Positions 1 through 64,000 of a stretch of DNA of 64,000 nt are shown here, in pieces; position 1 is the first letter of the stretch; the number at the start of each line of letters is the position of its first letter. Source of the stretch: Oscillospiraceae bacterium (GTDB lineage Bacteria > Bacillota > Clostridia > Oscillospirales > Ruminococcaceae); the NCBI GenBank assembly GCA_017848115.1, contig JAGAKZ010000011.1, positions 1 through 64,000 on the forward strand, in the 5' to 3' direction. The notes under the pieces are model-generated. The model saw only the letters and a list, made by a program, of their open reading frames with translations. It was not told the DNA's origin and made no database searches. The translations under genes and the position numbers were made by a program.

Positions 1-300
1 AACCATTCCGGCATAAACAAAAAATCTCATTGGCATATTCGGATTGAACGATGACTGCTGTTCATAAAAGCTCATTGTATCGGCAATCAGGAAAGATACA
101 TCGTTTTTCATATTCATATATACCACGTTTTCAAGGGTCGTAAGCTTTATATCATCAGGATTTGTATATGATGAACCGTTTACAGCATTATACAAACTCA
201 ATGTCCATTCCTTATTTTCAGGGTTTCCGAAAATAAATTTAAATAATCTGTCCTTATACTCACGATTTGTGCCTGTTATTGTTTCTCTTTCGTATGTCAT
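1..300 (-). CDS. Rpn-family nuclease / putative transposase, N-terminal part
   Basis: Partial gene that runs off the left edge; only about the first 100 residues are visible. The translation begins MTYERETITGTNREYKD and continues with RLFKFIFGNPENKEWTLSLY, the opening typical of PD-(D/E)XK 'Rpn' recombination-promoting nuclease / transposase-like proteins that are present in many copies in Ruminococcus and relatives. An AGGAG site at 310-314 lies nine bases before the ATG at 300, which fixes the start. The upstream ATG at 319 is out of frame. A fragment resembling the C-terminal part of the same family occurs at 51333-51653. The family assignment is from memory of conserved openings; the catalytic residues lie partly beyond the window. 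Confidence 0.72.
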   Translation of the reverse strand, partial: MTYERETITGTNREYKDRLFKFIFGNPENKEWTLSLYNAVNGSSYTNPDDIKLTTLENVVYMNMKNDVSFLIADTMSFYEQQSSFNPNMPMRFFVYAGMV

Positions 301-451
301 TGTGTTGTTCTCCTGTCATTTATTATTATTTCTTTGATTTAGTCCGGCAATAAAGTTTTTCTCATAAAAACTATGACTTTATTTAATTTTATTATAATTC
401 AGAACAAAGCAAAAGTCAAGCGTTACCAGCACATTTTTGGTAAAACAAGGA

Positions 452-480
452 TTGACATTTTAACATGGTTTTGATATAAT
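452..480 (+). promoter_or_regulatory. Consensus sigma-A promoter of the methyltransferase gene
   Basis: TTGACA at 452-457 and TATAAT at 475-480 with a 17-base spacer, ending 34 bases before the chosen start codon. Confidence 0.85.
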
Positions 481-514
481 AGACGTAAAAAACAGAACTA
501 TGGAGGAATTTTCA

Positions 515-1300
515 ATGGAGATTACTGACAAAAACTTAGATGGCGGAAAAGCTTTTGACTGGGGAAAAACTTCATCTGATTATGCAAAATATCGTGACAT
601 TTACCCACATGAATTTTATAAGAAAATCATTGACCGAAATTTGTGTATAAAAGGACAGAATATACTTGATCTGGGTACAGGAACGGGGGTTTTACCGAGA
701 AATATGTATTCTTATGGCGGAAAGTGGACAGGTACGGACATTTCCGAAAATCAGATAGAACAGGCAAAGATTTTGTCAGAAGGTATGGATATTGAGTATT
801 ACGCTTATTCGGCTGAAAATTTAAAATTTGAGGAAAATTCATTTGATGTGATTACAGCCTGTCAATGTTTCTGGTACTTTGACCATGAAAATATCATGCC
901 GAAGTTATATAATTTTTTGAAAAAAGACGGACGAATCCTTGTGCTGTATATGGCATGGCTACCTTTTGAAGATAAAATCGCAGGCGAAAGCGAAAAAATC
1001 GTACTCAGATACAGCCCGAACTGGAGCGGAGCCGGAGAAACCATGCACCCGATACATATTCCGGAGTGTTACAAGGAAAAATTTGAACTTATATATCACG
1101 ATGAATACAAACTAAACGTTCATTTCACCCGTGAAAGCTGGAACGGAAGAATGAAAGCCTGTCGTGGCGTAGGCGCTTCCCTTACCCCCGACGAAGTAAA
1201 CCGATGGGAAACCGAACATCTCGCAATGCTCGAAAAAACAGCACCCGACGAATTTGATATCCTGCATTACGGTGCAATCGCCGAACTTAAAAAGAAATAG
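515..1300 (+). CDS. Class I SAM-dependent methyltransferase
   Basis: A 261-residue cytoplasmic methyltransferase of the UbiE/BioC-like class I fold. The SAM-binding motif I, ILDLGTGTGVLPR, is near residues 50-62, followed by an acidic motif II (GTDISENQIEQA) and the motif around FDVITACQCFWYFD. The substrate cannot be told from sequence. I chose the ATG at 515 because GGAGG at 502-506 sits eight bases before it; the in-frame ATG at 500 overlaps that ribosome binding site and would leave none. It is a monocistronic gene between its own promoter and a hairpin terminator. Nothing around it suggests a pathway. Confidence 0.88.
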   Translation: MEITDKNLDGGKAFDWGKTSSDYAKYRDIYPHEFYKKIIDRNLCIKGQNILDLGTGTGVLPRNMYSYGGKWTGTDISENQIEQAKILSEGMDIEYYAYSAENLKFEENSFDVITACQCFWYFDHENIMPKLYNFLKKDGRILVLYMAWLPFEDKIAGESEKIVLRYSPNWSGAGETMHPIHIPECYKEKFELIYHDEYKLNVHFTRESWNGRMKACRGVGASLTPDEVNRWETEHLAMLEKTAPDEFDILHYGAIAELKKK

Positions 1301-1340
1301 TGCTATTACTATGTTAATACAACTCAATAGCAACATTATG

Positions 1341-1366
1341 CCCCACCTTGCAAGTGGGGTTTTCTT
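1341..1366 (+). terminator. Terminator of the methyltransferase gene
   Basis: CCCCAC / GTGGGG hairpin followed by TTTTCTT, 40 bases after the methyltransferase stop codon. Confidence 0.75.
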
Positions 1367-1370
1367 ATGA

Positions 1371-1407
1371 AAAAACTCCTGCTACAAGGAGTAAGGTGTA
1401 GCAGGAG
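1371..1407 (-). terminator. Terminator of the leftward dockerin gene
   Basis: CTCCTGCTAC (1376-1385) pairs with GTAGCAGGAG (1398-1407); on the minus strand a T run follows. A near-identical hairpin at 2701-2740 ends the paralogous gene, so gene and terminator were duplicated together. Confidence 0.85.
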
Positions 1408-1454
1408 CGGAGAGTGTATTAATTTTTTTGGTGTGTAAGAAAAATAATGTACTT

Positions 1455-2519
1455 TTATCCAAGCTTTACATCTTCGCACATGATGTACTGCTTTAAGTGT
1501 GCAAGGTCAGCGATGTTTGTCTTTCCGTCTGCATTACAGTCGAAGTTGATTATCTGGCTATCATTCCACTCTGCATCGCCAATCAAATAAAGACTTAATG
1601 CCGTAAGGTCTGTAAGGTCTGTCACATTATCACCGTTATAGTCGGGGATCAGAGGAGAAAGAATATCAGGCTGTATCACAAAGTCCGGATCAATGGAGAT
1701 TTCAAGTAAATCTTTGCTGTAGCCCTGTGATTCAATGTAACTTTCAATAGCTTTTGCTGATTCTTCATTGCCTGCGATAATTTCCACCTTGCTCTTTGTC
1801 GGGTCATCGAGGTTGAGTTTGTCGCCGACTGTACGCCAATCAAGTTCTTTATTATCCTTTAGATATGCATTTACAACATCAAGGAGTTCATAGATGGATT
1901 TGAATGACTCAAATGAATTACTGGTTTCTTTGTCGCAAATTGGGTTCTCAGTAAAATCATTAAGTTCAGGTGAAAAAATATCCGGTTTTATTACAAAATC
2001 AGGATTAACAGATATTTCAAGTAAATCTTTGCTGTAGCCCTGTGATTCAATGTAACTTTCAATAGCTTTTGCTGATTCTTCATTGCCTGCGATAATTTCC
2101 ACCTTGCTCTTTGTCGGGTCATCGAGGTTGAGTTTGTCACCGACTGTACGCCAGTCAAGGTCTTTATTATCCTTTAGATATGCATTTACAACATCAAGGA
2201 GTTCGTAGATAAATTTGAATGGTTCAAATGAATCACTGATTTCTTTGTCATTGATTATGTCGTCGGGGGTTGTGAGAGGTGCAGTTGTTGATACAATTAT
2301 AAGACCATCAGAATTAATAGGTGCGTGGTTTTCTATTATTGGATTACCTTCTTCATCAAAACCAACAAGTTCATCATAATAACCACCCCAGATTTCATTT
2401 TCATTAGCATCAGTTCCTAATAATTTAGCTATAGCATTTACCTGTAAAACATTTAAGGAACTGGCAGATAAGATTGTAACTGCGGATAAAACTGCGAGTA
2501 ATGATTTAAACTTTTTCAT
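1455..2519 (-). CDS. Secreted dockerin protein with an internal 105-residue tandem repeat
   Basis: A 354-residue exported protein. It has a signal peptide (MKKFKSLLAVLSAVTILS, cleavage probably near residue 29), a short LLGTDANENEIWGG segment, two nearly identical units of unknown function (about residues 92-184 and 197-289, each with KSKVEIIAGNEESAKAIES), and a C-terminal dockerin (about 293-354) with two calcium-loop-like repeats, DYNGDNVTDLTDL and DCNADGKTNIADL. The dockerin should attach it to a cohesin on a cellulosome-like scaffold; the repeat units are not a family I recognise. AGGAGG lies just before the ATG. Signal peptide, the LLGTDA segment and the dockerin tail match the neighbour at 2796-3227 almost exactly, so the two are recent duplicates differing by gain or loss of the repeats. 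Confidence 0.85.
   Translation of the reverse strand: MKKFKSLLAVLSAVTILSASSLNVLQVNAIAKLLGTDANENEIWGGYYDELVGFDEEGNPIIENHAPINSDGLIIVSTTAPLTTPDDIINDKEISDSFEPFKFIYELLDVVNAYLKDNKDLDWRTVGDKLNLDDPTKSKVEIIAGNEESAKAIESYIESQGYSKDLLEISVNPDFVIKPDIFSPELNDFTENPICDKETSNSFESFKSIYELLDVVNAYLKDNKELDWRTVGDKLNLDDPTKSKVEIIAGNEESAKAIESYIESQGYSKDLLEISIDPDFVIQPDILSPLIPDYNGDNVTDLTDLTALSLYLIGDAEWNDSQIINFDCNADGKTNIADLAHLKQYIMCEDVKLG
1653..1931 (-). repeat. Second unit of the 315-bp in-gene tandem repeat
   Basis: Codes for residues 197-289 of the dockerin protein. It is near-identical at base level to 1968-2246 (for example the shared stretch starting at 1701 and 2016), a period of 315 bases or 105 codons, indicating recent duplication. 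Confidence 0.85.
1968..2246 (-). repeat. First unit of the 315-bp in-gene tandem repeat
   Basis: Codes for residues 92-184 of the dockerin protein; partner of 1653-1931. Confidence 0.85.
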
Positions 2520-2700
2520 AAAAAATTCCTCCTGATTAAATTATATTTTTAATGTACGAATTTTGAGATGCTCTATTTGAGATACTCTATAAATATAACA
2601 ATCGAACAGGCTAAAATGTTGGATTTAAAAATTAATTTGTAGGAATTAATAAATTGAGTATTGATTTTTTGTATGCATTGTATATTAGCGATGTGGAAAT

Positions 2701-2740
2701 AAAAAAACTCCTGCTACAAGGAGTACGGGTGTAGCAGGAG
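2701..2740 (-). terminator. Terminator of the second dockerin gene
   Basis: CTCCTGCTAC (2708-2717) pairs with GTAGCAGGAG (2731-2740), with a run of seven T on the minus strand after it. Same hairpin as at 1371-1407. Confidence 0.85.
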
Positions 2741-2795
2741 TGGAGAGTGTATTAAATTTTTTGTGTGTGAAAAAAATTATATGGATTATACACTT

Positions 2796-3227
2796 TTATC
2801 CAAGCTTTACATCTTCGCACATGATATACTGCTTAAGGTGTGCAAGGTCAGCGAGGTTTACTTCATTGTCACCGTTTGTGTCTGCTGTGTACATTTCAAA
2901 ATCGTTGAATGTTTTGTCACCAATCAGATAAAGTGAAAGTTCTGTAAGATCGGTTAAATCTACGCTGTTATTGTTGTCGATGTCACCGGGGGTTGGGAGA
3001 AGTGCTTGTTCAGGTATAGGTCCATCACTTTTAAACACTTCAATTATCGGATTACCTTCTTCATCAAAACCAATAAGTTCGTCATATGTTCCGCCCCAAA
3101 TTTCATTTCCATCAGCATCAGTACCTAATAATTTAGCTTCTGCATTTACTTGGAGAACGTTAAAAGAGGTAACGGACAAGATTGTAACTGCGGATAAAAC
3201 TGCGAGTAAAGATTTAAATTTTTTCAT
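2796..3227 (-). CDS. Small secreted dockerin protein
   Basis: A 143-residue exported protein with the same signal peptide (MKKFKSLLAVLSAVTILS) and the same LLGTDADGNEIWGG segment and dockerin end (IMCEDVKLG) as the protein at 1455-2519, but without the repeat units. The dockerin (about residues 80-143) carries DIDNNNSVDLTDL and DTNGDNEVNLADL loops. With only some 50 residues between signal peptide and dockerin it has no room for a usual catalytic domain, so it may be a short binding or blocking peptide displayed on the scaffold. It starts 12 bases after the protease gene stop, so the two are probably one transcript; AGGAGG is present before the ATG. Confidence 0.83.
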   Translation of the reverse strand: MKKFKSLLAVLSAVTILSVTSFNVLQVNAEAKLLGTDADGNEIWGGTYDELIGFDEEGNPIIEVFKSDGPIPEQALLPTPGDIDNNNSVDLTDLTELSLYLIGDKTFNDFEMYTADTNGDNEVNLADLAHLKQYIMCEDVKLG

Positions 3228-3239
3228 AGAAATTCCTCC

Positions 3240-4364
3240 TTAAAGATTTGGATTGTTATAAATAAAATGCATTATATTAGTGTCTATTCTTTTTGCTGTA
3301 TTACTATAAGCGCCATTACTACCACTGTGTATACCAATTACTGTCATACTCCCATCGGAGTTCATAACATATACAGGGCTACCACTTTCACCACCAACAG
3401 TATCTGTATTGTAATATAAACATTTTGATGATGTTTTACTCTCTGCAAGGAAACCAGAACCTGTTACCATTTCAAAAAACAATTCTGGACGTGACGGATT
3501 ATTTATCACACTATATCCAGTAACGTATATTTCAGGATTTGTATTTCTAACTTTATCACGTGCTACACCTAAGTCAAAACACATATAGTCATACAAATCT
3601 TGAGATACAGTAATCAATGCATAATCTGATTCTGGAGAATATGATGATAAATCTAAGTAATCCTGAGGTACATGATAATAATCAGCACCATATGTACCAT
3701 TAGAAGTTCCATCTGAACTATACAACGTATAAGATAAATCATACGCTAAAGCTTCTTTTTCTGCTTCATATAAGCAATGAGCCGATGTTAAAATCGTATG
3801 TTCATCTACAACAAAACCAGTAACTACATACCTTTTTGCAACTCCATCAATCAATTTAGTGTAATTTAACCGTACTACACCACTTTTAGAATAATCTATT
3901 TCTCTTGTGTCATTTCCGATAATTGCACGAGGTGACATATCTGTTATAGAAGAAACAGGTGATAACGTGTAGTTATTACCAACTTTTGTTCCTGTAGATG
4001 CATTATATTTACCATATGAAACAGCAGACTGAGCTGGAATACTCTCATTTGTGGATGTATATGAAATTAAACATGTTGGAATATCATAACGTATAATATC
4101 AGATATCGCATCAATATCACAATAATCAATAATACCATCTAAATCAACATCTAGTCTCTGCGACATCAAATCATCAGCAGTAGAGTTACTGCCTCCGAGA
4201 AACAACGAAAGATTCGTAAGATCTGTCAAATCTACAGTGCCGTTTCCGTTCACATCACCCTTTAAGTAGGTTGTAGATGTAGATGCACTTGCACTTACCC
4301 CTGAAACAGACACACACATAGCCAATGATAAGATTCCTGTAATTAAAGTTCTAAATTTTTTCAT
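3240..4364 (-). CDS. Secreted trypsin-like serine protease with N-terminal dockerin
   Basis: A 374-residue exported protease. Order: signal peptide (1 to about 28), dockerin (about 35-97, loops DVNGNGTVDLTDL and DVDLDGIIDYCDI), then an S1/V8-like protease domain (about 150-374). The triad is visible: His196 in TSAHC, Asp247 in SDYALI and Ser327 in GGESGSP. It would cleave extracellular proteins while held on a cellulosome-like complex. The dockerin is at the N-terminus, whereas most are C-terminal. I use the ATG at 4364 because GGAGG lies at 4374-4378; the longer TTG-started frame from 4391 would include that ribosome site. It heads a leftward group with the dockerin gene at 2796-3227. Confidence 0.88.
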   Translation of the reverse strand: MKKFRTLITGILSLAMCVSVSGVSASASTSTTYLKGDVNGNGTVDLTDLTNLSLFLGGSNSTADDLMSQRLDVDLDGIIDYCDIDAISDIIRYDIPTCLISYTSTNESIPAQSAVSYGKYNASTGTKVGNNYTLSPVSSITDMSPRAIIGNDTREIDYSKSGVVRLNYTKLIDGVAKRYVVTGFVVDEHTILTSAHCLYEAEKEALAYDLSYTLYSSDGTSNGTYGADYYHVPQDYLDLSSYSPESDYALITVSQDLYDYMCFDLGVARDKVRNTNPEIYVTGYSVINNPSRPELFFEMVTGSGFLAESKTSSKCLYYNTDTVGGESGSPVYVMNSDGSMTVIGIHSGSNGAYSNTAKRIDTNIMHFIYNNPNL

Positions 4365-4430
4365 AGCAAATTTCCTCCAATTTTTTGACAATTAAGTCAA
4401 TTCCCTTTTTTCAATTTTAAATTATTCAAT

Positions 4431-4486
4431 TTTCATAGCATAATACTATGAATTATCTTAAAATTACTCACAAAAAGTAATTTTAA
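4431..4486. repeat. Two AT-rich hairpins upstream of the protease gene
   Basis: Hairpin one pairs TTCATAG with CTATGAA (4434-4453); hairpin two pairs TTAAAATTACT (4458-4468) with AGTAATTTTAA (4476-4486). They lie between the small secreted protein gene and the protease gene. They could be a weak terminator or an operator; neither has a long T run on the minus strand. Confidence 0.5.
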
Positions 4487-4489
4487 AAA

Positions 4490-4897
4490 TCAGGCATTTT
4501 CCTCAGTGCTGTAAGCAGTAATTTCTTCTGAGTTATTTCCTGAATAAGCAGTAAAAACAGATTTTAATCTGTATGTACCGCTTGGTAAGTTGCTTTTGGT
4601 ATTTGTTGCATTTCCACGATATCCAGTATCAGTTTCGCTCCAGATATCAACTATTATCCAAGTGTATGCAAATCCTTTTACTTCAAGAGTCTGAACTATA
4701 TTAATCTTTGTTGTAGTTCCGGAATACCCTGTAGCTCCACTTGTACAAGTTGCTGTTGAGTTTGAAATTGACAATTCTGAACTTGTTGATTTAAGATACA
4801 AAGAATACGGAGAAATATTCTCTGCGGAAATATTAGTTGTACCTACACAAAATGAAGTAGCAACACCACATACTAAACTTAAAAGTTTCTTCAACAT
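4490..4897 (-). CDS. Small secreted protein (DUF6147-like)
   Basis: A 135-residue exported protein: signal peptide MLKKLLSLVCGVATSFCVG, then a Ser/Thr-rich beta-type domain with ATGYSGTTTKINIVQTLE and a closing SGTYRLKSVFTAYSG. The pattern matches a family of short secreted Firmicutes proteins that I recall as DUF6147; no function is known to me. I chose the ATG at 4897 because GGGGG lies at 4906-4910, eight bases upstream; the GTG at 4906 overlaps it. A copy of the sigma-linked 40-bp element (4966-5005) lies about 69 bases upstream, suggesting control by the adjacent ECF sigma factor. Confidence 0.75.
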   Translation of the reverse strand: MLKKLLSLVCGVATSFCVGTTNISAENISPYSLYLKSTSSELSISNSTATCTSGATGYSGTTTKINIVQTLEVKGFAYTWIIVDIWSETDTGYRGNATNTKSNLPSGTYRLKSVFTAYSGNNSEEITAYSTEENA

Positions 4898-4965
4898 CTG
4901 ACACACCCCCTATCTATAATAAGATGTAAAGTATAAAGGTATATCACCTTTTAACCATACTCATA

Positions 4966-5005
4966 AATAATAACAATATATAAGCATAAATCCTGACAAG
5001 AAAAT
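4966..5005 (-). promoter_or_regulatory. Copy 3 of a 40-bp element, candidate ECF promoter
   Basis: On the minus strand ATTTTCTTGTCAGGA, then 14 bases, then TTGTTATTATT. The same two blocks with the same 14-base gap occur at 6049-6088 and 6337-6376. Position relative to the small secreted protein gene fits a promoter. An alternative is that it descends from the sigma coding sequence, since it reads FSCQDLCLYIVII in one frame. Confidence 0.55.
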
Positions 5006-5081
5006 TGAAATTAAAAGTGAGTTCTACTTTTTAAACAAATTTTATAAATTGAAATTAGTAAATTCAAACAATACAAACGTA

Positions 5082-5759
5082 TTATTTCAATACTTTAACA
5101 GATTCAGCAATATCAAACAAAGTTTCTTTTTTTGTGTTTGTGATAATACAAAATAAATAATCTCCGTTATCCCATGTTAAATAATGATAACCTTTATAAT
5201 CTATAAAATATATCGCTTCAATTTTATTAATCATTACATTTTCAATATTGGCATTTTCAGTATTAAGTGTTAATGAAGTATCTTTTACATATTGCGTAAA
5301 ATCAATACTAATATCATCTTTCAAATATTCAATACAATTTTTAGTATTATCCAACATTTCATAAACTACTTCATACCCACTCAAATCATAAGTAATTTCA
5401 TAAATATCTTCAATGGTTTCAGGCACTTGCTTATCATCTGCAGGAGTTATAACAGAATATTTTTCAAATATATTAAATTTTATATTTACAAACACTTCCC
5501 TCAACGCATCAATTTTAACCACCGAAACAGTTGACGCAATCACCAATGCACCAATGGCTACAGCTGTTCTTTTAAATGTGTTGTTTATAAAAGGATAATA
5601 AATTTTATTACGCCGTTTTATAAGTCTGGACATCTTCTTTTCAAATTTTCTTGAAAAAATATGTTCTTCACATTGTTCCGGCAACATATCCGTATATTCT
5701 GATAAAAGTGCTTCACTGACTGCATTTTTAAAATTGTCATCAGACACATTGCTCATCAT
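5082..5759 (-). CDS. Single-pass membrane protein, probable anti-sigma factor (DUF4367-like)
   Basis: A 225-residue protein with a cytoplasmic N-terminal part of about 65 residues, one membrane segment (TAVAIGALVIASTVSVV, near residues 67-83) and an extracellular domain ending in WDNGDYLFCIITNTKKE, which resembles DUF4367 (the W..G..Y lines). The ATG at 5759 overlaps the 3' end of the ECF sigma gene and has AGGAG seven bases upstream, so the two are translationally coupled. The arrangement is that of a membrane anti-sigma factor holding the sigma factor until an outside signal arrives. This role is inferred from context; the cytoplasmic part is not a recognisable zinc anti-sigma domain. Confidence 0.78.
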   Translation of the reverse strand: MMSNVSDDNFKNAVSEALLSEYTDMLPEQCEEHIFSRKFEKKMSRLIKRRNKIYYPFINNTFKRTAVAIGALVIASTVSVVKIDALREVFVNIKFNIFEKYSVITPADDKQVPETIEDIYEITYDLSGYEVVYEMLDNTKNCIEYLKDDISIDFTQYVKDTSLTLNTENANIENVMINKIEAIYFIDYKGYHYLTWDNGDYLFCIITNTKKETLFDIAESVKVLK

Positions 5760-6276
5760 TATCCAACTCCTTTTTAAGTATTTTCTTCCCTCGTTCAAGT
5801 CTTTTCCATACAGCTGATTTGGAAATCCTGAACATTTCGGCAATTTCATTACTACTAAACCCTAGAACATAATACATCAGAAAAACATCTTTATAACTTT
5901 CAGGTAACCCGGAAATCTTCTCAACAACTCTCTTGTATTCATATTTTTCAAGAATATCACTGCTTTCGGATATATTATCGTCCATCTCCGTATTACGCTC
6001 GGACCTTTTTTTATTCTGATTGAATATGTTTATAGAAGTGTTTCTAATAATAATAACAATATAAGCCTCAAGTTCCTGACAAGAAAATAAAGAAATTTTT
6101 TTAAAATTATTTGCAACAGATAAAAACGCGTGCCCAACAGCATCTTCGGCATCGTGTGAATTTCTGAGAATAGAATACGCTATCGCATACATACGCTGTC
6201 TGTATTTTAAATATAATTCTTCAAATTTATCTTTATCATTCTCATCATCAATTATTGTAAAGCATACCCCCAACAT
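5740..6276 (-). CDS. ECF-type RNA polymerase sigma factor (system 1)
   Basis: A 178-residue sigma-70 family protein of the extracytoplasmic-function size class. Region 2 is near residues 20-85 (YRQRMYAIAYSILRNSHDAEDAVGHAF), region 4 near 115-170 (LPESYKDVFLMYYVLGFSSNEIAEMF, a helix-turn-helix). AGGAG lies about ten bases before the ATG. It is followed by its overlapping membrane partner and, further left, by secreted and dockerin genes. One copy of a repeated 40-bp element lies 61 bases upstream of the start and another lies within the gene (6049-6088), which would fit autoregulation. Signal and true targets are unknown. Confidence 0.9.
   Translation of the reverse strand: MLGVCFTIIDDENDKDKFEELYLKYRQRMYAIAYSILRNSHDAEDAVGHAFLSVANNFKKISLFSCQELEAYIVIIIRNTSINIFNQNKKRSERNTEMDDNISESSDILEKYEYKRVVEKISGLPESYKDVFLMYYVLGFSSNEIAEMFRISKSAVWKRLERGKKILKKELDNDEQCV
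6049..6088 (-). repeat. Copy 2 of the 40-bp element, inside the sigma gene
   Basis: ATTTTCTTGTCAGGA, 14 bases, TTGTTATTATT on the minus strand, here coding for FSCQELEAYIVII of sigma region 2. It could be an internal promoter for the membrane partner, or the source from which the other copies arose. Confidence 0.6.
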
Positions 6277-6336
6277 AAACTCTTTCTCCTTTTTAAAATG
6301 AGATCTCTAAAAAAAGACTTTATTAATGCTTCTATT

Positions 6337-6376
6337 AATAATAACAAAACAACTCATTGATTCCTGACAAGAAAAT
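6337..6376 (-). promoter_or_regulatory. Copy 1 of the 40-bp element, candidate autoregulatory promoter
   Basis: ATTTTCTTGTCAGGA, 14 bases, TTGTTATTATT on the minus strand, 61 bases before the sigma start codon. Similarity to copy 2 extends over roughly 75 bases, including the upstream A/T tract. Confidence 0.6.
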
Positions 6377-6435
6377 TAAAAAAATTTTTTTAATACCATA
6401 AACACATATAAAAACAGCCATAACTGCAACCTATA

Positions 6436-6481
6436 AAAACAAATCCCACAGAAATTTTTTTAATCTGCGGGATTTGTTTTT
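6436..6481. terminator. Bidirectional terminator
   Basis: AAACAAATCCCACAGA pairs with TCTGCGGGATTTGTTT, with T runs on both strands; it ends the leftward kinase-like gene at 6502-7251. Confidence 0.85.
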
Positions 6482-6501
6482 GCTATATGTGATACTTGAT
6501 A

Positions 6502-7251
6502 TTATTCGTACTCAACAACATCTATCCACTTTGAAAGAAGTGCCTGTTCTTCAGGTTTGCCCTTTACAGACTGTGAAGCGGCAACTATCGGCATCCACTT
6601 CTGAATGTACTGCTTGGCTGTGTCACTCTTTTTGCAGAAAAGATCAAGATACTTATCTGCGATATCAGGCTTTCCTGCAAGTGAGAAAAGAAGATATGTT
6701 CTTGCAACGTCAGCTGATGCGTTACCCTGTGTTGCGTGTGCCCAGTCTATAATATACGGTGTGCCGTCCTTTGAAATAATAACGTTACTTGGGTTGAAGT
6801 CGCCATGGCAAACTTTGTTGTGCTTAGGCATACTTTCAAGACGTGTGTGAAGTTCATAACGTGTTGTAGCGTCAAGTGATGTAGCAGAGATTTTTCTGTT
6901 CATCTTGTCTTTAAGCTTGTTAAGAAGCGGTGCTTTCTTTTCGTGTACGGACATCTGGAGATCTACAAACATCTCAAGATACTGATCCATCTTGTCAGGG
7001 TTTTTCTCCATAAGTTCAGCAAGTGTTGTGCCTTCGATGAAGTCGGAAACTATTGCCCACTTTCCGTCTATAGCAGTTACTTCAATAACCTTCGGCATTG
7101 CTATACCTGTTTCTTCAACTCTTGCCTGATTGAGTGCTTCGTTAAGTATATCGGACTTTGAATATCCTTCATCAAATACCTTTATTGACTTGTTACCGTC
7201 ACGATAAATAGTCTTACGTACTCTCTTTGCAATTACATTGTCTAAATTCAT
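6502..7251 (-). CDS. Aminoglycoside/choline-kinase-like phosphotransferase
   Basis: A 249-residue cytoplasmic protein of the APH superfamily. The catalytic loop HGDFNPSNVI is near residues 150-159 and the metal-binding IIDWAHA follows near 167-173; the N-terminal lobe has the hinge-like SDFIEGTTLAELM. The family phosphorylates small molecules (aminoglycosides, choline, sugars, homoserine); the substrate here is unknown and resistance should not be assumed. Full length for this compact class. It has its own terminator and no obvious partners. Confidence 0.82.
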   Translation of the reverse strand: MNLDNVIAKRVRKTIYRDGNKSIKVFDEGYSKSDILNEALNQARVEETGIAMPKVIEVTAIDGKWAIVSDFIEGTTLAELMEKNPDKMDQYLEMFVDLQMSVHEKKAPLLNKLKDKMNRKISATSLDATTRYELHTRLESMPKHNKVCHGDFNPSNVIISKDGTPYIIDWAHATQGNASADVARTYLLFSLAGKPDIADKYLDLFCKKSDTAKQYIQKWMPIVAASQSVKGKPEEQALLSKWIDVVEYE

Positions 7252-7415
7252 AAAAAATCTCCTCCTTGCCGGATCTTAAAAATTTTTGCTTATTTATATA
7301 AATCAAAAATAAATAAACTGCTTGATTTACAGCTAAAAACTATATGTTGATTATATCACATTTAAAAACAAAATACAATAGTTTTTTATGAAAAATTCAT
7401 AAAAAAGTTCAATTA

Positions 7416-7449
7416 AAAGCTGTCGCACCATTATTATACGACAGCTTTA
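7416..7449 (-). terminator. Terminator of adhE
   Basis: AAAGCTGTCG (7417-7426 region) pairs with CGACAGCTTT (7439-7448) with a T-rich tract after it on the minus strand. Confidence 0.85.
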
Positions 7450-7463
7450 ATTTTTCAAGTTAA

Positions 7464-10079
7464 TCAGTCATTTTTGCCATAGTAAGCGTTGAGGTACATC
7501 TGCTTGATTTCCTTGATAAGAGGATATCTTGGGTTTGCACCTGTACACTGGTCGTCAAATGCCTGCTCTGACATATCGTCAAGACGTTCGAGGAATGCAG
7601 CCTCATCAGGAACATAATCCTTTATAGTAGGCTTGATGCCAACCTTTGCTCTGAGTTCGTTTACCTTCTTGATAAGACCTTCGAGTTTTTCGTTGTCATT
7701 TTTGCCCTTGATATCAAGATAATCAGCGATCTCTGCATAACGTGAAAGTGTATGCGGATGATCATACTGTGAGAATGTACCCATCTTTACAGGTGACTCA
7801 TCAGCGTTAAATCTCATAACCTGTTCAAGCATAAGAGCGTTTGCAACACCATGAGGAATGTGCCAGAACGCACCAAGTTTATGAGCCATAGAGTGACACA
7901 CACCGAGGAACGCGTTTGCGAAAGCCATACCTGCCATTGTAGCGGCATTAGCCATCTTTTCACGGGCAACAGGATCATTAGGACCGTTGTCATATGCTCT
8001 TGGGAGATATTCGAATATAACCTTTAATGCACGAAGTGCAAGACCATCTGTGTAATCAGTAGCGAGCATAGCTGCATATGCTTCAATAGCATGAGATACA
8101 GCGTCTATACCTGATGCTGCTGTAAGACCCTTAGGAGCGTCCATCATCATATCAGCGTCAACTATTGCCATGTTAGGCATAAGTTCGTAGTCAGCGAGCG
8201 GATACTTAACACCTGTCTGTTCGTCAGTGATAACAGCAAACGGTGTAACTTCCGAACCTGTACCTGCTGATGTAGGAACAGCGATAAAGTATGCTTTTTC
8301 GCCCATCTTAGGGAATGTGTAAACTCTCTTTCTTATGTCGATAAAACGCATTGCCATATCCATGAAGTCTGCATCCGGATGTTCGTAAAGAACCCACATG
8401 ATCTTGGCAGCGTCCATTGCAGAACCACCGCCGACAGCAATTATACAGTCAGGCTGGAAAGCTGTCATTGCTGCAGCACCTTCCTTAGCTGATGCGAGTG
8501 ACGGATCAGGAGCAACGTTGAAGAATGTTGAGTGAACGATGCCCATTTCATCGAGTTTATCTGTTACAGGTTTTGTATAACCGTTATTGTAAAGGAAAGA
8601 GTCTGTTACGATAAATACTTTCTTCTTTCCGAGTACGTTTTTCAATTCATCAAGAGCTACAGGGAGACAACCCTTCTTGATATATACCTTTTCAGGTGCT
8701 CTGAACCAAAGCATATTTTCTCTCCTCTCAGCTACTGTCTTTATGTTGATGAGGTGTTTTACACCTACGTTTTCAGAAACGGAGTTACCGCCCCATGAAC
8801 CGCAACCGAGTGTGAGTGAAGGAGCAAGCTTGAAGTTATAAAGGTCACCGATACCGCCGTGTGATGATGGTGTGTTTACGAGTATACGGCAAGTCTTCAT
8901 TCTTGCACCGAACTGGTCGATCTTTGCCTTTTCTGTTACAGCGTTGAGGTATACAGATGATGTATGACCATAACCGCCGTCTGCTACGAGTACTTCAGCC
9001 TTGTCGAGAGCTTCTTCAAAGCTTGATACCTTATACATAGCAAGAACAGGTGAAAGTTTTTCATGTGCAAATTCTTCGGAAAGATCAACGCTTGTTACTT
9101 CGCCTATAAGGATCTTTGTATCCTCAGGAACTGTAACGCCTGAAAGTTCAGCTATCTTATGTGCTGACTGTCCAACGATCTTAGCGTTGAGCGCACCGTT
9201 TATGATTATAGTCTTTCTTACCTTTTCTGTTTCATCATCATTTAAGAAATAGCAACCTCTGTCTGCAAATTCTTTCTTTACTTTCTTGTAAATGCTGTCG
9301 AGAACAATTACAGACTGTTCTGAAGCACAGATCATACCGTTGTCAAATGTCTTTGAGTGGATAATTGAGCTTACTGCAAGTTTGATATCAGCAGTATCGT
9401 CAATTATAGCAGGAGTATTACCTGCACCAACACCGAGAGCCGGCTTACCGCTTGAATAAGCAGCCTTAACCATTCCCGGACCACCTGTTGCAAGAATTAT
9501 GTCAGCTTCCTTCATAACGAGATTTGTCATTTCGAGTGAAGGAACATCTATCCAGCTTATAAGTCCTTCAGGAGCACCTGCAGCTACAGCAGCTTCAAGA
9601 ACTACCTTTGCAGCTTCTATAGTACATTTCTTTGCTCTTGGGTGAGGACTGATTATGATACCGTTTCTTGTTTTAAGAGCGAGCATTGTCTTGAATATTG
9701 CTGTAGAAGTAGGATTTGTTGTCGGAATAACAGCCGCAATAACACCGATCGGTTCTGCTATCTTCTTTACTCCGTAAGCCTTGTCTTCTTCTATAACACC
9801 GCAAGTTTTTGTGTCCTTGTAAGCATTATAGATATGCTCGGCAGCGTAATTATTCTTTATTACTTTATCCTCAACAATACCCATGCCTGTCTCTTCAACA
9901 GCCATCTTAGCAAGAGGTATTCTCATTTTATTTGCCGCAACTGCAGCAGCTTTGAAAATCTTATCTACCTGTTCCTGAGTAAATGTTGAAAATTCTTTCT
10001 GAGCCGCTCTCACTCTTACAAACGCCTCTTCGAGTTTTTCAACGCTGTCTACTATACCATAGTTTTTCTGATTATCCAC
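7464..10079 (-). CDS. adhE: Bifunctional acetaldehyde-CoA / alcohol dehydrogenase
   Basis: An 871-residue fusion, the normal length for AdhE. The N-terminal CoA-acylating aldehyde dehydrogenase (about 1-445) has the nucleophile Cys251 in DNGMICASEQ. The C-terminal iron-dependent alcohol dehydrogenase (about 455-871) has the GGGSAMDAAK and GTGSEVTPF nucleotide motifs and the metal-ligand segments IDAVSHAIEAY and CHSMAHKLGAFWHIPHG. It converts acetyl-CoA through acetaldehyde to ethanol, regenerating two NAD+, and is expected to form spirosomes in the cytoplasm. Codon use is strongly biased, as for a highly expressed gene. A Rex-like operator at 10229-10246 suggests redox (NADH/NAD+) control. 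Single gene with its own terminator. Confidence 0.97.
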   Translation of the reverse strand: MDNQKNYGIVDSVEKLEEAFVRVRAAQKEFSTFTQEQVDKIFKAAAVAANKMRIPLAKMAVEETGMGIVEDKVIKNNYAAEHIYNAYKDTKTCGVIEEDKAYGVKKIAEPIGVIAAVIPTTNPTSTAIFKTMLALKTRNGIIISPHPRAKKCTIEAAKVVLEAAVAAGAPEGLISWIDVPSLEMTNLVMKEADIILATGGPGMVKAAYSSGKPALGVGAGNTPAIIDDTADIKLAVSSIIHSKTFDNGMICASEQSVIVLDSIYKKVKKEFADRGCYFLNDDETEKVRKTIIINGALNAKIVGQSAHKIAELSGVTVPEDTKILIGEVTSVDLSEEFAHEKLSPVLAMYKVSSFEEALDKAEVLVADGGYGHTSSVYLNAVTEKAKIDQFGARMKTCRILVNTPSSHGGIGDLYNFKLAPSLTLGCGSWGGNSVSENVGVKHLINIKTVAERRENMLWFRAPEKVYIKKGCLPVALDELKNVLGKKKVFIVTDSFLYNNGYTKPVTDKLDEMGIVHSTFFNVAPDPSLASAKEGAAAMTAFQPDCIIAVGGGSAMDAAKIMWVLYEHPDADFMDMAMRFIDIRKRVYTFPKMGEKAYFIAVPTSAGTGSEVTPFAVITDEQTGVKYPLADYELMPNMAIVDADMMMDAPKGLTAASGIDAVSHAIEAYAAMLATDYTDGLALRALKVIFEYLPRAYDNGPNDPVAREKMANAATMAGMAFANAFLGVCHSMAHKLGAFWHIPHGVANALMLEQVMRFNADESPVKMGTFSQYDHPHTLSRYAEIADYLDIKGKNDNEKLEGLIKKVNELRAKVGIKPTIKDYVPDEAAFLERLDDMSEQAFDDQCTGANPRYPLIKEIKQMYLNAYYGKND

Positions 10080-10228
10080 GCTTACTACTCCTTATCAGTT
10101 TAAGTTTAGTTTTTTGATTTGAATTGATTGAATTGAATTGCTTGATTTTTTAAATTGATTGACAATATGCTCTGACAAAATAACTTAAAATTTCATCATA
10201 ATTTATCCTGCTAAACAAATAGCCTGCA

Positions 10229-10246
10229 TTGTTTATAATTTAACAG
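10229..10246 (-). promoter_or_regulatory. Rex-like operator upstream of adhE
   Basis: TTGTTTATAATTTAACAG matches the clostridial Rex consensus TTGTTAA-N4-TTAACAA at 12 of 14 fixed positions. Read on the minus strand it overlaps a plausible -10 (TATAAA) downstream of a TTGACT-like -35, so binding would block adhE transcription until NADH rises. Confidence 0.7.
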
Positions 10247-10460
10247 GATTGAGTCAAAATAATCGGGGCAAAACTTTTTTAGTTTTACTTCCCTTGATTA
10301 CTATTATACATCAATAGAAAGGATTTATCAATTATTATTTTACTCAAACTTATTTAATAAATTCATCGTTATTATGTTGTCAATAACCAAACTGGACTAA
10401 ATCAGTCAACAATAAGTCCTGCTTTGGAAAATTAAAGAAGCTATTATCTGATAAATCAGA

Positions 10461-10489
10461 TTGTTTTAGTATACAGTTTATGATATAAT
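10461..10489 (+). promoter_or_regulatory. Promoter of the orphan gene at 10537
   Basis: TTGTTT at 10461-10466 and TATAAT at 10484-10489, spacer 17. Confidence 0.7.
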
Positions 10490-10536
10490 TTTATAGTAAG
10501 AATTATGACATTGAATTATAGGAGTGAGATACGGTA

Positions 10537-11403
10537 ATGAAAAACACAAATTACTCTATATCATCTAAAATAGAAATCTTACATAACCATCAGCCACTCA
10601 AAACATTGGACATTCAATCAGATGAGGTTGAATTTGAACTGAAAATCACATATCTTTCAGACATAGCATTTACCCTTGAAATAGGACTGACAGATAATTA
10701 CTGCCAACGAAACTTTTTTATAAAAAACGATAATATATGGGTAGAAAACAGGATATTTAAATTAGAAATTCCAAACTCAAACGGCAAATTTACAGAATCT
10801 TATTATAAAATAAAAGTTGACGCTCTGAATTTAAAACATCACGAATTAATATGGTTTATCAAAAACAATACCAAAATCGAGCAAAACAGTATTCGTGCTT
10901 TTGATTTTCTGCGAGTTGGTGTAAATACATTATCAAAAAACTATTTCATACATAACAAAACTTCTCATTGTACTTTTTTTAAAAGTTCTGAAAATGATTC
11001 TCCGTTTGAAATTTTCGCTTTTTTTCAAAACGAAAATAGTTGTTTATTAAAGTTTGATATTGATAAAATTTACACTGGAAATCAATTTATAACCGAGTAC
11101 AATGAACATAAAAAATCCGATATTGATTTTATAGTTATGATTCTGGAAGATAACAATTTCATTGATTTAAAAAATGATTCTCAGTATCTTATAAGTGACA
11201 CTTGCATCGGTACAAATGGTTATATAGAAATCAAAGATATATTTTCAACTTCTCAAAAAAACAATCTCACTTTTGTCTTGATTCCATTTCCGAACATCGA
11301 AAACTATCACAATTTAGCTCGTTATCAAAAAATCGCATATAATAATATTTGTTATTATCAATATCAAGACAAATGCATGAGCAAAGAATTTGTTAAACCA
11401 TAA
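10537..11403 (+). CDS. Hypothetical protein, unrecognised
   Basis: A 288-residue protein that I cannot assign. No signal peptide, membrane segment or catalytic motif is visible. It is rich in Asn, Lys, Ile and Phe, and its coding DNA is more AT-rich than the flanking housekeeping genes, which can mark acquired or fast-evolving genes. The predicted pattern is mostly short beta-strands (for example VEFELKITYLSDIAFTLEIG), so a beta-sandwich is possible. A good promoter (10461-10489), a GGAG 12 bases before the ATG and a downstream hairpin make it a credible expressed single gene. Confidence 0.7.
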   Translation: MKNTNYSISSKIEILHNHQPLKTLDIQSDEVEFELKITYLSDIAFTLEIGLTDNYCQRNFFIKNDNIWVENRIFKLEIPNSNGKFTESYYKIKVDALNLKHHELIWFIKNNTKIEQNSIRAFDFLRVGVNTLSKNYFIHNKTSHCTFFKSSENDSPFEIFAFFQNENSCLLKFDIDKIYTGNQFITEYNEHKKSDIDFIVMILEDNNFIDLKNDSQYLISDTCIGTNGYIEIKDIFSTSQKNNLTFVLIPFPNIENYHNLARYQKIAYNNICYYQYQDKCMSKEFVKP

Positions 11404-11410
11404 AAACTCT

Positions 11411-11437
11411 TGATCTCCAGGAGATCTGATTTTTTTA
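11411..11437 (+). terminator. Terminator after the orphan gene
   Basis: GATCTC-CAG-GAGATC hairpin (11412-11426) followed by TGATTTTTTT. Confidence 0.75.
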
Positions 11438-11489
11438 TGCACACTTTGAGGGTTTTCTGTTTATGTAATTGTGGATAAAATCCGCAAAG

Positions 11490-12260
11490 CTACACATCAA
11501 ACATCTCCCCAAAAAATTTCTCCGGTGCATTAAGAAAACTTCTTGTGATAATATAGTGTTCGGTTTCCTTATAATCAACATTCCTTATCCCCGATTCTGA
11601 AAGTTCTATTATATCTGCACCCGGAAATGCCATGAGCATCGGTGAATGGGTAGCAATAATAAACTGCGAATCTTCCTTGACAAGCCTGTCTATGTGACAC
11701 ATCAGTTCAAGTACCCTTGACGGAGATAATGCGGCTTCGGGTTCATCGAAAATATATAGTCCCTTTCCGCCGAGTCTGTTTCTTACCATACTCATAAAAC
11801 TTTCCCCGTGTGACTGTTTATGAAGTGATAAGCCACCATATGAATCTATTATTTTTCTTGTTTCGGAAATTTCGAGTCTTAAATCCTGCTTATCAAGTTC
11901 GTCTATGTTTGACGCAAAGTTATAATAGCTTTCTGCCCTCAGAAAAAAACCGTCTTTGGCAAATTTCACACCCTTGCATATTGTAAGATAGTCGCTTAAT
12001 TCGGAGTGGGAGTTATTTGTGAAAAAATTAAAGTTTTTGCTTCCGCCTTCGGGATTAAAACCGAGTGCTACAGCTATGCCTTCTATAAGTGTGGATTTCC
12101 CTGTTCCGTTTTCACCGACAAAAAACGTTACAGGTGAGTTGAATTTTATTCCTTCAGATCTGCCGAGATTTTTTATAACAGGCAGTTTTGCAAGAAAACT
12201 ACTTGCAGGAATCTTTTTATCCATTCTTATTTCTGTAATATAAAGATCGCTGAACATCAT
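11490..12260 (-). CDS. AAA family ATPase, SMC/ABC-like (COG3910 type)
   Basis: A 256-residue predicted ATPase of the ABC/SMC-like group. Walker A is GENGTGKST (near residues 48-56), a signature-like SHGES is near 154-158, Walker B is GLYIFDEPEAAL (near 171-182) and the H-loop is ATHSPML. There is no membrane segment. Stand-alone proteins of this kind are widespread and mostly of unknown function, sometimes found with nucleases or toxin-antitoxin genes; here no such partner is adjacent. Two in-frame ATGs (12260 and 12257) follow AGAGGG; the second has the better seven-base spacing. Confidence 0.82.
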   Translation of the reverse strand: MMFSDLYITEIRMDKKIPASSFLAKLPVIKNLGRSEGIKFNSPVTFFVGENGTGKSTLIEGIAVALGFNPEGGSKNFNFFTNNSHSELSDYLTICKGVKFAKDGFFLRAESYYNFASNIDELDKQDLRLEISETRKIIDSYGGLSLHKQSHGESFMSMVRNRLGGKGLYIFDEPEAALSPSRVLELMCHIDRLVKEDSQFIIATHSPMLMAFPGADIIELSESGIRNVDYKETEHYIITRSFLNAPEKFFGEMFDV

Positions 12261-12320
12261 TTTTCCCTCTCATATATAAATTCAACCTCACTTCACAAAA
12301 ACTGCAAAGTGAGGTTTTTA

Positions 12321-12908
12321 TTATTTTTTACTGTTTTCATCATTGCTTTCTGTAATGCAGAAAGTCTTGTATGTTCTTTCAAAATCGTCCCTGTAGTTCT
12401 GATAAACATCTGTATCTGCTGTACAGGTGAGAATGTATGCCCTTCCGTTATTCAAAATATATGCTGTCATACAGGATATATTTTTATTGCCCGATTCAAG
12501 TGCAAGTGTATAGTCAAATTCGACTACACGAACTGTTGTATTAAGCTGTACTACTTCAAATTCTTCCTTTAACAGAAATCCGTCAGTGATCTCACGATAA
12601 GCACTAATTGCATACGCAACATAGTTTACAAGATCATTTTCAACTTCTTCCGAAGTAAGTACTATACGTGCACCGTCTTTTATATAATAGTTATAATAGT
12701 CATTTGAAGTTTCTTCATAATCCTCAGGTACATAAACAGAAACTCCGTCATAGGCCATGTTCTCCCATGCTTTCATTCCCTGTTTTAGTTTATCATACTC
12801 AGAAACACCATTATCCTTTACAAATAAACTCCAGTATGTAAAACCAAGCACCGCACAGACAACCAGCACTACAGCGGATACTATAAATAATGTTTTCTTT
12901 TTACTCAC
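12321..12908 (-). CDS. Membrane-anchored protein of unknown function
   Basis: A 195-residue protein with one N-terminal membrane segment (TLFIVSAVVLVVCAVLGFTY, about residues 6-25) and an extracellular domain containing VYVPEDYEE and a beta-rich end (VRVVEFDYTLALES, RAYILTCTAD), reminiscent of PsbP/DUF-type 'monitor' folds; not assigned. I chose the GTG at 12908 because GAGGAAG lies eight bases upstream; the longer frame to 13013 would run into the RNase P RNA gene, which ends only about 33 bases upstream. It may be transcribed by read-through from rnpB. Confidence 0.72.
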   Translation of the reverse strand: MSKKKTLFIVSAVVLVVCAVLGFTYWSLFVKDNGVSEYDKLKQGMKAWENMAYDGVSVYVPEDYEETSNDYYNYYIKDGARIVLTSEEVENDLVNYVAYAISAYREITDGFLLKEEFEVVQLNTTVRVVEFDYTLALESGNKNISCMTAYILNNGRAYILTCTADTDVYQNYRDDFERTYKTFCITESNDENSKK

Positions 12909-12941
12909 AAAAACAACTTCCTCAAAAATAAAAATAAAAAA

Positions 12942-13287
12942 TGAGTAAGCCGATAAGCCGGGTTCTGTCGTGTGCGATAATTTATCTAGGACTTGCGTCG
13001 CCACAAGCCTCAAGCCGTCATTACAAACTTATCCACCGAGCAAGTGTTAAGATAAGATGTACCAATAGACGTTGCATCAGATAGGGTTTACATGGCAGTA
13101 CAGTCTCCTGTACCCCGGTGAGCTCTTACCTCGCCTTTCCACCCTTACCATTAAAAAATGGCGGTATATTTCTGTTGCACTAGCCCTAGGGTCGCCCCCG
13201 GCTGCCGTTAGCAGCTATCCCGCTCTGTGATGCCCGGACTTTCCTCGTGAACATAAAAGCGTTCACGCTATCGCATAGCTTACTCAC
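12942..13287 (-). ncRNA. rnpB: RNase P RNA (class A)
   Basis: Catalytic RNA of RNase P, which matures tRNA 5' ends. On the minus strand it opens with GTGAGTAAGC and closes with GCTTACTC, forming the terminal helix. The universally conserved segments are present: GAGGAAAGTCCGGGC near the 5' end, the purine-rich CAACAGAAATATACCGCC and GGTAAGAGCTCACCGG regions, and AACCCGGCTTATCGGC near the 3' end. Length of about 346 nt fits bacterial RNase P RNA. Confidence 0.96.
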
Positions 13288-13294
13288 ATATTCT

Positions 13295-13324
13295 ATTTTA
13301 CAACAGATATCGGGTAATTGTCAA
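13295..13324 (-). promoter_or_regulatory. Promoter of rnpB
   Basis: On the minus strand TTGACA (13319-13324), an 18-base spacer and TAAAAT (13295-13300), placing the start of transcription at the predicted RNA 5' end. Confidence 0.88.
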
Positions 13325-13442
13325 GTCTTTTGTTTTTTGATTTAATTTGAATTTTTGATGATGTTGAACTTGCAAAAAAACAAATCTGTATATCACAAAT
13401 ATTGAGAAAATCAAAAAAATTTAATTTTTTTTAAAAAACTAC

Positions 13443-13471
13443 TTGCAAAATTCCTCAAAGAGTTATATAAT
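13443..13471 (+). promoter_or_regulatory. Promoter of gdhA
   Basis: TTGCAA (13443-13448), 17-base spacer, TATAAT (13466-13471), 66 bases before the start codon. Confidence 0.82.
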
Positions 13472-13537
13472 AGTAATATCACCGAAATCAAAATGTGAAT
13501 TTCGGATTCCGATTTATTTACAGGAGGAAAATAGACA

Positions 13538-14893
13538 ATGGCATTCACAAACAAATATCTTAAGAGCGTATACGAAAAAGTTGAACAGCGCAATCCGGGC
13601 GAACCGGAATTTCTTCAGGCAGTAAAGGAAGTTCTCGAATCTTTCCAGCCTGTTGTTGAAAAGGACAAATCATATGAAACAAACGGCATCATCGACAGAA
13701 TCGTTGAACCTGAACGTTTCATTTCTTTCAGAGTATCATGGGTAGATGACAACGGCAAGATCCAGGTAAACCGTGGTTATCGTTGCCAGTTCAACTCTGC
13801 AATCGGACCTTACAAGGGCGGTCTCCGTTTCCACCCAACAGTAAATGCAAGCGTTATCAAGTTCCTTGGTTTTGAACAGTGCTTCAAGAACAGCCTTACA
13901 AGCCTCCCTATCGGCGGTGGTAAGGGTGGTTCAGACTTCGACCCAAGAGGCAAGTCTGACGGAGAAATCATGAGATTCTGCCAGAGCTTCATGACAGAAC
14001 TCTATCGTCATATCGGCGCAAGCGTTGACGTACCTGCAGGTGATATCGGTGTTGGCGCAAGAGAGATCGGTTACCTCTACGGCCAGTACAAGAGAATAGT
14101 AAACAATTTTGAAAACGGTGTTCTTACAGGTAAGAGCATTTCATACGGCGGAAGCCTTATCCGTCCTGAAGCTACAGGTTACGGTGCTGTTTACTTCTGT
14201 GACGAAGTTCTCAAGAAGTGGGGCGAAGATATCAAGGGCAAGACATTTGCTGTATCAGGTTTCGGTAACGTTGCATGGGGCGCAGTTCTCAAAATAAACG
14301 AACTCGGCGGTAAAGTACTTACTATTTCAGGTCCTGACGGATACGTTCTTGACGAAGACGGCATCACAGCTGACAAAGCTGCTTACATGCTCGAAATGCG
14401 TTCATCAGGCCGTGACAAGGTTCAGGATTACGCTGATAAGTTCGGTGCTAAGTTCTTCGCTGGTGAAAAGCCATGGGGCGTTAAGGTTGACGTTGCTTTA
14501 CCATGTGCTACACAGAACGAAGTTGGTATCGAAGATGCTAAGAAAATCGTTGCTAACGGTACAAAGTACTACATCGAAGTAGCTAACATGCCTACAACAG
14601 CTGAAGCTATCGAATACTTCCAGGCTAACAACGTTGTTATCGGTCCTTCAAAGGCAGTTAATGCAGGTGGTGTTGCAGTTTCAGCTCTCGAAATGAGCCA
14701 GAACAGCCAGCGTCTTGCATGGACAGCTGAAGAAGTTGACGAAAAGCTCCACAGAATCATGACAAACATCTTCAACGCTGCATACGATACAGCTGAAGAA
14801 TACGGCGACAAGGGCAACCTTATCATGGGCGCAAACATTGCCGGCTTCCTCAAGATCGCTGACGCTATGAAGTGGCAGGGTGTAGCTTACTAA
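13538..14893 (+). CDS. gdhA: NADP-type glutamate dehydrogenase
   Basis: A 451-residue hexameric-type glutamate dehydrogenase that makes glutamate from 2-oxoglutarate and ammonia, the main ammonia entry route in many ruminococci. The substrate region has KGGLRFHP and LPIGGGKGGSDFDPRGKS (catalytic lysine near residue 127), then DVPAGDIGVGAREIG, and a Rossmann motif VSGFGNVAWGA near residues 242-252. AGGAGG precedes the ATG. Coding DNA is markedly richer in preferred C-ending codons than neighbours, a sign of very high expression. Own promoter and terminator. NADP preference is inferred from the family subgroup. Confidence 0.96.
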   Translation: MAFTNKYLKSVYEKVEQRNPGEPEFLQAVKEVLESFQPVVEKDKSYETNGIIDRIVEPERFISFRVSWVDDNGKIQVNRGYRCQFNSAIGPYKGGLRFHPTVNASVIKFLGFEQCFKNSLTSLPIGGGKGGSDFDPRGKSDGEIMRFCQSFMTELYRHIGASVDVPAGDIGVGAREIGYLYGQYKRIVNNFENGVLTGKSISYGGSLIRPEATGYGAVYFCDEVLKKWGEDIKGKTFAVSGFGNVAWGAVLKINELGGKVLTISGPDGYVLDEDGITADKAAYMLEMRSSGRDKVQDYADKFGAKFFAGEKPWGVKVDVALPCATQNEVGIEDAKKIVANGTKYYIEVANMPTTAEAIEYFQANNVVIGPSKAVNAGGVAVSALEMSQNSQRLAWTAEEVDEKLHRIMTNIFNAAYDTAEEYGDKGNLIMGANIAGFLKIADAMKWQGVAY

Positions 14894-14965
14894 TATAAGC
14901 TTAAGGAACTTAAAAATTCAACCTTCTGTTTAATATAAAAATGAATATTGCATTCATTTAAAAGT

Positions 14966-15007
14966 TACAGCTACGAGTCTTTTATCAGATTCGTAGCTGT
15001 TCTTTTT
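14966..15007 (+). terminator. Terminator of gdhA
   Basis: ACAGCTACGAGTCT pairs with AGATTCGTAGCTGT, followed by TCTTTTT. Confidence 0.88.
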
Positions 15008-15050
15008 AAATTGGCTGTTTTTTGTTATATATTTTTTTATATGCATACTT

Positions 15051-15563
15051 TTAATCTGTAACAGCAAACATCAGCTTTTTTATTTCTTCAAACTCTATCG
15101 GTGTATAATTTATTCTCTCACAACATACACAAAAACTTTGTCTTGAAAAATCCTTATACATCGGATTGTCATGAACATGGCCAAATATATTGGCGTATGG
15201 CATATTTCTGTTTATATATAACGGTTCGTGTGAGAGCATCCAGAAATTTTCTAAAATAATCGGATATGATATTACACTTTCAAATCCGCAGTCACGATAA
15301 TATGATTCATTTTGAATATCATGATTTCCGCGTATCAGAATTTTTATACCTTTTAAAGACCCGCATATCTGTGCGGTCTTTTCTTTTTCATATGAACTCA
15401 GGTCACCGAGTACAAAAACTTTATCATTATCTGAAACTACACTGTTCCAGTTTGAAATTATCGTATTGTCCATTTCTTCAACCGAAGAAAACGGACGGTT
15501 TTCATAGTTCATTATTTCGCTGTGTCCAAAATGAGTATCTGCGATAAAGAAATATTTTGACAT
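15051..15563 (-). CDS. Metallophosphoesterase
   Basis: A 170-residue calcineurin-like phosphoesterase, short and single-domain. All metal-binding motifs are visible in order: DTHFGH (residues 9-14), GDLSS (near 53), GNHD (near 80), SHEP (near 111) and GHVH (near 128). Proteins of this compact type cleave phosphodiesters or nucleotides; the substrate is unknown. It starts just upstream of, and in the same direction as, nothing obviously related. Confident in fold, not in substrate. Confidence 0.88.
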   Translation of the reverse strand: MSKYFFIADTHFGHSEIMNYENRPFSSVEEMDNTIISNWNSVVSDNDKVFVLGDLSSYEKEKTAQICGSLKGIKILIRGNHDIQNESYYRDCGFESVISYPIILENFWMLSHEPLYINRNMPYANIFGHVHDNPMYKDFSRQSFCVCCERINYTPIEFEEIKKLMFAVTD

Positions 15564-15626
15564 AATTTTTTCCTTTCTCTGTTCTAAAGTATAGGAGCGG
15601 AATTCTTTTGTATATCAAAATCCGCC

Positions 15627-16438
15627 CTATTTTCTGAGTTGCCAGAACGCTACCGCACTTGCGGCTGCAACGTTAAGCGAATCAACACCTTCTGCCATAG
15701 GAATTCTTACTGTATAGTCGGCGCTTTTTATTGTAGACATTTTTAAACCTTCGCCTTCTGTGCCGAGTATGATCGCTATTTTATCTTCGGAATTCAATTT
15801 CTCGTCATCTATATCGACTGTATTGTCATGAAGCGCCATAGCTACTGTTTTAAATCCCATATTTTAAGCACGTCCACATATTCGGGCGGGTCACATTCAA
15901 AATAAGTCCATGGCATTCTGAAAACAGTACCCATACTTACACGAACAGAACGTCTGTACAACGGATCACTGCAGGCAGGCGTCAACAGTACTGCATCAAT
16001 GTTCAGAGCTGCAGCCGAGCGTATGATCGCACCTACATTTGTCTGATTCATTACATCTTCAAGCACCGCAATTCGTGAAGCATTTTTACATACACTTTCA
16101 AGCATCGGGAGTTCTTTTCTGCGCATTGCACACAAAACGCCCTGTATCAGCTTAAAGCCTGTAAGATTTGTAAGTATATCAGAATCAGCCGTGTATATCG
16201 GAACATCTTTGCAACGTTCTACGATATCTTTTGCCTGACCTTCTATGTATTTTCTTTCAATAAGCACAGAAAGCGGTTCGTAGCCTGCATCAAGTGCCAG
16301 TCTTATTACTTTCGGGCTTTCAGCTATAAAAATTCCGATTTCCGGCTCAAACCAACGTTTTAACTGTATTTCATTACATGACGTATACGGCATTAGTTCG
16401 GGTAATGACAAATCGTTTATTTCAATTATATTTGGCAT
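15627..16438 (-). pseudogene. TrmH/SpoU-family RNA methyltransferase broken by a frameshift
   Basis: The protein is read in two overlapping frames. The first (16438 to 15842) has the N-terminal substrate-binding part (KRWFEPEIGIFIAESPKV) and the first SpoU motif (EDVMNQTNVGAIIRSAAAL). The second (15860 to 15627) supplies the rest, IAIILGTEGEGL and MAEGVDSLNVAAASAVAFWQ, the SAM-knot motifs 2 and 3. The frame is lost at 15853-15860, where the family would read DVLK-x-MGFKTVA; one base missing from an A run explains it. TrmH enzymes methylate ribose in rRNA or tRNA. AGGAG five bases before the ATG at 16438 supports the start. It may be a true lesion or a homopolymer sequencing error; no good slippery site for programmed shifting is present. 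Confidence 0.85.
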
Positions 16439-16466
16439 ATTTTCTCCTTGACTTAAATGTGATTTA

Positions 16467-17279
16467 TTATATTTTAAAAGTTTCTCTGAATGCAGTGATG
16501 TTTTTTCCTGTTTCCGAGCCATATACCGCAAAACAGATTTCATCAAAACACTTTCCAAGCTCTTCTTCAACTATAACCTGCCTGAAACACTCTGACACTT
16601 CTTTTGGATTGTTTCCAAATGCTCCGCAACCCCACGCACCGAGAATAAGATTGTCATAGCCATTTATCATCGCTATTTTCATCATTATTCTTATTCGGCG
16701 TGTTATGGTTTCATTTATCGTCTTTTTAGATGCAAACAGTGCGGCACCTCTTCTGTTTGGTGCAGGAAGTGTAATAACCGATGTCATAAAATAATCTTTG
16801 ACAAGATTGCATTTTTCATCTCTGAACACACAAACATTTGGCGAAAGTAACATATAATCCGATTCTACAGGGCTTATATGAGTATTGTTGTACTTGTACA
16901 TTTCAGATGCATTTTCTGAAGTTAATGAACTGTACAATGTACTGCATCTGCAAAGCGCTTCTTCCTGAGCGTTTGCACCGAGTCTGAAACCGCCTCCGGG
17001 ATTGTGAGCATTTGCAAAATTCATCACAAGTGTTTTTTCATACCTTTTTGCAGCTTTGAACGAATCTTCATTTGTAACAATAATTTTGCAGATTTCATCT
17101 CTTCGCTTATAATCACGTATTTCTTCAGCCAATACTTGCTGAGTCTCTTTTACAGAATATACTTTTACTTCGCTATAGTCTGCGTTCGGAAGAATGATCT
17201 CTGTATCTATGTCCGGTAATTTATACTTTTTTTCCTGAGTTATTTTTATGGTTTCGTTAGCTATCTGTATGTTGTTCAT
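16467..17279 (-). CDS. TIGR02452-type PARG-like protein
   Basis: A 270-residue protein of the microbial poly(ADP-ribose) glycohydrolase-like macrodomain group (TIGR02452). The diagnostic segment NFANAHNPGGGFRLGANAQE, with GGG followed by QEE, holds the catalytic glutamates (near residues 94-116); ILGAWGCGAFGN near 219 is the macrodomain second loop. Family members are expected to hydrolyse ADP-ribose linkages, so it may reverse ADP-ribosylation of protein or nucleic acid. It lies 90 bases after the helicase-nuclease gene in the same direction and could be co-transcribed. The exact substrate is not known from sequence. Confidence 0.87.
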   Translation of the reverse strand: MNNIQIANETIKITQEKKYKLPDIDTEIILPNADYSEVKVYSVKETQQVLAEEIRDYKRRDEICKIIVTNEDSFKAAKRYEKTLVMNFANAHNPGGGFRLGANAQEEALCRCSTLYSSLTSENASEMYKYNNTHISPVESDYMLLSPNVCVFRDEKCNLVKDYFMTSVITLPAPNRRGAALFASKKTINETITRRIRIMMKIAMINGYDNLILGAWGCGAFGNNPKEVSECFRQVIVEEELGKCFDEICFAVYGSETGKNITAFRETFKI

Positions 17280-17369
17280 AGTCTGCCTCCTTTTGAATTA
17301 ATGTTAAATATATCTTAAATGATACTTTACTCCAAAGAGATTGTCAATACATTTTATGAAAAAAATCAC

Positions 17370-19619
17370 TCAGCTCCCCCAATACCTCTCCAACGCATCA
17401 GTACAATACGTCAGAATATCCGAGATATCATTTTCATCAAAAGTTTTCATTATACACTTATCAATCTGTATCACGCCAAGATATTTGGAATGTCTCATAT
17501 ACCCCATTCCTTCAAATCTTTTAAACGGGCTTGCAAGAATAAGTCTTTCGACATCTTTGGCAGTATATCCGCCTTTTGTAAAAATACAGGGTTTCTTCTC
17601 AGCTATAAGTCCGTTTTTTATTCTGTCCTCATAGTACCATGCAAATGATTCTGCAACATCTGACAGTAATGCTTCTCCCCTTTCATTCATGCATGAAATA
17701 AATGAGATCAGAAATACCGGTTTGTATGAGTATGACATCTGCATTTCATTACAAAATTCAAGAAACAGCTGTTTTCTGTTGTTTGGTGTGATCTCCGTCC
17801 AGCCAAATTTCTCACAATATTCTTTTACTCGTTTGCGTTCAAAATAATGTAATGTTTTGTGTTCGCTTATCGGAACATTCATATCAGGAACAATTTTCCC
17901 TTCTTTGATATAACGGCTTATAGTTTCTTCCTGTGCAGATACATGACGGATAAGCTCCATTTCAGAATACATTTTATTTGCTTTGTCCTGCCAGTTGAAT
18001 ATATCTATCACTTCATAATCCATCGCATAAACAGGAAAATCTATGAGTACTGCAGGTTTGTTTCCTTTTTGAAACATATCTTTGTCCCATTCTATAGCAT
18101 GCTTTGTTCCGAGTACAAGACCGCCCGGAACATATTCGGAAATGTTCAGCAGACGATGCAGAGAATATGCACTGTTAAACATATTTGCATTGTCAACAAA
18201 ATCAAATACCATAAGGAAGTCTTTGTCTTTATGAAGTCTCATTCCACGTCCGAGTTGTTGCATATATATTGTCTTTGACATAGTAGGGCGTGCCATAAAT
18301 AATACTTCTGTTATCGGGCTGTCCCAGCCTTCATTGAGCAGATCGCAGGCACAAAGAACCTGAATTTTCCGCTGTGAATAATCATCAAGGATCTGTTTTC
18401 TGACTGCTGTTTTTATTCCGCCTGATACAGCTTTTGCTTTTACACCACGTTCACAAAGCATATCCGAGATCACTTCTGCATGTTTTACGGAAGTGCAGAA
18501 GATAACTGCAGATTTTCCGTTTGCGTATTCGATATATGTATCCGCTATAAGATTGTTTCTGTCGGGAACCATGATAGTTTCTTCAAGGTCAAGAGCGTTA
18601 TACTTAAAACCGTTGATCCTTACATCTGACATATTGATATTTGTCTTGATTCGGATACAGCGTACAGGGCAAAGTACACCTGTTTCTACAGCTTCTTTTA
18701 TATCGAGTTTATGGGCAAAATTCTGAAATATTTCAAGCAGTTCTTCACCGTCTGCACGTTCAGGAGTAGCAGTTAGTCCCAATGTAAATTTCGGGTGAAA
18801 ATAAGTAAGAATTTTTCTGTAACTCTTAGCCGACGCATGATGACATTCATCAATAATAAGATAGTCAAAATCATTCGGGTCAAACTGTTCAAGATTTCTG
18901 ATAATACTCTGTACACTCGCACATACAACAAACGGATCTGTATCATGGTATTCATCGTAAAATCTGCCGACAGATACACCCTGCCATAGCTTTTCAAAAT
19001 TCGAAACGCCCTGCTCAACAAGTTCTTTTGTGTGGGCAAGAAACAAAACACGTTTGCCTGTCTGCTTTGCATCAAGTACACCTATTGCTGATTTCCCTGA
19101 ACCTGTTGCTCCCTGTACCAAAGCTATGGTCTTTCCGTTTTCACGCATTTTCACAAGGTTTGCAAGCGCTTCCTCCTGATGTTCTCTTAACTTAAAGACT
19201 TCCCCTTTCTGCCTTGGAGTATCTCCGTCAAAATACGTCAAAGCAGGTGAATAACCAAGAAATGTGATAAGTTCGTCTTTCACTCTTTCAGGAGTTTTAT
19301 ATATCTGATAGTCGGTCCATCTGAATACCTTCCAGCCTTCAAAAATCATGCTGTTTTGCTTTAGCAGATCATCAATATACTTTTCTCTTGAAACTTTACC
19401 CGGATCGTGCCATGTTTCACCGTCTATCTCAAAAGCTATCTTTTCATCATCGGTCATCACTGCAAAATCTATAGTTCTGTGATTTCCGTAAATGTCAACA
19501 AAGGGGTGCTGTAAGTATACAAACTGTCCTTTTTCGACTCCGAACACATCACAAAAAAGCTGTACAAACTGTTCTTCTGCACCACTGTTTCCGGCATTTT
19601 CAGACATTGTTACTTTCAT
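17370..19619 (-). CDS. SF2 (DEAD/DEAH) helicase with N-terminal nuclease-like domain
   Basis: A 749-residue protein. Residues about 25-125 form a DUF559/Vsr-like PD-(D/E)XK domain: IDFAV followed by KIAFEIDGETWH gives the expected acidic residues. Residues about 145-480 carry SF2 helicase motifs: QGATGSGKS (I), LIIDECHHAS (II), LTATPERADG (III), CACDLLNEGWD (V) and QQLGRGMR (VI). The C-terminal 250 residues are unassigned. It resembles type I/III restriction-like or repair helicases that act on DNA. It overlaps the 3' end of the MazG-like gene by 20 bases, implying coupled translation. A defence or repair role is inference. Confidence 0.87.
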   Translation of the reverse strand: MKVTMSENAGNSGAEEQFVQLFCDVFGVEKGQFVYLQHPFVDIYGNHRTIDFAVMTDDEKIAFEIDGETWHDPGKVSREKYIDDLLKQNSMIFEGWKVFRWTDYQIYKTPERVKDELITFLGYSPALTYFDGDTPRQKGEVFKLREHQEEALANLVKMRENGKTIALVQGATGSGKSAIGVLDAKQTGKRVLFLAHTKELVEQGVSNFEKLWQGVSVGRFYDEYHDTDPFVVCASVQSIIRNLEQFDPNDFDYLIIDECHHASAKSYRKILTYFHPKFTLGLTATPERADGEELLEIFQNFAHKLDIKEAVETGVLCPVRCIRIKTNINMSDVRINGFKYNALDLEETIMVPDRNNLIADTYIEYANGKSAVIFCTSVKHAEVISDMLCERGVKAKAVSGGIKTAVRKQILDDYSQRKIQVLCACDLLNEGWDSPITEVLFMARPTMSKTIYMQQLGRGMRLHKDKDFLMVFDFVDNANMFNSAYSLHRLLNISEYVPGGLVLGTKHAIEWDKDMFQKGNKPAVLIDFPVYAMDYEVIDIFNWQDKANKMYSEMELIRHVSAQEETISRYIKEGKIVPDMNVPISEHKTLHYFERKRVKEYCEKFGWTEITPNNRKQLFLEFCNEMQMSYSYKPVFLISFISCMNERGEALLSDVAESFAWYYEDRIKNGLIAEKKPCIFTKGGYTAKDVERLILASPFKRFEGMGYMRHSKYLGVIQIDKCIMKTFDENDISDILTYCTDALERYWGS

Positions 19620-19929
19620 CTTCGATTACTCCTTTTAGAAGCAGTCTTTTTTCAAAACCGCCACGTTCTTCTGCTTTTTTCGCACGAAGTTTCTCAAGTT
19701 CATCAACCGAATAACCCCTTGCAACTGTAACAGCATATACCACTTCAAGAAGGTCTGCAAGTTCCTCAAGGGATTTGTCCTCCTGATATTCATTCAGTTC
19801 TTCACTCAGTTTTTTATCAAGATATTCAATATATGTATCCTTATCCATAACTTCAACAATGCACTTTTTACCCGACTTTTCTATGATTTCAGGAATGAGA
19901 TCCCTGACAAGTTTATTGTATTTGATCAT
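19600..19929 (-). CDS. MazG-like NTP pyrophosphohydrolase
   Basis: A 109-residue all-alpha NTP pyrophosphatase of the PRA-PH/MazG superfamily (COG4997-like). The metal-binding pattern is visible as KKLSEELNEYQ followed by SLEELADLLEVVYAV (E..E and E..D). The opening YNKLVRDLIPEIIEKSG is characteristic. Such enzymes remove non-canonical or excess nucleoside triphosphates. It is the first gene of a leftward group with the helicase-nuclease and the PARG-like gene; the 20-base overlap with the helicase suggests that they work together. Confidence 0.86.
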   Translation of the reverse strand: MIKYNKLVRDLIPEIIEKSGKKCIVEVMDKDTYIEYLDKKLSEELNEYQEDKSLEELADLLEVVYAVTVARGYSVDELEKLRAKKAEERGGFEKRLLLKGVIEDESNNV

Positions 19930-20243
19930 ATAACCCCCCTCCCGAATATTATAATACCAAATAACTGATTTTTAGTATAAATATATAATCATTTATAACA
20001 ATATGGCCTGATATTTTTATCATATTATACAACAAAAATATTATTGTGTCAATGTTTTAGCTTTACAAATGTAATAATTTGCACACATAAAAATGTGTTA
20101 TTTTTTTAATTAAAGTATAAAAAAGCAGTCATAAATAATATGACTGCTTTTGATTTTTACAAAATCGAAAAATTATTTGATAAAATTTTTTCTTTAAGAT
20201 TATGTTCACTCTGATACGCTAACCCCAGAACCAATAAGATTAA
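19930..20243. other. Intergenic region upstream of the MazG-like gene
   Basis: AT-rich. It holds the terminator at 20122-20153 and presumably the leftward promoter for the MazG-like gene, although I found no consensus pair. No gene is visible. Confidence 0.6.
20122..20153. terminator. Terminator downstream of the system 2 dockerin gene
   Basis: AAAGCAGTCATA pairs with TATGACTGCTTT, with T runs on both strands. Confidence 0.85.
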
Positions 20244-20927
20244 TTAACCTTTTCCAAGAGTAACATCATCTTTTGAGATATACTGTTTCATCACAGCAAG
20301 GTCGCAGAGATCTAATTTATCATCTGCGTTTACGTCTGCCGATGATTTCTGAACGTCTGTAAAATCAATATCTCCGAGAAGGTAAAGTGAAATATTTGTA
20401 AGATCTGTAAGGTCTATTTCACTGTCACCGTTTGTATCTCCGCATTCATTTTTTGTAACAAATGAAGCAGAACCGTTATATACAACACCATTATATTCAG
20501 GCATTTCATTTTTGCTAGGGTCTGCGTACCAGAACATTACGTACTTGCTGTCTATTCCGTTTTCTTCACAGTATTTCTTTGCTTCATCTATTTCCTCTTT
20601 GATACAGCTTGTATAAACAACATAGCTGTGTACTGATACAAAATCAACTGTTACAGCTCTGTTTTCTTTTCCTGAATATTTGCTGAAAACATTCTCTTTG
20701 AGTCTGTCACATATATCTGTAAGCATCTTTGCAGTTTCATCGTCTACAATTTCAACAGGTCTGCGGTCAATTTCAATACCATCAGGAATATATGCACCGC
20801 TTACCATAGTGGTTACAGCTTCCTCTTTTTCCTGTTCTATCGCATTTAATACTGTTTTTGTATCTGCATTTACAGACAATGCTGATACGAAAGAAAAAGC
20901 CATAATAAAAGATAATATTTTTTTCAT
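20244..20927 (-). CDS. Secreted dockerin protein (system 2)
   Basis: A 227-residue exported protein: signal peptide (MKKILSFIMAFSFVSALSV), a middle domain of about 140 residues I do not recognise (containing VTVDFVSVHSYVVYTSCIK and EIDEAKKYCEENGIDSKYV), and a C-terminal dockerin (about 163-227) with DTNGDSEIDLTDL and DVNADDKLDLCDL loops. The middle part recalls the EESAKAIESYIESQGYSKD unit of the protein at 1455-2519 in spacing and helix pattern, so they may share a fold. It starts 30 bases after the anti-sigma-like gene and is the third gene of the sigma operon. AGGCG-type ribosome site before the ATG. Confidence 0.82.
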   Translation of the reverse strand: MKKILSFIMAFSFVSALSVNADTKTVLNAIEQEKEEAVTTMVSGAYIPDGIEIDRRPVEIVDDETAKMLTDICDRLKENVFSKYSGKENRAVTVDFVSVHSYVVYTSCIKEEIDEAKKYCEENGIDSKYVMFWYADPSKNEMPEYNGVVYNGSASFVTKNECGDTNGDSEIDLTDLTNISLYLLGDIDFTDVQKSSADVNADDKLDLCDLAVMKQYISKDDVTLGKG

Positions 20928-20957
20928 GATAATACGCCTCCGTCATTAATAATATCG

Positions 20958-22115
20958 TCACTCAGGTATACCTATTTCAGAACCTGTAAAATCAGTTACC
21001 TCGTTTTCAAATCTTACAGTTTCAAAAAAAGCGTCCACCTGTTCTTTCCCTACAAAAAATGTGTATCTTTGCTCCATTATATTTGTTGTAATATATCCGT
21101 CTGCTGATATACCGAAAGATTTATTTTTTATACCGAGTAAATCTATACTTATAGCTACTGTATATACTACATCCGGTTCAAAGTCCTCTGTAATTGCAGA
21201 TTCTTTATTTTTATAAATAAGTTCTTCAAGAAGTACTTTATCATATATCTCTGTACAGTTGCCATCTTTTTTATTACAAAGCAGTGTACCAAATGAAATC
21301 GTATTTTCGCCGTTAAGTAAATCCAGCATCTCTCCGAGCGTTGACGGAGTATATTCTCTGTTTGTGTATACAAAATACTTATCATTTGTTTCAAACTTCA
21401 CCGCAACAGCACATCCGGAAGATATATCGGAAATGCTGAAAACTTCTGCATTGATACTGAAGATCTTATCTGTATATATGTCATATCCTTTTGCTGTTAT
21501 ACTTGTAATATACTCATTTACACAGTCAGTAGAAATCTCCTTTGTACGTGTACAGTATGCACTTCCGTCAAATGATATTTCGGTAAACTTTTCATATATC
21601 TCTTTTTCGTCCCACTTTGGAATTTCGTAATATTCTGAAGTTTCAGCAGTTGTGGCATCCGTTATACTTACTGTAATTTTCTGCGATACCGGTACTGTTC
21701 CACTGCTTATGTCCGTAACTATATCCGTAACTGTTAAAACCGGCATATTTCCGTTTTCTATATCCGGTTCATTGTTTTCCGATACAGTTATCAAGGGTTC
21801 TGCAGTTTCCGATACAGTTGCCTGCGAAGTTGGCTCGGTGGCTTTTTTTATAGTACGGCTGTATTTCTCAGAATCAATATTTGTTATCATATGTGTCACA
21901 GTTTCATCTTGTAACGCTGAATATTCCGTATTGCTGTTTACTGTTTCAAGAACAGGTTTATCATTTTTTGAAAAGAAAATGCATACTGCAAATACACACA
22001 ATGCCGAACAGACAGATACAGCTGTTCTTGTTTTATATCTGCGTATCTTTTGTTTTTCAAGATATTCATCACGCTTTTTAAAAACTGTATCAGCAATTTG
22101 CCTATAATCCTTCAT
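20958..22115 (-). CDS. Single-pass membrane protein, probable anti-sigma/sensor (system 2)
   Basis: A 385-residue protein: a short cytoplasmic N-terminus (about 28 residues, KDYRQIADTVFKKRDEYLEKQ), one membrane segment (TAVSVCSALCVFAVCIFF), a long Thr/Ser/Glu-rich extracellular stalk (about 50-160), and an extracellular domain of about 220 residues with no recognised family. The start at 22115 (ATG) overlaps the sigma gene by 14 bases; the TTG at 22121 is less likely. Coupling to an ECF sigma factor upstream and a dockerin gene downstream suggests a surface sensor controlling the sigma factor. The cytoplasmic segment is very short for an anti-sigma domain, so direct inhibition is uncertain. 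Confidence 0.75.
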   Translation of the reverse strand: MKDYRQIADTVFKKRDEYLEKQKIRRYKTRTAVSVCSALCVFAVCIFFSKNDKPVLETVNSNTEYSALQDETVTHMITNIDSEKYSRTIKKATEPTSQATVSETAEPLITVSENNEPDIENGNMPVLTVTDIVTDISSGTVPVSQKITVSITDATTAETSEYYEIPKWDEKEIYEKFTEISFDGSAYCTRTKEISTDCVNEYITSITAKGYDIYTDKIFSINAEVFSISDISSGCAVAVKFETNDKYFVYTNREYTPSTLGEMLDLLNGENTISFGTLLCNKKDGNCTEIYDKVLLEELIYKNKESAITEDFEPDVVYTVAISIDLLGIKNKSFGISADGYITTNIMEQRYTFFVGKEQVDAFFETVRFENEVTDFTGSEIGIPE

Positions 22116-22656
22116 AAACAAATCCCGCCTTTTCCAATTGTGATTTAAGTGAATTTTTAGCCCTGTACAGCAGATTTCCTACCTGACGTTTCGATTTATG
22201 CATTATTTTGGCTATATCCGCAGTGTCAAATCCTTCAAAATACATCAGATACAGCACCTGAAAATATTCTGATTTTAAAGTTTTCATATATCCAAGCAGT
22301 TCTATTCGTTCTTCACCGGCTATGTACTGATTTTCAATATCAGCTTCATCTGTCAGATGAAATAACTCATCTACCGAAAAATCAGAAAACTTTGACGTGT
22401 ATCGGAGATAATCAAAAGCACTGTTTCTTGCAATCGTATAAAGCCACGATTTAAATTTGCACTTACCATTAAAATGTGGTTTTTTAACTGCAAGCTTAAC
22501 AAATGTCTCCTGCATAATTTCTTCTGCTACACAGATATTTTTCACTATACTGTTTATGTACAGTGATAAACCTTCATTGTATTCATTTATGATCTCTACA
22601 AGTCCATCATCATCACCATCAAGGAAACTGCGGTAGCGATCCGCATCGTTGCCCAT
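22102..22656 (-). CDS. ECF-type RNA polymerase sigma factor (system 2)
   Basis: A 184-residue ECF sigma factor. Region 2 is near residues 20-90 (VAEEIMQETFVKLAVKK and CKFKSWLYTIARNSAFDYLR, the -10 recognition and melting part); region 4 is near 118-175 (YFQVLYLMYFEGFDTADIAKI, then KRQVGNLLYRAKNSL). GGAGGG precedes the ATG. First gene of a three-gene operon with the membrane partner and a dockerin protein. It is only distantly similar to the sigma factors of systems 1 and 3, so these are separate regulators rather than recent copies. Confidence 0.9.
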   Translation of the reverse strand: MGNDADRYRSFLDGDDDGLVEIINEYNEGLSLYINSIVKNICVAEEIMQETFVKLAVKKPHFNGKCKFKSWLYTIARNSAFDYLRYTSKFSDFSVDELFHLTDEADIENQYIAGEERIELLGYMKTLKSEYFQVLYLMYFEGFDTADIAKIMHKSKRQVGNLLYRAKNSLKSQLEKAGFVYEGL

Positions 22657-22737
22657 TTGATTCCCTCCTTTTTAACTTCAAGCAAATTTGCCCTTCTATA
22701 TATTAAACGTATAAAAGGCATCTTTTTCTCAGTAAAA

Positions 22738-22780
22738 AAATAACGTCCCCTCATTTTTATAAAGGGAACGTTATTTTTAT
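22738..22780. terminator. Terminator of the HtrA-like gene
   Basis: AACGT-CCC pairs with GGG-A-ACGTT around an A/T loop, with T-rich tracts on both sides. Confidence 0.75.
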
Positions 22781-22801
22781 AATATCATCAAAACAATATG
22801 C

Positions 22802-24256
22802 TTATCTGCGTGAATACTCATTCCACCATTCTTCGAAGAATTCTTCAAAAGCATCTCTTGGTGGTTGCTGAGGTGTCTGCTGTTCAGGTATCTGTGGTAT
22901 CTGCTGTTCCTGCTGTGGAGCCTGCTCTTCAGGCACAGTCTGTTCAGGTGTTGTTGTTTCTTCCTTAGTCGGCTGTGATGCTTCTTCAAGAACTACATCT
23001 ACATACTGATATTTTTTATTTCTTAAAATTGTAAGCTGAAGTGTATCTCCTGCTTTGTATTTATTTTTTATCTTGTTGAGTTCATTTACAGTAGTAACAG
23101 ATTCGCCGTTTGCCGCAACTATTATATCACCTGCAAGTATTCCTGCTTTTTCAGCGGCACCGCCCGGATTTACGGAATCAACGAGAATGCCTTCAGCGTC
23201 ACTGCCGTAATAAGCATTTGTTGAACCGCCTGTAAGTCCTATCTGTGGTCTGCCTGTTACATAACCTATATTTATAAGGTCATTTACTATATTCATAGCA
23301 TCATTTATCGGAATAGCAAAACCAAGACCTTCTATTGTAGCTTCAGAATAAGAGTTTGACATCTTCATGGAATTTATACCGATGACCTGTCCGCAATCAT
23401 TAATAAGCGGACCGCCTGAGTTACCTGAATTTATAGCGGCATCTGTCTGGATAAGTTCCATTATAACTTCGTCCATGTCTATTTCTCTGTTAAGTCCTGA
23501 AATATATCCTACCGTAAGTGTACCAAAAAGGTCAAATCCAAGTGGATTTCCTATAGCAACGGCTGAATCTCCGACATTTAGCTTATCACTGTCACCGATT
23601 TCAGCAGGAACAAGGTTTGAAGCCTCAACTTTAAGAACTGCAATATCCGAAAGAACATCATAACCTACTATTTCTGCTGTGTATTCAGTTTCATCATGCA
23701 TAAGTACAGTAACTTCGTCAACGTTATAACCACTTTTGTATATAACATGAGCATTTGTGATAACATATCCGTCACTTGAAATAACTATACCTGTACCTGT
23801 TCCCTGTGCCTGTCCTCCCTGGTTACCGTAAAAACCATAACCTGAGTTGCCTGTAGTGCTGAATACTGTTTTTATACCTACAACAGAAGGAAGCATTTTC
23901 TTATATATTTCCTGTGTTGAAAGTGCATTTTCGCTTCTCGACAACTGAAAAAGACTTGTCATTTCATATGTTGTACCCGGAACTATTTCGGCGGGGGCTG
24001 TTTCTGTCACGTCATCGGCAATATTTTTGTCCGGTTCTTCTGTTTTTTCAACAGATAATTTATTTACGCTGTCATTATCACTGAAATGACGATATCCGGC
24101 AATTGAAGCTGTGGAAATGCCGGCTATACAGCAAAGTGCAACCACTGCTTTTAAAACTTTCTTACCCCTGCCTTTTTTCTTTGCTGTACTTTCGTCAGCA
24201 GGTGTATATGTTGTTTCTTTTGTATTTGTTTCCGAGTTGTAGTTGTTTTCAAACAT
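22802..24256 (-). CDS. htrA: HtrA/DegP-like membrane-anchored serine protease
   Basis: A 484-residue extracytoplasmic quality-control protease. The N-terminus is cytoplasmic and basic (KKKGRGKK), followed by a membrane anchor (about 34-53). The S1C protease domain shows His170 in TNAHVI, Asp204 in LSDIAVLKV and Ser280 in NSGNSGGPL. A PDZ domain follows (about 330-425, GAAEKAGILAGDIIVAANG). The last 60 residues are a Pro/Gln/Glu-rich tail. It degrades or refolds damaged exported proteins. It lies upstream of, and in line with, the system 2 sigma operon but is separated by a terminator. Confidence 0.94.
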   Translation of the reverse strand: MFENNYNSETNTKETTYTPADESTAKKKGRGKKVLKAVVALCCIAGISTASIAGYRHFSDNDSVNKLSVEKTEEPDKNIADDVTETAPAEIVPGTTYEMTSLFQLSRSENALSTQEIYKKMLPSVVGIKTVFSTTGNSGYGFYGNQGGQAQGTGTGIVISSDGYVITNAHVIYKSGYNVDEVTVLMHDETEYTAEIVGYDVLSDIAVLKVEASNLVPAEIGDSDKLNVGDSAVAIGNPLGFDLFGTLTVGYISGLNREIDMDEVIMELIQTDAAINSGNSGGPLINDCGQVIGINSMKMSNSYSEATIEGLGFAIPINDAMNIVNDLINIGYVTGRPQIGLTGGSTNAYYGSDAEGILVDSVNPGGAAEKAGILAGDIIVAANGESVTTVNELNKIKNKYKAGDTLQLTILRNKKYQYVDVVLEEASQPTKEETTTPEQTVPEEQAPQQEQQIPQIPEQQTPQQPPRDAFEEFFEEWWNEYSRR

Positions 24257-24733
24257 TATACTTTCTTCCTTTCAATATTGTAGAACATATGTTTATTTAC
24301 TTCGTTTTAGCTTATATCTATATTTTACTCTTTTATGTGATAATTATATGTGAAAACCTCGAAAAGATTGTCAGGTAAAAATATATTATCTGTGGTAATA
24401 AAGGAATTATATTTTCACAAACAAATCTTTGAAATAAGCATTATACTATATATAATAATCAATTATTTTTGTACTGTTATTGTCATCAAAATATAAATTA
24501 TATCTTTTCAAAAGTTATAACTTATATGGCAAATTTACATATAATTATTTTACCGGGTAAAATAATTACTTTTTAATGTGTTTTTTTTACTTGTTAATGT
24601 CTTATTTTTACTTAAAACCATACTTAAAACAAATGCAAAATTTTAAAAATTAATCAAACTTTTTCAAAAAAATAAAATCCCTCTCGAATATTATATATAA
24701 TAAAATCAGTGTCAATTTTATTATTATTTTATT

Positions 24734-24814
24734 GTCGATTTCAACAATGAATTTGTGTCAAAATAATGGTTTTTTGTTTTTTCGAAAATTCTGGTCAGTT
24801 TCAACAATTTATTT
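24734..24814 (+). repeat. Direct repeat pair upstream of the xylanase promoter
   Basis: GTCGATTTCAACAAT at 24734 and GTCAGTTTCAACAAT at 24794, each followed two bases later by ATTT, spaced exactly 60 bases apart. Candidate binding sites for a regulator of xylan use. Confidence 0.5.
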
Positions 24815-24842
24815 TTAATATAAAGCTTCTATTGTATGTAAC

Positions 24843-24871
24843 TTGACATATATTTATTTTTATTGTACAAT
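24843..24871 (+). promoter_or_regulatory. Promoter of the xylanase gene
   Basis: TTGACA (24843-24848), 17-base spacer, TACAAT (24866-24871). Transcription would begin near 24878, which rules out an upstream start codon at 24863. Confidence 0.85.
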
Positions 24872-24883
24872 AAAACCATCGAA

Positions 24884-24911
24884 GAGATAAAAAAAGGATT
24901 TGGTTTATCTC
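24884..24911 (+). promoter_or_regulatory. Leader hairpin of the xylanase transcript
   Basis: GAGATAAA (24884-24891) pairs with TTTATCTC (24904-24911) near the predicted 5' end; may stabilise the mRNA. Confidence 0.45.
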
Positions 24912-24979
24912 ACAAATATATTGTTTATCAAATAATTGTTAATAGTATTTATTTATTTTTTAAAGAAAGAGGTATTTTA

Positions 24980-27667
24980 ATGAAACAGAAATGTAGATTT
25001 TTAAGTTGTTTCCTTGCAGTGTCTCTCGCACTTGGTATGTCACCTTTCGAAGGTTTACTCAGAACATCTGATATCATTACAACTGTAGACGCAGCTTCTC
25101 CAGGTGATAAGCTTTCAGTTGGCGGAGGTACTTCACAGCACAAAGGCACAAGCGATGGTTACAGCTACGAGATATGGATCGACCGTACAGGCGGTAACGG
25201 TACAATGACTCTTGGTCAGGGTGCTACATTCAAAGCTGAATGGAGTGCAAACGTAAGTGCAGGTAACTTCCTTGCCCGTCGTGGTCTTGACTTTGGTTCA
25301 AAGAAAAAAGCTACAGATTACGAATACATCGGTCTTGATTACGAAGCTGAGTATCGTCAGACAGGCAGTGCAAACGGTAACTCACGTCTTTGTGTATACG
25401 GCTGGTTCCAGAACAAGGGCGCAGCAGGAAATGTTCCGCTTGTTGAATACTACATCATCGAAGACTGGGTTGACTGGTGTCCTGATGCTCCGGGTAAGAT
25501 GGTTACAATCGATGGTGCACAGTATAAGATTTTCCAGATGGATCACACAGGCCCTTCAATCAACAGCGGTTCTGAAACATTCAAACAGTATTTCTCAGTT
25601 CGTCAGGATAAGAGAACATCAGGTCATATCACAGTTTCCGATCACTTTAAGGCTTGGGCAGATCAGGGTTGGGGTATCGGTAATCTCTACGAAGTTGCTC
25701 TCAACGCAGAAGGCTGGCAGAGTAGCGGTGTAGCTGATATCAAGAAACTTGACGTTTACACAACACCAACACCAGGAACAACAACACCACCAACAACAAC
25801 CACAGCACCGCAACAACCATCAATACAGGGTACACCTCCTTCCGGTTCAGGAACAGGTATCTCTGATGGATTTGAAGGAAGCGGTACAACATGGACAGCA
25901 CGCGGTGACGAAGTTAAGCTCCTTCTCACAAGTGATCTTAAATCAGGCGGTTCCAAATCTCTCGCAGTAACAGGCAGAACAGCTTCATGGAACGGTGTTT
26001 CTGCTTCTTCTTCAGAACTTAAAGCCGGTGAATCATACTCATTCAGTTCACAGGTTACATATAAAAACAGTAATTATGCATCATCAGGTTTTGAATTTGG
26101 TGTTCAGTATGACCTTAATGGTGAAACAAACTATGATAATATAGGTTCTGCAACTACTTCAAGCGGTAAATGGGCAGATCTTTCAGGTGATTTCAAAATT
26201 CCTTCAGGTGCTGAAAACATCTCACTCTACATTCAGTCAGCTTACACAGAAAGCGATACAGCTGCCGATATGATCGACTTCTATGTTGATGATGTAAAAC
26301 TTAGTAGTAGCACCGGAAATCCAACGACAACAACAACTACTACTACTACCGGAACACCTGTATCAACGGCTGACAGTCTCAAAGGCAAATTTGCTTCATG
26401 CTTTAAGATGGGTACTTCTGTAAGCCCTAATGAACTTAATTCAGGTGCTGACTTTATAAAGAAACACTTCAACAGCATTACTCCTGAAAACGAACTTAAG
26501 CCTGACGCAATTATCGATCAGAGTGCATCTCAGTCCAAAGGTAATAATGTTGATACTCAGGTAAATCTCAGCAGAGCGGCTCAGACACTTAAGTTCTGTG
26601 AACAGAACGGTATTGGTGTTCGTGGTCATACATTCATCTGGCACAGCCAGACTCCTGACTGGTTCTTCCGTGAAAACTTCTCTAACAATGGCGCATATGT
26701 AAGCAAAGAAGTTATGAATAAGCGTATTGAAAGCTTTATCAAAAATACTTTTGAAGCTATTGAAACTCAGTATCCAAAGCTTAACCTTTATGCATATGAC
26801 GTATGTAACGAACTCTTCCTCAATGACGGTGGCGGAATGCGTGGAGTAAATGCTACAAGCAATTCTGCAGCTTCAAACTGGGCAAGAATTTATGGTGAAA
26901 ACAATGACGAGTTTGTATACACAGCGTTCAGAGCAGCAAGAAAATATGCTCCTGAAGGATGTAAACTCTATATAAATGATTATAACGAATATATCCCTGC
27001 AAAGACAGATGATATATACAACCTTGTTATGGGACTCAAGAAAGAAGGCTTAATTGACGGTATCGGAATGCAGTCTCACCTTGATGTAAGCTATCCTTCA
27101 GCACAGGTTTACAAGACAGCACTTGAAAAGTTCCTTAGTACCGGTCTTGAAGTTTCCATAACAGAACTTGATATCACAACAAATGGTGACTATAGTGCTC
27201 AGGCTGATCTCTTCAAGGCTATCTTTGAAATGGCAGTTGAAAACAGAACACAGATCCCTTCATTTACAGTATGGGGTACACATGACCCGATAAGCTGGAG
27301 AAGCAGTCAGAATCCTCTCCTTTTCAGTAGCGGATACAAAGAAAAAGAAGCTTACAAAGCTGTTATGAGCATTAAAGTTCCTACTGATGATGCACCTACT
27401 GTTACAACATCTCCTGATGTTACCACTACACCAACAACTACAACACCTAAGGTTACAACAGTTACAAGCAACAACTCAGGTAATGTTACTGTTGCAGGTG
27501 ATATCGATGAAAACGGCACAGTTTCTTCAACTGACCTCGTTAAGTTAATGCAGTCACTTGTAGGAAAAGTTACACTCTCCTCCTCTGCTAAGAAGAACGC
27601 TGACATTAACAACGATGGTAAAGTTTCAATAGTAGACCTTATCAAGTTAAAGAATATGCTTATTTAA
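24980..27667 (+). CDS. Bifunctional xylanase: GH11, CBM22-like, GH10, dockerin
   Basis: An 895-residue secreted endo-xylanase. Order: signal peptide (1 to about 39); GH11 (about 41-262) with catalytic Glu156 in PLVEYY and Glu244 in NAEGW; Pro/Thr linker; a carbohydrate-binding module resembling CBM22 (about 297-441, GFEGSGTTWTARGD to DFYVDDVKL); poly-Thr linker; GH10 (about 463-798) with acid/base Glu near 610 in DVCNE and nucleophile Glu near 729 in ITELD; Thr-rich linker; dockerin (about 838-895) with DIDENGTVSSTDL and DINNDGKVSIVDL. It attacks xylan with two different folds while docked on a cellulosome. The start at 24980 has AGAGG seven bases upstream and lies after the promoter. The dockerin differs from the DLTDLT type used elsewhere in the window. 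Confidence 0.95.
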   Translation: MKQKCRFLSCFLAVSLALGMSPFEGLLRTSDIITTVDAASPGDKLSVGGGTSQHKGTSDGYSYEIWIDRTGGNGTMTLGQGATFKAEWSANVSAGNFLARRGLDFGSKKKATDYEYIGLDYEAEYRQTGSANGNSRLCVYGWFQNKGAAGNVPLVEYYIIEDWVDWCPDAPGKMVTIDGAQYKIFQMDHTGPSINSGSETFKQYFSVRQDKRTSGHITVSDHFKAWADQGWGIGNLYEVALNAEGWQSSGVADIKKLDVYTTPTPGTTTPPTTTTAPQQPSIQGTPPSGSGTGISDGFEGSGTTWTARGDEVKLLLTSDLKSGGSKSLAVTGRTASWNGVSASSSELKAGESYSFSSQVTYKNSNYASSGFEFGVQYDLNGETNYDNIGSATTSSGKWADLSGDFKIPSGAENISLYIQSAYTESDTAADMIDFYVDDVKLSSSTGNPTTTTTTTTTGTPVSTADSLKGKFASCFKMGTSVSPNELNSGADFIKKHFNSITPENELKPDAIIDQSASQSKGNNVDTQVNLSRAAQTLKFCEQNGIGVRGHTFIWHSQTPDWFFRENFSNNGAYVSKEVMNKRIESFIKNTFEAIETQYPKLNLYAYDVCNELFLNDGGGMRGVNATSNSAASNWARIYGENNDEFVYTAFRAARKYAPEGCKLYINDYNEYIPAKTDDIYNLVMGLKKEGLIDGIGMQSHLDVSYPSAQVYKTALEKFLSTGLEVSITELDITTNGDYSAQADLFKAIFEMAVENRTQIPSFTVWGTHDPISWRSSQNPLLFSSGYKEKEAYKAVMSIKVPTDDAPTVTTSPDVTTTPTTTTPKVTTVTSNNSGNVTVAGDIDENGTVSSTDLVKLMQSLVGKVTLSSSAKKNADINNDGKVSIVDLIKLKNMLI

Positions 27668-27687
27668 AATCAATTAATCCCCTATTT

Positions 27688-27712
27688 AAAGCAACCTTTA
27701 TAAGGTTGCTTT
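27688..27712 (+). terminator. First hairpin after the xylanase gene
   Basis: AAAGCAACC-TTTATAA-GGTTGCTTT, followed by an A/T stretch rather than a clean T run. Confidence 0.6.
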
Positions 27713-27745
27713 AAATATTATATACAGATTTTTATAATAAAAGTT

Positions 27746-27785
27746 AAAAACCAAAGAAGATTTTTTTCCTCTTTGGTTTTTTTAA
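27746..27785. terminator. Bidirectional terminator between convergent genes
   Basis: AAAAACCAAAGA pairs with TCTTTGGTTTTT, with T runs on both strands; serves the xylanase and the DUF4143 ATPase genes. Confidence 0.88.
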
Positions 27786-27845
27786 TGAAATTTCTATTGA
27801 AAACTTTATTTGTAAATCAAGTAAGTTCTCAATGAAATAATTTCA
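27785..27845. repeat. Left copy of the palindrome flanking the DUF4143 gene
   Basis: Contains ATTGAAAACTT, a centre with GTAAATCA, and AAGTTCTCAATGAAA (27796-27836), with outer ATGAAAT/ATTTCAT arms. The gene stop codon (27843-27845) lies in its edge. Very similar to 29228-29276. Confidence 0.75.
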
Positions 27846-29144
27846 TATAATATTATCATCAAGTAAAAAGTCAATGATACCAATATTTAGGATACCATTA
27901 TCATCATACCAACGTTTACGTATATCATGACGGACTATTATTTTTGGAAATGAGTCACCTGTAAGTTGAAACGGCTTATTTTCGGTTTCTGCCTTTTCAT
28001 CATTCGGAAGAGCATATGCGGACTGAATATAAGTACGCTTTCCGCCGGAATTGACAACGAAATCTATCTCTCTTGCCACCTGAGTAGTTCTTCCTTTACT
28101 ATCCTTACCACTGCCATAAACTACACCCACGTCAACTGCAAAGCCTCTGATGATCAATTCATTATAAATAATATTCTCCATAATATGAGTCATTTCCTGC
28201 TGACGAAAACCGATACGTGCATTTCTAAGCCCGATATCCTCACAATAATATTTATTGGGATAATCAAAATAACTCTTTCCCTTTACGTCCCAGCGTTTAC
28301 ATTCACTAAAAAGAAATGCGTCATCAAGATAATTCATATAACTTTTAATAGTATTATTGGCAACTGTATTTTCTCCGCTGAGTTTCTGCTTTGAATTTAT
28401 AGTATTGGCAACATTTGAAGGATTTGTAAGCGAACCTATTGATGAACAAAGCAGGTCAAGTATTGAACTTAAAATATCTTCTCGCTTTATTTTCTTACGT
28501 TCCACAATATCTCTAAGATAAACCTCTGAGAAAAGCGACTGGAGATATTTCATTCTTGCAGAATCATCAGGACGTGAAATTATGAGAGGCATACCACCGA
28601 AAAATGCATAATTATCAAAGGCATCATATTTATCTCCGCCTACTGCTGAATAATATTCTGCAAAGCTTAACGGGTGAACACGTACTTCGTCACTTCTTCC
28701 TCTGAATTCGGTCAATATATCAGAGGACAACATTCTTGAATTGCTTCCTGTTACATAGATATCAAGATTGTGAAGCGAACGCAAATCATTCAATGCATCA
28801 TAAAAAGTGATTTTTTTGCCTTCTTTATTATAAGGGTTAGACACTTCATCTGACATCTGTATCTCATCAACAAACAAATAAAACTTATCCTGTTTATTTT
28901 CAACCAGACCTCTTACATACTCAGAAAGCACAAGCGGATTACGATACTTGATATCCTTTGTAAGATCAAGCTCAAAGGATAGAATATTCTTATTATCTAC
29001 TCCCTGTTCCAGCAGATAATTTCTGAACAGTGTGCCAAGCAGATATGATTTTCCGCACCTGCGAATACCGGTAATAATCTTTACCTGTCCGTCCCACATA
29101 AATGAAATCAACTGTTTCAGATATTTTTCACGTTTGATTTCCAT
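27843..29144 (-). CDS. AAA ATPase with DUF4143 domain
   Basis: A 433-residue predicted ATPase of the large AAA_14/DUF4143 family. Walker A is GIRRCGKSYLL (near residues 22-32), Walker B FYLFVDEIQM (near 90-99), and the sensor VTGSNSRML follows. The C-terminal DUF4143 part (about 200-420) includes the PD-(D/E)XK-like AREIDFVV and YIQSAYAL. These proteins occur in many near-identical copies in gut anaerobes and their function is unknown. I chose the ATG at 29144 because GGAGG precedes it; the ATG at 29156 overlaps that site. The gene is framed by copies of one palindrome and may be a mobile or self-regulated cassette. Confidence 0.85.
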   Translation of the reverse strand: MEIKREKYLKQLISFMWDGQVKIITGIRRCGKSYLLGTLFRNYLLEQGVDNKNILSFELDLTKDIKYRNPLVLSEYVRGLVENKQDKFYLFVDEIQMSDEVSNPYNKEGKKITFYDALNDLRSLHNLDIYVTGSNSRMLSSDILTEFRGRSDEVRVHPLSFAEYYSAVGGDKYDAFDNYAFFGGMPLIISRPDDSARMKYLQSLFSEVYLRDIVERKKIKREDILSSILDLLCSSIGSLTNPSNVANTINSKQKLSGENTVANNTIKSYMNYLDDAFLFSECKRWDVKGKSYFDYPNKYYCEDIGLRNARIGFRQQEMTHIMENIIYNELIIRGFAVDVGVVYGSGKDSKGRTTQVAREIDFVVNSGGKRTYIQSAYALPNDEKAETENKPFQLTGDSFPKIIVRHDIRKRWYDDNGILNIGIIDFLLDDNII

Positions 29145-29153
29145 AACAACCTC

Positions 29154-29192
29154 CATTGAAAACTTGTATGATTTATCATGCTACTTTTCAAT
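29154..29192. repeat. Degenerate middle copy of the palindrome
   Basis: ATTGAAAACTTG ... CTACTTTTCAAT, immediately upstream of the DUF4143 ribosome binding site; a diverged copy of the flanking palindrome, possibly an operator. Confidence 0.6.
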
Positions 29193-29227
29193 AGATATTA
29201 TACACCACTTATCACATAAAAGCAATA

Positions 29228-29276
29228 GTTTCATTGAAAACTTCACCTATAAATCAGGTAAGTTTTCAATGAAACT
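29228..29276. repeat. Right copy of the palindrome flanking the DUF4143 gene
   Basis: Perfect 17-base arms, AGTTTCATTGAAAACTT and AAGTTTTCAATGAAACT, around a centre with ACCT/AGGT pairing. Confidence 0.85.
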
Positions 29277-29295
29277 ATATACGGTTTGTTTTTTA

Positions 29296-32208
29296 TCAGC
29301 TTTCATTAAGATATAATGTTACTTTACTTTGTATTGACTGTGCAGCTTCATCTAAAGTTACTTCATCAGCAAAATACAACTCTGCTTCTTCACGGATTAT
29401 TTTGCTGAGTCTGCTTCCGGATATATATTTACAATCTGCATTCGATACAATTTTCTTATATGTAGCTAACATCTCATCTGTCATAATTGTTTCCTGAACA
29501 CGTTTAGGCATTACATAATCATAAGCAGATATTTTAAGTGGCAATTTTTCTTCAATGTTTTTCTGATACTCATCTAGCAAGAATGTGCGTATAAATTTCC
29601 ACGCACCATCTTTATTTTGGGAATTTTCAAGTACTGCAAAACTAATATTCGGTACTAATATTATTCCATTGGAATTATTGCTTGGAAAACCTCTGTAATA
29701 TATATCATTAAATAATTTATTTTGCGAATCCATTATATTACCTATATAAAATTTCGCCATACTCTTATTTCCATTTATCAACTCTTCTACAGATTCCCCA
29801 CCCCACATAACATAATTTATACCATCTTTCAAAAACAACAATATTTTTTTAAAATCGTCATCTGTAAAAATACAATTATTACTCTTATCATCTATAAAAT
29901 CCCATACACAAGCTGATATAAAATAATCAAATAAATCCGTGTTAGTATCAAGCATTTGTACTCCAGTATTTTGAGAAAGAAAATTATTAAATTCTTTTAT
30001 TGTCCATACTGATTTGTCATTACATTTTTTTTGACTCATCATAAGACTTGAAACTGTAAACTCCGGAACTATCTCATAAAGCTTTCCGTTTTCCGAATAC
30101 ATATCAAGTACATTTGTAAAGAAATCATTTCTGTTTATTTCCGGATCATTATCTATAAAAGGATTAAGGTCTGCAAATATACCTTTGTTGTAATCATAAG
30201 AACTCATATTATAGCTACCAGAAAACATGACAATGTCAACCTTTCCCATAACTACATCAAGGTTAAACTGTTCTTTGCTCTGGCTATCTCCGGAATAATC
30301 GGTACATACTATCTGATATTCATTATTTGTGCTATTAAATTGCATTATGGCTTCTTTGATGTTATCCATATACGACATACCTATGCCCGAAAGATTTATT
30401 ATTGTCTTATCGCTTTGAACTTCGTTAACAGCAACGTTTTTCCAACCATCTCTGGTTAAAAAATAAAATTTATCTCCACATAAATAATCGGCGAATATAT
30501 CTGTCGGTGATATGTTATTACTCATAAGATCCATTACTCTGATTTTCTTGTTTTGTTCTATATCAAATCCATAAATAGTAGAACCATCACGAATAAAAAT
30601 ATCATGTTCGTCATTTCCTGATATTAATTTTCCAGACAATTCAGAACTATATTCATGTACTATAGAAATTTTTTTATCTGACTGTTTTACTGCTATCCCT
30701 TTATCTATTTCTCCGTAAGTGGCATAATTTATGACAATTGTATCTCCTGAAACTGCCACACTATTAAACGATACACAATCTGTTAATTCAAGTTCTCCGT
30801 TTTTATTTCCGTTTTTATCATAACTGGTCAGATACATTATTCCTTCATCTTCTTCACCAATAAGAATATTTCCTGATGTATCTGCTTTTATAAATAAAGA
30901 ATATCTCAACTCATTATATACCGGTATCTCAAAAAAGCTATGACTGCCTTCCGAAGTAATGGTATGCACTACATATGGTATATCTTCTTCATATTCTGAA
31001 TAAAACTCCGGACTATGAGCTTCTTCAAGATAATATATGTTACCCGATTTGTCCACAAATAAATTACGAACAGAACCATCATTATTTTTTATTAACGGTA
31101 TTTCATCTATAGCATTTCCATTAATATCAAATATCACTATCTTTTTTTCTGCAGGCTTATATATATCCTTGCATAACAGAATATTATTTTCAGAAGTTAC
31201 ACCCATCATAAATTCTTCTTCACTTAGTATATCCGAACAAATTAATTCTTCTGTCTGTGTATCAAAATTATATCCATAAAGCAAATTTGAAGAAGAATAT
31301 GCAATATCATACCCCATATATTCCGCAAAAATTCCATAAACATTTTGTAACTCATATCGTTCAACAGTTTCTCCTGTTTTTGAATCGACTATATTTATGT
31401 ATGTCATATCCTGATCAAATGTAGCTACTATCAGATTTCCCTCTTTATTTGATGATAAATGAATTGTAGATCCGCCCATATCGACAAAATTATCATTTGA
31501 ATACTGCTCATTCAAATCACTGTCAAATTTATACAAAACTTTATTTCCTGACATATCTGAGCAAAAGAAATATATATAACCATCTTTATCAACTGTAAAT
31601 TTTATACCAGAAAACTCATTAAATGATGAAGGTAAAGTATATTCCGATTTTTCTCGTGTTGCCATATCAACAATACAAAATTTATCTCTTGATGCAGGTG
31701 TATAAAACACTTTGTCACCTGATGCCAACACCTCTGAAATATACAATTCATCTACAGAAAAATCATAAACTTCCTCACTTTTAATATCCGCTACTTTTAT
31801 ATTATAATTACTTTCATCATTTTTATAAACTACGCATAATTTATCATCAAACAAATTAAACAATAGACTTTCAAACGATAAATCAATATTTTTCTCTGTT
31901 TTTTTCTTGCTTTCAACGTTATAAACAAAAAACTCCTGTGATGTTTTTGCCTTGTTATCTCCCAGTACATAAATATTTTCACCTGACTGTACTACGTCTG
32001 ATACATATGAAAAATATTCATCAAACTTCAGTATACCTGTACTGTTGTCTTTTAAATTTTCAGTATTTTTCTTGTTACTGTCAGATGTTTTAACAGTGTT
32101 ATCACTTTTGCTGTTTGTCGTATCAGGTACAACATTACTTTCTTTTGTTTCACTGCAACCTGTAAACAAAGTGATGCTTAAAATAAACGCTAAAATTCTT
32201 TTTCTCAT
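29296..32208 (-). CDS. Lipoprotein: beta-propeller-like part fused to a solute-binding domain
   Basis: A 970-residue lipoprotein. The lipobox FTGC places the acylated Cys near residue 18. Residues about 50-590 are repeated short blades (for example VDKDGYIYFFCSDMSGNKVLYK, cut here for length; VDKSGNIYYLEE), typical of a propeller. Residues about 600-970 resemble family 1 extracellular solute-binding proteins of sugar ABC importers (FNSTNNEYQIVCTDYSG, DVVMGKVDIVMF, NGKLYEIVPEF, KDGAWKFIRTFLL). It should capture a ligand outside the membrane. It is paralogous to the gene at 56470-59733 but stands alone, without permeases. I chose the ATG at 32208, with GAGGAA upstream. The ligand is unknown. 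Confidence 0.82.
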   Translation of the reverse strand: MRKRILAFILSITLFTGCSETKESNVVPDTTNSKSDNTVKTSDSNKKNTENLKDNSTGILKFDEYFSYVSDVVQSGENIYVLGDNKAKTSQEFFVYNVESKKKTEKNIDLSFESLLFNLFDDKLCVVYKNDESNYNIKVADIKSEEVYDFSVDELYISEVLASGDKVFYTPASRDKFCIVDMATREKSEYTLPSSFNEFSGIKFTVDKDGYIYFFCSDMSGNKVLYKFDSDLNEQYSNDNFVDMGGSTIHLSSNKEGNLIVATFDQDMTYINIVDSKTGETVERYELQNVYGIFAEYMGYDIAYSSSNLLYGYNFDTQTEELICSDILSEEEFMMGVTSENNILLCKDIYKPAEKKIVIFDINGNAIDEIPLIKNNDGSVRNLFVDKSGNIYYLEEAHSPEFYSEYEEDIPYVVHTITSEGSHSFFEIPVYNELRYSLFIKADTSGNILIGEEDEGIMYLTSYDKNGNKNGELELTDCVSFNSVAVSGDTIVINYATYGEIDKGIAVKQSDKKISIVHEYSSELSGKLISGNDEHDIFIRDGSTIYGFDIEQNKKIRVMDLMSNNISPTDIFADYLCGDKFYFLTRDGWKNVAVNEVQSDKTIINLSGIGMSYMDNIKEAIMQFNSTNNEYQIVCTDYSGDSQSKEQFNLDVVMGKVDIVMFSGSYNMSSYDYNKGIFADLNPFIDNDPEINRNDFFTNVLDMYSENGKLYEIVPEFTVSSLMMSQKKCNDKSVWTIKEFNNFLSQNTGVQMLDTNTDLFDYFISACVWDFIDDKSNNCIFTDDDFKKILLFLKDGINYVMWGGESVEELINGNKSMAKFYIGNIMDSQNKLFNDIYYRGFPSNNSNGIILVPNISFAVLENSQNKDGAWKFIRTFLLDEYQKNIEEKLPLKISAYDYVMPKRVQETIMTDEMLATYKKIVSNADCKYISGSRLSKIIREEAELYFADEVTLDEAAQSIQSKVTLYLNES

Positions 32209-32289
32209 AATACATTCCTCTTTTACATAAAATAACATGGTGTTTATAAAAACCCCATGTTATTTTAATTTTTATAATATATAAATTAT

Positions 32290-32919
32290 TTATCCAACAT
32301 ACGCACAAAATGCTGTATAATCAAGGTTTATCCACCCTGACATAGGCATATAAACCTCAGGGAAAAATGAAATTTTAATTCTCTTATTGCAAGCACCCAT
32401 ACAATCATTTTTTACTTCTGTTCGTTGAATTTTTTCACCTGGATATAATCTTGCTAAGCAAGTTGAATATGTATTAGGTTGTGATCTCAATGAAATCCAA
32501 TCAACGTTCCAATAATCACTTTTTTCGCTACCATCAGGAACAAAATCCATCGCTCCACCATCAGAAGCATAATTTTCATCTGCATACTCAAGGTTCACCC
32601 AACCAGTTATATACTCTGTCTCACTAAATTTAACATCTTTGCCATTCTGAGTGTAGTAACCACTTACCTTTCCCATATGACCGTCAACTTCTTGTACATA
32701 AAATTTAGCATCAGCTGGTATACGAGCTAATGAAGGACTCCAAGTATTTGGTTCAGATCTTAAATTCAAGTACTCACTTACATCGGCATTATAGTGACCA
32801 ATAAAATAATGCCCTTCTGCTCTAGCACTCACTTTATCAACCGGCTTTATAGTAGCCATACCTAATCCCATAACAGCTGTCATAGCTAAAGATAAAATCT
32901 TTTTAGTTTGTTTTCTCAA
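32290..32919 (-). CDS. Secreted protein with two SH3-like repeats
   Basis: A 209-residue exported protein with a signal peptide (about 1-32) and two bacterial SH3-like repeats: EYLNLRSEPNTWSPSLARIP ... YITGWVNLEY (about 45-110) and WISLRSQPNTYSTCLARLYP ... MSGWINLDY (about 140-205). SH3b repeats usually bind peptidoglycan or cell-surface polymers; no catalytic domain is attached. The TTG at 32919 is the likely start because GGAG is seven to eight bases upstream, whereas the GTG at 32928 abuts it. Two good promoters (32975-33003 and 33089-33117) precede it, suggesting regulated or two-condition expression. Confidence 0.78.
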   Translation of the reverse strand: MRKQTKKILSLAMTAVMGLGMATIKPVDKVSARAEGHYFIGHYNADVSEYLNLRSEPNTWSPSLARIPADAKFYVQEVDGHMGKVSGYYTQNGKDVKFSETEYITGWVNLEYADENYASDGGAMDFVPDGSEKSDYWNVDWISLRSQPNTYSTCLARLYPGEKIQRTEVKNDCMGACNKRIKISFFPEVYMPMSGWINLDYTAFCAYVG

Positions 32920-32974
32920 ACAAATCACTCCATTTCCTTAATATCACAATTTGACTATTTATAAAATCAAATTG

Positions 32975-33003
32975 TATAAACTGCAAATTAAAAGCAGTGT
33001 CAA
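32975..33003 (-). promoter_or_regulatory. Proximal promoter of the SH3-repeat gene
   Basis: TTGACA (32998-33003), 17-base spacer, TTTATA (32975-32980) on the minus strand. Confidence 0.65.
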
Positions 33004-33088
33004 TCCTCAAAAGTTTTCGCGAATAACCAGAGTCATTGTAAAGCAATACATATTGCATTATACAGGTAATAAACACACCTGCATTATT

Positions 33089-33117
33089 ATTTTAACACAT
33101 TTATTTTCATAAGTCAA
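33089..33117 (-). promoter_or_regulatory. Distal promoter of the SH3-repeat gene
   Basis: TTGACT (33112-33117), 17-base spacer, TAAAAT (33089-33094) on the minus strand. Confidence 0.7.
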
Positions 33118-33292
33118 GTATATATATATATATATGAATTTTATTATCGAAAGTGATTATATTTTACATTTAACTCAATATCAACCAAAACGTTTTATAA
33201 CTTATATTTTTGGTTATAATCATATTATAAAGCTTATATTATCACTTAATACATCTATTTTAAATCGTCAATTTCACTCATATTACCACTTA

Positions 33293-33335
33293 AAAATATA
33301 TGCGTCCGGCCAGCAACATACTAACCAAACGCATT
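33293..33335 (-). terminator. Terminator of the pepV operon
   Basis: ATGCGTTTGG pairs with CCGGACGCAT (two G-U pairs), followed on the minus strand by ATATTTTTAAG. Confidence 0.78.
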
Positions 33336-33341
33336 TTTCTG

Positions 33342-34697
33342 TTATTTACATATTTCATATATAGCATTTGCTATTATCTTTGTATTCATACGCAGACTTT
33401 CGAGCGTGATAGATTCATCGTTTCCATGCATATTATTGACATCGCCCGGAAATTCCGCTCCGAATGCTACGCCACCCTCGATATCATGTACATATGTTCC
33501 GCCACCGATTGCTTTGCAATATGTTTCAAGACCTGTTTGTTCATGATATACTTTGAGAAGTGTTTTTATAAATTCACTGTCCTCATCTACACAGTGCGGA
33601 TCGTTTTCAAATTCAGTTTTTATTACAAGTTCTGACAAATGAAGTGCATTTTTGATTTTTTCTTTAATATCATCTTTATTTCCGCAGAGAGGATATCTGA
33701 TATCCATTTTCATTTTAAAAGAATCCTCACTGTAATTTATAATGCTGAGAACAGCAGTAAGATCACCTGATTTTTCATCACTCATACAAATGCCAAGATG
33801 TTCACCGTTAAATTCATTGTGACTGAAACTTTCACTGATATTTTTGAAAAATACTTTCTCATCATTGTCAAGTTCAAGTTTTGAAATAAATTTTACAAGA
33901 CCCGTTATCGCATTTTCACCCATTGACGGTGTAGAGGCATGTGCTGCAGTTCCGTTATAAACAATGCGTATACCGTTGCTTTCTTCAAAGACAGAAATAT
34001 TTCCACTTGCCTTGTTTTTTAGATACTCATAGTCAAATCCGCTGACAACTGCGTCTGCATAAGCAGGAACAGCATTTACAACAGTTCCGCCTGACATACT
34101 CTTTATATGTGAAAATGAAATTTTTCTCTCAAAACCAAGCCTTAGCATTCCTTTTTCAATATTTATCACCGGATAATCTCCATCAGGCGTAAATACATAT
34201 GGTGGCATTTTTTCTTTTTTCATATAATATTCCAGATCCGAAGAGCCACGTTCTTCATCACAACCTACTATAAATCTTACGTTGTGTTTAAGCTCGATTC
34301 CTGCTTCTTTTATTGCTTTTAAAGCGAACAGTACAGCCATAGCAGGCCCTTTGTTGTCAATAGCTCCCCTTCCGTAAAGTCTGCCGTTGTCTATCTGCGC
34401 TTCAAACGGAGTATAGCTCCAGTCCTTTTTAGTAACCGGAACAACGTCAAGATGACAAAGTACACCTAACTTTGCCGGCTTATCATTAAACTCTATAGTA
34501 CCTACATAATTTTCAAAATTTTTAGTAGAAAATCCTTCTTTTTTTGCAATATCAAGAAAACAACCGAGAACCTCGGCACATTTTTCACCGTACGGCATTC
34601 CGGGAAGAGCGTCAGCTCCTACACTTGGTATTTTTATTATTTCTCCTAATCTTTCGAGAAGTTCATCAAAATTTTTATCAATAATCTTATTTAACAT
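33342..34697 (-). CDS. pepV: M20-family dipeptidase, PepV type
   Basis: A 451-residue zinc dipeptidase of peptidase family M20A. Metal and catalytic residues are visible: His and Asp in LGVLCHLDVVPV (near 78-89), Asp in YGRGAIDNKGPA (near 113), the Glu pair in GCDEERGSSD (near 148) and a late His in FGAEFPG/NMHGNDESI. A lid domain is inserted near 190-300. It hydrolyses dipeptides in the cytoplasm. It begins one base after the rqcH stop codon, so the two are co-translated. AAAGAGGG precedes the ATG. Confidence 0.92.
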   Translation of the reverse strand: MLNKIIDKNFDELLERLGEIIKIPSVGADALPGMPYGEKCAEVLGCFLDIAKKEGFSTKNFENYVGTIEFNDKPAKLGVLCHLDVVPVTKKDWSYTPFEAQIDNGRLYGRGAIDNKGPAMAVLFALKAIKEAGIELKHNVRFIVGCDEERGSSDLEYYMKKEKMPPYVFTPDGDYPVINIEKGMLRLGFERKISFSHIKSMSGGTVVNAVPAYADAVVSGFDYEYLKNKASGNISVFEESNGIRIVYNGTAAHASTPSMGENAITGLVKFISKLELDNDEKVFFKNISESFSHNEFNGEHLGICMSDEKSGDLTAVLSIINYSEDSFKMKMDIRYPLCGNKDDIKEKIKNALHLSELVIKTEFENDPHCVDEDSEFIKTLLKVYHEQTGLETYCKAIGGGTYVHDIEGGVAFGAEFPGDVNNMHGNDESITLESLRMNTKIIANAIYEICK

Positions 34698-34698
34698 A

Positions 34699-36456
34699 TT
34701 ATTTTCCCTCTTTCATACGGTTTACCTTTTCTTCATCAGGTTTGACATATACAGTTGAATTATTTGTAAATATAACCATTCCTGGTTTTGCACCTGCCGG
34801 TTTCTTTACAAACTTTGCAAATGTATAATCAACAGGGACTTGTGATGAATTTCTTCCTTTGCTGTGATAAGCAGCAAGCATTGCTGCCTCTGCTATTGAC
34901 TCTTCCGGAACTTCCTTTCCCTCTGTAAACAGTATAGCATGAGAACCGGTAATATCATGTGTGTGAAACCACAAATCACTCTTTCCTGCTGTTTTCAAAG
35001 AAAGTTTATCGTTTTGTTTGTTGTTTCTACCTACAAATACGACAAAACCGTCACTCGTTCTGAATTTCAGAGGAGGCTGTTCCTTAGGAGGTTTGCCTTT
35101 CATACGTGAAGATCTTATATATCCTTGTTCAGCAAGTTCTATTCTGAGTTCGACAATATCGGCATCTGTTTTTGCTCTTGTAAGTGAATCAAAAACACTT
35201 TCAATATACTGCAGTTCCTCTTCACCCTTTTGTATCTGTTCAGTAAGCTTTTTCTCTGCTGTTACAAGTTTCTTATATTCGTGATAATATTTCTGTACAT
35301 TCTGAGACGGTGCCAGTCTTTCATCAAGTGAAATCTCCACTACAGGCATATTTTCATCATAAAAATTTTCAAGACTTACAGACTTATCACCTTTTGAAAT
35401 TCTGTAAATATTAGCCGAAAGCAAATCTCCCATAAGTCTGAATTCTTCTTTGCGCTCACACAAAAGAAGTTCTTCACGCTGATTTGCAGTTCTTTTTCCT
35501 ATACGTTCTATAAGACCCATAAGAAGCTTGAAAAGGTCATTTGCCCTTTGTCTGAGTCTTGCTTCATTATCACGTGCCGAATAAAAATAGTCAAGCGTAT
35601 CACAGGCACTTTCCATCTTATAAGTAACCATTACCGAGCCGTACTGAGAAATATTTATAAAAGAAAAATCCTTTGGCATTCCTTCTTTTGTCTTTACTAC
35701 AGTAAAATCTCCGCTTTCATCTTTAAGAGCTGATGCTGTACGTTTTATAATAAATATCAGTCTGTCTACAGTATCATCATCTATAAAAGATATATCCGCC
35801 TGTGTTCCTTTTGTAGCATAAAATGCCCATTCCCTTGCTATTACAGGAGATATACCCTCAAATATTTTTATAAGAACTTTTGAAAGTTCGCCTGATTTGA
35901 AATTTTTTATAGCTGTACGAATCTCATCATCTGTGCAGTCTGTAAATGAAAGTCTGCTGTCACGTGGTGGCAATTCGTATTCCACTCCGGGAAGTACAAG
36001 CCTGAGTCGTGACATTTCGGCGTCAACACGTTTAAGGCTGTCTATAACTTTTCCGTTTTGATTTATCAGGATCATATTTGAATGCTTACCCATGATCTCA
36101 CAGGCAAGAGTCAGCCTGACTATATCACCAAGTTCATCTATTCCCTCAAAATCAAAAAAGAGTATTCTTTCAAATCCGTCTTGTCTTATATCAAGAAGTC
36201 TCGCACTTCCGAGATGTTTTCTCATAAGCATGCAAAACATCGGAGGCACTGCAGGGTTATCTATATCATTTTTTGTTATATGAACTCTTGCACTGTCTGC
36301 TGAAACCGAAACAAGAATACGACTGCTTCCGCCTTTGTATCTGAGACTTATTATCATCTGTTCTCTTGAAGGCTGATAAATCTTATCAACTCTCGAACCT
36401 ATAAGAAATTCAAGCTCTTTTTTTACTTTATATAAAAATGCACCATCTAATGCCAT
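34699..36456 (-). CDS. rqcH: RqcH / NFACT family ribosome quality control factor
   Basis: A 585-residue homologue of Rqc2/FbpA. NFACT-N (about 1-190, MALDGAFLYKVKKELEFLIG), a helix-hairpin-helix and long coiled coil (about 270-430), and NFACT-R (about 440-560, with the signature DLWFHTHDITGSHAIL) are in the usual order. RqcH binds stalled 50S subunits with peptidyl-tRNA and adds C-terminal alanine tails for degradation. It was named fibronectin-binding protein in older work. Full length. GAGGAG precedes the ATG, formed by the end of the preceding gene. Operon with trmK-nif3 upstream and pepV downstream. Confidence 0.94.
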   Translation of the reverse strand: MALDGAFLYKVKKELEFLIGSRVDKIYQPSREQMIISLRYKGGSSRILVSVSADSARVHITKNDIDNPAVPPMFCMLMRKHLGSARLLDIRQDGFERILFFDFEGIDELGDIVRLTLACEIMGKHSNMILINQNGKVIDSLKRVDAEMSRLRLVLPGVEYELPPRDSRLSFTDCTDDEIRTAIKNFKSGELSKVLIKIFEGISPVIAREWAFYATKGTQADISFIDDDTVDRLIFIIKRTASALKDESGDFTVVKTKEGMPKDFSFINISQYGSVMVTYKMESACDTLDYFYSARDNEARLRQRANDLFKLLMGLIERIGKRTANQREELLLCERKEEFRLMGDLLSANIYRISKGDKSVSLENFYDENMPVVEISLDERLAPSQNVQKYYHEYKKLVTAEKKLTEQIQKGEEELQYIESVFDSLTRAKTDADIVELRIELAEQGYIRSSRMKGKPPKEQPPLKFRTSDGFVVFVGRNNKQNDKLSLKTAGKSDLWFHTHDITGSHAILFTEGKEVPEESIAEAAMLAAYHSKGRNSSQVPVDYTFAKFVKKPAGAKPGMVIFTNNSTVYVKPDEEKVNRMKEGK

Positions 36457-36457
36457 T

Positions 36458-37951
36458 TTATTTCTCCTCTACACAAAAAACATATGAAACAACATCTCTG
36501 CAGGCTTCTGATGCCTGTATGCATATGCCTGTAAGATTTGCAGTAAGCACCTTTACAATATAATCAACAACTATCTTTTCTGTATGATAATGGCCACAGT
36601 CAAAAAGTGCTATGTCATTATTATAAGCGTCTATCCATATATCATGCTTTACGTCACCGGTTATATATGCATCACATTTTTCCGACATCACTTCACCAAG
36701 CAAAGAACCTCCGCTTCCCGAACATATTCCGACTTTACGTATGGATTTTTCAGGACACGTATATCTTACAACCATGCAACCAAATATTTCTCTGAGTTTT
36801 TGAGCAAAAGTTTCTGCGTTTATTTCATTTGATGAAAGTTCAGCTATACGTCCTGTTCCTGCATCACTGTTTTCAGACAGTGGTATTAATGGTCTTACAT
36901 CTTTTATCTCAAACTTTTCCTTTAACATTTGTACTATTATATCATTTATTCCGCCAACAGCCATATCAATAGGTGTGTGTACACATATAGCCGATATACC
37001 GGCTGAAACCATTTTTACAGCAGGATTTTTTGATGACAGTTTTTTTATTGGTCTGAATATGATCGGGTGATGTGAGATAATAAGATTTGCTTTTTTGCGT
37101 ACAGCCTCTTCTATAACATCATTTGTTATATCAAGTGCCACCAGAACTCCTGTAACAATATTTTCTTTGTCTCCTACAAGCAATCCTGAATTGTCCCAGT
37201 CATCTTGTGTTGAAAAAGGTGATATACTATTTATTATGTCATAAACATCGCCGACTGTTACATTATATTCATTGTCTAATATATCATTCATTTTTTTGAT
37301 GACCTCCTCTGTTTTCAAAAGCACAGGGTTTGATTTACCTGATTTTTTTATACCTTCAGAAATATCCGAAAGCTGTTTTATTCTACGTGTAACATAATTT
37401 TTTGATTCATCTTTTGAAAAATCAAATTTTCCGAGATTTTCAGAAAGCTCATTAATTTTTATATGATATCCCGAATATCTGAGTACCATGACAGTATATA
37501 CAAAATCATTATCTGTTACCGCTTCTTCTCTTACTATTTCATAACCGTTTTCATATATCCACTTTCTCATAAAAGTTATCTTTGTCATAGGCTGAACTAT
37601 AATATTAACATCATTTTTTAACCATTCTGCGTCATTTATGATATTGCTTATTGTTTCAGCACCCATTCCGGCAATTATGACATCGGTTATATTTTCCGGA
37701 TTTACTTCTTTTAATCCATCGGATTTTACAAGTTCTATCTTACTTAGCAGTTCAAATTTTTCTAAAGTAGCTTTAGCAGAACGAAGCGGTCCGTCAGCGA
37801 TATCTGCTGCAACTGCACTTTCGCATATACCGTTTTTGACAAGATACGCCGGAAGATATGCGTGGTCTGTTCCTACATCACATACTTTACCTTTACCGCT
37901 TACCATTTTGGCACATTTTAAAAGTCTCTTATCTGTTAAAATAAAAAACAT
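36458..37951 (-). CDS. trmK: Fused tRNA(A22) methyltransferase TrmK and Nif3-family protein
   Basis: A 497-residue protein joining two usually separate neighbours. Residues about 1-230 are TrmK: KVCDVGTDHAYLPAYLVKNG is the SAM-binding part and DVIIAGMGAETI follows; it makes m1A22 in tRNA. Residues about 240-497 are a Nif3/YbgI-like dinuclear-metal protein: STQDDWDNSGLLVGD, ISHHPIIF, VHTPID and FDCGHYHTEK hold the metal-binding His, Asp and Glu. The frame is continuous with no internal stop. In Bacillus these are adjacent genes (yqfN, yqfO). The start is odd: AAAGGAG directly abuts the ATG at 37951, and an in-frame ATT at 37942 lies nine bases from it. An ATG further upstream (37993) is inside a terminator. 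Confidence 0.88.
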   Translation of the reverse strand: MFFILTDKRLLKCAKMVSGKGKVCDVGTDHAYLPAYLVKNGICESAVAADIADGPLRSAKATLEKFELLSKIELVKSDGLKEVNPENITDVIIAGMGAETISNIINDAEWLKNDVNIIVQPMTKITFMRKWIYENGYEIVREEAVTDNDFVYTVMVLRYSGYHIKINELSENLGKFDFSKDESKNYVTRRIKQLSDISEGIKKSGKSNPVLLKTEEVIKKMNDILDNEYNVTVGDVYDIINSISPFSTQDDWDNSGLLVGDKENIVTGVLVALDITNDVIEEAVRKKANLIISHHPIIFRPIKKLSSKNPAVKMVSAGISAICVHTPIDMAVGGINDIIVQMLKEKFEIKDVRPLIPLSENSDAGTGRIAELSSNEINAETFAQKLREIFGCMVVRYTCPEKSIRKVGICSGSGGSLLGEVMSEKCDAYITGDVKHDIWIDAYNNDIALFDCGHYHTEKIVVDYIVKVLTANLTGICIQASEACRDVVSYVFCVEEK

Positions 37952-37979
37952 CTCCTTTATTTTTAGTGTATTACGAACA

Positions 37980-38010
37980 AAAAACGGCATCATCTTCAGA
38001 TACCGTTTTT
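37980..38010 (-). terminator. Terminator of the DUF1858 gene
   Basis: AACGGTATC pairs with GATGCCGTT, followed by a T run on the minus strand. Confidence 0.85.
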
Positions 38011-38018
38011 TTAGTATA

Positions 38019-38225
38019 TTAGAGATTTGCTATAAATTCATTCATCTTGTTTACGAAGTCATCTGAATTAACTCCATGAACCGCACACGCTTCTTCGAGT
38101 GATTCGCCTCTTGCTGAAGGACAACCGAGGCAATGCATACCCATATCCATAAATAAAGGTGCAGTCTGTTCGCACTTATCAAGAATATCTCCGATAATCA
38201 TATCTTTAGTTACTTTAAAATCCAT
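38019..38225 (-). CDS. DUF1858 domain protein
   Basis: A 68-residue protein consisting of one DUF1858 domain, the small domain associated with hybrid-cluster proteins (TIGR03980-like). The conserved MGMHCLGCPSARGESLEEAC carries a CxxC pair near residues 32-35 and a further Cys; the ending VNKMNEFI is typical. A redox or electron-transfer role is suspected for the family, but none is shown. AGGAAG-type ribosome site. It lies 18 bases after the hypothetical gene at 38244 in the same direction and is followed by a terminator. Confidence 0.85.
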   Translation of the reverse strand: MDFKVTKDMIIGDILDKCEQTAPLFMDMGMHCLGCPSARGESLEEACAVHGVNSDDFVNKMNEFIANL

Positions 38226-38243
38226 TTTTTCTTCCTCCGGAAA

Positions 38244-38618
38244 TTAATTTTTTCTGAAATTTTTTATTTCAACTGTTGTATAAGGTTCAACAGCATCATG
38301 TATAAACTGGACACACATAGTCATATATCCTATATTAGTATTATGTACAAGATCATACTCTATATCATAAGTGAGATCATTTACTTTATTTATTCTATAG
38401 AGTTCTTTTTTTTCAATTATGTGTTTTTCATACGGATTGTCAGGGAGCAGATCAGGATTTTTTTCAAAATATTTTTCAATCTCACTGATGTTCATATAAG
38501 ACGTATCTACGATATCTGAAAACACATCATATCTCTTAAAATGAATAAGTCTTATCATATCCCTTGCTACCTGATAAAATGCCTCTGCCTGTCTTGTTTT
38601 GTCTGCAATACCTATCAT
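38244..38618 (-). CDS. Hypothetical protein, about 124 residues
   Basis: A small soluble protein with no recognised family, signal peptide or membrane segment. The C-terminal half (YDIEYDLVHNTNIGYMTMCVQFIHD) alternates in the manner of a curved beta-sheet, as in NTF2-like folds, while the N-terminal part (AEAFYQVARDMIRLIHFKRYDVF) looks helical; together these suggest a cystatin- or NTF2-like fold, which is only a guess. It precedes the DUF1858 gene by 18 bases, so they are probably one transcript. A GGGG-containing ribosome site precedes the ATG. Confidence 0.65.
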   Translation of the reverse strand: MIGIADKTRQAEAFYQVARDMIRLIHFKRYDVFSDIVDTSYMNISEIEKYFEKNPDLLPDNPYEKHIIEKKELYRINKVNDLTYDIEYDLVHNTNIGYMTMCVQFIHDAVEPYTTVEIKNFRKN

Positions 38619-38802
38619 AATTTTTTCACCCCTTAAATTTTAAATCACCCAATTTTGTTTTTTGTTTTCTGTTATACCCAAAACAGAAAATATGCCGATC
38701 ATAAACAAATACAATCACTTCCTGTTTGATCGTACTTGTTAAAATGTTTTCCCCGCTTTTTCATTCTGATAACAATAAACTATTTTTTAACAGATGATAA
38801 AA

Positions 38803-38835
38803 GAAAAAAAGCGCAACCGATAAAAAGGCTACGCT
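38803..38835 (-). terminator. Terminator of the zinc-ribbon gene
   Basis: AGCGTAGCC pairs with GGTTGCGCT (two wobble pairs), with seven T after it on the minus strand. Confidence 0.82.
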
Positions 38836-38847
38836 CTGAAAAATTTC

Positions 38848-39120
38848 TTAATCTTCCTTCTTTGCAAAGCATTCACTGCAATATACAGGACGATCCTCTC
38901 TAGGCTTAAACGGAACCTTTGCTTCACCGCCACAAGCTGCGCATGTTGCGATAAACATTTCTCTTTCACCCTTAGCGGAATTTTTTCTTGCTGTACGACA
39001 TGCTTTACATCTCTGTGGTTCATTTTCGAAACCTTTTTCAGCGTAGAACTCCTGTTCACCTGCTGTAAATACGAAGTCTGCTCCGCAATCCTTACAAACT
39101 AATGTCTTGTCTTCAAACAT
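38848..39120 (-). CDS. Small zinc-ribbon protein
   Basis: A 90-residue protein with two zinc-binding knuckle sets: CKDCGADF (near residues 8-15) with CKACR (near 37-41), and CAACGG (near 60-65) with CSECF (near 82-86). The pattern QEFYAEKGFENEPQRCKAC is that of the probable zinc-ribbon family widespread in Clostridia and Bacteria, of unknown function; nucleic-acid or ribosome association is often suspected. The ATG at 39120 has GAGGT seven bases upstream, so the longer frame to 39177 is not used. An unusual long leader lies upstream (see 39151-39257). Confidence 0.82.
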   Translation of the reverse strand: MFEDKTLVCKDCGADFVFTAGEQEFYAEKGFENEPQRCKACRTARKNSAKGEREMFIATCAACGGEAKVPFKPREDRPVYCSECFAKKED

Positions 39121-39141
39121 TTCAATTACCTCACTTATGAG

Positions 39142-39552
39142 AATTTTTTTAGACCACGGACGGATTTGCACCGCCACCTTTGATAAACAACGCTCTGGAA
39201 TTAAGCTACTGGGCCATATATCTGATCAGTAAAAACCAATCTGCTTAAAAATGGTCTGCTCTCCAAATGGTCTCAAGCTTACGTCCAACCCTTTGCATTG
39301 TTTTATCACAGTAAGGGAAAATACAAACTGACAAGCTGTTAATTCCGTATGTGGAGCCCCTTCATCCAAACCCACACGCCTACGAAACACGTAAACGGTA
39401 AGAAATAGTAAATCCTTTTTTGTTAATCTTATACCATCGAATCAAAAATTAATCGTAAAAATAATTACTAAAAAACCATATAACTATTTTAATACAACAA
39501 AATCATTATTTATTGAATATCATCAAGTAAAAAGCACCATCTTGATAAGCTA
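39142..39552 (-). ncRNA. Candidate structured RNA or long leader with tRNA-like 3' domain
   Basis: The transcript would start near 39552 from a consensus promoter. Its 3' domain (39151-39257) is closed by AGACCA/TGGTCT and contains a T-arm-like hairpin GGCGG-TGCAAAT-CCGTC (39159-39175) and a D-loop-like GCTT-AATTCC-AGAGC. No anticodon arm is found, so it is not a normal tRNA. It could be an independent RNA or the 5' leader of the zinc-ribbon gene. I do not recognise a named family. Confidence 0.4.
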
Positions 39553-39558
39553 TTGTTT

Positions 39559-39587
39559 ATTATAACGGTATTTTTAAAATTTGTCAA
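39559..39587 (-). promoter_or_regulatory. Consensus leftward promoter
   Basis: TTGACA (39582-39587), 17-base spacer, TATAAT (39559-39564) on the minus strand, 440 bases upstream of the zinc-ribbon start codon. Confidence 0.82.
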
Positions 39588-39817
39588 GAGTTTTTTTACA
39601 TATTTTCATAATTCAAATGCAAAATGTTAGTTTTAATATTTAACAAATACTTTTTTTGTGCATTTTCAACAACGTTTTTCACCTATTTATCTGATATTTT
39701 TAGGTAATAAAAAAATTTATTGATAAATCTAACGCATTTCTTGTATATTTTTATGTTTATTTTCTGCCTGCAAAAAAATATTTCTATTATATTTTGAGAT
39801 ATTTTCATTTATATGTG

Positions 39818-39846
39818 TTGAAATCAATTTTGCAATATGGTATAAT
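39818..39846 (+). promoter_or_regulatory. Promoter of the ilv cluster
   Basis: TTGAAA (39818-39823), 17-base spacer, TATAAT (39841-39846). The leader of about 60 bases is too short for a T-box. Confidence 0.78.
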
Positions 39847-39913
39847 TTAAATCATAGGACTTTACAACTTCAAATGTATCGTCGCACATTTTCAGAAAGG
39901 AATTCTATTAATT

Positions 39914-41590
39914 ATGAAACTAACCGGCTCACAGATTATTATTGAAGTTTTGATTGAACAGGGCTGTGAATGCATTTTCGGTTATCCTGGTGGTCAGGTT
40001 ATCAATATATATGATGCCCTCTACCAGAGCAGAGACCGAATAAAGCACATTCTCACTGCTCATGAACAAGGCGCTGCTCATGCTGCCGACGGCTATGCAA
40101 GAGCAACAGGCAAAACCGGTGTCGTCCTTGCAACATCCGGACCTGGTGCTACAAATCTTGTCACTGGTATCGCTACAGCTTATCTCGATTCAGTCCCTAT
40201 GGTCGCTGTAACCGGAAACGTGCCTTGCAGTCTTCTCGGCCGTGACAGTTTTCAGGAAGTAGATATATGCGGAGTTACACTCCCTATTACAAAGCACAAT
40301 TATATAGTTAAGGATATAAATGAGCTTGCAGACACTCTCAGAGAGGCTTTCAGAATAGCAAAGTCCGGCAGACCCGGTCCTGTACTCGTTGACGTACCAA
40401 AAGATGTTCAGATAGCTACTACAGAGTTTGAAAACAAACCTGTTGAACCAGCTTTTGAAAATGTAAAGGCTGATGACGATGATCTTGCAAAGGCTGTTGA
40501 AATGATAAACAAGGCTCAAAAACCTTATATCTATTGCGGTGGCGGTGTAATATCAAGCGGTGCAGGAAAAGAAATTGAAAAATTTGCTGATGTTATAGAT
40601 TCCCCTATCGGCTGCAGTATGATGGGGATATCTGCTGTTCCGTTCTCAAATCCGAGATTTCTCGGAATGCAGGGTATGCATGGTCACTATGCATCTTCAA
40701 TGGCTCAGTCAGAAGCCGATCTCCTTATAGCAATAGGTGCAAGATTCAGCGACAGAGCTACAGGAAATAAAGATGTATATGTAAGAAACTGTGATATAAT
40801 ACATATAGATATTGACGCAGCTGAAATTGATAAAAACGTTACAAGTCAGCTTGGTATTTCCGGTGATGTAAAGGAAACACTTGAAAAACTTATTTCTATG
40901 CTTTCACAGCAAAATCATCCGGAATGGTCTGCTGAAATCGAAAAGCTCAAGGAAAAAGAAGCTCAGACTATTAAAAAGTCTTCTGTAATGACACCATATG
41001 ACATCATTGAAACAGTAAACGCAAAGATGTCAGACGATACTGTAATTGCTACAGATGTAGGACAGCATCAGATGTGGGTTGCACAGCATTACAGATTTGA
41101 AAAGCCAAGAAAATTTGTTTCAAGCGGTGGTCTTGGAACTATGGGATTTGGTCTTGGTGCTGCTATAGGTGCCTACGAAGCAACTAAAAACCCTGTTGTA
41201 CTCTTCACAGGTGACGGCAGTTTCGGAATGAACTTAAACGAACTTGCAACAGCTGTTTCAAACAACATTCCGGTTATCATAATTCTTATGAACAACGGTG
41301 TTCTTGGAATGGTAAGACAGTGGCAGACACTTTTCTTTGACAAGCATTATTCAAATACTACACTTGAAAGAAAAACTGATTTCCCTATGCTTGCTGAAGC
41401 TTTTGGTGCTCTCGGATTTTCAGCACAGACAACAGAAGAACTTGCTGATGCACTTGATAAGGCTATAGCAGCTAAACGTCCTGCCGTTATCAACTGTACA
41501 GTAAATGAAAATGAATTTGTTCTCCCTATGCTTCCTCCGGGTGGCTCTATAGACAATATCATAACAGAAATCAACGGAGGTGAAGCTTGA
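39914..41590 (+). CDS. ilvB: Acetolactate synthase, large subunit
   Basis: A 558-residue thiamine-diphosphate enzyme that joins two pyruvates to acetolactate, or pyruvate and 2-oxobutyrate to acetohydroxybutyrate, the first common step of valine, leucine and isoleucine synthesis. The catalytic Glu is in TAHEQGAAHAADGYARATG (near residue 51). The FAD/central domain (about 190-335) and the C-terminal ThDP motif FTGDGSFGMNLNELATA (near 437) are present. GAAAGG lies 13 bases before the ATG. First gene of a rightward cluster; its stop codon overlaps the ilvN start. Confidence 0.95.
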   Translation: MKLTGSQIIIEVLIEQGCECIFGYPGGQVINIYDALYQSRDRIKHILTAHEQGAAHAADGYARATGKTGVVLATSGPGATNLVTGIATAYLDSVPMVAVTGNVPCSLLGRDSFQEVDICGVTLPITKHNYIVKDINELADTLREAFRIAKSGRPGPVLVDVPKDVQIATTEFENKPVEPAFENVKADDDDLAKAVEMINKAQKPYIYCGGGVISSGAGKEIEKFADVIDSPIGCSMMGISAVPFSNPRFLGMQGMHGHYASSMAQSEADLLIAIGARFSDRATGNKDVYVRNCDIIHIDIDAAEIDKNVTSQLGISGDVKETLEKLISMLSQQNHPEWSAEIEKLKEKEAQTIKKSSVMTPYDIIETVNAKMSDDTVIATDVGQHQMWVAQHYRFEKPRKFVSSGGLGTMGFGLGAAIGAYEATKNPVVLFTGDGSFGMNLNELATAVSNNIPVIIILMNNGVLGMVRQWQTLFFDKHYSNTTLERKTDFPMLAEAFGALGFSAQTTEELADALDKAIAAKRPAVINCTVNENEFVLPMLPPGGSIDNIITEINGGEA

Positions 41591-42087
41591 TGAAAAAATT
41601 TGTTTTCGCAATACTTGTTGCCAATAAATCAGGTGTTCTTACACGAGTATCAAGCCTCTTTACCAGACGTGGTTTCAATATAGATACTCTCACTGTCGGC
41701 GAGACAGAATCACCGGAATTTTCACGTATAACCATCTCTATGATGGGAGACGAATACATAAAGGCTCAGCTTATGAAACAGCTTAGCAAACTTCACGATG
41801 TAAAGCATATTGAGATAATGCATCGTGACGAAACAGTTACTCGTGAACTTCTTCTCATAAAGGTGAAGAATTCTTCCGAAACAAGACAAGATGTTCTTTC
41901 GGCAGTTGACGTATTCCGCTCAAAAATAGTTGACTACTCCCCTGACGCACTCTGTATTGAGATCACAGGTGAAACATCAAAAATCAATGCTTTTATTGAG
42001 CTTGTAAAACCTTTTGGCATAATGGAGATGTGCCGAACAGGTATTGTAGCTCTTGAAAGAGGCTGTAACTGTCTGAGAAACGACTAA
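41590..42087 (+). CDS. ilvN: Acetolactate synthase, small regulatory subunit
   Basis: A 165-residue regulatory subunit with an N-terminal ACT domain (VANKSGVLTRVSSLFTRRGF, about residues 7-26) and a C-terminal ALS_ss_C domain (about 85-160). It binds the large subunit and confers valine feedback inhibition. The ATG overlaps the ilvB stop (TGATG), with GGAGG at 41577-41581, nine bases upstream, so translation is coupled and the subunits are made in step. Normal length for the family. Confidence 0.95.
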   Translation: MKKFVFAILVANKSGVLTRVSSLFTRRGFNIDTLTVGETESPEFSRITISMMGDEYIKAQLMKQLSKLHDVKHIEIMHRDETVTRELLLIKVKNSSETRQDVLSAVDVFRSKIVDYSPDALCIEITGETSKINAFIELVKPFGIMEMCRTGIVALERGCNCLRND

Positions 42088-42141
42088 GTTTCAGGACGTA
42101 CGCCCAATAAATCTATTTAATCATTTTTAAAGGAGTCTTAA

Positions 42142-43182
<1,041 letters not shown>

Positions 43183-43265
43183 TCATTACTTCTGATGCTA
43201 CTATAATCCGGTATTGACAAGCATTTATGCTTTATACGGGGTTGGCATTTATTCTAAAAAGATTA

Positions 43266-43310
43266 CTGCTTTCCCGATTTGTGTAACTATATAATCGGGA
43301 AAGCGGTTTT
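43266..43310 (+). terminator. Terminator or attenuator between ilvC and ilvD
   Basis: GCTTTCCCGATT pairs with AATCGGGAAAGC, then GGTTTTATTTT. It may cap ilvBNC transcripts or reduce read-through into ilvD. Confidence 0.82.
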
Positions 43311-43341
43311 ATTTTAATAAAACAAAAAAGGTGGAAGAAAA

Positions 43342-45003
43342 ATGGCTAGCAATTTTTACTGCGACGGAGTAGATAAAGCTCCTCAGCGTTCACTGTTCAA
43401 CGCACTCGGCATTACCAAAGAAGAAATGGAACGTCCTCTCGTTGGTATTGTTTCTTCATACAACGAAATAGTACCGGGACATATGAATATAGATAAAATA
43501 GTTGAAGCTGTCAAGCTTGGTGTAGCTATGGGTGGCGGTACTCCTGTAGTTTTCCCGGCAATTGCTGTATGTGACGGTATCGCTATGGGACACAAGGGAA
43601 TGAAATATTCACTCGTTACACGTGACCTTATTGCAGATTCAACTGAATGTATGGCTCTCGCTCATCATTTTGATGCTCTTGTAATGATCCCTAACTGTGA
43701 TAAGAACGTTCCGGGACTTCTTATGGCTGCTGCAAGAGTAAATGTTCCTACAATATTTGTAAGTGGCGGTCCTATGCTTGCAGGTCATGTTAAAGGAAAG
43801 AAAACAAGCCTTTCAAGTATGTTTGAAGCAGTAGGTGCTCATTCAGCAGGAAAAATGTCTCTTGAAGATGTAGAAGAATTTGAAAACAAGGCTTGTCCTA
43901 CATGTGGTTCATGCTCAGGTATGTATACAGCAAACTCCATGAACTGTCTTACTGAAGTTCTTGGTATGGGTCTCAGAGGAAACGGTACTATTCCTGCTGT
44001 TTATTCTGAAAGAATAAAGCTTGCTAAAAAAGCAGGTATGGCAGTTATGGAACTTGTAAGAAAGAATATCCGTCCTCTTGATATAATGACAGAGAAAGCT
44101 TTCCAGAATGCACTTACAGCTGATATGGCTCTTGGTTGCTCTACAAACAGTATGCTTCATCTCCCTGCTATCGCAAACGAATGCGGTATAGAGATAAATC
44201 TTGACATGGCAAATGAGATCAGTGCAAAAACACCAAACCTCTGTCATCTTGCTCCGGCAGGTCATACATATATGGAAGACCTTAACGAAGCAGGCGGTGT
44301 ATACGCAGTTCTCAACGAACTTACAAAGAAAAACCTCATCAATACAGATGTAATGACTGTTACAGGAAAGACACTCGGCGAAAATATAAGCGGTGTTGTA
44401 AACAGAAACCCTGAAATAATCAGACCTATCGAAAACCCATACAGCCAGACAGGCGGAATCGCCGTATTAAGAGGAAATCTCGCTCCTGACGGTTGCGTAG
44501 TAAAGAGAAGTGCTGTAGCTCCTGAAATGCTCAAGCACAGCGGTCCTGCAAGAGTATTTGACTGCGAAGAAGATACTATCGCTGCTATCAAGGGCGGAAA
44601 AATCAAAGCAGGCGACGTTGTAGTAATTCGTTACGAAGGTCCTTCAGGTGGCCCCGGTATGAGAGAAATGCTCTCCCCTACTTCAGCTATTGCAGGTATG
44701 GGTCTTGACAAAGACGTTGCTCTTATCACTGACGGACGTTTCAGTGGTGCTACAAGAGGTGCATCTATAGGTCATGTTTCTCCTGAAGCTGTAAGAGGCG
44801 GTACTATCGCTTATGTACAGGACGGAGATATTATCTCTATTGATATTCCTAACTACTCCATCAGACTTGAAGTTTCTGACGAAGAACTTGAAAAAAGAAA
44901 GAAAAATACAAAACTTCTTGTTAAGGAAGGCATAACAGGCTACGCTAAGAGATATGCCGCTATGGTATCATCAGCTGATAAGGGTGCTATCATAAACAAA
45001 TAA
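43342..45003 (+). CDS. ilvD: Dihydroxy-acid dehydratase
   Basis: A 553-residue iron-sulfur dehydratase that turns dihydroxyisovalerate into 2-ketoisovalerate. Cluster-binding cysteines are visible in [11 protein letters not shown] (near residue 119) and [18 protein letters not shown] (near 187-204); the metal/phosphate region includes [13 protein letters not shown] and [11 protein letters not shown]. Full length. A GGTGG-type ribosome site precedes the ATG. No strong promoter was found between the preceding terminator and the gene, so it may rely on read-through from ilvC. Confidence 0.96.
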
Positions 45004-45051
45004 AACTTCCCTAAAAAAATTTTCTCACACGTTTTTACGGAGGCGTTAAAT

Positions 45052-46254
45052 ATTAATACCAATTTAAAAAATCTGTACTACAGAATGAATTCTCTGGTGA
45101 TATTCAGAAATATCATGAACTGCCGTACTATGCAAAGTCTTTACTCATTATTAAAGTGCATATGTACCGATAACTTTTCACAGGAAGATGCTATACATCT
45201 TTATGCCGACTTTGTTGCAGACCTGTATCGCCATCACAATGATCTTGGAACTTATATACTAACTCTTATGCTTGAAGATGAAAATGTATATATGATAAAA
45301 AAGTCCCAAAAACTTGATATAAGCGATAAAATGCAAAAGTGCCTTGAAAACGAACTTCTTATACTGAGTGATTTATCAAAACTTACATCAGAAGAAATAA
45401 AAAATGTGATCGGTTTTGACGGATTTTTGCCCGAATGGGATAACTCTCTGTATGATTTTGACGATGAATACCGCAAGCGTACAGAAAATGTTGAACGTTT
45501 CGGTTATGGAATATATGCAAAGTATCATATGTTTATAGTAAAAGACGGTGCAACAGTTCCTGTAAAATATCCTGATGAAATAGAACTTTCTGAACTTATC
45601 GGATATGAAACACAGAGAAATATGATAATAGAAAACACAAAAGCACTGATAAACGGTAAACCGGCTTCTAATGTACTCCTTACCGGTGATGCCGGAACAG
45701 GAAAATCTTCTTCTGTAAAGGCTATAGCAAATCATTTCAGAAACGAAGGACTCCGAATTATCGAAATCAGAAAAGATCAGCTTCGTGATATTCCACTTCT
45801 TATTGATAATCTCAGTAAAAATCCTTTAAAGTTTATCATCTTCATCGATGACCTTTCATTTGCATCAGATGATGATAATTTCAGTGCTTTAAAAGCTATA
45901 CTCGAAGGTTCTGTTTCTGCAAGAGCATATAATATTGCAATATATGCAACCAGCAACCGTCGCCACCTTGTCAAAGAAAACTTTTCTGACAGAAACGGTG
46001 ATGATATGCACAGAAATGACACTGTTCAGGAACTCATATCACTTTCAGAGCGTTTTGGTTTAAGAATCTCATTCTCCAAACCATCAAAAGATGAATATCT
46101 TAAAATCGTTCATGGACTTGCTGAGCAAAACGGTCTTAATATTGAAGATAAGGTTCTTGAAGACGGTGCTGAACGCTTTGCAATAGCCAAGAGCGGACGT
46201 TCGGCAAGGGCAGCAAAGCAATATATAGATAAAATGCTTGCAGAAACATTATAA
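45052..46254 (+). CDS. DUF815 AAA+ ATPase with probable AUU start
   Basis: A 400-residue AAA+ ATPase of the DUF815/COG2607 family. Walker A is LLTGDAGTGKSSS (near residues 206-218), Walker B FIIFIDDLSF, and the arginine-finger region TSNRRHLV follows. The helical N-terminal part contains the family's NLKNLYYRMN, which lies upstream of the first ATG (45085). GGAGG at 45039-45043 is eight bases before an in-frame ATT at 45052, so translation probably begins at AUU. The function of the family is unknown. It sits between ilvD and ilvA in the same direction, so it is likely co-expressed with isoleucine/valine synthesis. Confidence 0.8.
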   Translation: MNTNLKNLYYRMNSLVIFRNIMNCRTMQSLYSLLKCICTDNFSQEDAIHLYADFVADLYRHHNDLGTYILTLMLEDENVYMIKKSQKLDISDKMQKCLENELLILSDLSKLTSEEIKNVIGFDGFLPEWDNSLYDFDDEYRKRTENVERFGYGIYAKYHMFIVKDGATVPVKYPDEIELSELIGYETQRNMIIENTKALINGKPASNVLLTGDAGTGKSSSVKAIANHFRNEGLRIIEIRKDQLRDIPLLIDNLSKNPLKFIIFIDDLSFASDDDNFSALKAILEGSVSARAYNIAIYATSNRRHLVKENFSDRNGDDMHRNDTVQELISLSERFGLRISFSKPSKDEYLKIVHGLAEQNGLNIEDKVLEDGAERFAIAKSGRSARAAKQYIDKMLAETL

Positions 46255-46291
46255 AAAAACAAATTATAAATTGAAAAGAGTGTTAAAATAT

Positions 46292-47488
46292 ATGCTTACA
46301 CTTGATAAAGTTTACCATGCAGGATATGTGTTAAAAAATGTTATCAGAAGAACCGACCTTATCCATGCACCTAAAATAAATACAGAAAGTGAGGTTTATC
46401 TTAAAACTGAAAACCTCCAGATAACAGGTTCTTTTAAAGTAAGAGGCGCTTACTATAAAATTTCACAGCTTAGTCCCGAAGAAAAGGAAAAGGGTGTTAT
46501 CGCCTGCTCCGCCGGAAATCATGCTCAGGGTGTTGCTCTCGCTGCTACCGCTAACGGCATAAAATCATTGATTTGTCTGCCTGATGGTGCACCTATCTCC
46601 AAGGTTGAGGCAACAAAGAGCTACGGAGCTGACGTATGCCTTGTAAAGGGAGTTTACGACGATGCTTACAACATGGCTTTAAAACTCAAAGAAGAAATGG
46701 GATATACATTTATTCATCCTTTTGATGATGAAAACGTAATAGCAGGTCAGGGTACTATCGGTCTTGAACTCCTTGATCAGCTTCCTGATGTTGATGCTGT
46801 TATAGTACCGATCGGCGGTGGCGGACTCATCTCAGGTGTTGCTTTTGCTTTGAAGTGTTTAAAACCTGAAATCAAAGTTTATGGTGTTCAGGCAAGCGGT
46901 GCTCCAAGTATGGTTGCATCTGTAGAAAGCGGAAAAATCGAATGTCTTGACTCTGTATCAACTATAGCTGATGGTATCAAAGTAAAAGAACCGGGCGTAA
47001 ATACTTTTGAAATGTGCCAGAAATATGTTGACCAGATAGTTACTGTAACCGATGATGAAATTTCCTCTGCTATACTTACTCTTATCGAACAGCAGAAACT
47101 TATCGCCGAAGGTGCAGGTGCAGTTGCAGTTGCTGCCGCAATGTTCAACAAAGTACCGATCAAAGGAAAGAAAACAGTATGTATCGTATCAGGCGGAAAT
47201 ATAGATGTTACTATTCTTTCAAGAGTTATCAAGAGAGGTCTCCTCAAATCAGGACGCTCAGATTCAATAAATATCGAACTTATAGACAAACCGGGTCAGC
47301 TTAAGGACGTTTCAAGAATCATTGCTGATCTCGGCGGAAACGTAATAGCTATTCACCATGAAAGAGCTAACGAAGGTTCCGATATCATTGGCTGTTATCT
47401 TAGAATCGTTCTTGAAACCAAGGACTTTGAACACAAAATGGCTATAAGAAATGCTCTCGTAGCAGAAGGTTTCAAAATAGTTGAATAA
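46292..47488 (+). CDS. ilvA: Threonine ammonia-lyase with ACT domain
   Basis: A 398-residue PLP enzyme that deaminates threonine to 2-oxobutyrate for isoleucine. The PLP lysine is in ITGSFKVRGAYYK (near residue 52), the phosphate loop is PIGGGGLISG (near 177), and SAGNHAQG binds substrate. The C-terminal ACT-like domain (about 325-398, IELIDKPGQLKDVSRIIADL) suggests allosteric control, as in the shorter TdcB/IlvA type. The start at 46292 follows an AAAGAG site. It is followed 17 bases later by ridA, whose product clears the reactive enamine that this enzyme releases. Confidence 0.94.
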   Translation: MLTLDKVYHAGYVLKNVIRRTDLIHAPKINTESEVYLKTENLQITGSFKVRGAYYKISQLSPEEKEKGVIACSAGNHAQGVALAATANGIKSLICLPDGAPISKVEATKSYGADVCLVKGVYDDAYNMALKLKEEMGYTFIHPFDDENVIAGQGTIGLELLDQLPDVDAVIVPIGGGGLISGVAFALKCLKPEIKVYGVQASGAPSMVASVESGKIECLDSVSTIADGIKVKEPGVNTFEMCQKYVDQIVTVTDDEISSAILTLIEQQKLIAEGAGAVAVAAAMFNKVPIKGKKTVCIVSGGNIDVTILSRVIKRGLLKSGRSDSINIELIDKPGQLKDVSRIIADLGGNVIAIHHERANEGSDIIGCYLRIVLETKDFEHKMAIRNALVAEGFKIVE

Positions 47489-47505
47489 TAACGGAGGACT
47501 AAATT

Positions 47506-47883
47506 ATGTCAAAAACAATTTACACATCAAATGCTCCTGAAGCTCTCGGACCATATTCACAGGCTATTGTTACAGGAAATCTCGTATTTACATCAGGTCA
47601 GATCGCTATCAATCCTGCAACTAACACTGTTGAAGCAACAGACGTCGAAGGTCAGACTACTCAGGTAATGAAAAACCTCGGTGAAGTTTTAAAAGAAGCC
47701 GGTTCTTCTTTTGATAAAGCTGTAAAGACAACATGTTTCCTTAAAAATATGTCAGACTTTGCTGCTTTCAATAAGGTTTACGGAGAATACTTCACATCTA
47801 AGCCGGCTAGAAGCTGTGTAGCTGTTAAGGAACTTCCTAAGGATGTTCTTGTTGAAGTTGAAGTTATTGCTGAAATAGGTTAA
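47506..47883 (+). CDS. ridA: RidA enamine/imine deaminase
   Basis: A 125-residue YjgF/YER057c/UK114 family protein. Conserved residues are in GPYSQAIVTGNLVFTSGQI, the Arg in KPARSCVAVKELP (near 104-107) and the terminal EVEVIAEIG. RidA trimers hydrolyse 2-aminoacrylate and related enamines formed by threonine/serine dehydratases, protecting PLP enzymes. Its place right after ilvA, with GGAGG before the ATG, is a direct functional link. A strong terminator ends the cluster. Confidence 0.95.
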   Translation: MSKTIYTSNAPEALGPYSQAIVTGNLVFTSGQIAINPATNTVEATDVEGQTTQVMKNLGEVLKEAGSSFDKAVKTTCFLKNMSDFAAFNKVYGEYFTSKPARSCVAVKELPKDVLVEVEVIAEIG

Positions 47884-47904
47884 TGGGATATATTTTGTAA
47901 AATA

Positions 47905-47944
47905 TAAAAACGACAACAGATTTATGGTCTGTTGTCGTTTTTTG
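47905..47944 (+). terminator. Terminator of the ilv cluster
   Basis: AAAACGACAACAGA pairs with TCTGTTGTCGTTTT, followed by TT. Confidence 0.9.
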
Positions 47945-47951
47945 GTATACA

Positions 47952-48039
47952 CCCTACATAATCCACTTTTTCATCAAAGCAAAATCCATTACATTTATTT
48001 TTCCGTCTCCGCTTATATCTGCCTGTAATTTATCCTTTA
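47952..48039 (-). repeat. 88-nt direct repeat, left copy
   Basis: Differs at two positions from 51673-51760. It carries the 3' half of a dockerin gene. Confidence 0.88.
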
Positions 48040-48055
48040 AATACATCTTTATCAT
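47954..48055 (-). pseudogene. Orphan half-dockerin remnant
   Basis: A 33-codon frame, ending DISGDGKINVMDFALMKKW and two more residues, reproduces the second calcium-loop repeat of the dockerin at the end of the LRR protein (51675-53309). There is no first half, signal peptide or host domain. Its ATG overlaps the stop of the dockerin gene at 48052 (ATGA), probably by chance. It is best read as the leftover end of a dockerin gene after a duplication or insertion. Confidence 0.78.
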
Positions 48056-49131
48056 AATTCATCAATTAACTTTGAAAGGAACTCCTTAAGTCTTGCCAAA
48101 TCACAAAGGGTTAATTTACCGTCTTTATCCACATCGGCAAACTGCTGGTGGTACTCCGGAATTGTTACATCGCCTAAGAGATACAATGACAATTCTGTCA
48201 GATCAGTAAGATCTATAACTAAATCGTAATTCAGATCCCCAAGAATATGAGCTCCGATTGGTTGAACAAATGAAGGCCGTGTAACAACGGGATCAACAAC
48301 CGAAGGCGATTCATTTATTGAGCCCACTCCTGTAACAGATTCAAGTTCACATACTTTAACAAGCTGTTCTTCTGATATTGTCGTATATACATATAAAAGT
48401 GAATTTCCTTTATCGTAATCAACTTTTTCAAAAGAATATATATTCAGAGGAGAAAACGTTTCAATAACATAAGACTTACATTCAGATTCTGACATTTCCT
48501 TAGTTGATAAGCTAAGAGTGATAACTACTCTAAATTTATCTTTTTCTTCTCTTATCGAAGTAATCAGAGCCTGATTTGTTATTTTACCATTGTATTTTAC
48601 AGCTTCTTCTCCTGTGGATACAGTTACATAACACTTAGTTAATTTTTCTGCCGACTTAATCTGTTCAGATGTCAGTAAAGCTTTTATATTATATCTTAAG
48701 CCGGACGGTACTATCTCAGCATCACTTCTTTCGATACCTATCTCCGAAACTATTCTGTCAAGTTCTTCATTAATCTTTAAAGAACGATATTCCAGACGTT
48801 TGGCTTCAATATCAGGGTCGAATATTTTACCGGTTTCATTTATCTGATAATTTAATGTTTTGACAATACTTTTGGCTTCTTCCTGAGTTTTTCCTTCTTC
48901 AATGAGTTCTCCCTCATATTTATCTAAAAATTTTACATTAAAATCATCAATCAACATTACAGAAACTAAACATGGAGTTTTCTGTATTTCCGACTGATTT
49001 TCCACACTCTCAGAAATTGCAACAGAATCTGAAAGTTGAAATTCTGTTTCGTTAGCATATACCGAAATTATATTTGCTGATAGAATTGAAATACTCATCA
49101 GACCTGCAAATAAAGATATAGTTTTTTTCAT
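48052..49131 (-). CDS. Secreted dockerin protein (system 3)
   Basis: A 359-residue exported protein: signal peptide (MKKTISLFAGLMSISILSAN), an unassigned domain (about 45-285), a Pro-rich linker and a C-terminal dockerin (about 297-359) with DLNYDLVIDLTDL and DVDKDGKLTLCDL loops. The middle domain contains repeated helix-strand units (EGKTQEEAKSIVKTLNYQ; YVTVSTGEEAVKY) and might be a proteinase-inhibitor or sensor-like fold; I do not recognise it. The ATG at 49131 has AGGAG about ten bases upstream; the GTG at 49140 is too close to it. Third gene of the system 3 sigma operon, 86 bases after the membrane partner. Confidence 0.8.
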   Translation of the reverse strand: MKKTISLFAGLMSISILSANIISVYANETEFQLSDSVAISESVENQSEIQKTPCLVSVMLIDDFNVKFLDKYEGELIEEGKTQEEAKSIVKTLNYQINETGKIFDPDIEAKRLEYRSLKINEELDRIVSEIGIERSDAEIVPSGLRYNIKALLTSEQIKSAEKLTKCYVTVSTGEEAVKYNGKITNQALITSIREEKDKFRVVITLSLSTKEMSESECKSYVIETFSPLNIYSFEKVDYDKGNSLLYVYTTISEEQLVKVCELESVTGVGSINESPSVVDPVVTRPSFVQPIGAHILGDLNYDLVIDLTDLTELSLYLLGDVTIPEYHQQFADVDKDGKLTLCDLARLKEFLSKLIDEL

Positions 49132-49217
49132 AAAAATCACACTCCTGATTTTCTTCGATTTTAAATAAAATTTTATGACACCTGTTTATTTTAACAAATT
49201 CTTTATCACGTCCTTTT

Positions 49218-50558
49218 TTACTGATATTTTACAAGAATATCTCTTATTTTATCACCTTTCTCTTTACCAATAATGAATGCATATTCTTTTGTACCATACC
49301 TAATTACAACTATATTTTTTTCAGTGAGTTTTATCGTGATACGGATATCAGAAATATATTCATAATCAACCCAAAATACATCATTGTTCCCTGTTTTAGA
49401 ATACGAAGAAGTACCTAATGCCATATCATCCGGATCACTTAATATAACAGAAATTTCTTTTTCATCAGCATCTGATAAAGTATATTTTTCAGACACTATT
49501 TTCAGTTTATTTATACCGGAATCATTCATAAACTGTTTAAGAGAAGCTGTCTGATAATTTCGATTCATATATGCAACATAGTAATCAACATTTTCAAAAT
49601 ATATAATTCTCATAACTTCTGAAGAAATGCTTTTAAATGAATATTCATCAAGTAAATATTCAGAGTCCATAGGACCTGAAAATTTAGTTTTCTGAATAAA
49701 TTCACTTACCTGATCTTTTGAAACTATTCCAATCCTGTTCAAAATTTTATTATCTTCATACGTCAAAAAGGCAGGAAATGAATATAAGGTAATGTTACCG
49801 GACGTAACAGTTGAAATAAAAGTGGAAGTTTCTATTGGTATCGTTTCGGTACTATTTATAGTGGTATTAGTAGGCTTGACAGTAGAGGGGATATATGTCG
49901 CCGAAGTATCAGACGGAACAGTTGATATAAAAGGAGAAGTTTCAATTGGTATAGTATCAGTACTATTTATAGTATCGTCAGCAGGCTTGACAGTAGAGGG
50001 GATATATGTCGCCGGTGTATCAGACGGAACAGTTGTAACAGGTCTGGTGTTTTCCGATTCAGAATAGCTGACATTTGTCTCTGTTGGTAACTGACTGCTT
50101 TCTTCAGGTGATTGCTGTGTAGTTATCGGATATGTATTTATTATATCTGTTTTCTTTATCAATGTTTCATCTGATTCTACAGGTGGATTTGTTGTATCAT
50201 CTTTACTTTCATTTGTAATTTTGCTTTCAGAGATATCTGTTTTTTCAACCGATGATAGACTTTCGCTTTCCGATATGCTTACCTCTGAGTCAGTTTTATA
50301 ACAAGTAATTGTTTCTTCTGTTTCAGATTTTTTTGTAACTGATGTAACAACATAAATACTCTTTTTTTCAAAATGATGTTTATTATTAAAAAATATAAAA
50401 CAGTTAACAACAATACACATAGCAACCACAGCAACTGATACTGATGAAAGAATATGTATCAATTTTCTGGTATTGTAATCAGGATTAAACTGTTCTGCTT
50501 CAGCTATGTATTTATCATCTATTTTTCCAATAGCCTCCTGAAGTTGCTCTGCATTCAT
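49218..50558 (-). CDS. Single-pass membrane protein, probable anti-sigma/sensor (system 3)
   Basis: A 446-residue protein with a cytoplasmic N-terminus (about 32 residues), one membrane segment (ILSSVSVAVVAMCIVVNCFIF, about 35-55), a long Ser/Thr/Glu-rich stalk (about 65-260) and an extracellular domain of about 185 residues. The stalk contains a duplicated unit with ATYIPSTVKP and IPIETS. It resembles the system 2 membrane protein in plan and in a similar C-terminal domain pattern (YSFPAFLTYED; YYVAYMNRNYQTASLKQFM). The ATG overlaps the stop codon of the sigma gene by one base. Likely regulates the sigma factor from the surface; direct evidence is lacking. Confidence 0.75.
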   Translation of the reverse strand: MNAEQLQEAIGKIDDKYIAEAEQFNPDYNTRKLIHILSSVSVAVVAMCIVVNCFIFFNNKHHFEKKSIYVVTSVTKKSETEETITCYKTDSEVSISESESLSSVEKTDISESKITNESKDDTTNPPVESDETLIKKTDIINTYPITTQQSPEESSQLPTETNVSYSESENTRPVTTVPSDTPATYIPSTVKPADDTINSTDTIPIETSPFISTVPSDTSATYIPSTVKPTNTTINSTETIPIETSTFISTVTSGNITLYSFPAFLTYEDNKILNRIGIVSKDQVSEFIQKTKFSGPMDSEYLLDEYSFKSISSEVMRIIYFENVDYYVAYMNRNYQTASLKQFMNDSGINKLKIVSEKYTLSDADEKEISVILSDPDDMALGTSSYSKTGNNDVFWVDYEYISDIRITIKLTEKNIVVIRYGTKEYAFIIGKEKGDKIRDILVKYQ

Positions 50559-51112
50559 TATACTCCCACCCTTTTTTTAAGATAATCTTTCAACTGCTTT
50601 CTGACTCTTGAAAGCACAACTCTTATATTTTCTTCACTCATCGAACATTGCTTTGAAATATCAGGGATACTGTCAAAGTACCAGTATCTTCGAATAAAAA
50701 TATAACGCTTTTCTTTATTTAATATTCCAAGAAACTCATTAAGAGCTACTACGACTTCTGACTCATCAAATTTTTCTTCTGTATTATTTTTGCTGTCCAC
50801 ACATTCTCCAAGTTCTTCAAGCGAAAAACTAAGATCTTTTTTTCTTTTTTTACTTTTTAGAATCCTGTATTTATTAAGTGAGTGATTTCTTATAATCTTA
50901 AATAAGAATGAAGAAAGAAAACTTGGTCTTTCCGGAGGCATCAGATTCCATGCAGTCAGATAAGTATCATTCAGGCACTCTTCTGAATCCTGAATATCAT
51001 TTAAAATAGAATTAGCAATATACAGACACCGGTTTCTGTATTTTTTATCTGTTTCTGATATCGCATTTTCTGAACGTGCCCAGAAAAGATCAATTATCTT
51101 TTCATCTTCCAT
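50558..51112 (-). CDS. ECF-type RNA polymerase sigma factor (system 3)
   Basis: A 184-residue ECF sigma factor. Region 2 is near residues 20-90 (YIANSILNDIQDSEECLNDTYLTAWN and FLFKIIRNHSLNKYRILK); region 4 is near 120-175 (LNKEKRYIFIRRYWYFDSIPDISKQC, then ENIRVVLSRVRKQL). An AAAGGAG ribosome site precedes the ATG. The pattern SIPDISKQCSMSEENIRV is common in ECF factors of Clostridia that pair with DUF4179/RsgI-like or other membrane anti-sigma proteins. First gene of the operon with the membrane partner and a dockerin protein. Confidence 0.9.
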   Translation of the reverse strand: MEDEKIIDLFWARSENAISETDKKYRNRCLYIANSILNDIQDSEECLNDTYLTAWNLMPPERPSFLSSFLFKIIRNHSLNKYRILKSKKRKKDLSFSLEELGECVDSKNNTEEKFDESEVVVALNEFLGILNKEKRYIFIRRYWYFDSIPDISKQCSMSEENIRVVLSRVRKQLKDYLKKRVGV

Positions 51113-51242
51113 AACAATTCAACTCCTTTATCCAAGCTCATATATATAGTGTAAAGTTAGCTTCAATTGTTACAGCTTAGCAAGCAATTTTGTTATAAAT
51201 CACAAATATCTCAAAATATTTTATTTATTATAACTATTTATT

Positions 51243-51277
51243 ATCAAAAATAAGCAGACGCACACACATCTGCTTAT
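51243..51277 (-). terminator. Terminator after the Rpn fragment
   Basis: ATAAGCAGA pairs with TCTGCTTAT, followed on the minus strand by TTTTTG. Confidence 0.78.
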
Positions 51278-51332
51278 CATTACATCAAAATTTGTATTGT
51301 ATTTAAATTAATGTATCATTTATTCTGGCACA

Positions 51333-51653
51333 TTAATTATCCTCTGTGCTTTCCAATGACTTATTATACTTGCTTATAAGCTCTTCCATTCCGCTATCAC
51401 TAAGCCCACTGCACTTTTGAATTATGTCCAACGATACTCCACTTTCCAGCATTTTGAGAGCCATTTCAATAGTCTTTTCAATCTTTCCTTCTTCTTTGCT
51501 CTTAGCACCTATTTTTTTACCATATTCCTCTAAAGCGAGTTTCTGCATTCGTTCCATTGCATCATACACATCGAAAAATTCCACAGTTTCTGTCTGTACC
51601 TGATCCATAATTGCACCTACTTTCTCCATATTTGTTTTACCTTTTATCATCAT
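51333..51653 (-). pseudogene. C-terminal fragment of an Rpn-family nuclease
   Basis: A 106-codon frame (MEKVGAIMDQVQTETVEFF to KSLESTEDN) resembles the C-terminal tails of Rpn/PD-(D/E)XK transposase-like proteins: helical, with LALEEYGKKIGAKSKEEGK and a short MLESGVSLDIIQKCSGLS repeat. The nuclease core is missing, because the upstream DNA passes within about 20 bases into the 3' end of the LRR-dockerin gene. It is probably a truncated remnant, although it still has a terminator and a start-like context. Confidence 0.68.
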
Positions 51654-51672
51654 ATTACGTTTTTGCTCTCTC

Positions 51673-51760
51673 CCCTACATGATCCACTTTTTCATCAAAG
51701 CAAAATCCATTACATTTATTTTTCCGTCTCCGCTTATATCTGCCTGTGATTTATCCTTTA
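51673..51760 (-). repeat. 88-nt direct repeat, right copy
   Basis: 3' end of the LRR-dockerin gene; 86 of 88 bases match 47952-48039. Confidence 0.88.
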
Positions 51761-53309
51761 GTGACTCTGTTTCTGATAAAAGTAAGTATCTTTTCAAGAT
51801 GATCAGATCATGTATATCTGCTTTAGCATCTGCATTTACATCTCCTACGATTTCAGGCACGCCCGGTATTGGGATAAGGGTGAACATTTCTGTGTATGTG
51901 TGAATGGGGTTATATACGTGAACGTCGTATTCGTAGGTAACTGCCTTTGTAGTATCGGTTACTGTAATGATGCTTCCGTCAACTTCGGCATTTGTCCAGT
52001 TTCTTGTTCGGCTCATATCAAAGTCTTCTGATATATTTTTCATATCAAATCGTCTGCCAAACAGAGAAATTTCACGGGAAATACCATCGGCGTTCATATT
52101 TCTGAGATTTTCCTTATCTGAAAAATCGATGTGCAAAATATTTGTTTTTGAAATTCCTATAAAATTTATTAACGGACAATCGCTCATATCTAAATCAGTC
52201 AGTTTATTTGCTCCGATATTAAAATCGACTAATTTTATACATCCGCTCAAATCAATTTCTTTGAGTTCGTTTCCAAAACAGTTAAGTTTCTGCAATGTTG
52301 AAACTCCGTTTACATACAGTTTTTTCAGTTTATTTTTTGCACAATGCAGTTCAAGAATAGATTTGCAGTTTCTGATATCCAGTTCTTCTATACAGTTATT
52401 TTCACAGTAAACTTTTATAAGCTTGTCGTTGCCTGAAAACACAATATTTTCGATTTTATTTTCATTGCAATAGGCTCTGTACATATTTGAGCAACCGCTC
52501 AGATCAAGAGTTTTTATCTGATTTTTTTCACAATTAAACTCTATAAGCTGATCACATCCCGCCAACTCAAGAGTTTCAAGAAGATTTTGCTCACAATTTA
52601 CCATACGCATTTTCTTGCTGTTTCTGACATCAAGTGATGTGAGTTTATTCTCCTTGCAGTACAATTCTTCGAGATTTACGCAATTACTTGTATCTAACTG
52701 TGTAAGTGCATTTTTTTCACAATTTAACTCTATCAATTTATTGCAATTGCTGATGTTAAGCTTTATAAGATTATTTGAGCGACAATTTAAATCAATAAGT
52801 AACGGATTGTTGCTAAGGTCAAGTTCTGTCAATAAGTTTGAAGCACATGACATTATATAAAGGTCTGTATTTTTGCTCAGGTCTATCTCTTTTATTTTGT
52901 TTCTTCCAAATCTGAAATAAGCCAGATTTTTATTGTAACTTACATCTAATTCTGTTATAAGGTTATTTTCGCAATCAAGAGTTTCAAGTTTGGGAAAATG
53001 CTCTATTCCAATAACATTTGTCACTCCTGTTCCCTTTACTTCAATAGCAGTGATCTCCACTATCTCCTCACCTGTAAGAATATCATCATCTGTTTTATCA
53101 AAATTTTCATCTATGTATTTTCTGAAAATGCTATCAGGAAAATTTATTCCGTTTATCTCTACAGGACTGTATATTTCATTATAGTTCACGTCTTCTTCAA
53201 ATTCATATGCAGAAGCTGTATAATTTGAAATATTACTAAAAGAAGATAACATAATAAGACAGGAAACTATTTTTATTTTCAGATTTTTTATTCTCATAAA
53301 TTTTTTCAC
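51675..53309 (-). CDS. Secreted leucine-rich repeat protein with dockerin
   Basis: A 544-residue exported protein: signal peptide (about 1-33), a short N-terminal region with an EF-hand-like DENFDKTDDDILTGEE, about 15 leucine-rich repeats of 20-21 residues (about 85-430; units such as LTELDLSNNPLL and LIELNCEKNALTQLD), a beta-type domain and a C-terminal dockerin (about 485-544; DVNADAKADIHDL and DISGDGKINVMDF). LRR proteins bind other proteins or glycans, so this may be an adhesion or capture module displayed on the scaffold. The GTG at 53309 is the likely start, with AGGA six bases upstream. The dockerin 3' end is duplicated at 47952-48039. Confidence 0.85.
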   Translation of the reverse strand: MKKFMRIKNLKIKIVSCLIMLSSFSNISNYTASAYEFEEDVNYNEIYSPVEINGINFPDSIFRKYIDENFDKTDDDILTGEEIVEITAIEVKGTGVTNVIGIEHFPKLETLDCENNLITELDVSYNKNLAYFRFGRNKIKEIDLSKNTDLYIMSCASNLLTELDLSNNPLLIDLNCRSNNLIKLNISNCNKLIELNCEKNALTQLDTSNCVNLEELYCKENKLTSLDVRNSKKMRMVNCEQNLLETLELAGCDQLIEFNCEKNQIKTLDLSGCSNMYRAYCNENKIENIVFSGNDKLIKVYCENNCIEELDIRNCKSILELHCAKNKLKKLYVNGVSTLQKLNCFGNELKEIDLSGCIKLVDFNIGANKLTDLDMSDCPLINFIGISKTNILHIDFSDKENLRNMNADGISREISLFGRRFDMKNISEDFDMSRTRNWTNAEVDGSIITVTDTTKAVTYEYDVHVYNPIHTYTEMFTLIPIPGVPEIVGDVNADAKADIHDLIILKRYLLLSETESLKDKSQADISGDGKINVMDFALMKKWIM

Positions 53310-53386
53310 GCTCTTTCCTTTTAAGTATTGCATATATAATTTATGATATATCATTTATATAAATAAATCAAGTGCAAAATTTGCAA

Positions 53387-53434
53387 AAATACAGCACCAC
53401 CGTACCTGAATTGATAAGATGATGCTGTATTTTT
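53387..53434. terminator. Terminator between the GH5 and LRR genes
   Basis: AAATACAGCA pairs with TGCTGTATTT across an imperfect stem, with T-rich ends on both strands. Confidence 0.72.
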
Positions 53435-53435
53435 T

Positions 53436-54386
53436 TTAAATATATTTTAATAACTCCTCACGAATTCCGTCCATTCTTTTATCAGAAAAACCGAAGTTCA
53501 TCTCTTTGTAACTCCACAAACTTCTGCCGATATTATACTTTTCAAATACGGCATTAATAACTTTATACCATCTCAGAGTTTCCTCAGGAGATACGACATC
53601 TATTACTCCGTATTCGCCACAATATAATACTGTATTGTTTTCCTTGGCAGAATCAAGTGCAGATTTGAAAAGTTCTTCAAAGTATTCTTCGTTTATATTG
53701 CTTTCATCAAAGCTATATCTTTCTGACGGGTTTATATCAGGTGTCCAGTACGCTCCCTGATGTGTAAATTTTAATGGCTCATAACAGTGGAAATTGTATA
53801 TAACCTTGTCATCATAAGGTTTTCCGATATCACAAACTGCAGATACGGCATTGTTGTGATATCCGCCTATAAGAATAAATGTATCAGGAGCTTTTTCCCT
53901 TATACGTTTTATACACTCGGTCGATATTCTTTTCCATGACTCCATAAAAGCTTTTTCTGTTACTTCATTGAGAAGTTCAAACATGATATGATCATGGTAT
54001 TTTCCGTAACGTGATGCAAGTTCAGCCCATATTGAATAGAAAATTTCCTGATATTTTTCATTTACGAAAAATCCGCTTTCTTTTTCTCCAAAATCAAAAG
54101 AAAAACCGGGTGTCTTGTGAAGGTCAAGAACTACATTCAGATCATACCTGCGACAAATATCATAGATTTCATCTATCTTTGAAAATCCGTATTCACTGAA
54201 GCTTCCGTCTTCGTTTTGCAATACATTATAATCCAATGGTACACGTACATGATCAGCGCCCCATGATGCGATTTTAGCTATATCCGGCTCTGTTATAAAA
54301 GTTTCTGTTCTCTGTCTGCTGTAATCACACTGGGAAAGCCAGCCACCGAGATTTATACCTTTATAATAACCTAATTTTTTTAACAT
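53436..54386 (-). CDS. Family GH5 glycoside hydrolase without signal peptide
   Basis: A 316-residue GH5 enzyme of the (beta/alpha)8 clan A fold. The acid/base Glu is in FELLNEV (near residue 139) and the nucleophile in LYCGEYGV (near 256); other conserved parts are GINLGGW, DHVRVPLDY, VVLDLHK, NFHCYEP and RSLWSYKE. No signal peptide, CBM or dockerin is present, so it should act in the cytoplasm on imported oligosaccharides (beta-glucan or mannan type). It lies next to the sugar-transport operon, reading the same way, which supports that role. AGGTGG-type site before the ATG. Confidence 0.9.
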   Translation of the reverse strand: MLKKLGYYKGINLGGWLSQCDYSRQRTETFITEPDIAKIASWGADHVRVPLDYNVLQNEDGSFSEYGFSKIDEIYDICRRYDLNVVLDLHKTPGFSFDFGEKESGFFVNEKYQEIFYSIWAELASRYGKYHDHIMFELLNEVTEKAFMESWKRISTECIKRIREKAPDTFILIGGYHNNAVSAVCDIGKPYDDKVIYNFHCYEPLKFTHQGAYWTPDINPSERYSFDESNINEEYFEELFKSALDSAKENNTVLYCGEYGVIDVVSPEETLRWYKVINAVFEKYNIGRSLWSYKEMNFGFSDKRMDGIREELLKYI

Positions 54387-54507
54387 GATATTCCACCTTT
54401 CAGGCCAAAAGAAAAATTTGCTTTACATGATTAATATACCACACCGATTAAAAAAATAATATCATTAATATATCTTTTTTATCACATTATTGTTGTGTTT
54501 ATTGTTT

Positions 54508-56397
54508 TTATTCGCCTGATTTTAAAGTGATAAATTTTTCTTCAAAATCTTCATTGTAACCCATGCATATAATGTCACTTTCATTTACAGGAACTATATG
54601 ATGTGCGTCTGTGATACCCAATTTGCCGAAGTTTAAAACCGGCTCAAATTTTTCATTTGAAATATCATATTTGTATAATTCTTCAGAAAGTTTGCAATAA
54701 ACCGTATTTTCCGAAAATCCGCTGTAAACTTCTGCTTTTACTGTTTCTGATGAGATTTTGGGATAATCAAAAATTACAGTATTTTCTTTTATCTCACCTT
54801 CAGAGTTAAAATCTTTTATAATTAACTTATCTTTTTCTGTAAACGCTATTTTTACTGTTTCATTTTCATTGCTTATTATATCAAAATCAATATAATCATC
54901 AAAAATTTTCTCTTTTATAACTGTTTGAGATTTTTCATTTACCACAAGTAAAACGTTTTGTGGCACTGAATAAGACATATCGGTGTATATGATACATATA
55001 TCACCGATATCAGATACAGAAAAAGATTTTGCTACTATATCGTTTTCTTCTCCGACAGCTTCTGTTATATCAACTGAATTTATAAATTTTCCGCTTGCGT
55101 CATAACGGCTTACAATATAAGACTTCACATATGTGTACTCATCATCTTCAGATATGATTTTTTCACTGTTTTCAAAGCAGAACATTTCTCCGTTGTCACT
55201 GACATATAAAACATCTATATATCCTTTACTGTTTACCGTACTTATATCAAGAGAAGTAAATTTTTCAGAACCGTCATACATATATATATCTATCATATTG
55301 TCGCTGACACTGCTTGTACTTATAAGCATATCGCTTCCCGATGAATAATAATTTGAAATATCCATTTCCTGATTATTGTTTTCATCATACTGTCTTATGA
55401 GAATCGCTTCTTCTTTTTCGAAATCATATCCGTATATTCCGTCTCCGCTAAAAGTTTCATATACTATATCATACTCTGATATTCCATGATAAATTTTTGA
55501 TATATCATCTATATCATGTTCACCGATAACCTTATATGTATCTTTATCAACAGAATATACTTTTTTAAGGGGACTTTCATCTGATATTATTACATTTAAT
55601 TTTTCATCATCTGTTAATATAAAATCAGAAATATACTCATTTTCTGTTTCATTGTAAGAAAACTTTCCTTTTACATTATATGAAGAATCAACCTTATAAA
55701 GATTTGTTTTTCCCTGAATATGAAGAGAAGATATCAACGGTTCTGTCTTTTGCGTCAGCACATAAATATTTCCGCTTTTATCACCTGAAATTTTCACAAC
55801 AGCGTCATCGGTTTCAAGTTTCATTACACTGTCAAGTGATATTACTTTATCATTTCCGTTGTCATCAAATATATGAACATTATTTATCACATTATCGCTT
55901 TCTACAGGCTGTACAACTTCAAGAATGCAGAGTTGCCCTTCACTATCAAAAAACATATCGGAAACATTTGAAAAATCAAGTTTATATTCATTGATCATAC
56001 TACCTTTACGGTCTGTCAATGCAACAAAGTTGTTATACTCATCATCGGCATAACATATGTACACTTTGTCATCTTTAAAAATAAAATCATTTATATACTG
56101 TTTGTTTATATCAGGCTTATACGGAGATAAAGAATCCGATAATATATCTAAAAACCAGAAGTCTTCTGTCACATACGACTTGTCTACATAAGCTGAAATA
56201 TAAAATTTATTATCAGATGCTTTCAGTTCGTTGACAACACTGATCTCATCGGGTATATCTGAAAAATCAGCACTATAATTTATAATCGGTATATTTTCGG
56301 GAACACTGACTTCAGAACTATTATTTTTCTCCTTATCACACCCTGAAAACAGCAAAACGGGTAACATCATAAAAAAAAGATACTTTTTACTTTTCAT
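54508..56397 (-). CDS. Lipoprotein with beta-propeller-like repeats
   Basis: A 629-residue lipoprotein: lipobox LLFSGC (Cys near residue 19), then repeated blades of about 45-50 residues (for example NDFIFKDDKVYICYADDEYN, FFDSEGQLCILEV, LYVSDNGEMFCFEN). It resembles the N-terminal part of the proteins at 56470-59733 and 29296-32208 but has no solute-binding domain. It may bind or present polysaccharide or associate with the transporter at the cell surface; function is unknown. GGGAGG precedes the ATG. It is downstream of the larger paralogue, with a hairpin between them. Confidence 0.75.
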   Translation of the reverse strand: MKSKKYLFFMMLPVLLFSGCDKEKNNSSEVSVPENIPIINYSADFSDIPDEISVVNELKASDNKFYISAYVDKSYVTEDFWFLDILSDSLSPYKPDINKQYINDFIFKDDKVYICYADDEYNNFVALTDRKGSMINEYKLDFSNVSDMFFDSEGQLCILEVVQPVESDNVINNVHIFDDNGNDKVISLDSVMKLETDDAVVKISGDKSGNIYVLTQKTEPLISSLHIQGKTNLYKVDSSYNVKGKFSYNETENEYISDFILTDDEKLNVIISDESPLKKVYSVDKDTYKVIGEHDIDDISKIYHGISEYDIVYETFSGDGIYGYDFEKEEAILIRQYDENNNQEMDISNYYSSGSDMLISTSSVSDNMIDIYMYDGSEKFTSLDISTVNSKGYIDVLYVSDNGEMFCFENSEKIISEDDEYTYVKSYIVSRYDASGKFINSVDITEAVGEENDIVAKSFSVSDIGDICIIYTDMSYSVPQNVLLVVNEKSQTVIKEKIFDDYIDFDIISNENETVKIAFTEKDKLIIKDFNSEGEIKENTVIFDYPKISSETVKAEVYSGFSENTVYCKLSEELYKYDISNEKFEPVLNFGKLGITDAHHIVPVNESDIICMGYNEDFEEKFITLKSGE

Positions 56398-56420
56398 AAA
56401 TCCTCCCCATTCACAATTGG

Positions 56421-56460
56421 CAAAAATGCAGGAAGTACCTATTCCTGCATTTTTGTTTTT
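56421..56460. terminator. Hairpin terminator between the two lipoprotein genes
   Basis: AATGCAGGAA pairs with TTCCTGCATT, with T runs on both strands. Confidence 0.8.
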
Positions 56461-56469
56461 TTATTAAAA

Positions 56470-59400
56470 TCAGCCTATTTCTTTGAGGTAAAGCGAAACT
56501 TTACTCTGCACAGCATCTGCTGTTTCCTTGGCACTCTGTCCGCCTTCAATAAATATATCATACTGCTCAGAAATAACATCTACTATTCTTGAATCATGAA
56601 GTGTTGCTTTCGGAGCGTTTTCAATCATGTCCATAAGTTTATCAGCAGTTGTCGTTTCAACAGGTCTTAACTTGATCTCTTCACCTTCCGGAGTGTACTG
56701 GATGTTTTCATTTTGCTTGAATTCATTCTGGTGAGCTTTGAGAGCTTTATCAAATGATTCTCTGTGAAGAGGGAAACCATAGAAATAGCCACCATTAACA
56801 TCCTCATCGTATTGATTTTCAGGAAGAAGAAGTTTTCTTACAAAATTCCACGCTTCATCCTTTACTTTAGATTTTTCAGATATACCAATCAATGAGTCTG
56901 TACTGATAATAGCACCGCTACCATCGCTTTCTGTAGGATACCCCTTAAAAGTAACTTCCTCTCCTACAGTCATGAATTGAAAATCAGATATTGAATGAAA
57001 ATCATATATACCTAATGCATCAATATAGCATTTATTATCTCTGAATCTGTTGAACTGTTCAGTATAATGATCTTCATCATACATCTTATCATTTTCATCA
57101 CGTTCATCATCATTCTTGCCGTTTTTGCTTACAAATTCAAGTATCTTTTCAAATTTGCCACTATCAAAGCTACAAGTTTTAGCATTGAAATCAACAAACT
57201 CATGAAGATTTTCTGTTACAAGCAAGTTGAAAATGTCATTTTTATACATTTCATAGAATATATCGCTTCCGTTTTTTGATTCGGCAAACTCAAAGAACTC
57301 ATCATATGTCCAACCGGCTTCATTTCCAAGTTCTGAAGTCTTACCTGCAAAAGTATTTATTACAAAGTTGGTAGGCAACTGATAGAGCTTGCCATTTGAT
57401 GAAAAAGCATCGAGTACACTTTCAAAATAATCCTCTCTTTTTATCTCGCCGTCTTTTTCAAAATACGTATTTAAATCCGTAAGCATTCCTTTAGCAGCAT
57501 ATGCACTCAGATCGAGATCGTATGAGCCTATCAGAATATCCGGAATATCACCTGACAATATATCTGTATTAAGCTTAGTAGCACCAGGGAAATATTCATC
57601 TGCTTCCTCATTATATCCGCCATACTTAGCATAGTCATTTACCTGTATTCTGTATTCCTGACTTTCGGCATTAAAATTCATAATGTCATCATAAATATTT
57701 GAATATGCAATATTTTCACCAGCAAGAGTAATAATTTTCTTACTGTTTACTTTCTTGAGAGTTTCTTCGTCAGCTCTTGTAAGTCTTGCAAACTTCAAAG
57801 AATAATCCTCTCCTTTACCTACACTATTTTGGTAGAATGTACAAATAATATTATCCTTGTCTACTATACACATCTTGTCAAGTTGAATATCAAGATCAGA
57901 ATCAATCCAGTTTACGATTTCTGTTGATTTATTTTCTGCTATATTAAATCCATAGTAACCGTCCGAAACACTATAATAAAAATCATAATCTTCGTCACCT
58001 TTTTCCATCGAATAAAGTGCGTTCGGATCTATTTTCAAGTTCAAAGACTCACCAACTGTTTTGTTTTCAAAATCAAGTTTTGAAAACAAGCCATGATTCG
58101 CTTCATCAGAATGATAAGAAACATACACTGCATCTTTAGTTGAAATCATACCTGTACAGTATCGGATTGTTTCGTCAAATTCAATTGAACTTTCAACTTT
58201 GCCATCCGAAGAAATTTTATAAACATAATATCTTTCTTTTACTTCTTCTTCATCATCATATACACTCATAAGGCAGTACAGACTATTATCGCTCGAAACA
58301 ACAAAATCACTCACATAACTATCTTGTGAGGACAATTCTTCAATTTTTCCGATCTTGTTCTGTTTTCCGTCTTTGATAGAAATTAAACTATAATTTGATT
58401 TGTAAACATATTCTCCTTCATCGTTGACAGACTCATCATGTTCCTGAACCAGAAAATAAATTGTACCATCACCGGATATATCCATATCCTGAACATATCC
58501 ATCACCAATATCAAGACTTACTTCATTCTTCATATTACCTTCTGAATCCAGCTGATATATCATCTCTCCTGAACCTTCTCCATATGACTGTGCAGAGAGA
58601 ATGATCTTGTTATCATCAACAAAACCACCGTAGCAATTTTCAAAAGCTTCACTGAAAGTATCGCTGTAAGCCACAATAACCTCACTTTTTTTCTCAGCAA
58701 GATTATATCCGCAAAGACCTTCAGTGCCATTATAAATAAAATCATATTTATCATTTTTCTCAGTCATGTGTATCATAGGATATTCTGCATCAAGCTCTGG
58801 TTCATACCTTTCCACTACAGAACCATCTTCTGTACTTAACTCATTTACGAAGAAATCAGGTATTTTCAGATCATAATTTTCACCATAATCCATAGTAAGA
58901 ACACATGGATTTCCGTTTTTAGCAACAAAAACACCACCAATTTCACCTGGCATATCACTAAAATCATTTACAGTGTATATCAATTCCATTGAAGAAGAAA
59001 ATTTGTACAGAGTTATTTCCTCAGCTTCCATATTCGCCGATACACCGAAAAATCCGCCTGCACCGTCTGACATCATCATAACCATCATTTCATTTTCAGC
59101 GAGTCCGAGTTTTTCAGAAAAATCAATTTCTTCAAGCTTTTCAAGAGTTTTGCCATCATATTTTACGCATGAAACTCCTACACTCATTCCACTATATGTT
59201 TCTGAAATAATAATAATATTTTCATCTGCATCAAAAAATGAACTCATGATATAAGAGTCACTGTCAACTTCAATCGTATTCTTTACTTCAGATGTATTTC
59301 TGTCAATAACAGCCATAAATCCATCATAATTTTCATCAGCATAATTAACATAAATATTATCTTTGTTAAACATCACTTTTTCTATGTACGAATAGTTAAG

Positions 59401-59733
59401 AACGCTGGTGTCAATATCAACAACTTCACCGGTCATTATATCTACGATACTAACAAACGTTTCAGTATTACTATTATCCATTTTAGAATAACCTTTTACG
59501 AAAATATCTTCACCACTGCACAGCATATTTTCGATATAAGTCATCTCAACAACTTCTGACATATCATTCTTAAGAAAATAGTTCTTTATCTCTCTTGCCT
59601 GATTTATCTTTGTTGTGCCATTTTTATTATCTTTTCCTGAACTTTTGTTATTACAGGATGTACAAACAGAAGTCATAACTGCCATAGCAATAAATGAACT
59701 CAACACTCTTTTAACCATATTTATCTTACTCAT
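56470..59733 (-). CDS. Large lipoprotein: beta-propeller-like part plus solute-binding domain
   Basis: A 1087-residue lipoprotein. The lipobox VCTSC gives the Cys near residue 26. Residues about 55-660 form propeller-like blades (INVNYADENYDGFMAVIDR-type units). Residues about 675-1087 resemble family 1 solute-binding proteins (EYRIQVNDYAKYGGYN, LSGDIPDILIGSYDLDL, SNGKLYQLPTNFVI, KDEAWNFVRKLLL). The operon includes sugar ABC permeases, so this is the likely receptor, with the propeller perhaps gripping polymer. The ATG at 59733 has AAAGGAAAG upstream and overlaps the preceding gene by eight bases. An orphan paralogue is at 29296-32208. Confidence 0.83.
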   Translation of the reverse strand: MSKINMVKRVLSSFIAMAVMTSVCTSCNNKSSGKDNKNGTTKINQAREIKNYFLKNDMSEVVEMTYIENMLCSGEDIFVKGYSKMDNSNTETFVSIVDIMTGEVVDIDTSVLNYSYIEKVMFNKDNIYVNYADENYDGFMAVIDRNTSEVKNTIEVDSDSYIMSSFFDADENIIIISETYSGMSVGVSCVKYDGKTLEKLEEIDFSEKLGLAENEMMVMMMSDGAGGFFGVSANMEAEEITLYKFSSSMELIYTVNDFSDMPGEIGGVFVAKNGNPCVLTMDYGENYDLKIPDFFVNELSTEDGSVVERYEPELDAEYPMIHMTEKNDKYDFIYNGTEGLCGYNLAEKKSEVIVAYSDTFSEAFENCYGGFVDDNKIILSAQSYGEGSGEMIYQLDSEGNMKNEVSLDIGDGYVQDMDISGDGTIYFLVQEHDESVNDEGEYVYKSNYSLISIKDGKQNKIGKIEELSSQDSYVSDFVVSSDNSLYCLMSVYDDEEEVKERYYVYKISSDGKVESSIEFDETIRYCTGMISTKDAVYVSYHSDEANHGLFSKLDFENKTVGESLNLKIDPNALYSMEKGDEDYDFYYSVSDGYYGFNIAENKSTEIVNWIDSDLDIQLDKMCIVDKDNIICTFYQNSVGKGEDYSLKFARLTRADEETLKKVNSKKIITLAGENIAYSNIYDDIMNFNAESQEYRIQVNDYAKYGGYNEEADEYFPGATKLNTDILSGDIPDILIGSYDLDLSAYAAKGMLTDLNTYFEKDGEIKREDYFESVLDAFSSNGKLYQLPTNFVINTFAGKTSELGNEAGWTYDEFFEFAESKNGSDIFYEMYKNDIFNLLVTENLHEFVDFNAKTCSFDSGKFEKILEFVSKNGKNDDERDENDKMYDEDHYTEQFNRFRDNKCYIDALGIYDFHSISDFQFMTVGEEVTFKGYPTESDGSGAIISTDSLIGISEKSKVKDEAWNFVRKLLLPENQYDEDVNGGYFYGFPLHRESFDKALKAHQNEFKQNENIQYTPEGEEIKLRPVETTTADKLMDMIENAPKATLHDSRIVDVISEQYDIFIEGGQSAKETADAVQSKVSLYLKEIG

Positions 59734-60865
59734 ATCGACTTTCCTTTCCATCAATCAGATTCATATCAACATTTATATAATCACGGGTTCTTTTTTTGTA
59801 AGTATATTTATCTGTAAGCTTTTCTATAAACGGTTTAAGATGCCATTTTCTATTAAGATAAAGCTTAGCCACAAATACAATCACTGTTATTATAATATAA
59901 GCTACTACTAAAACTGTAAACAAAAATAATAGTGTAAGCCATGCATTCACTATCCTTGCTGCATTTTCCCAGTAAGGAAATGCTATAGGTCTTGTTACTG
60001 CCGAACCTTTTCCGAAACTCAAAAGACTTTTCCAGAGATTTGATACAGAATATCTTTTGGTATTATCAACTATCACAACAGGAAGTGATTTTTCAGGATC
60101 ATCTTCTCCCTCAACAGCGGTAGTTGTATCAACTCCATAATAATTCAGAAAAATGTTTTTTGCATAATTATCTACCGGATTTGGAAGCACAGCCTCATAT
60201 GACGAAAGTGCGGTACTGCATCCGGCAGTTTCAAGAAGACTGTAATGAGCATATATAAGAGATTTTTCCGGATAAGAATTTTCAACAGCTTTTCCTTTTT
60301 CGTGCCTTACCACACCTGCAACTTCCAGTTCTGCATCGTTAATATATATTTTCATTCCGATGATATCGGTTGATGCAAACAATTTCCACGCTGCATCCTC
60401 ATCAAGCACTACTCTGTTATTTGCAAATTCTTCAGAATATATATAGTTTCCACTGAGAAGCTCAAGCGGATGAAACTCAAAAAAATCTCCGCCTATACCA
60501 ACTATACCTATTTCTGAAGAAGTATGTCCCACCCCCTCTTTAGTATTCACATTCATCTTGCTTATAACAGATGAATAAGCATCATTGAATATATGTGATT
60601 CTTCGTTTTTCGACTTATAAGATTCCTCTTCCATTTTTTGCTCTATACTGTCATGCAGACTTTCGGCTTCTCTTTCGCTATAAGAATAAATCGCACTGTC
60701 AGGATAAAAAACAGAAATCTGAGCAAATTCTGAGCCATCTGCTGACCAACGCTTTGCCATATTCTGCGAATCAAGACTGGACTTTAAACTTGATGAGAAT
60801 GCTGTAAGCACACAAAATGACGCAACAAAAGCACCAAAAATTATCGCTTTCTTTTTGTTTTTCAT
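59726..60865 (-). CDS. Membrane protein with MacB-like periplasmic domain
   Basis: A 379-residue protein with a membrane segment at each end (about 8-25 and 310-340) and an extracytoplasmic domain between them, resembling the MacB_PCD domain of FtsX-type permeases (GGDFFEFHPLELLSGNYI, NNRVVLDEDAAWKLF, DIIGMKIYINDAELEVAGV). The usual four-helix FtsX membrane core and any ATPase are absent, so it is half a permease. It overlaps the HlyD-like gene upstream and the lipoprotein gene downstream. The ATG at 60865 has AGGAG eight bases upstream; the ATG at 60871 is too close to it. Possibly a surface assembly factor rather than an exporter. Confidence 0.78.
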   Translation of the reverse strand: MKNKKKAIIFGAFVASFCVLTAFSSSLKSSLDSQNMAKRWSADGSEFAQISVFYPDSAIYSYSEREAESLHDSIEQKMEEESYKSKNEESHIFNDAYSSVISKMNVNTKEGVGHTSSEIGIVGIGGDFFEFHPLELLSGNYIYSEEFANNRVVLDEDAAWKLFASTDIIGMKIYINDAELEVAGVVRHEKGKAVENSYPEKSLIYAHYSLLETAGCSTALSSYEAVLPNPVDNYAKNIFLNYYGVDTTTAVEGEDDPEKSLPVVIVDNTKRYSVSNLWKSLLSFGKGSAVTRPIAFPYWENAARIVNAWLTLLFLFTVLVVAYIIITVIVFVAKLYLNRKWHLKPFIEKLTDKYTYKKRTRDYINVDMNLIDGKESRYE

Positions 60866-60870
60866 TATCA

Positions 60871-62694
60871 TTACTCCTCAGCAAATCTTACCTGATCGCC
60901 TGCTTTGAGTGGCTTAGAAGATGCAGTAATCACATAGTCGGCTGATTCGCCAAACTCACCTGACACAGCATAATGTACATCATCCTGGGCAACTATTGAA
61001 ACTGCTATTTTTTCAACTATGTATCTGTTTCCGAGTGGTGTACTCTTTGATTTGACTGCATATACAAAATATCCTTCCGAATCCTGTTTTACAGCACTTC
61101 TTGGAAGAACACTGTCAAATGTAGATGATCTTTCTCCAAGCTCTATCTTAATATTCTGTCCTGCCACAGCTCCTTCACCGGATACTGCAAATGTTACTTT
61201 GAACTTCGATGAATCGTTTTTATCTTTTGCAATAGATTTTACTGTTACAGTAAGGTCATCGTAATTATTTAAAACTTTTGCCTCATCGCCTTTTTTAAGG
61301 ACTTTACCCTTATCATTATCAAGTGTTGTAGTAGCAGTAAAACCATCATCGGAAATGTTAAGTATCATAAGACTTTCACCTTCGGCACAAGTCTGACCTG
61401 ATGTAACATTTATTGTTTCAACTACACCATCAACAGGAGAAACTATCTCTGTTGATGTCTGCTCTGCAAGTATCTCAGCAAGTTCTGCTTCAAGTTCTTC
61501 GATCGATTCTTTTTGTGCGTTAAGCTCAAGCTGAGCCTGTGCATCTGTTATCTGGTCTGCTTTCATTTTTTCTTCAAGTGTATGAACTGCTGCATCAAGA
61601 GCATACTGTGCATCTCTTACCGCACCATCATAATCTATACCATTCGGAACAGTGCTGCCCGGACCCATTTCTTCTGAAGAAAGCATCTCTTTCTCATTGC
61701 CAAGTGACTGTAACTGACTGTTCAAAGACGCTTTAATTTCATTTAACTTTGTCTCATATTCAGTCTTTGACTGCAACATAAGAGGTTCTTTTTCGCTGAC
61801 AAGTTTCTGATTATCAGCAATTGCAGTTTTTGTATCCTGTAATTTCTTAAGATCCTCTTCTGCATATGTTACTTCAGTCTGCTTATCTTCAATAATTCTC
61901 TGTGCAGCACCATCTTCACGCAATCTTTCAAGCTCTGTTTTTAACTTATCAAGATTTCTCTGCATCATCGTTTCATCCTGACCTGCTATCTTTGCAGTGT
62001 CATTTGCTATTTTCTGATTAAGAGCAACACATTCGTCATTTAAACTTATATATTTCTCATAAGATTCACTGAATAAAGCGTATCTTTCAGCACTCATTTC
62101 AGAATATTTTTCGCCGTCTATCGCTCCAAGATCAGCCTGCAATCCGGCCATAAGATTCATTATCTCAAGCAACCTGCCACTGTTATCCACCGGAGGTGCA
62201 ACAGAATTTGCTTCATCTCTTGCTGCTATTGCATTATTAAGTGCATCTCTTGCCTGCGATATCGCCTGATTTTCTGCAAAGTAATCATTTGCAAGAGTCA
62301 TTATAGCCTTTTCATATGCAAGCTTTGAAGTTTTTATTGTTTCTTCAAGCTGTTTGGCTTCAGCACTGTCTTCAGCCTGTTCAAGATAGAAAATAACCTG
62401 TCCTTCTTTTATTTCCTGTCCTCTCTTGACTGCTACACGTTTTATATCTCTTGTTTCATCAGCAGTTACATCATATGTCTTATTTGCTTCGATCATAAGG
62501 TCAAGTTCATAACTTCTTGACACTGAATCTCTCGACATTCTTGTAACCGAAACCTCAGGAAGAGAGTAATTCATAATTGTATTTGAAAAAAACGTAAGCA
62601 AAAGCATAACAAGCAGAAAAACAATTATGATGTTTTTTACCCATTCTCTTCTGTTTCGCGGATTTGCGTTTTCTTTTATCTCTTTTGTTTCCAT
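60871..62694 (-). CDS. HlyD/RND-adaptor-like membrane fusion protein
   Basis: A 607-residue protein: N-terminal membrane segment (IIIVFLLVMLLLTFFSNTI, about 21-39), a split biotinyl-lipoyl domain (VKRGQEIKEGQVIFYLEQ and TSTEIVSPVDGVVETINVTSGQ), a coiled coil between its halves (about 110-415), a beta-barrel domain and a membrane-proximal end. Such adaptors normally link an exporter ATPase/permease to the outside; in Gram-positive bacteria they pair with MacB-like transporters. Here the partner is the half-MacB protein at 59726-60865, whose start overlaps this stop. No MacB ATPase is visible in the window. Confidence 0.87.
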   Translation of the reverse strand: METKEIKENANPRNRREWVKNIIIVFLLVMLLLTFFSNTIMNYSLPEVSVTRMSRDSVSRSYELDLMIEANKTYDVTADETRDIKRVAVKRGQEIKEGQVIFYLEQAEDSAEAKQLEETIKTSKLAYEKAIMTLANDYFAENQAISQARDALNNAIAARDEANSVAPPVDNSGRLLEIMNLMAGLQADLGAIDGEKYSEMSAERYALFSESYEKYISLNDECVALNQKIANDTAKIAGQDETMMQRNLDKLKTELERLREDGAAQRIIEDKQTEVTYAEEDLKKLQDTKTAIADNQKLVSEKEPLMLQSKTEYETKLNEIKASLNSQLQSLGNEKEMLSSEEMGPGSTVPNGIDYDGAVRDAQYALDAAVHTLEEKMKADQITDAQAQLELNAQKESIEELEAELAEILAEQTSTEIVSPVDGVVETINVTSGQTCAEGESLMILNISDDGFTATTTLDNDKGKVLKKGDEAKVLNNYDDLTVTVKSIAKDKNDSSKFKVTFAVSGEGAVAGQNIKIELGERSSTFDSVLPRSAVKQDSEGYFVYAVKSKSTPLGNRYIVEKIAVSIVAQDDVHYAVSGEFGESADYVITASSKPLKAGDQVRFAEE

Positions 62695-62723
62695 TTTTCT
62701 TTGATTTCCTTTCAGTAAAAAAA

Positions 62724-63641
62724 TTATCCCTTTATTCCTCCCGAATACGCTATACCCTCCACCAGATAATCTTCACCATAGAAGAACATAAGAAGTGTTG
62801 GTATCATGTATATTACAGCAACCGCAAATGCCAATCCGACATCTCCAGAATTAATTTTTGAAAGAAATACAGACAACGGATGATAATCACTATCCGAAAG
62901 CATAATAAGTGGCTGTTCAACCATATTCCAATAATCAATAAATAAAAGAAGTACCACTGAAAAAATAGCACTCTTTGAAAGCGGCAGGCATATCTGCGTA
63001 AAGATCTGTACCTCACCTGCTCCGTCAAGCTTTGCGGCTTCAATAAATGAAGTAGGTATTCTTCGCATTACTTTTGCAAGAAGAAAAACACTGAACGGTG
63101 CAAATATACCCGGCAATATAATAGACATTCTCGTATCAAGTAATCCGAGTGTATCAGCAACCAGATAGTTAGGAACGAGTGTTACCTGGTACGGCATAAG
63201 CATAAGTATTACATACAGAAAAAATAACAATTCCTTTAGTTTTCCACGATATCGGGCAAAACTGTAAGCAGCAAGACAAGCAACTATTATCTGAAACAGT
63301 ACTATCGGAACCACAAGTATAACAGAGTTCCAGAACTTCATAAGATAATCCGAACTTTTTAAAAGCACAGTCTTATACTGTTCAACTGATACTTTATCAG
63401 GTATCAGTTTAAGATTAAGTTTTTCAGATATGTAAGTCTTTTTTCCTTCACTTTCATCGAAGTTACTTATCATAGCGCCGTAGTTTGCGTTTATTTCTTT
63501 TTGTGTCATAAACGAATTGGCGATAGTCATAACTGTCGGAAACAAAAATAAAACTGCACACAATATCGCAAATATTGTAAGAAATACGTTTGCTACTTTC
63601 TGTCTTCTCTTTTGTTTTTTTACAGATACAGTTTTCATCAT
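62724..63641 (-). CDS. Carbohydrate ABC transporter permease, MalG type
   Basis: A 305-residue inner-membrane permease with six predicted membrane segments. The EAA loop, EAAKLDGAGEVQIFTQICLP, near residues 200-220, contacts the ATPase. Family 2 sugar permeases (MalG, LacG-like). It is longer near the N-terminus than usual, with an extra loop (about 50-85, NFDESEGKKTYI) outside the membrane between the first helix and the core. The first ATG overlaps the stop of the upstream permease gene. The ATPase (MsiK/UgpC-type) is not seen here and may be shared from elsewhere. Confidence 0.92.
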   Translation of the reverse strand: MMKTVSVKKQKRRQKVANVFLTIFAILCAVLFLFPTVMTIANSFMTQKEINANYGAMISNFDESEGKKTYISEKLNLKLIPDKVSVEQYKTVLLKSSDYLMKFWNSVILVVPIVLFQIIVACLAAYSFARYRGKLKELLFFLYVILMLMPYQVTLVPNYLVADTLGLLDTRMSIILPGIFAPFSVFLLAKVMRRIPTSFIEAAKLDGAGEVQIFTQICLPLSKSAIFSVVLLLFIDYWNMVEQPLIMLSDSDYHPLSVFLSKINSGDVGLAFAVAVIYMIPTLLMFFYGEDYLVEGIAYSGGIKG

Positions 63642-64000
63642 TCTACGTCCTTTCCGAACCAGTATTCAACTATAAACATTATACCGATAATAACAACCAT
63701 AACAATCGACATAATGATCGCAGCTGATGAAAGCTTCTGATATTCGAGAAGATTGAAAGTATTGTTCATAAAATGCTGTAACATATACAATGCATCAAAA
63801 GGATAATCCCCTGTAAGAAGGTAAACTTCTCTGAATATTTTAAATGAATTGATAAGTGATAATATTGTTACAAATAATATTGTCGGGGAAAGATACCTTA
63901 ACTTAAGATGGAAAAACTTATATATAGATCCTGCACCTTCTAAAGTTGCAACTTCCATAATATCTCCAGGTATATTTGAAATTGCTGCAAGGAACAATAT
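63638..64000 (-). CDS. Carbohydrate ABC transporter permease, MalF/UgpA type (partial)
   Basis: The C-terminal 120 residues of a sugar ABC permease; the gene continues beyond the window's right edge. The EAA loop, EVATLEGAGSIYKFFHLKLR, and two final membrane segments (PTILFVTILSLINSF and IIMSIVMVVIIGIMFIVEYWF) are visible. It forms the membrane channel with the MalG-type permease, whose start overlaps its stop codon by four bases. The remaining membrane segments and start lie outside the window. Confidence 0.88.
   Translation of the reverse strand: MLFLAAISNIPGDIMEVATLEGAGSIYKFFHLKLRYLSPTILFVTILSLINSFKIFREVYLLTGDYPFDALYMLQHFMNNTFNLLEYQKLSSAAIIMSIVMVVIIGIMFIVEYWFGKDVE

Follow-up and report, generated by a model that had tools for sequence, protein, structure and literature searches.

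A promoter-like site within a clostridial ECF sigma factor gene covaries with a putative target promoter and with the residues predicted to read it

Results

An ECF sigma factor locus with three copies of a bipartite element

The window analyzed here is a 64,000-nucleotide stretch from the genome of a gut bacterium of the Oscillospiraceae (contig JAGAKZ010000011.1). A gene at 5740..6276 (-) encodes a 178-amino acid protein with Sigma70_r2 (38.4 bits) and Sigma70_r4_2 (49.8 bits) domains, both above the Pfam cut-off, and a match to the NCBIfam sigma70-ECF family TIGR02937 (83.3 bits; cut-off 42.9). The presence of regions 2 and 4 only, in a protein of this length (about 180 amino acids expected), identifies it as an ECF (group 4) sigma factor. 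Its end overlaps the start of a second gene at 5082..5759 (-), which is preceded by AGGAG and encodes a 225-amino acid protein. A longer reading of this frame matches DUF4367 (49.2 bits; Pfam cut-off 22.1), a domain of unknown function in Pfam, and a hydrophobic stretch is visible by eye in the protein. From the gene order we infer an anti-sigma role for this protein; we found no report on DUF4367 with ECF or anti-sigma factors in the literature searched.

Further along the same strand, a gene at 4490..4897 (-), for which a GTG start at 4906 is also possible, encodes a small secreted protein of 135 amino acids. It adjoins, and is possibly co-transcribed with, a gene at 3240-4391 (-) whose product has a trypsin-like protease domain and an N-terminal dockerin-like stretch (22.3 bits, below the Pfam cut-off of 22.9). 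Two dockerin proteins with near-identical N-terminal halves are encoded at 1455-2519 and 2796-3227 (-), and the longer of the two has a repeated segment of about 100 amino acids.

A preliminary description of this DNA reported three copies of a bipartite element around and inside the sigma factor gene and read the outer two as ECF-type promoters. A search for ATTTTCTTGTCAGGA-N14-TTGTTATTATT that allowed up to 3 mismatches confirmed the copies, returning three minus-strand matches with 0 mismatches each, and the motif was absent from 100 of 100 shuffles. Copy 1 (6337..6376 (-)) ends 60 nt before the sigma ATG (6276); a terminator-like inverted repeat (6435..6481; 18-nt arms, 94% complementary, 11 nt apart) sits between it and an upstream kinase-like gene. 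Copy 2 (6049..6088 (-)) lies inside the sigma gene at codons 63-76, in sigma region 2, with its -35 block TGTCAGGA at 6074-6081 (-) and its -10 block TTGTTATTATT at 6049-6059 (-). The first open reading frame after copy 3 (4966..5005 (-)) is the secreted-protein gene; the copy ends 59 nt short of its possible GTG start or 68 nt short of its ATG (4897). The outer copies are thus in promoter position, as originally described. Common to all three is TGTCAG-N17-TGTT, an ECF-type short -35 element with a GT-containing -10 element, set apart by the spacing of such promoters (about 16-17 nt).

A search of the whole genome (3,343,622 bases, 81% complete) with the motif minus its first six bases, again with up to 3 mismatches, recovered the same three exact matches and one 3-mismatch match at an EF-G/EF-Tu junction, while the reversed pattern gave 0 matches. 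Beyond the three copies, these 3.34 Mb (81% complete) hold 0 places within two mismatches of the searched core form. The copies are not confined to fragments of sigma genes, a pattern that the preliminary description had named as contrary to its promoter reading. Its proposed link to dockerin genes found no support: no additional copy precedes such a gene in the window or the genome. A dockerin/cellulosome regulon of the sigmaI-like kind was rejected on the same grounds, the motif having no additional copies in either. In three other genomes, the best copies likewise sit at sigma loci: three exact ones in G010, two with 0 and 1 mismatch in G001, and two with 2 mismatches each in G006. The remaining matches there have 2-3 mismatches, and totals of 16, 9, and 14 in that order compare with 7, 10, and 11 for the reversed pattern. 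Chance occurrence in the genome was rejected as the source of the copies, given that the best matches in all three are at sigma loci.

The copies appear to have different histories

Copies 1 and 2 match at 78% across 67 nt, and the identity of their flanks is above that of shuffles (P 0.0002), which bears out a likeness beyond the blocks noted earlier. Copies 3 and 2 show no match outside the blocks (P 0.41), and within the 14-nt spacers no pair of copies is above shuffles (5, 5, and 4 of 14). Copy 1 reads as a sigma-like peptide with one stop, FLYVFMVLKKFF*FSCQESMSCFVIINRSI, that scores 26.9 bits against a sigma factor (best of 200 shuffles, 25.4), whereas the copy 3 peptide scores 23.1 bits, below the 23.5 reached in shuffles. 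The suggestion that both outer copies descend from coding sequence is therefore favored by these measures for copy 1 and disfavored for copy 3. Given its flanks and its interrupted sigma-like peptide, copy 1 is probably a relic, namely a decayed sigma-gene fragment reused as an upstream autoregulatory promoter that is extra in this species. Among the closest homologues looked at, copy 1 is present only in G000 and G010 (L028). We regard the three copies as promoter-like sites with different histories, of which copy 3 is the predicted target promoter of the small secreted protein.

Partner sites recur downstream of the putative anti-sigma gene

A site at the same position and spacing as copy 3 is found in L028, L029, L058, and others, and the site after the anti-sigma gene is kept in L029, with a sigma factor 68% identical, and in L030. 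In L054, a 44% identical homologue, the -35 block TGTCCAAA occurs twice, once within the sigma gene and once past the anti-sigma gene, which suggested covariation between the two places.

Homologues came from three sources. A contig search contributed 80 loci, kept from at least 328 relatives. Of 396 family-level genomes, at least 207 gave a match at E 1e-20, and 30 loci and 100 additional listed places were fetched; of 391 class-level genomes, 97 gave one at E 1e-25, and 30 loci and 40 additional places were fetched. A first sliding test on 112 loci, comprising all homologues and both flanks, was mixed: codon 66 ranked among the gene's top 1% in just 12 loci and among its top 5% in 22. After this test we split off homologues with an NGT codon at residue 66, hereafter NGT loci.

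Partner sites were sought 900-1500 nt downstream with gaps of 13-15 and scored out of 20. Of 117 NGT loci, 48 have a partner scoring 15/20 or more, where random codons of the same genes give a mean of 1.2 (maximum 3, 10 draws); for 16/20 or more the figures are 33 and 0.1. Loosening the threshold to 14 yields 56 loci where random codons give 8.3, and the 56 pairs used below accordingly include some chance ones. The other 69 of the 117 NGT loci are without a 15/20 partner in the stretch searched, and 13 of 144 non-NGT loci reach this score, some perhaps through a one-codon alignment shift (e.g., L299). When all columns of the gene were scanned against the downstream flank in 90 NGT loci, the codon-66 column had the highest mean match, 7.0 sd above the others, with 20/90 loci at 16/20 or better; in 115 non-NGT loci codon 66 stood at only 1.0 sd. 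Comparing each locus with its own flank and with those of other loci gave a modest signal (own mean 13.8 vs 12.5, 90 NGT loci), with 25/90 NGT loci and 14/115 non-NGT loci beating 95% of other-code loci.

In the upstream flank, further copies are uncommon among 116 NGT loci. Upstream autoregulation as a general rule was rejected, as codon 66 falls outside the top six columns by mean z in these loci; the codon-66 column still has the most scores of 16 or more in the upstream flank (4 loci: L005, L210, L311, and L034). Separately, L034 and L142 have a distant TGTCCAAA-type site 913 nt and 984 nt, respectively, ahead of the sigma gene, which would fit a target on its opposite side in that subfamily.

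Filtering the first open reading frame after the partner site to 95-160 amino acids retained 40 of 55, of which 36 fall in one sequence-linked family. Members in these 36 loci are secreted proteins of about 130-147 amino acids from Clostridia. The 135-amino acid protein of the window has no Pfam match to E 1 and no NCBIfam match to E 0.01, and five family members compared with Pfam and two with NCBIfam gave no meaningful match. In L029 (G001, about 600-760 (-)) the target promoter is intact and the secreted-protein frame stops after a few codons; in L030/L055 (G006:C233) the sigma homologue is broken over two reading frames and both sites are nonetheless kept.

The internal site is constrained as DNA and agrees with the downstream site

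Codon usage around copy 2 is skewed in NGT loci. The Val74 codon is GTT in 92 and GTC in 5 of 118 NGT loci, compared with GTT in 272/852 elsewhere, and 10 of the 11 positions listed for codon bias fall between residues 65 and 79, residue 66 being among them by selection. No comparable cluster appears in non-NGT loci. Residue 66 itself is encoded by TGT (92), AGT (14), CGT (9), or GGT (3), such that the amino acid varies and GT is fixed by the definition of the set.

Agreement between the internal and downstream sites was measured at the -35 triplet, that is, codon 67, with the triplet hidden while the site was chosen. At a fixed gap, 28 loci reach 13/17 and have a mean triplet identity of 2.36/3, compared with 1.20 in permuted pairings (maximum 1.82, 20,000 permutations); the triplet is identical in 16/22 at an offset of 950-1150. 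With gaps of 13-15, it is identical in 19/25 (permuted mean 4.2, maximum 13, 10,000 permutations), and looser thresholds give 23/35 and 24/46. We further examined 27 later-fetched loci, for which the HMM threshold was 80 bits vs 100 in the first set. Here 10/11 triplets are identical at threshold 13, where the permuted maximum is also 10, and 14/20 and 14/21 at thresholds 12 and 11 (permuted maxima 13 and 12, 10,000 permutations); four of these loci (L278, L279, L281, and L282) are from one genus. The triplets in agreement at threshold 13 are CAG, CAC, AAC, AGT, CCA, CCT, and CCC, and CCG agrees in L068. Pairs in disagreement include L029 (CAC/CAG), L171 (AGC/AGT), L166 (AAA/AAT), and L066 (AAG/AAT), along with L054 (TTG inside, TCG outside).

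These patterns bear on a reading in which the internal segment is kept for the protein (C-x-K/E-T...V-I-I-V) and its likeness to the intergenic site reflects chance or ancestry. Residue 66 is mostly Cys among conserved neighboring residues, and related loci have triplets in common, as this reading would expect. We nevertheless consider it very improbable, because residue 66 varies (Cys, Ser, Arg, Gly) among loci that keep the partner, the codon bias clusters at residues 65-79, almost no partners arise from random codons in these genes, and the third base, synonymous wherever codon 67 encodes proline, agrees with the target in 9/9 such pairs. The signal at residue 158 described below, which survives redundancy reduction, argues in the same direction.

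Base-by-base agreement was assessed in 48 equal-gap pairs; because these were selected by total score, they favor agreement within the blocks. Positions that agree well above permuted pairings are the base preceding codon 66, the triplet of codon 67, the base after that triplet, and the -10 base before GTT, while most of the spacer agrees about as often as in permuted pairs. Gene conversion or repeated copying that carries the coding segment into the promoter would account for the resemblance of copy 1 to the coding copy beyond the blocks. As a general explanation it is extremely unlikely, since copy 3 has only the blocks in common with the coding copy and spacers mostly agree no better than permuted; copying of the coding segment remains the likely origin of copy 1 and is disfavored for copy 3.

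The loci share ancestry, and joint-change statistics refer to a poorly resolved tree. Parsimony over 55 rows gives 23 changes of the internal triplet, 9 of its first base, and 13 of the -10 base; an independent-pair test on this tree, with 1 to 4 pairs on supported branches, gave no significance. Statistically, these results show constraint on the internal site as DNA and its agreement with the target site and, as described next, with the residues that would read it.

Site bases covary with predicted DNA-reading residues

For 82 NGT loci, we next compared the site with the protein. Apart from residue 67, which it encodes, the first triplet base has its strongest association with residue 158, followed by residue 161, and triplet bases 1-2 add residue 157. 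All three residues (157/158/161) lie in the sigma4 recognition helix. For the internal -10 base, the strongest associations are with the DxxR pair of region 2.4, residues 86 and 83. Redundancy reduction to 65, 51, 44, and 31 representatives (<60, 50, 45, and 40% identity outside these segments) left residue 158 first for the triplet base in all four sets; residues 83/86 are the top two for the -10 base with 65, 51, and 44 representatives, and residue 86 is first with 31. In the first set, C as first triplet base goes with K/R/Q158 in 54/58 and A with another residue in 26/28, and in the later-fetched loci the counts are 14/15 and 9/9. The later-fetched loci also pair -10 base C with D83/R86 in 10/10 and T with N83/N86 in 11/11.

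We take residues 157 and 158 to be the putative equivalents of R171 and S172 of E. coli sigmaE. R176, S172, and R171 of E. coli sigmaE are -35 contacts, as cited in PMC3397946, and the available text of that paper describes the D of DXXR in Tt-RpoE1 as reading -12G. Because partner sites recur, triplets agree, the triplet predicts residue 158, and the -10 base predicts the DxxR residues, it is very probable that the sigma factor reads its own gene. The view of the outer copies as ECF promoters has good support, from the recurrence of the same site after the anti-sigma gene in relatives and from the covariation of the -35 and -10 blocks with the sigma factor's own recognition residues. The main point, which the preliminary description missed, is that the in-gene copy is itself kept as DNA across Clostridia and coevolves with the target promoter.

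Discussion

The joint change of the hidden copy, the target address, and the reading residues in relatives points to a built-in feedback loop. We think it likely that the sigma gene holds, in its region 2 codons, a working promoter copy that is read by its own product and provides negative feedback in cis. The most likely object of the internal promoter is the DUF4367 anti-sigma gene. From the internal -10 block to the start of that gene the median distance is 309 nt, and a Shine-Dalgarno-like motif is present in 40/55. A transcript from the internal site could thus give anti-sigma and not intact sigma factor; both the start of transcription there and anti-sigma synthesis as its purpose are inferred.

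According to this model, a putative membrane-type DUF4367 anti-sigma factor would release the sigma factor, and active sigma would start transcription at the adjacent secreted-protein promoter (copy 3) and also at the site inside its own gene (copy 2). The internal transcript would yield no intact sigma factor and would cover the anti-sigma gene about 300 nt downstream. Because of this composition of the transcript, activation would raise inhibitor more than activator. In the window analyzed here, copy 1 upstream of the sigma gene would add positive autoregulation.

Two other uses of the internal site merit consideration. The holoenzyme might bind it as a roadblock or decoy that damps transcription of the sigma gene, a reading for which the recognition evidence is identical and which would suit the site's place near the beginning of the gene; the roughly 310 nt between it and the anti-sigma start are long for a dedicated promoter. 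We view this as unlikely, since -35 and -10 elements are kept at full promoter spacing, where a roadblock would have no need for a melting-competent -10, and since C. glutamicum has a sigma-dependent internal promoter for an anti-sigma gene, as described in the available text of PMC3489674. The internal transcript might alternatively encode a truncated, sigma4-only protein that antagonizes full sigma, as the site precedes region 4 in frame. The prospects of this reading are very slim: we found no conserved internal methionine in a comparison of ATG-type starts, the commonest column having Met in 9/56.

More broadly, we lean towards the view that these genes form, in many Clostridia, a self-addressed sigma family, with a dual-coding gene, feedback that travels with the gene pair, an address that drifts with the recognition helix, private regulons, and a genome-readable code. 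If so, the codons of region 2 would also spell a promoter read by the sigma factor's own sigma2 and sigma4 domains. Duplication or transfer of such a gene pair would carry the address, its reader, and the inhibitor circuit together, so that each copy brings its own feedback loop. The address could also drift with the recognition helix, and the family could thereby radiate into private regulons that each serve a single small secreted protein.

Such a family would be a family-wide bacterial case of coding sequence doubling as a coevolving promoter, with conserved incoherent (negative) feedback in cis. Its recognition code (157/158/161 to the -35 triplet; 83/86 to the -10 base) would be readable straight from genomes, and residue-to-base pairs could be learned from thousands of genes without experiments. 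A regulator's target would be readable inside its own gene, offering a direct computational way into the prediction of ECF promoter specificity, an open problem, and an unnamed small secreted protein family could be assigned to a dedicated switch. In the literature searched we found no conserved internal cognate promoter in an ECF family; a description in the large ECF reclassification is possible.

Known systems share parts of this arrangement. The clostridial pair Tt-RpoE1/Tt-TolB of Thermoanaerobacter tengcongensis resembles it in comprising an ECF sigma factor with an adjacent anti-sigma factor (a putative one here) and a DXXR contact to the -10 element (PMC3397946). Its promoter is tGTTAC-N16-CGTC, compared with tGTCAC/tGTCAG-N17-CGTT/TGTT here; its autoregulatory promoter lies upstream of the gene, with a start about 39 bp before the start codon, and the available part of PMC3397946 describes no internal copy. 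Orthogonal ECF sigma/promoter pairs likewise represent families with mutually distinct promoter specificities, though, as presented in the available text of PMC3817407, their promoters lie outside the gene, whereas the address described here lies inside it.

The closest parallel is sigH-rshA of C. glutamicum, in which a SigH-dependent promoter inside sigH, PrshA, drives only the anti-sigma gene. PrshA was mapped by experiment in one species and has a proposed role in shutting the response down, according to the available text of PMC3489674. Both systems combine an ECF sigma factor, an adjacent anti-sigma gene (a putative one here), and a same-sigma promoter inside the sigma coding region, the last of these being indicated here by sequence and coevolution only. 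Unlike in sigH-rshA as described there, the predicted anti-sigma partner is a DUF4367 protein, and the site occupies region 2 codons across Clostridia, with a changing sequence that tracks sigma specificity. The layout is thus already known from C. glutamicum, and its coevolving, dual-coding, family-wide form is the new part.
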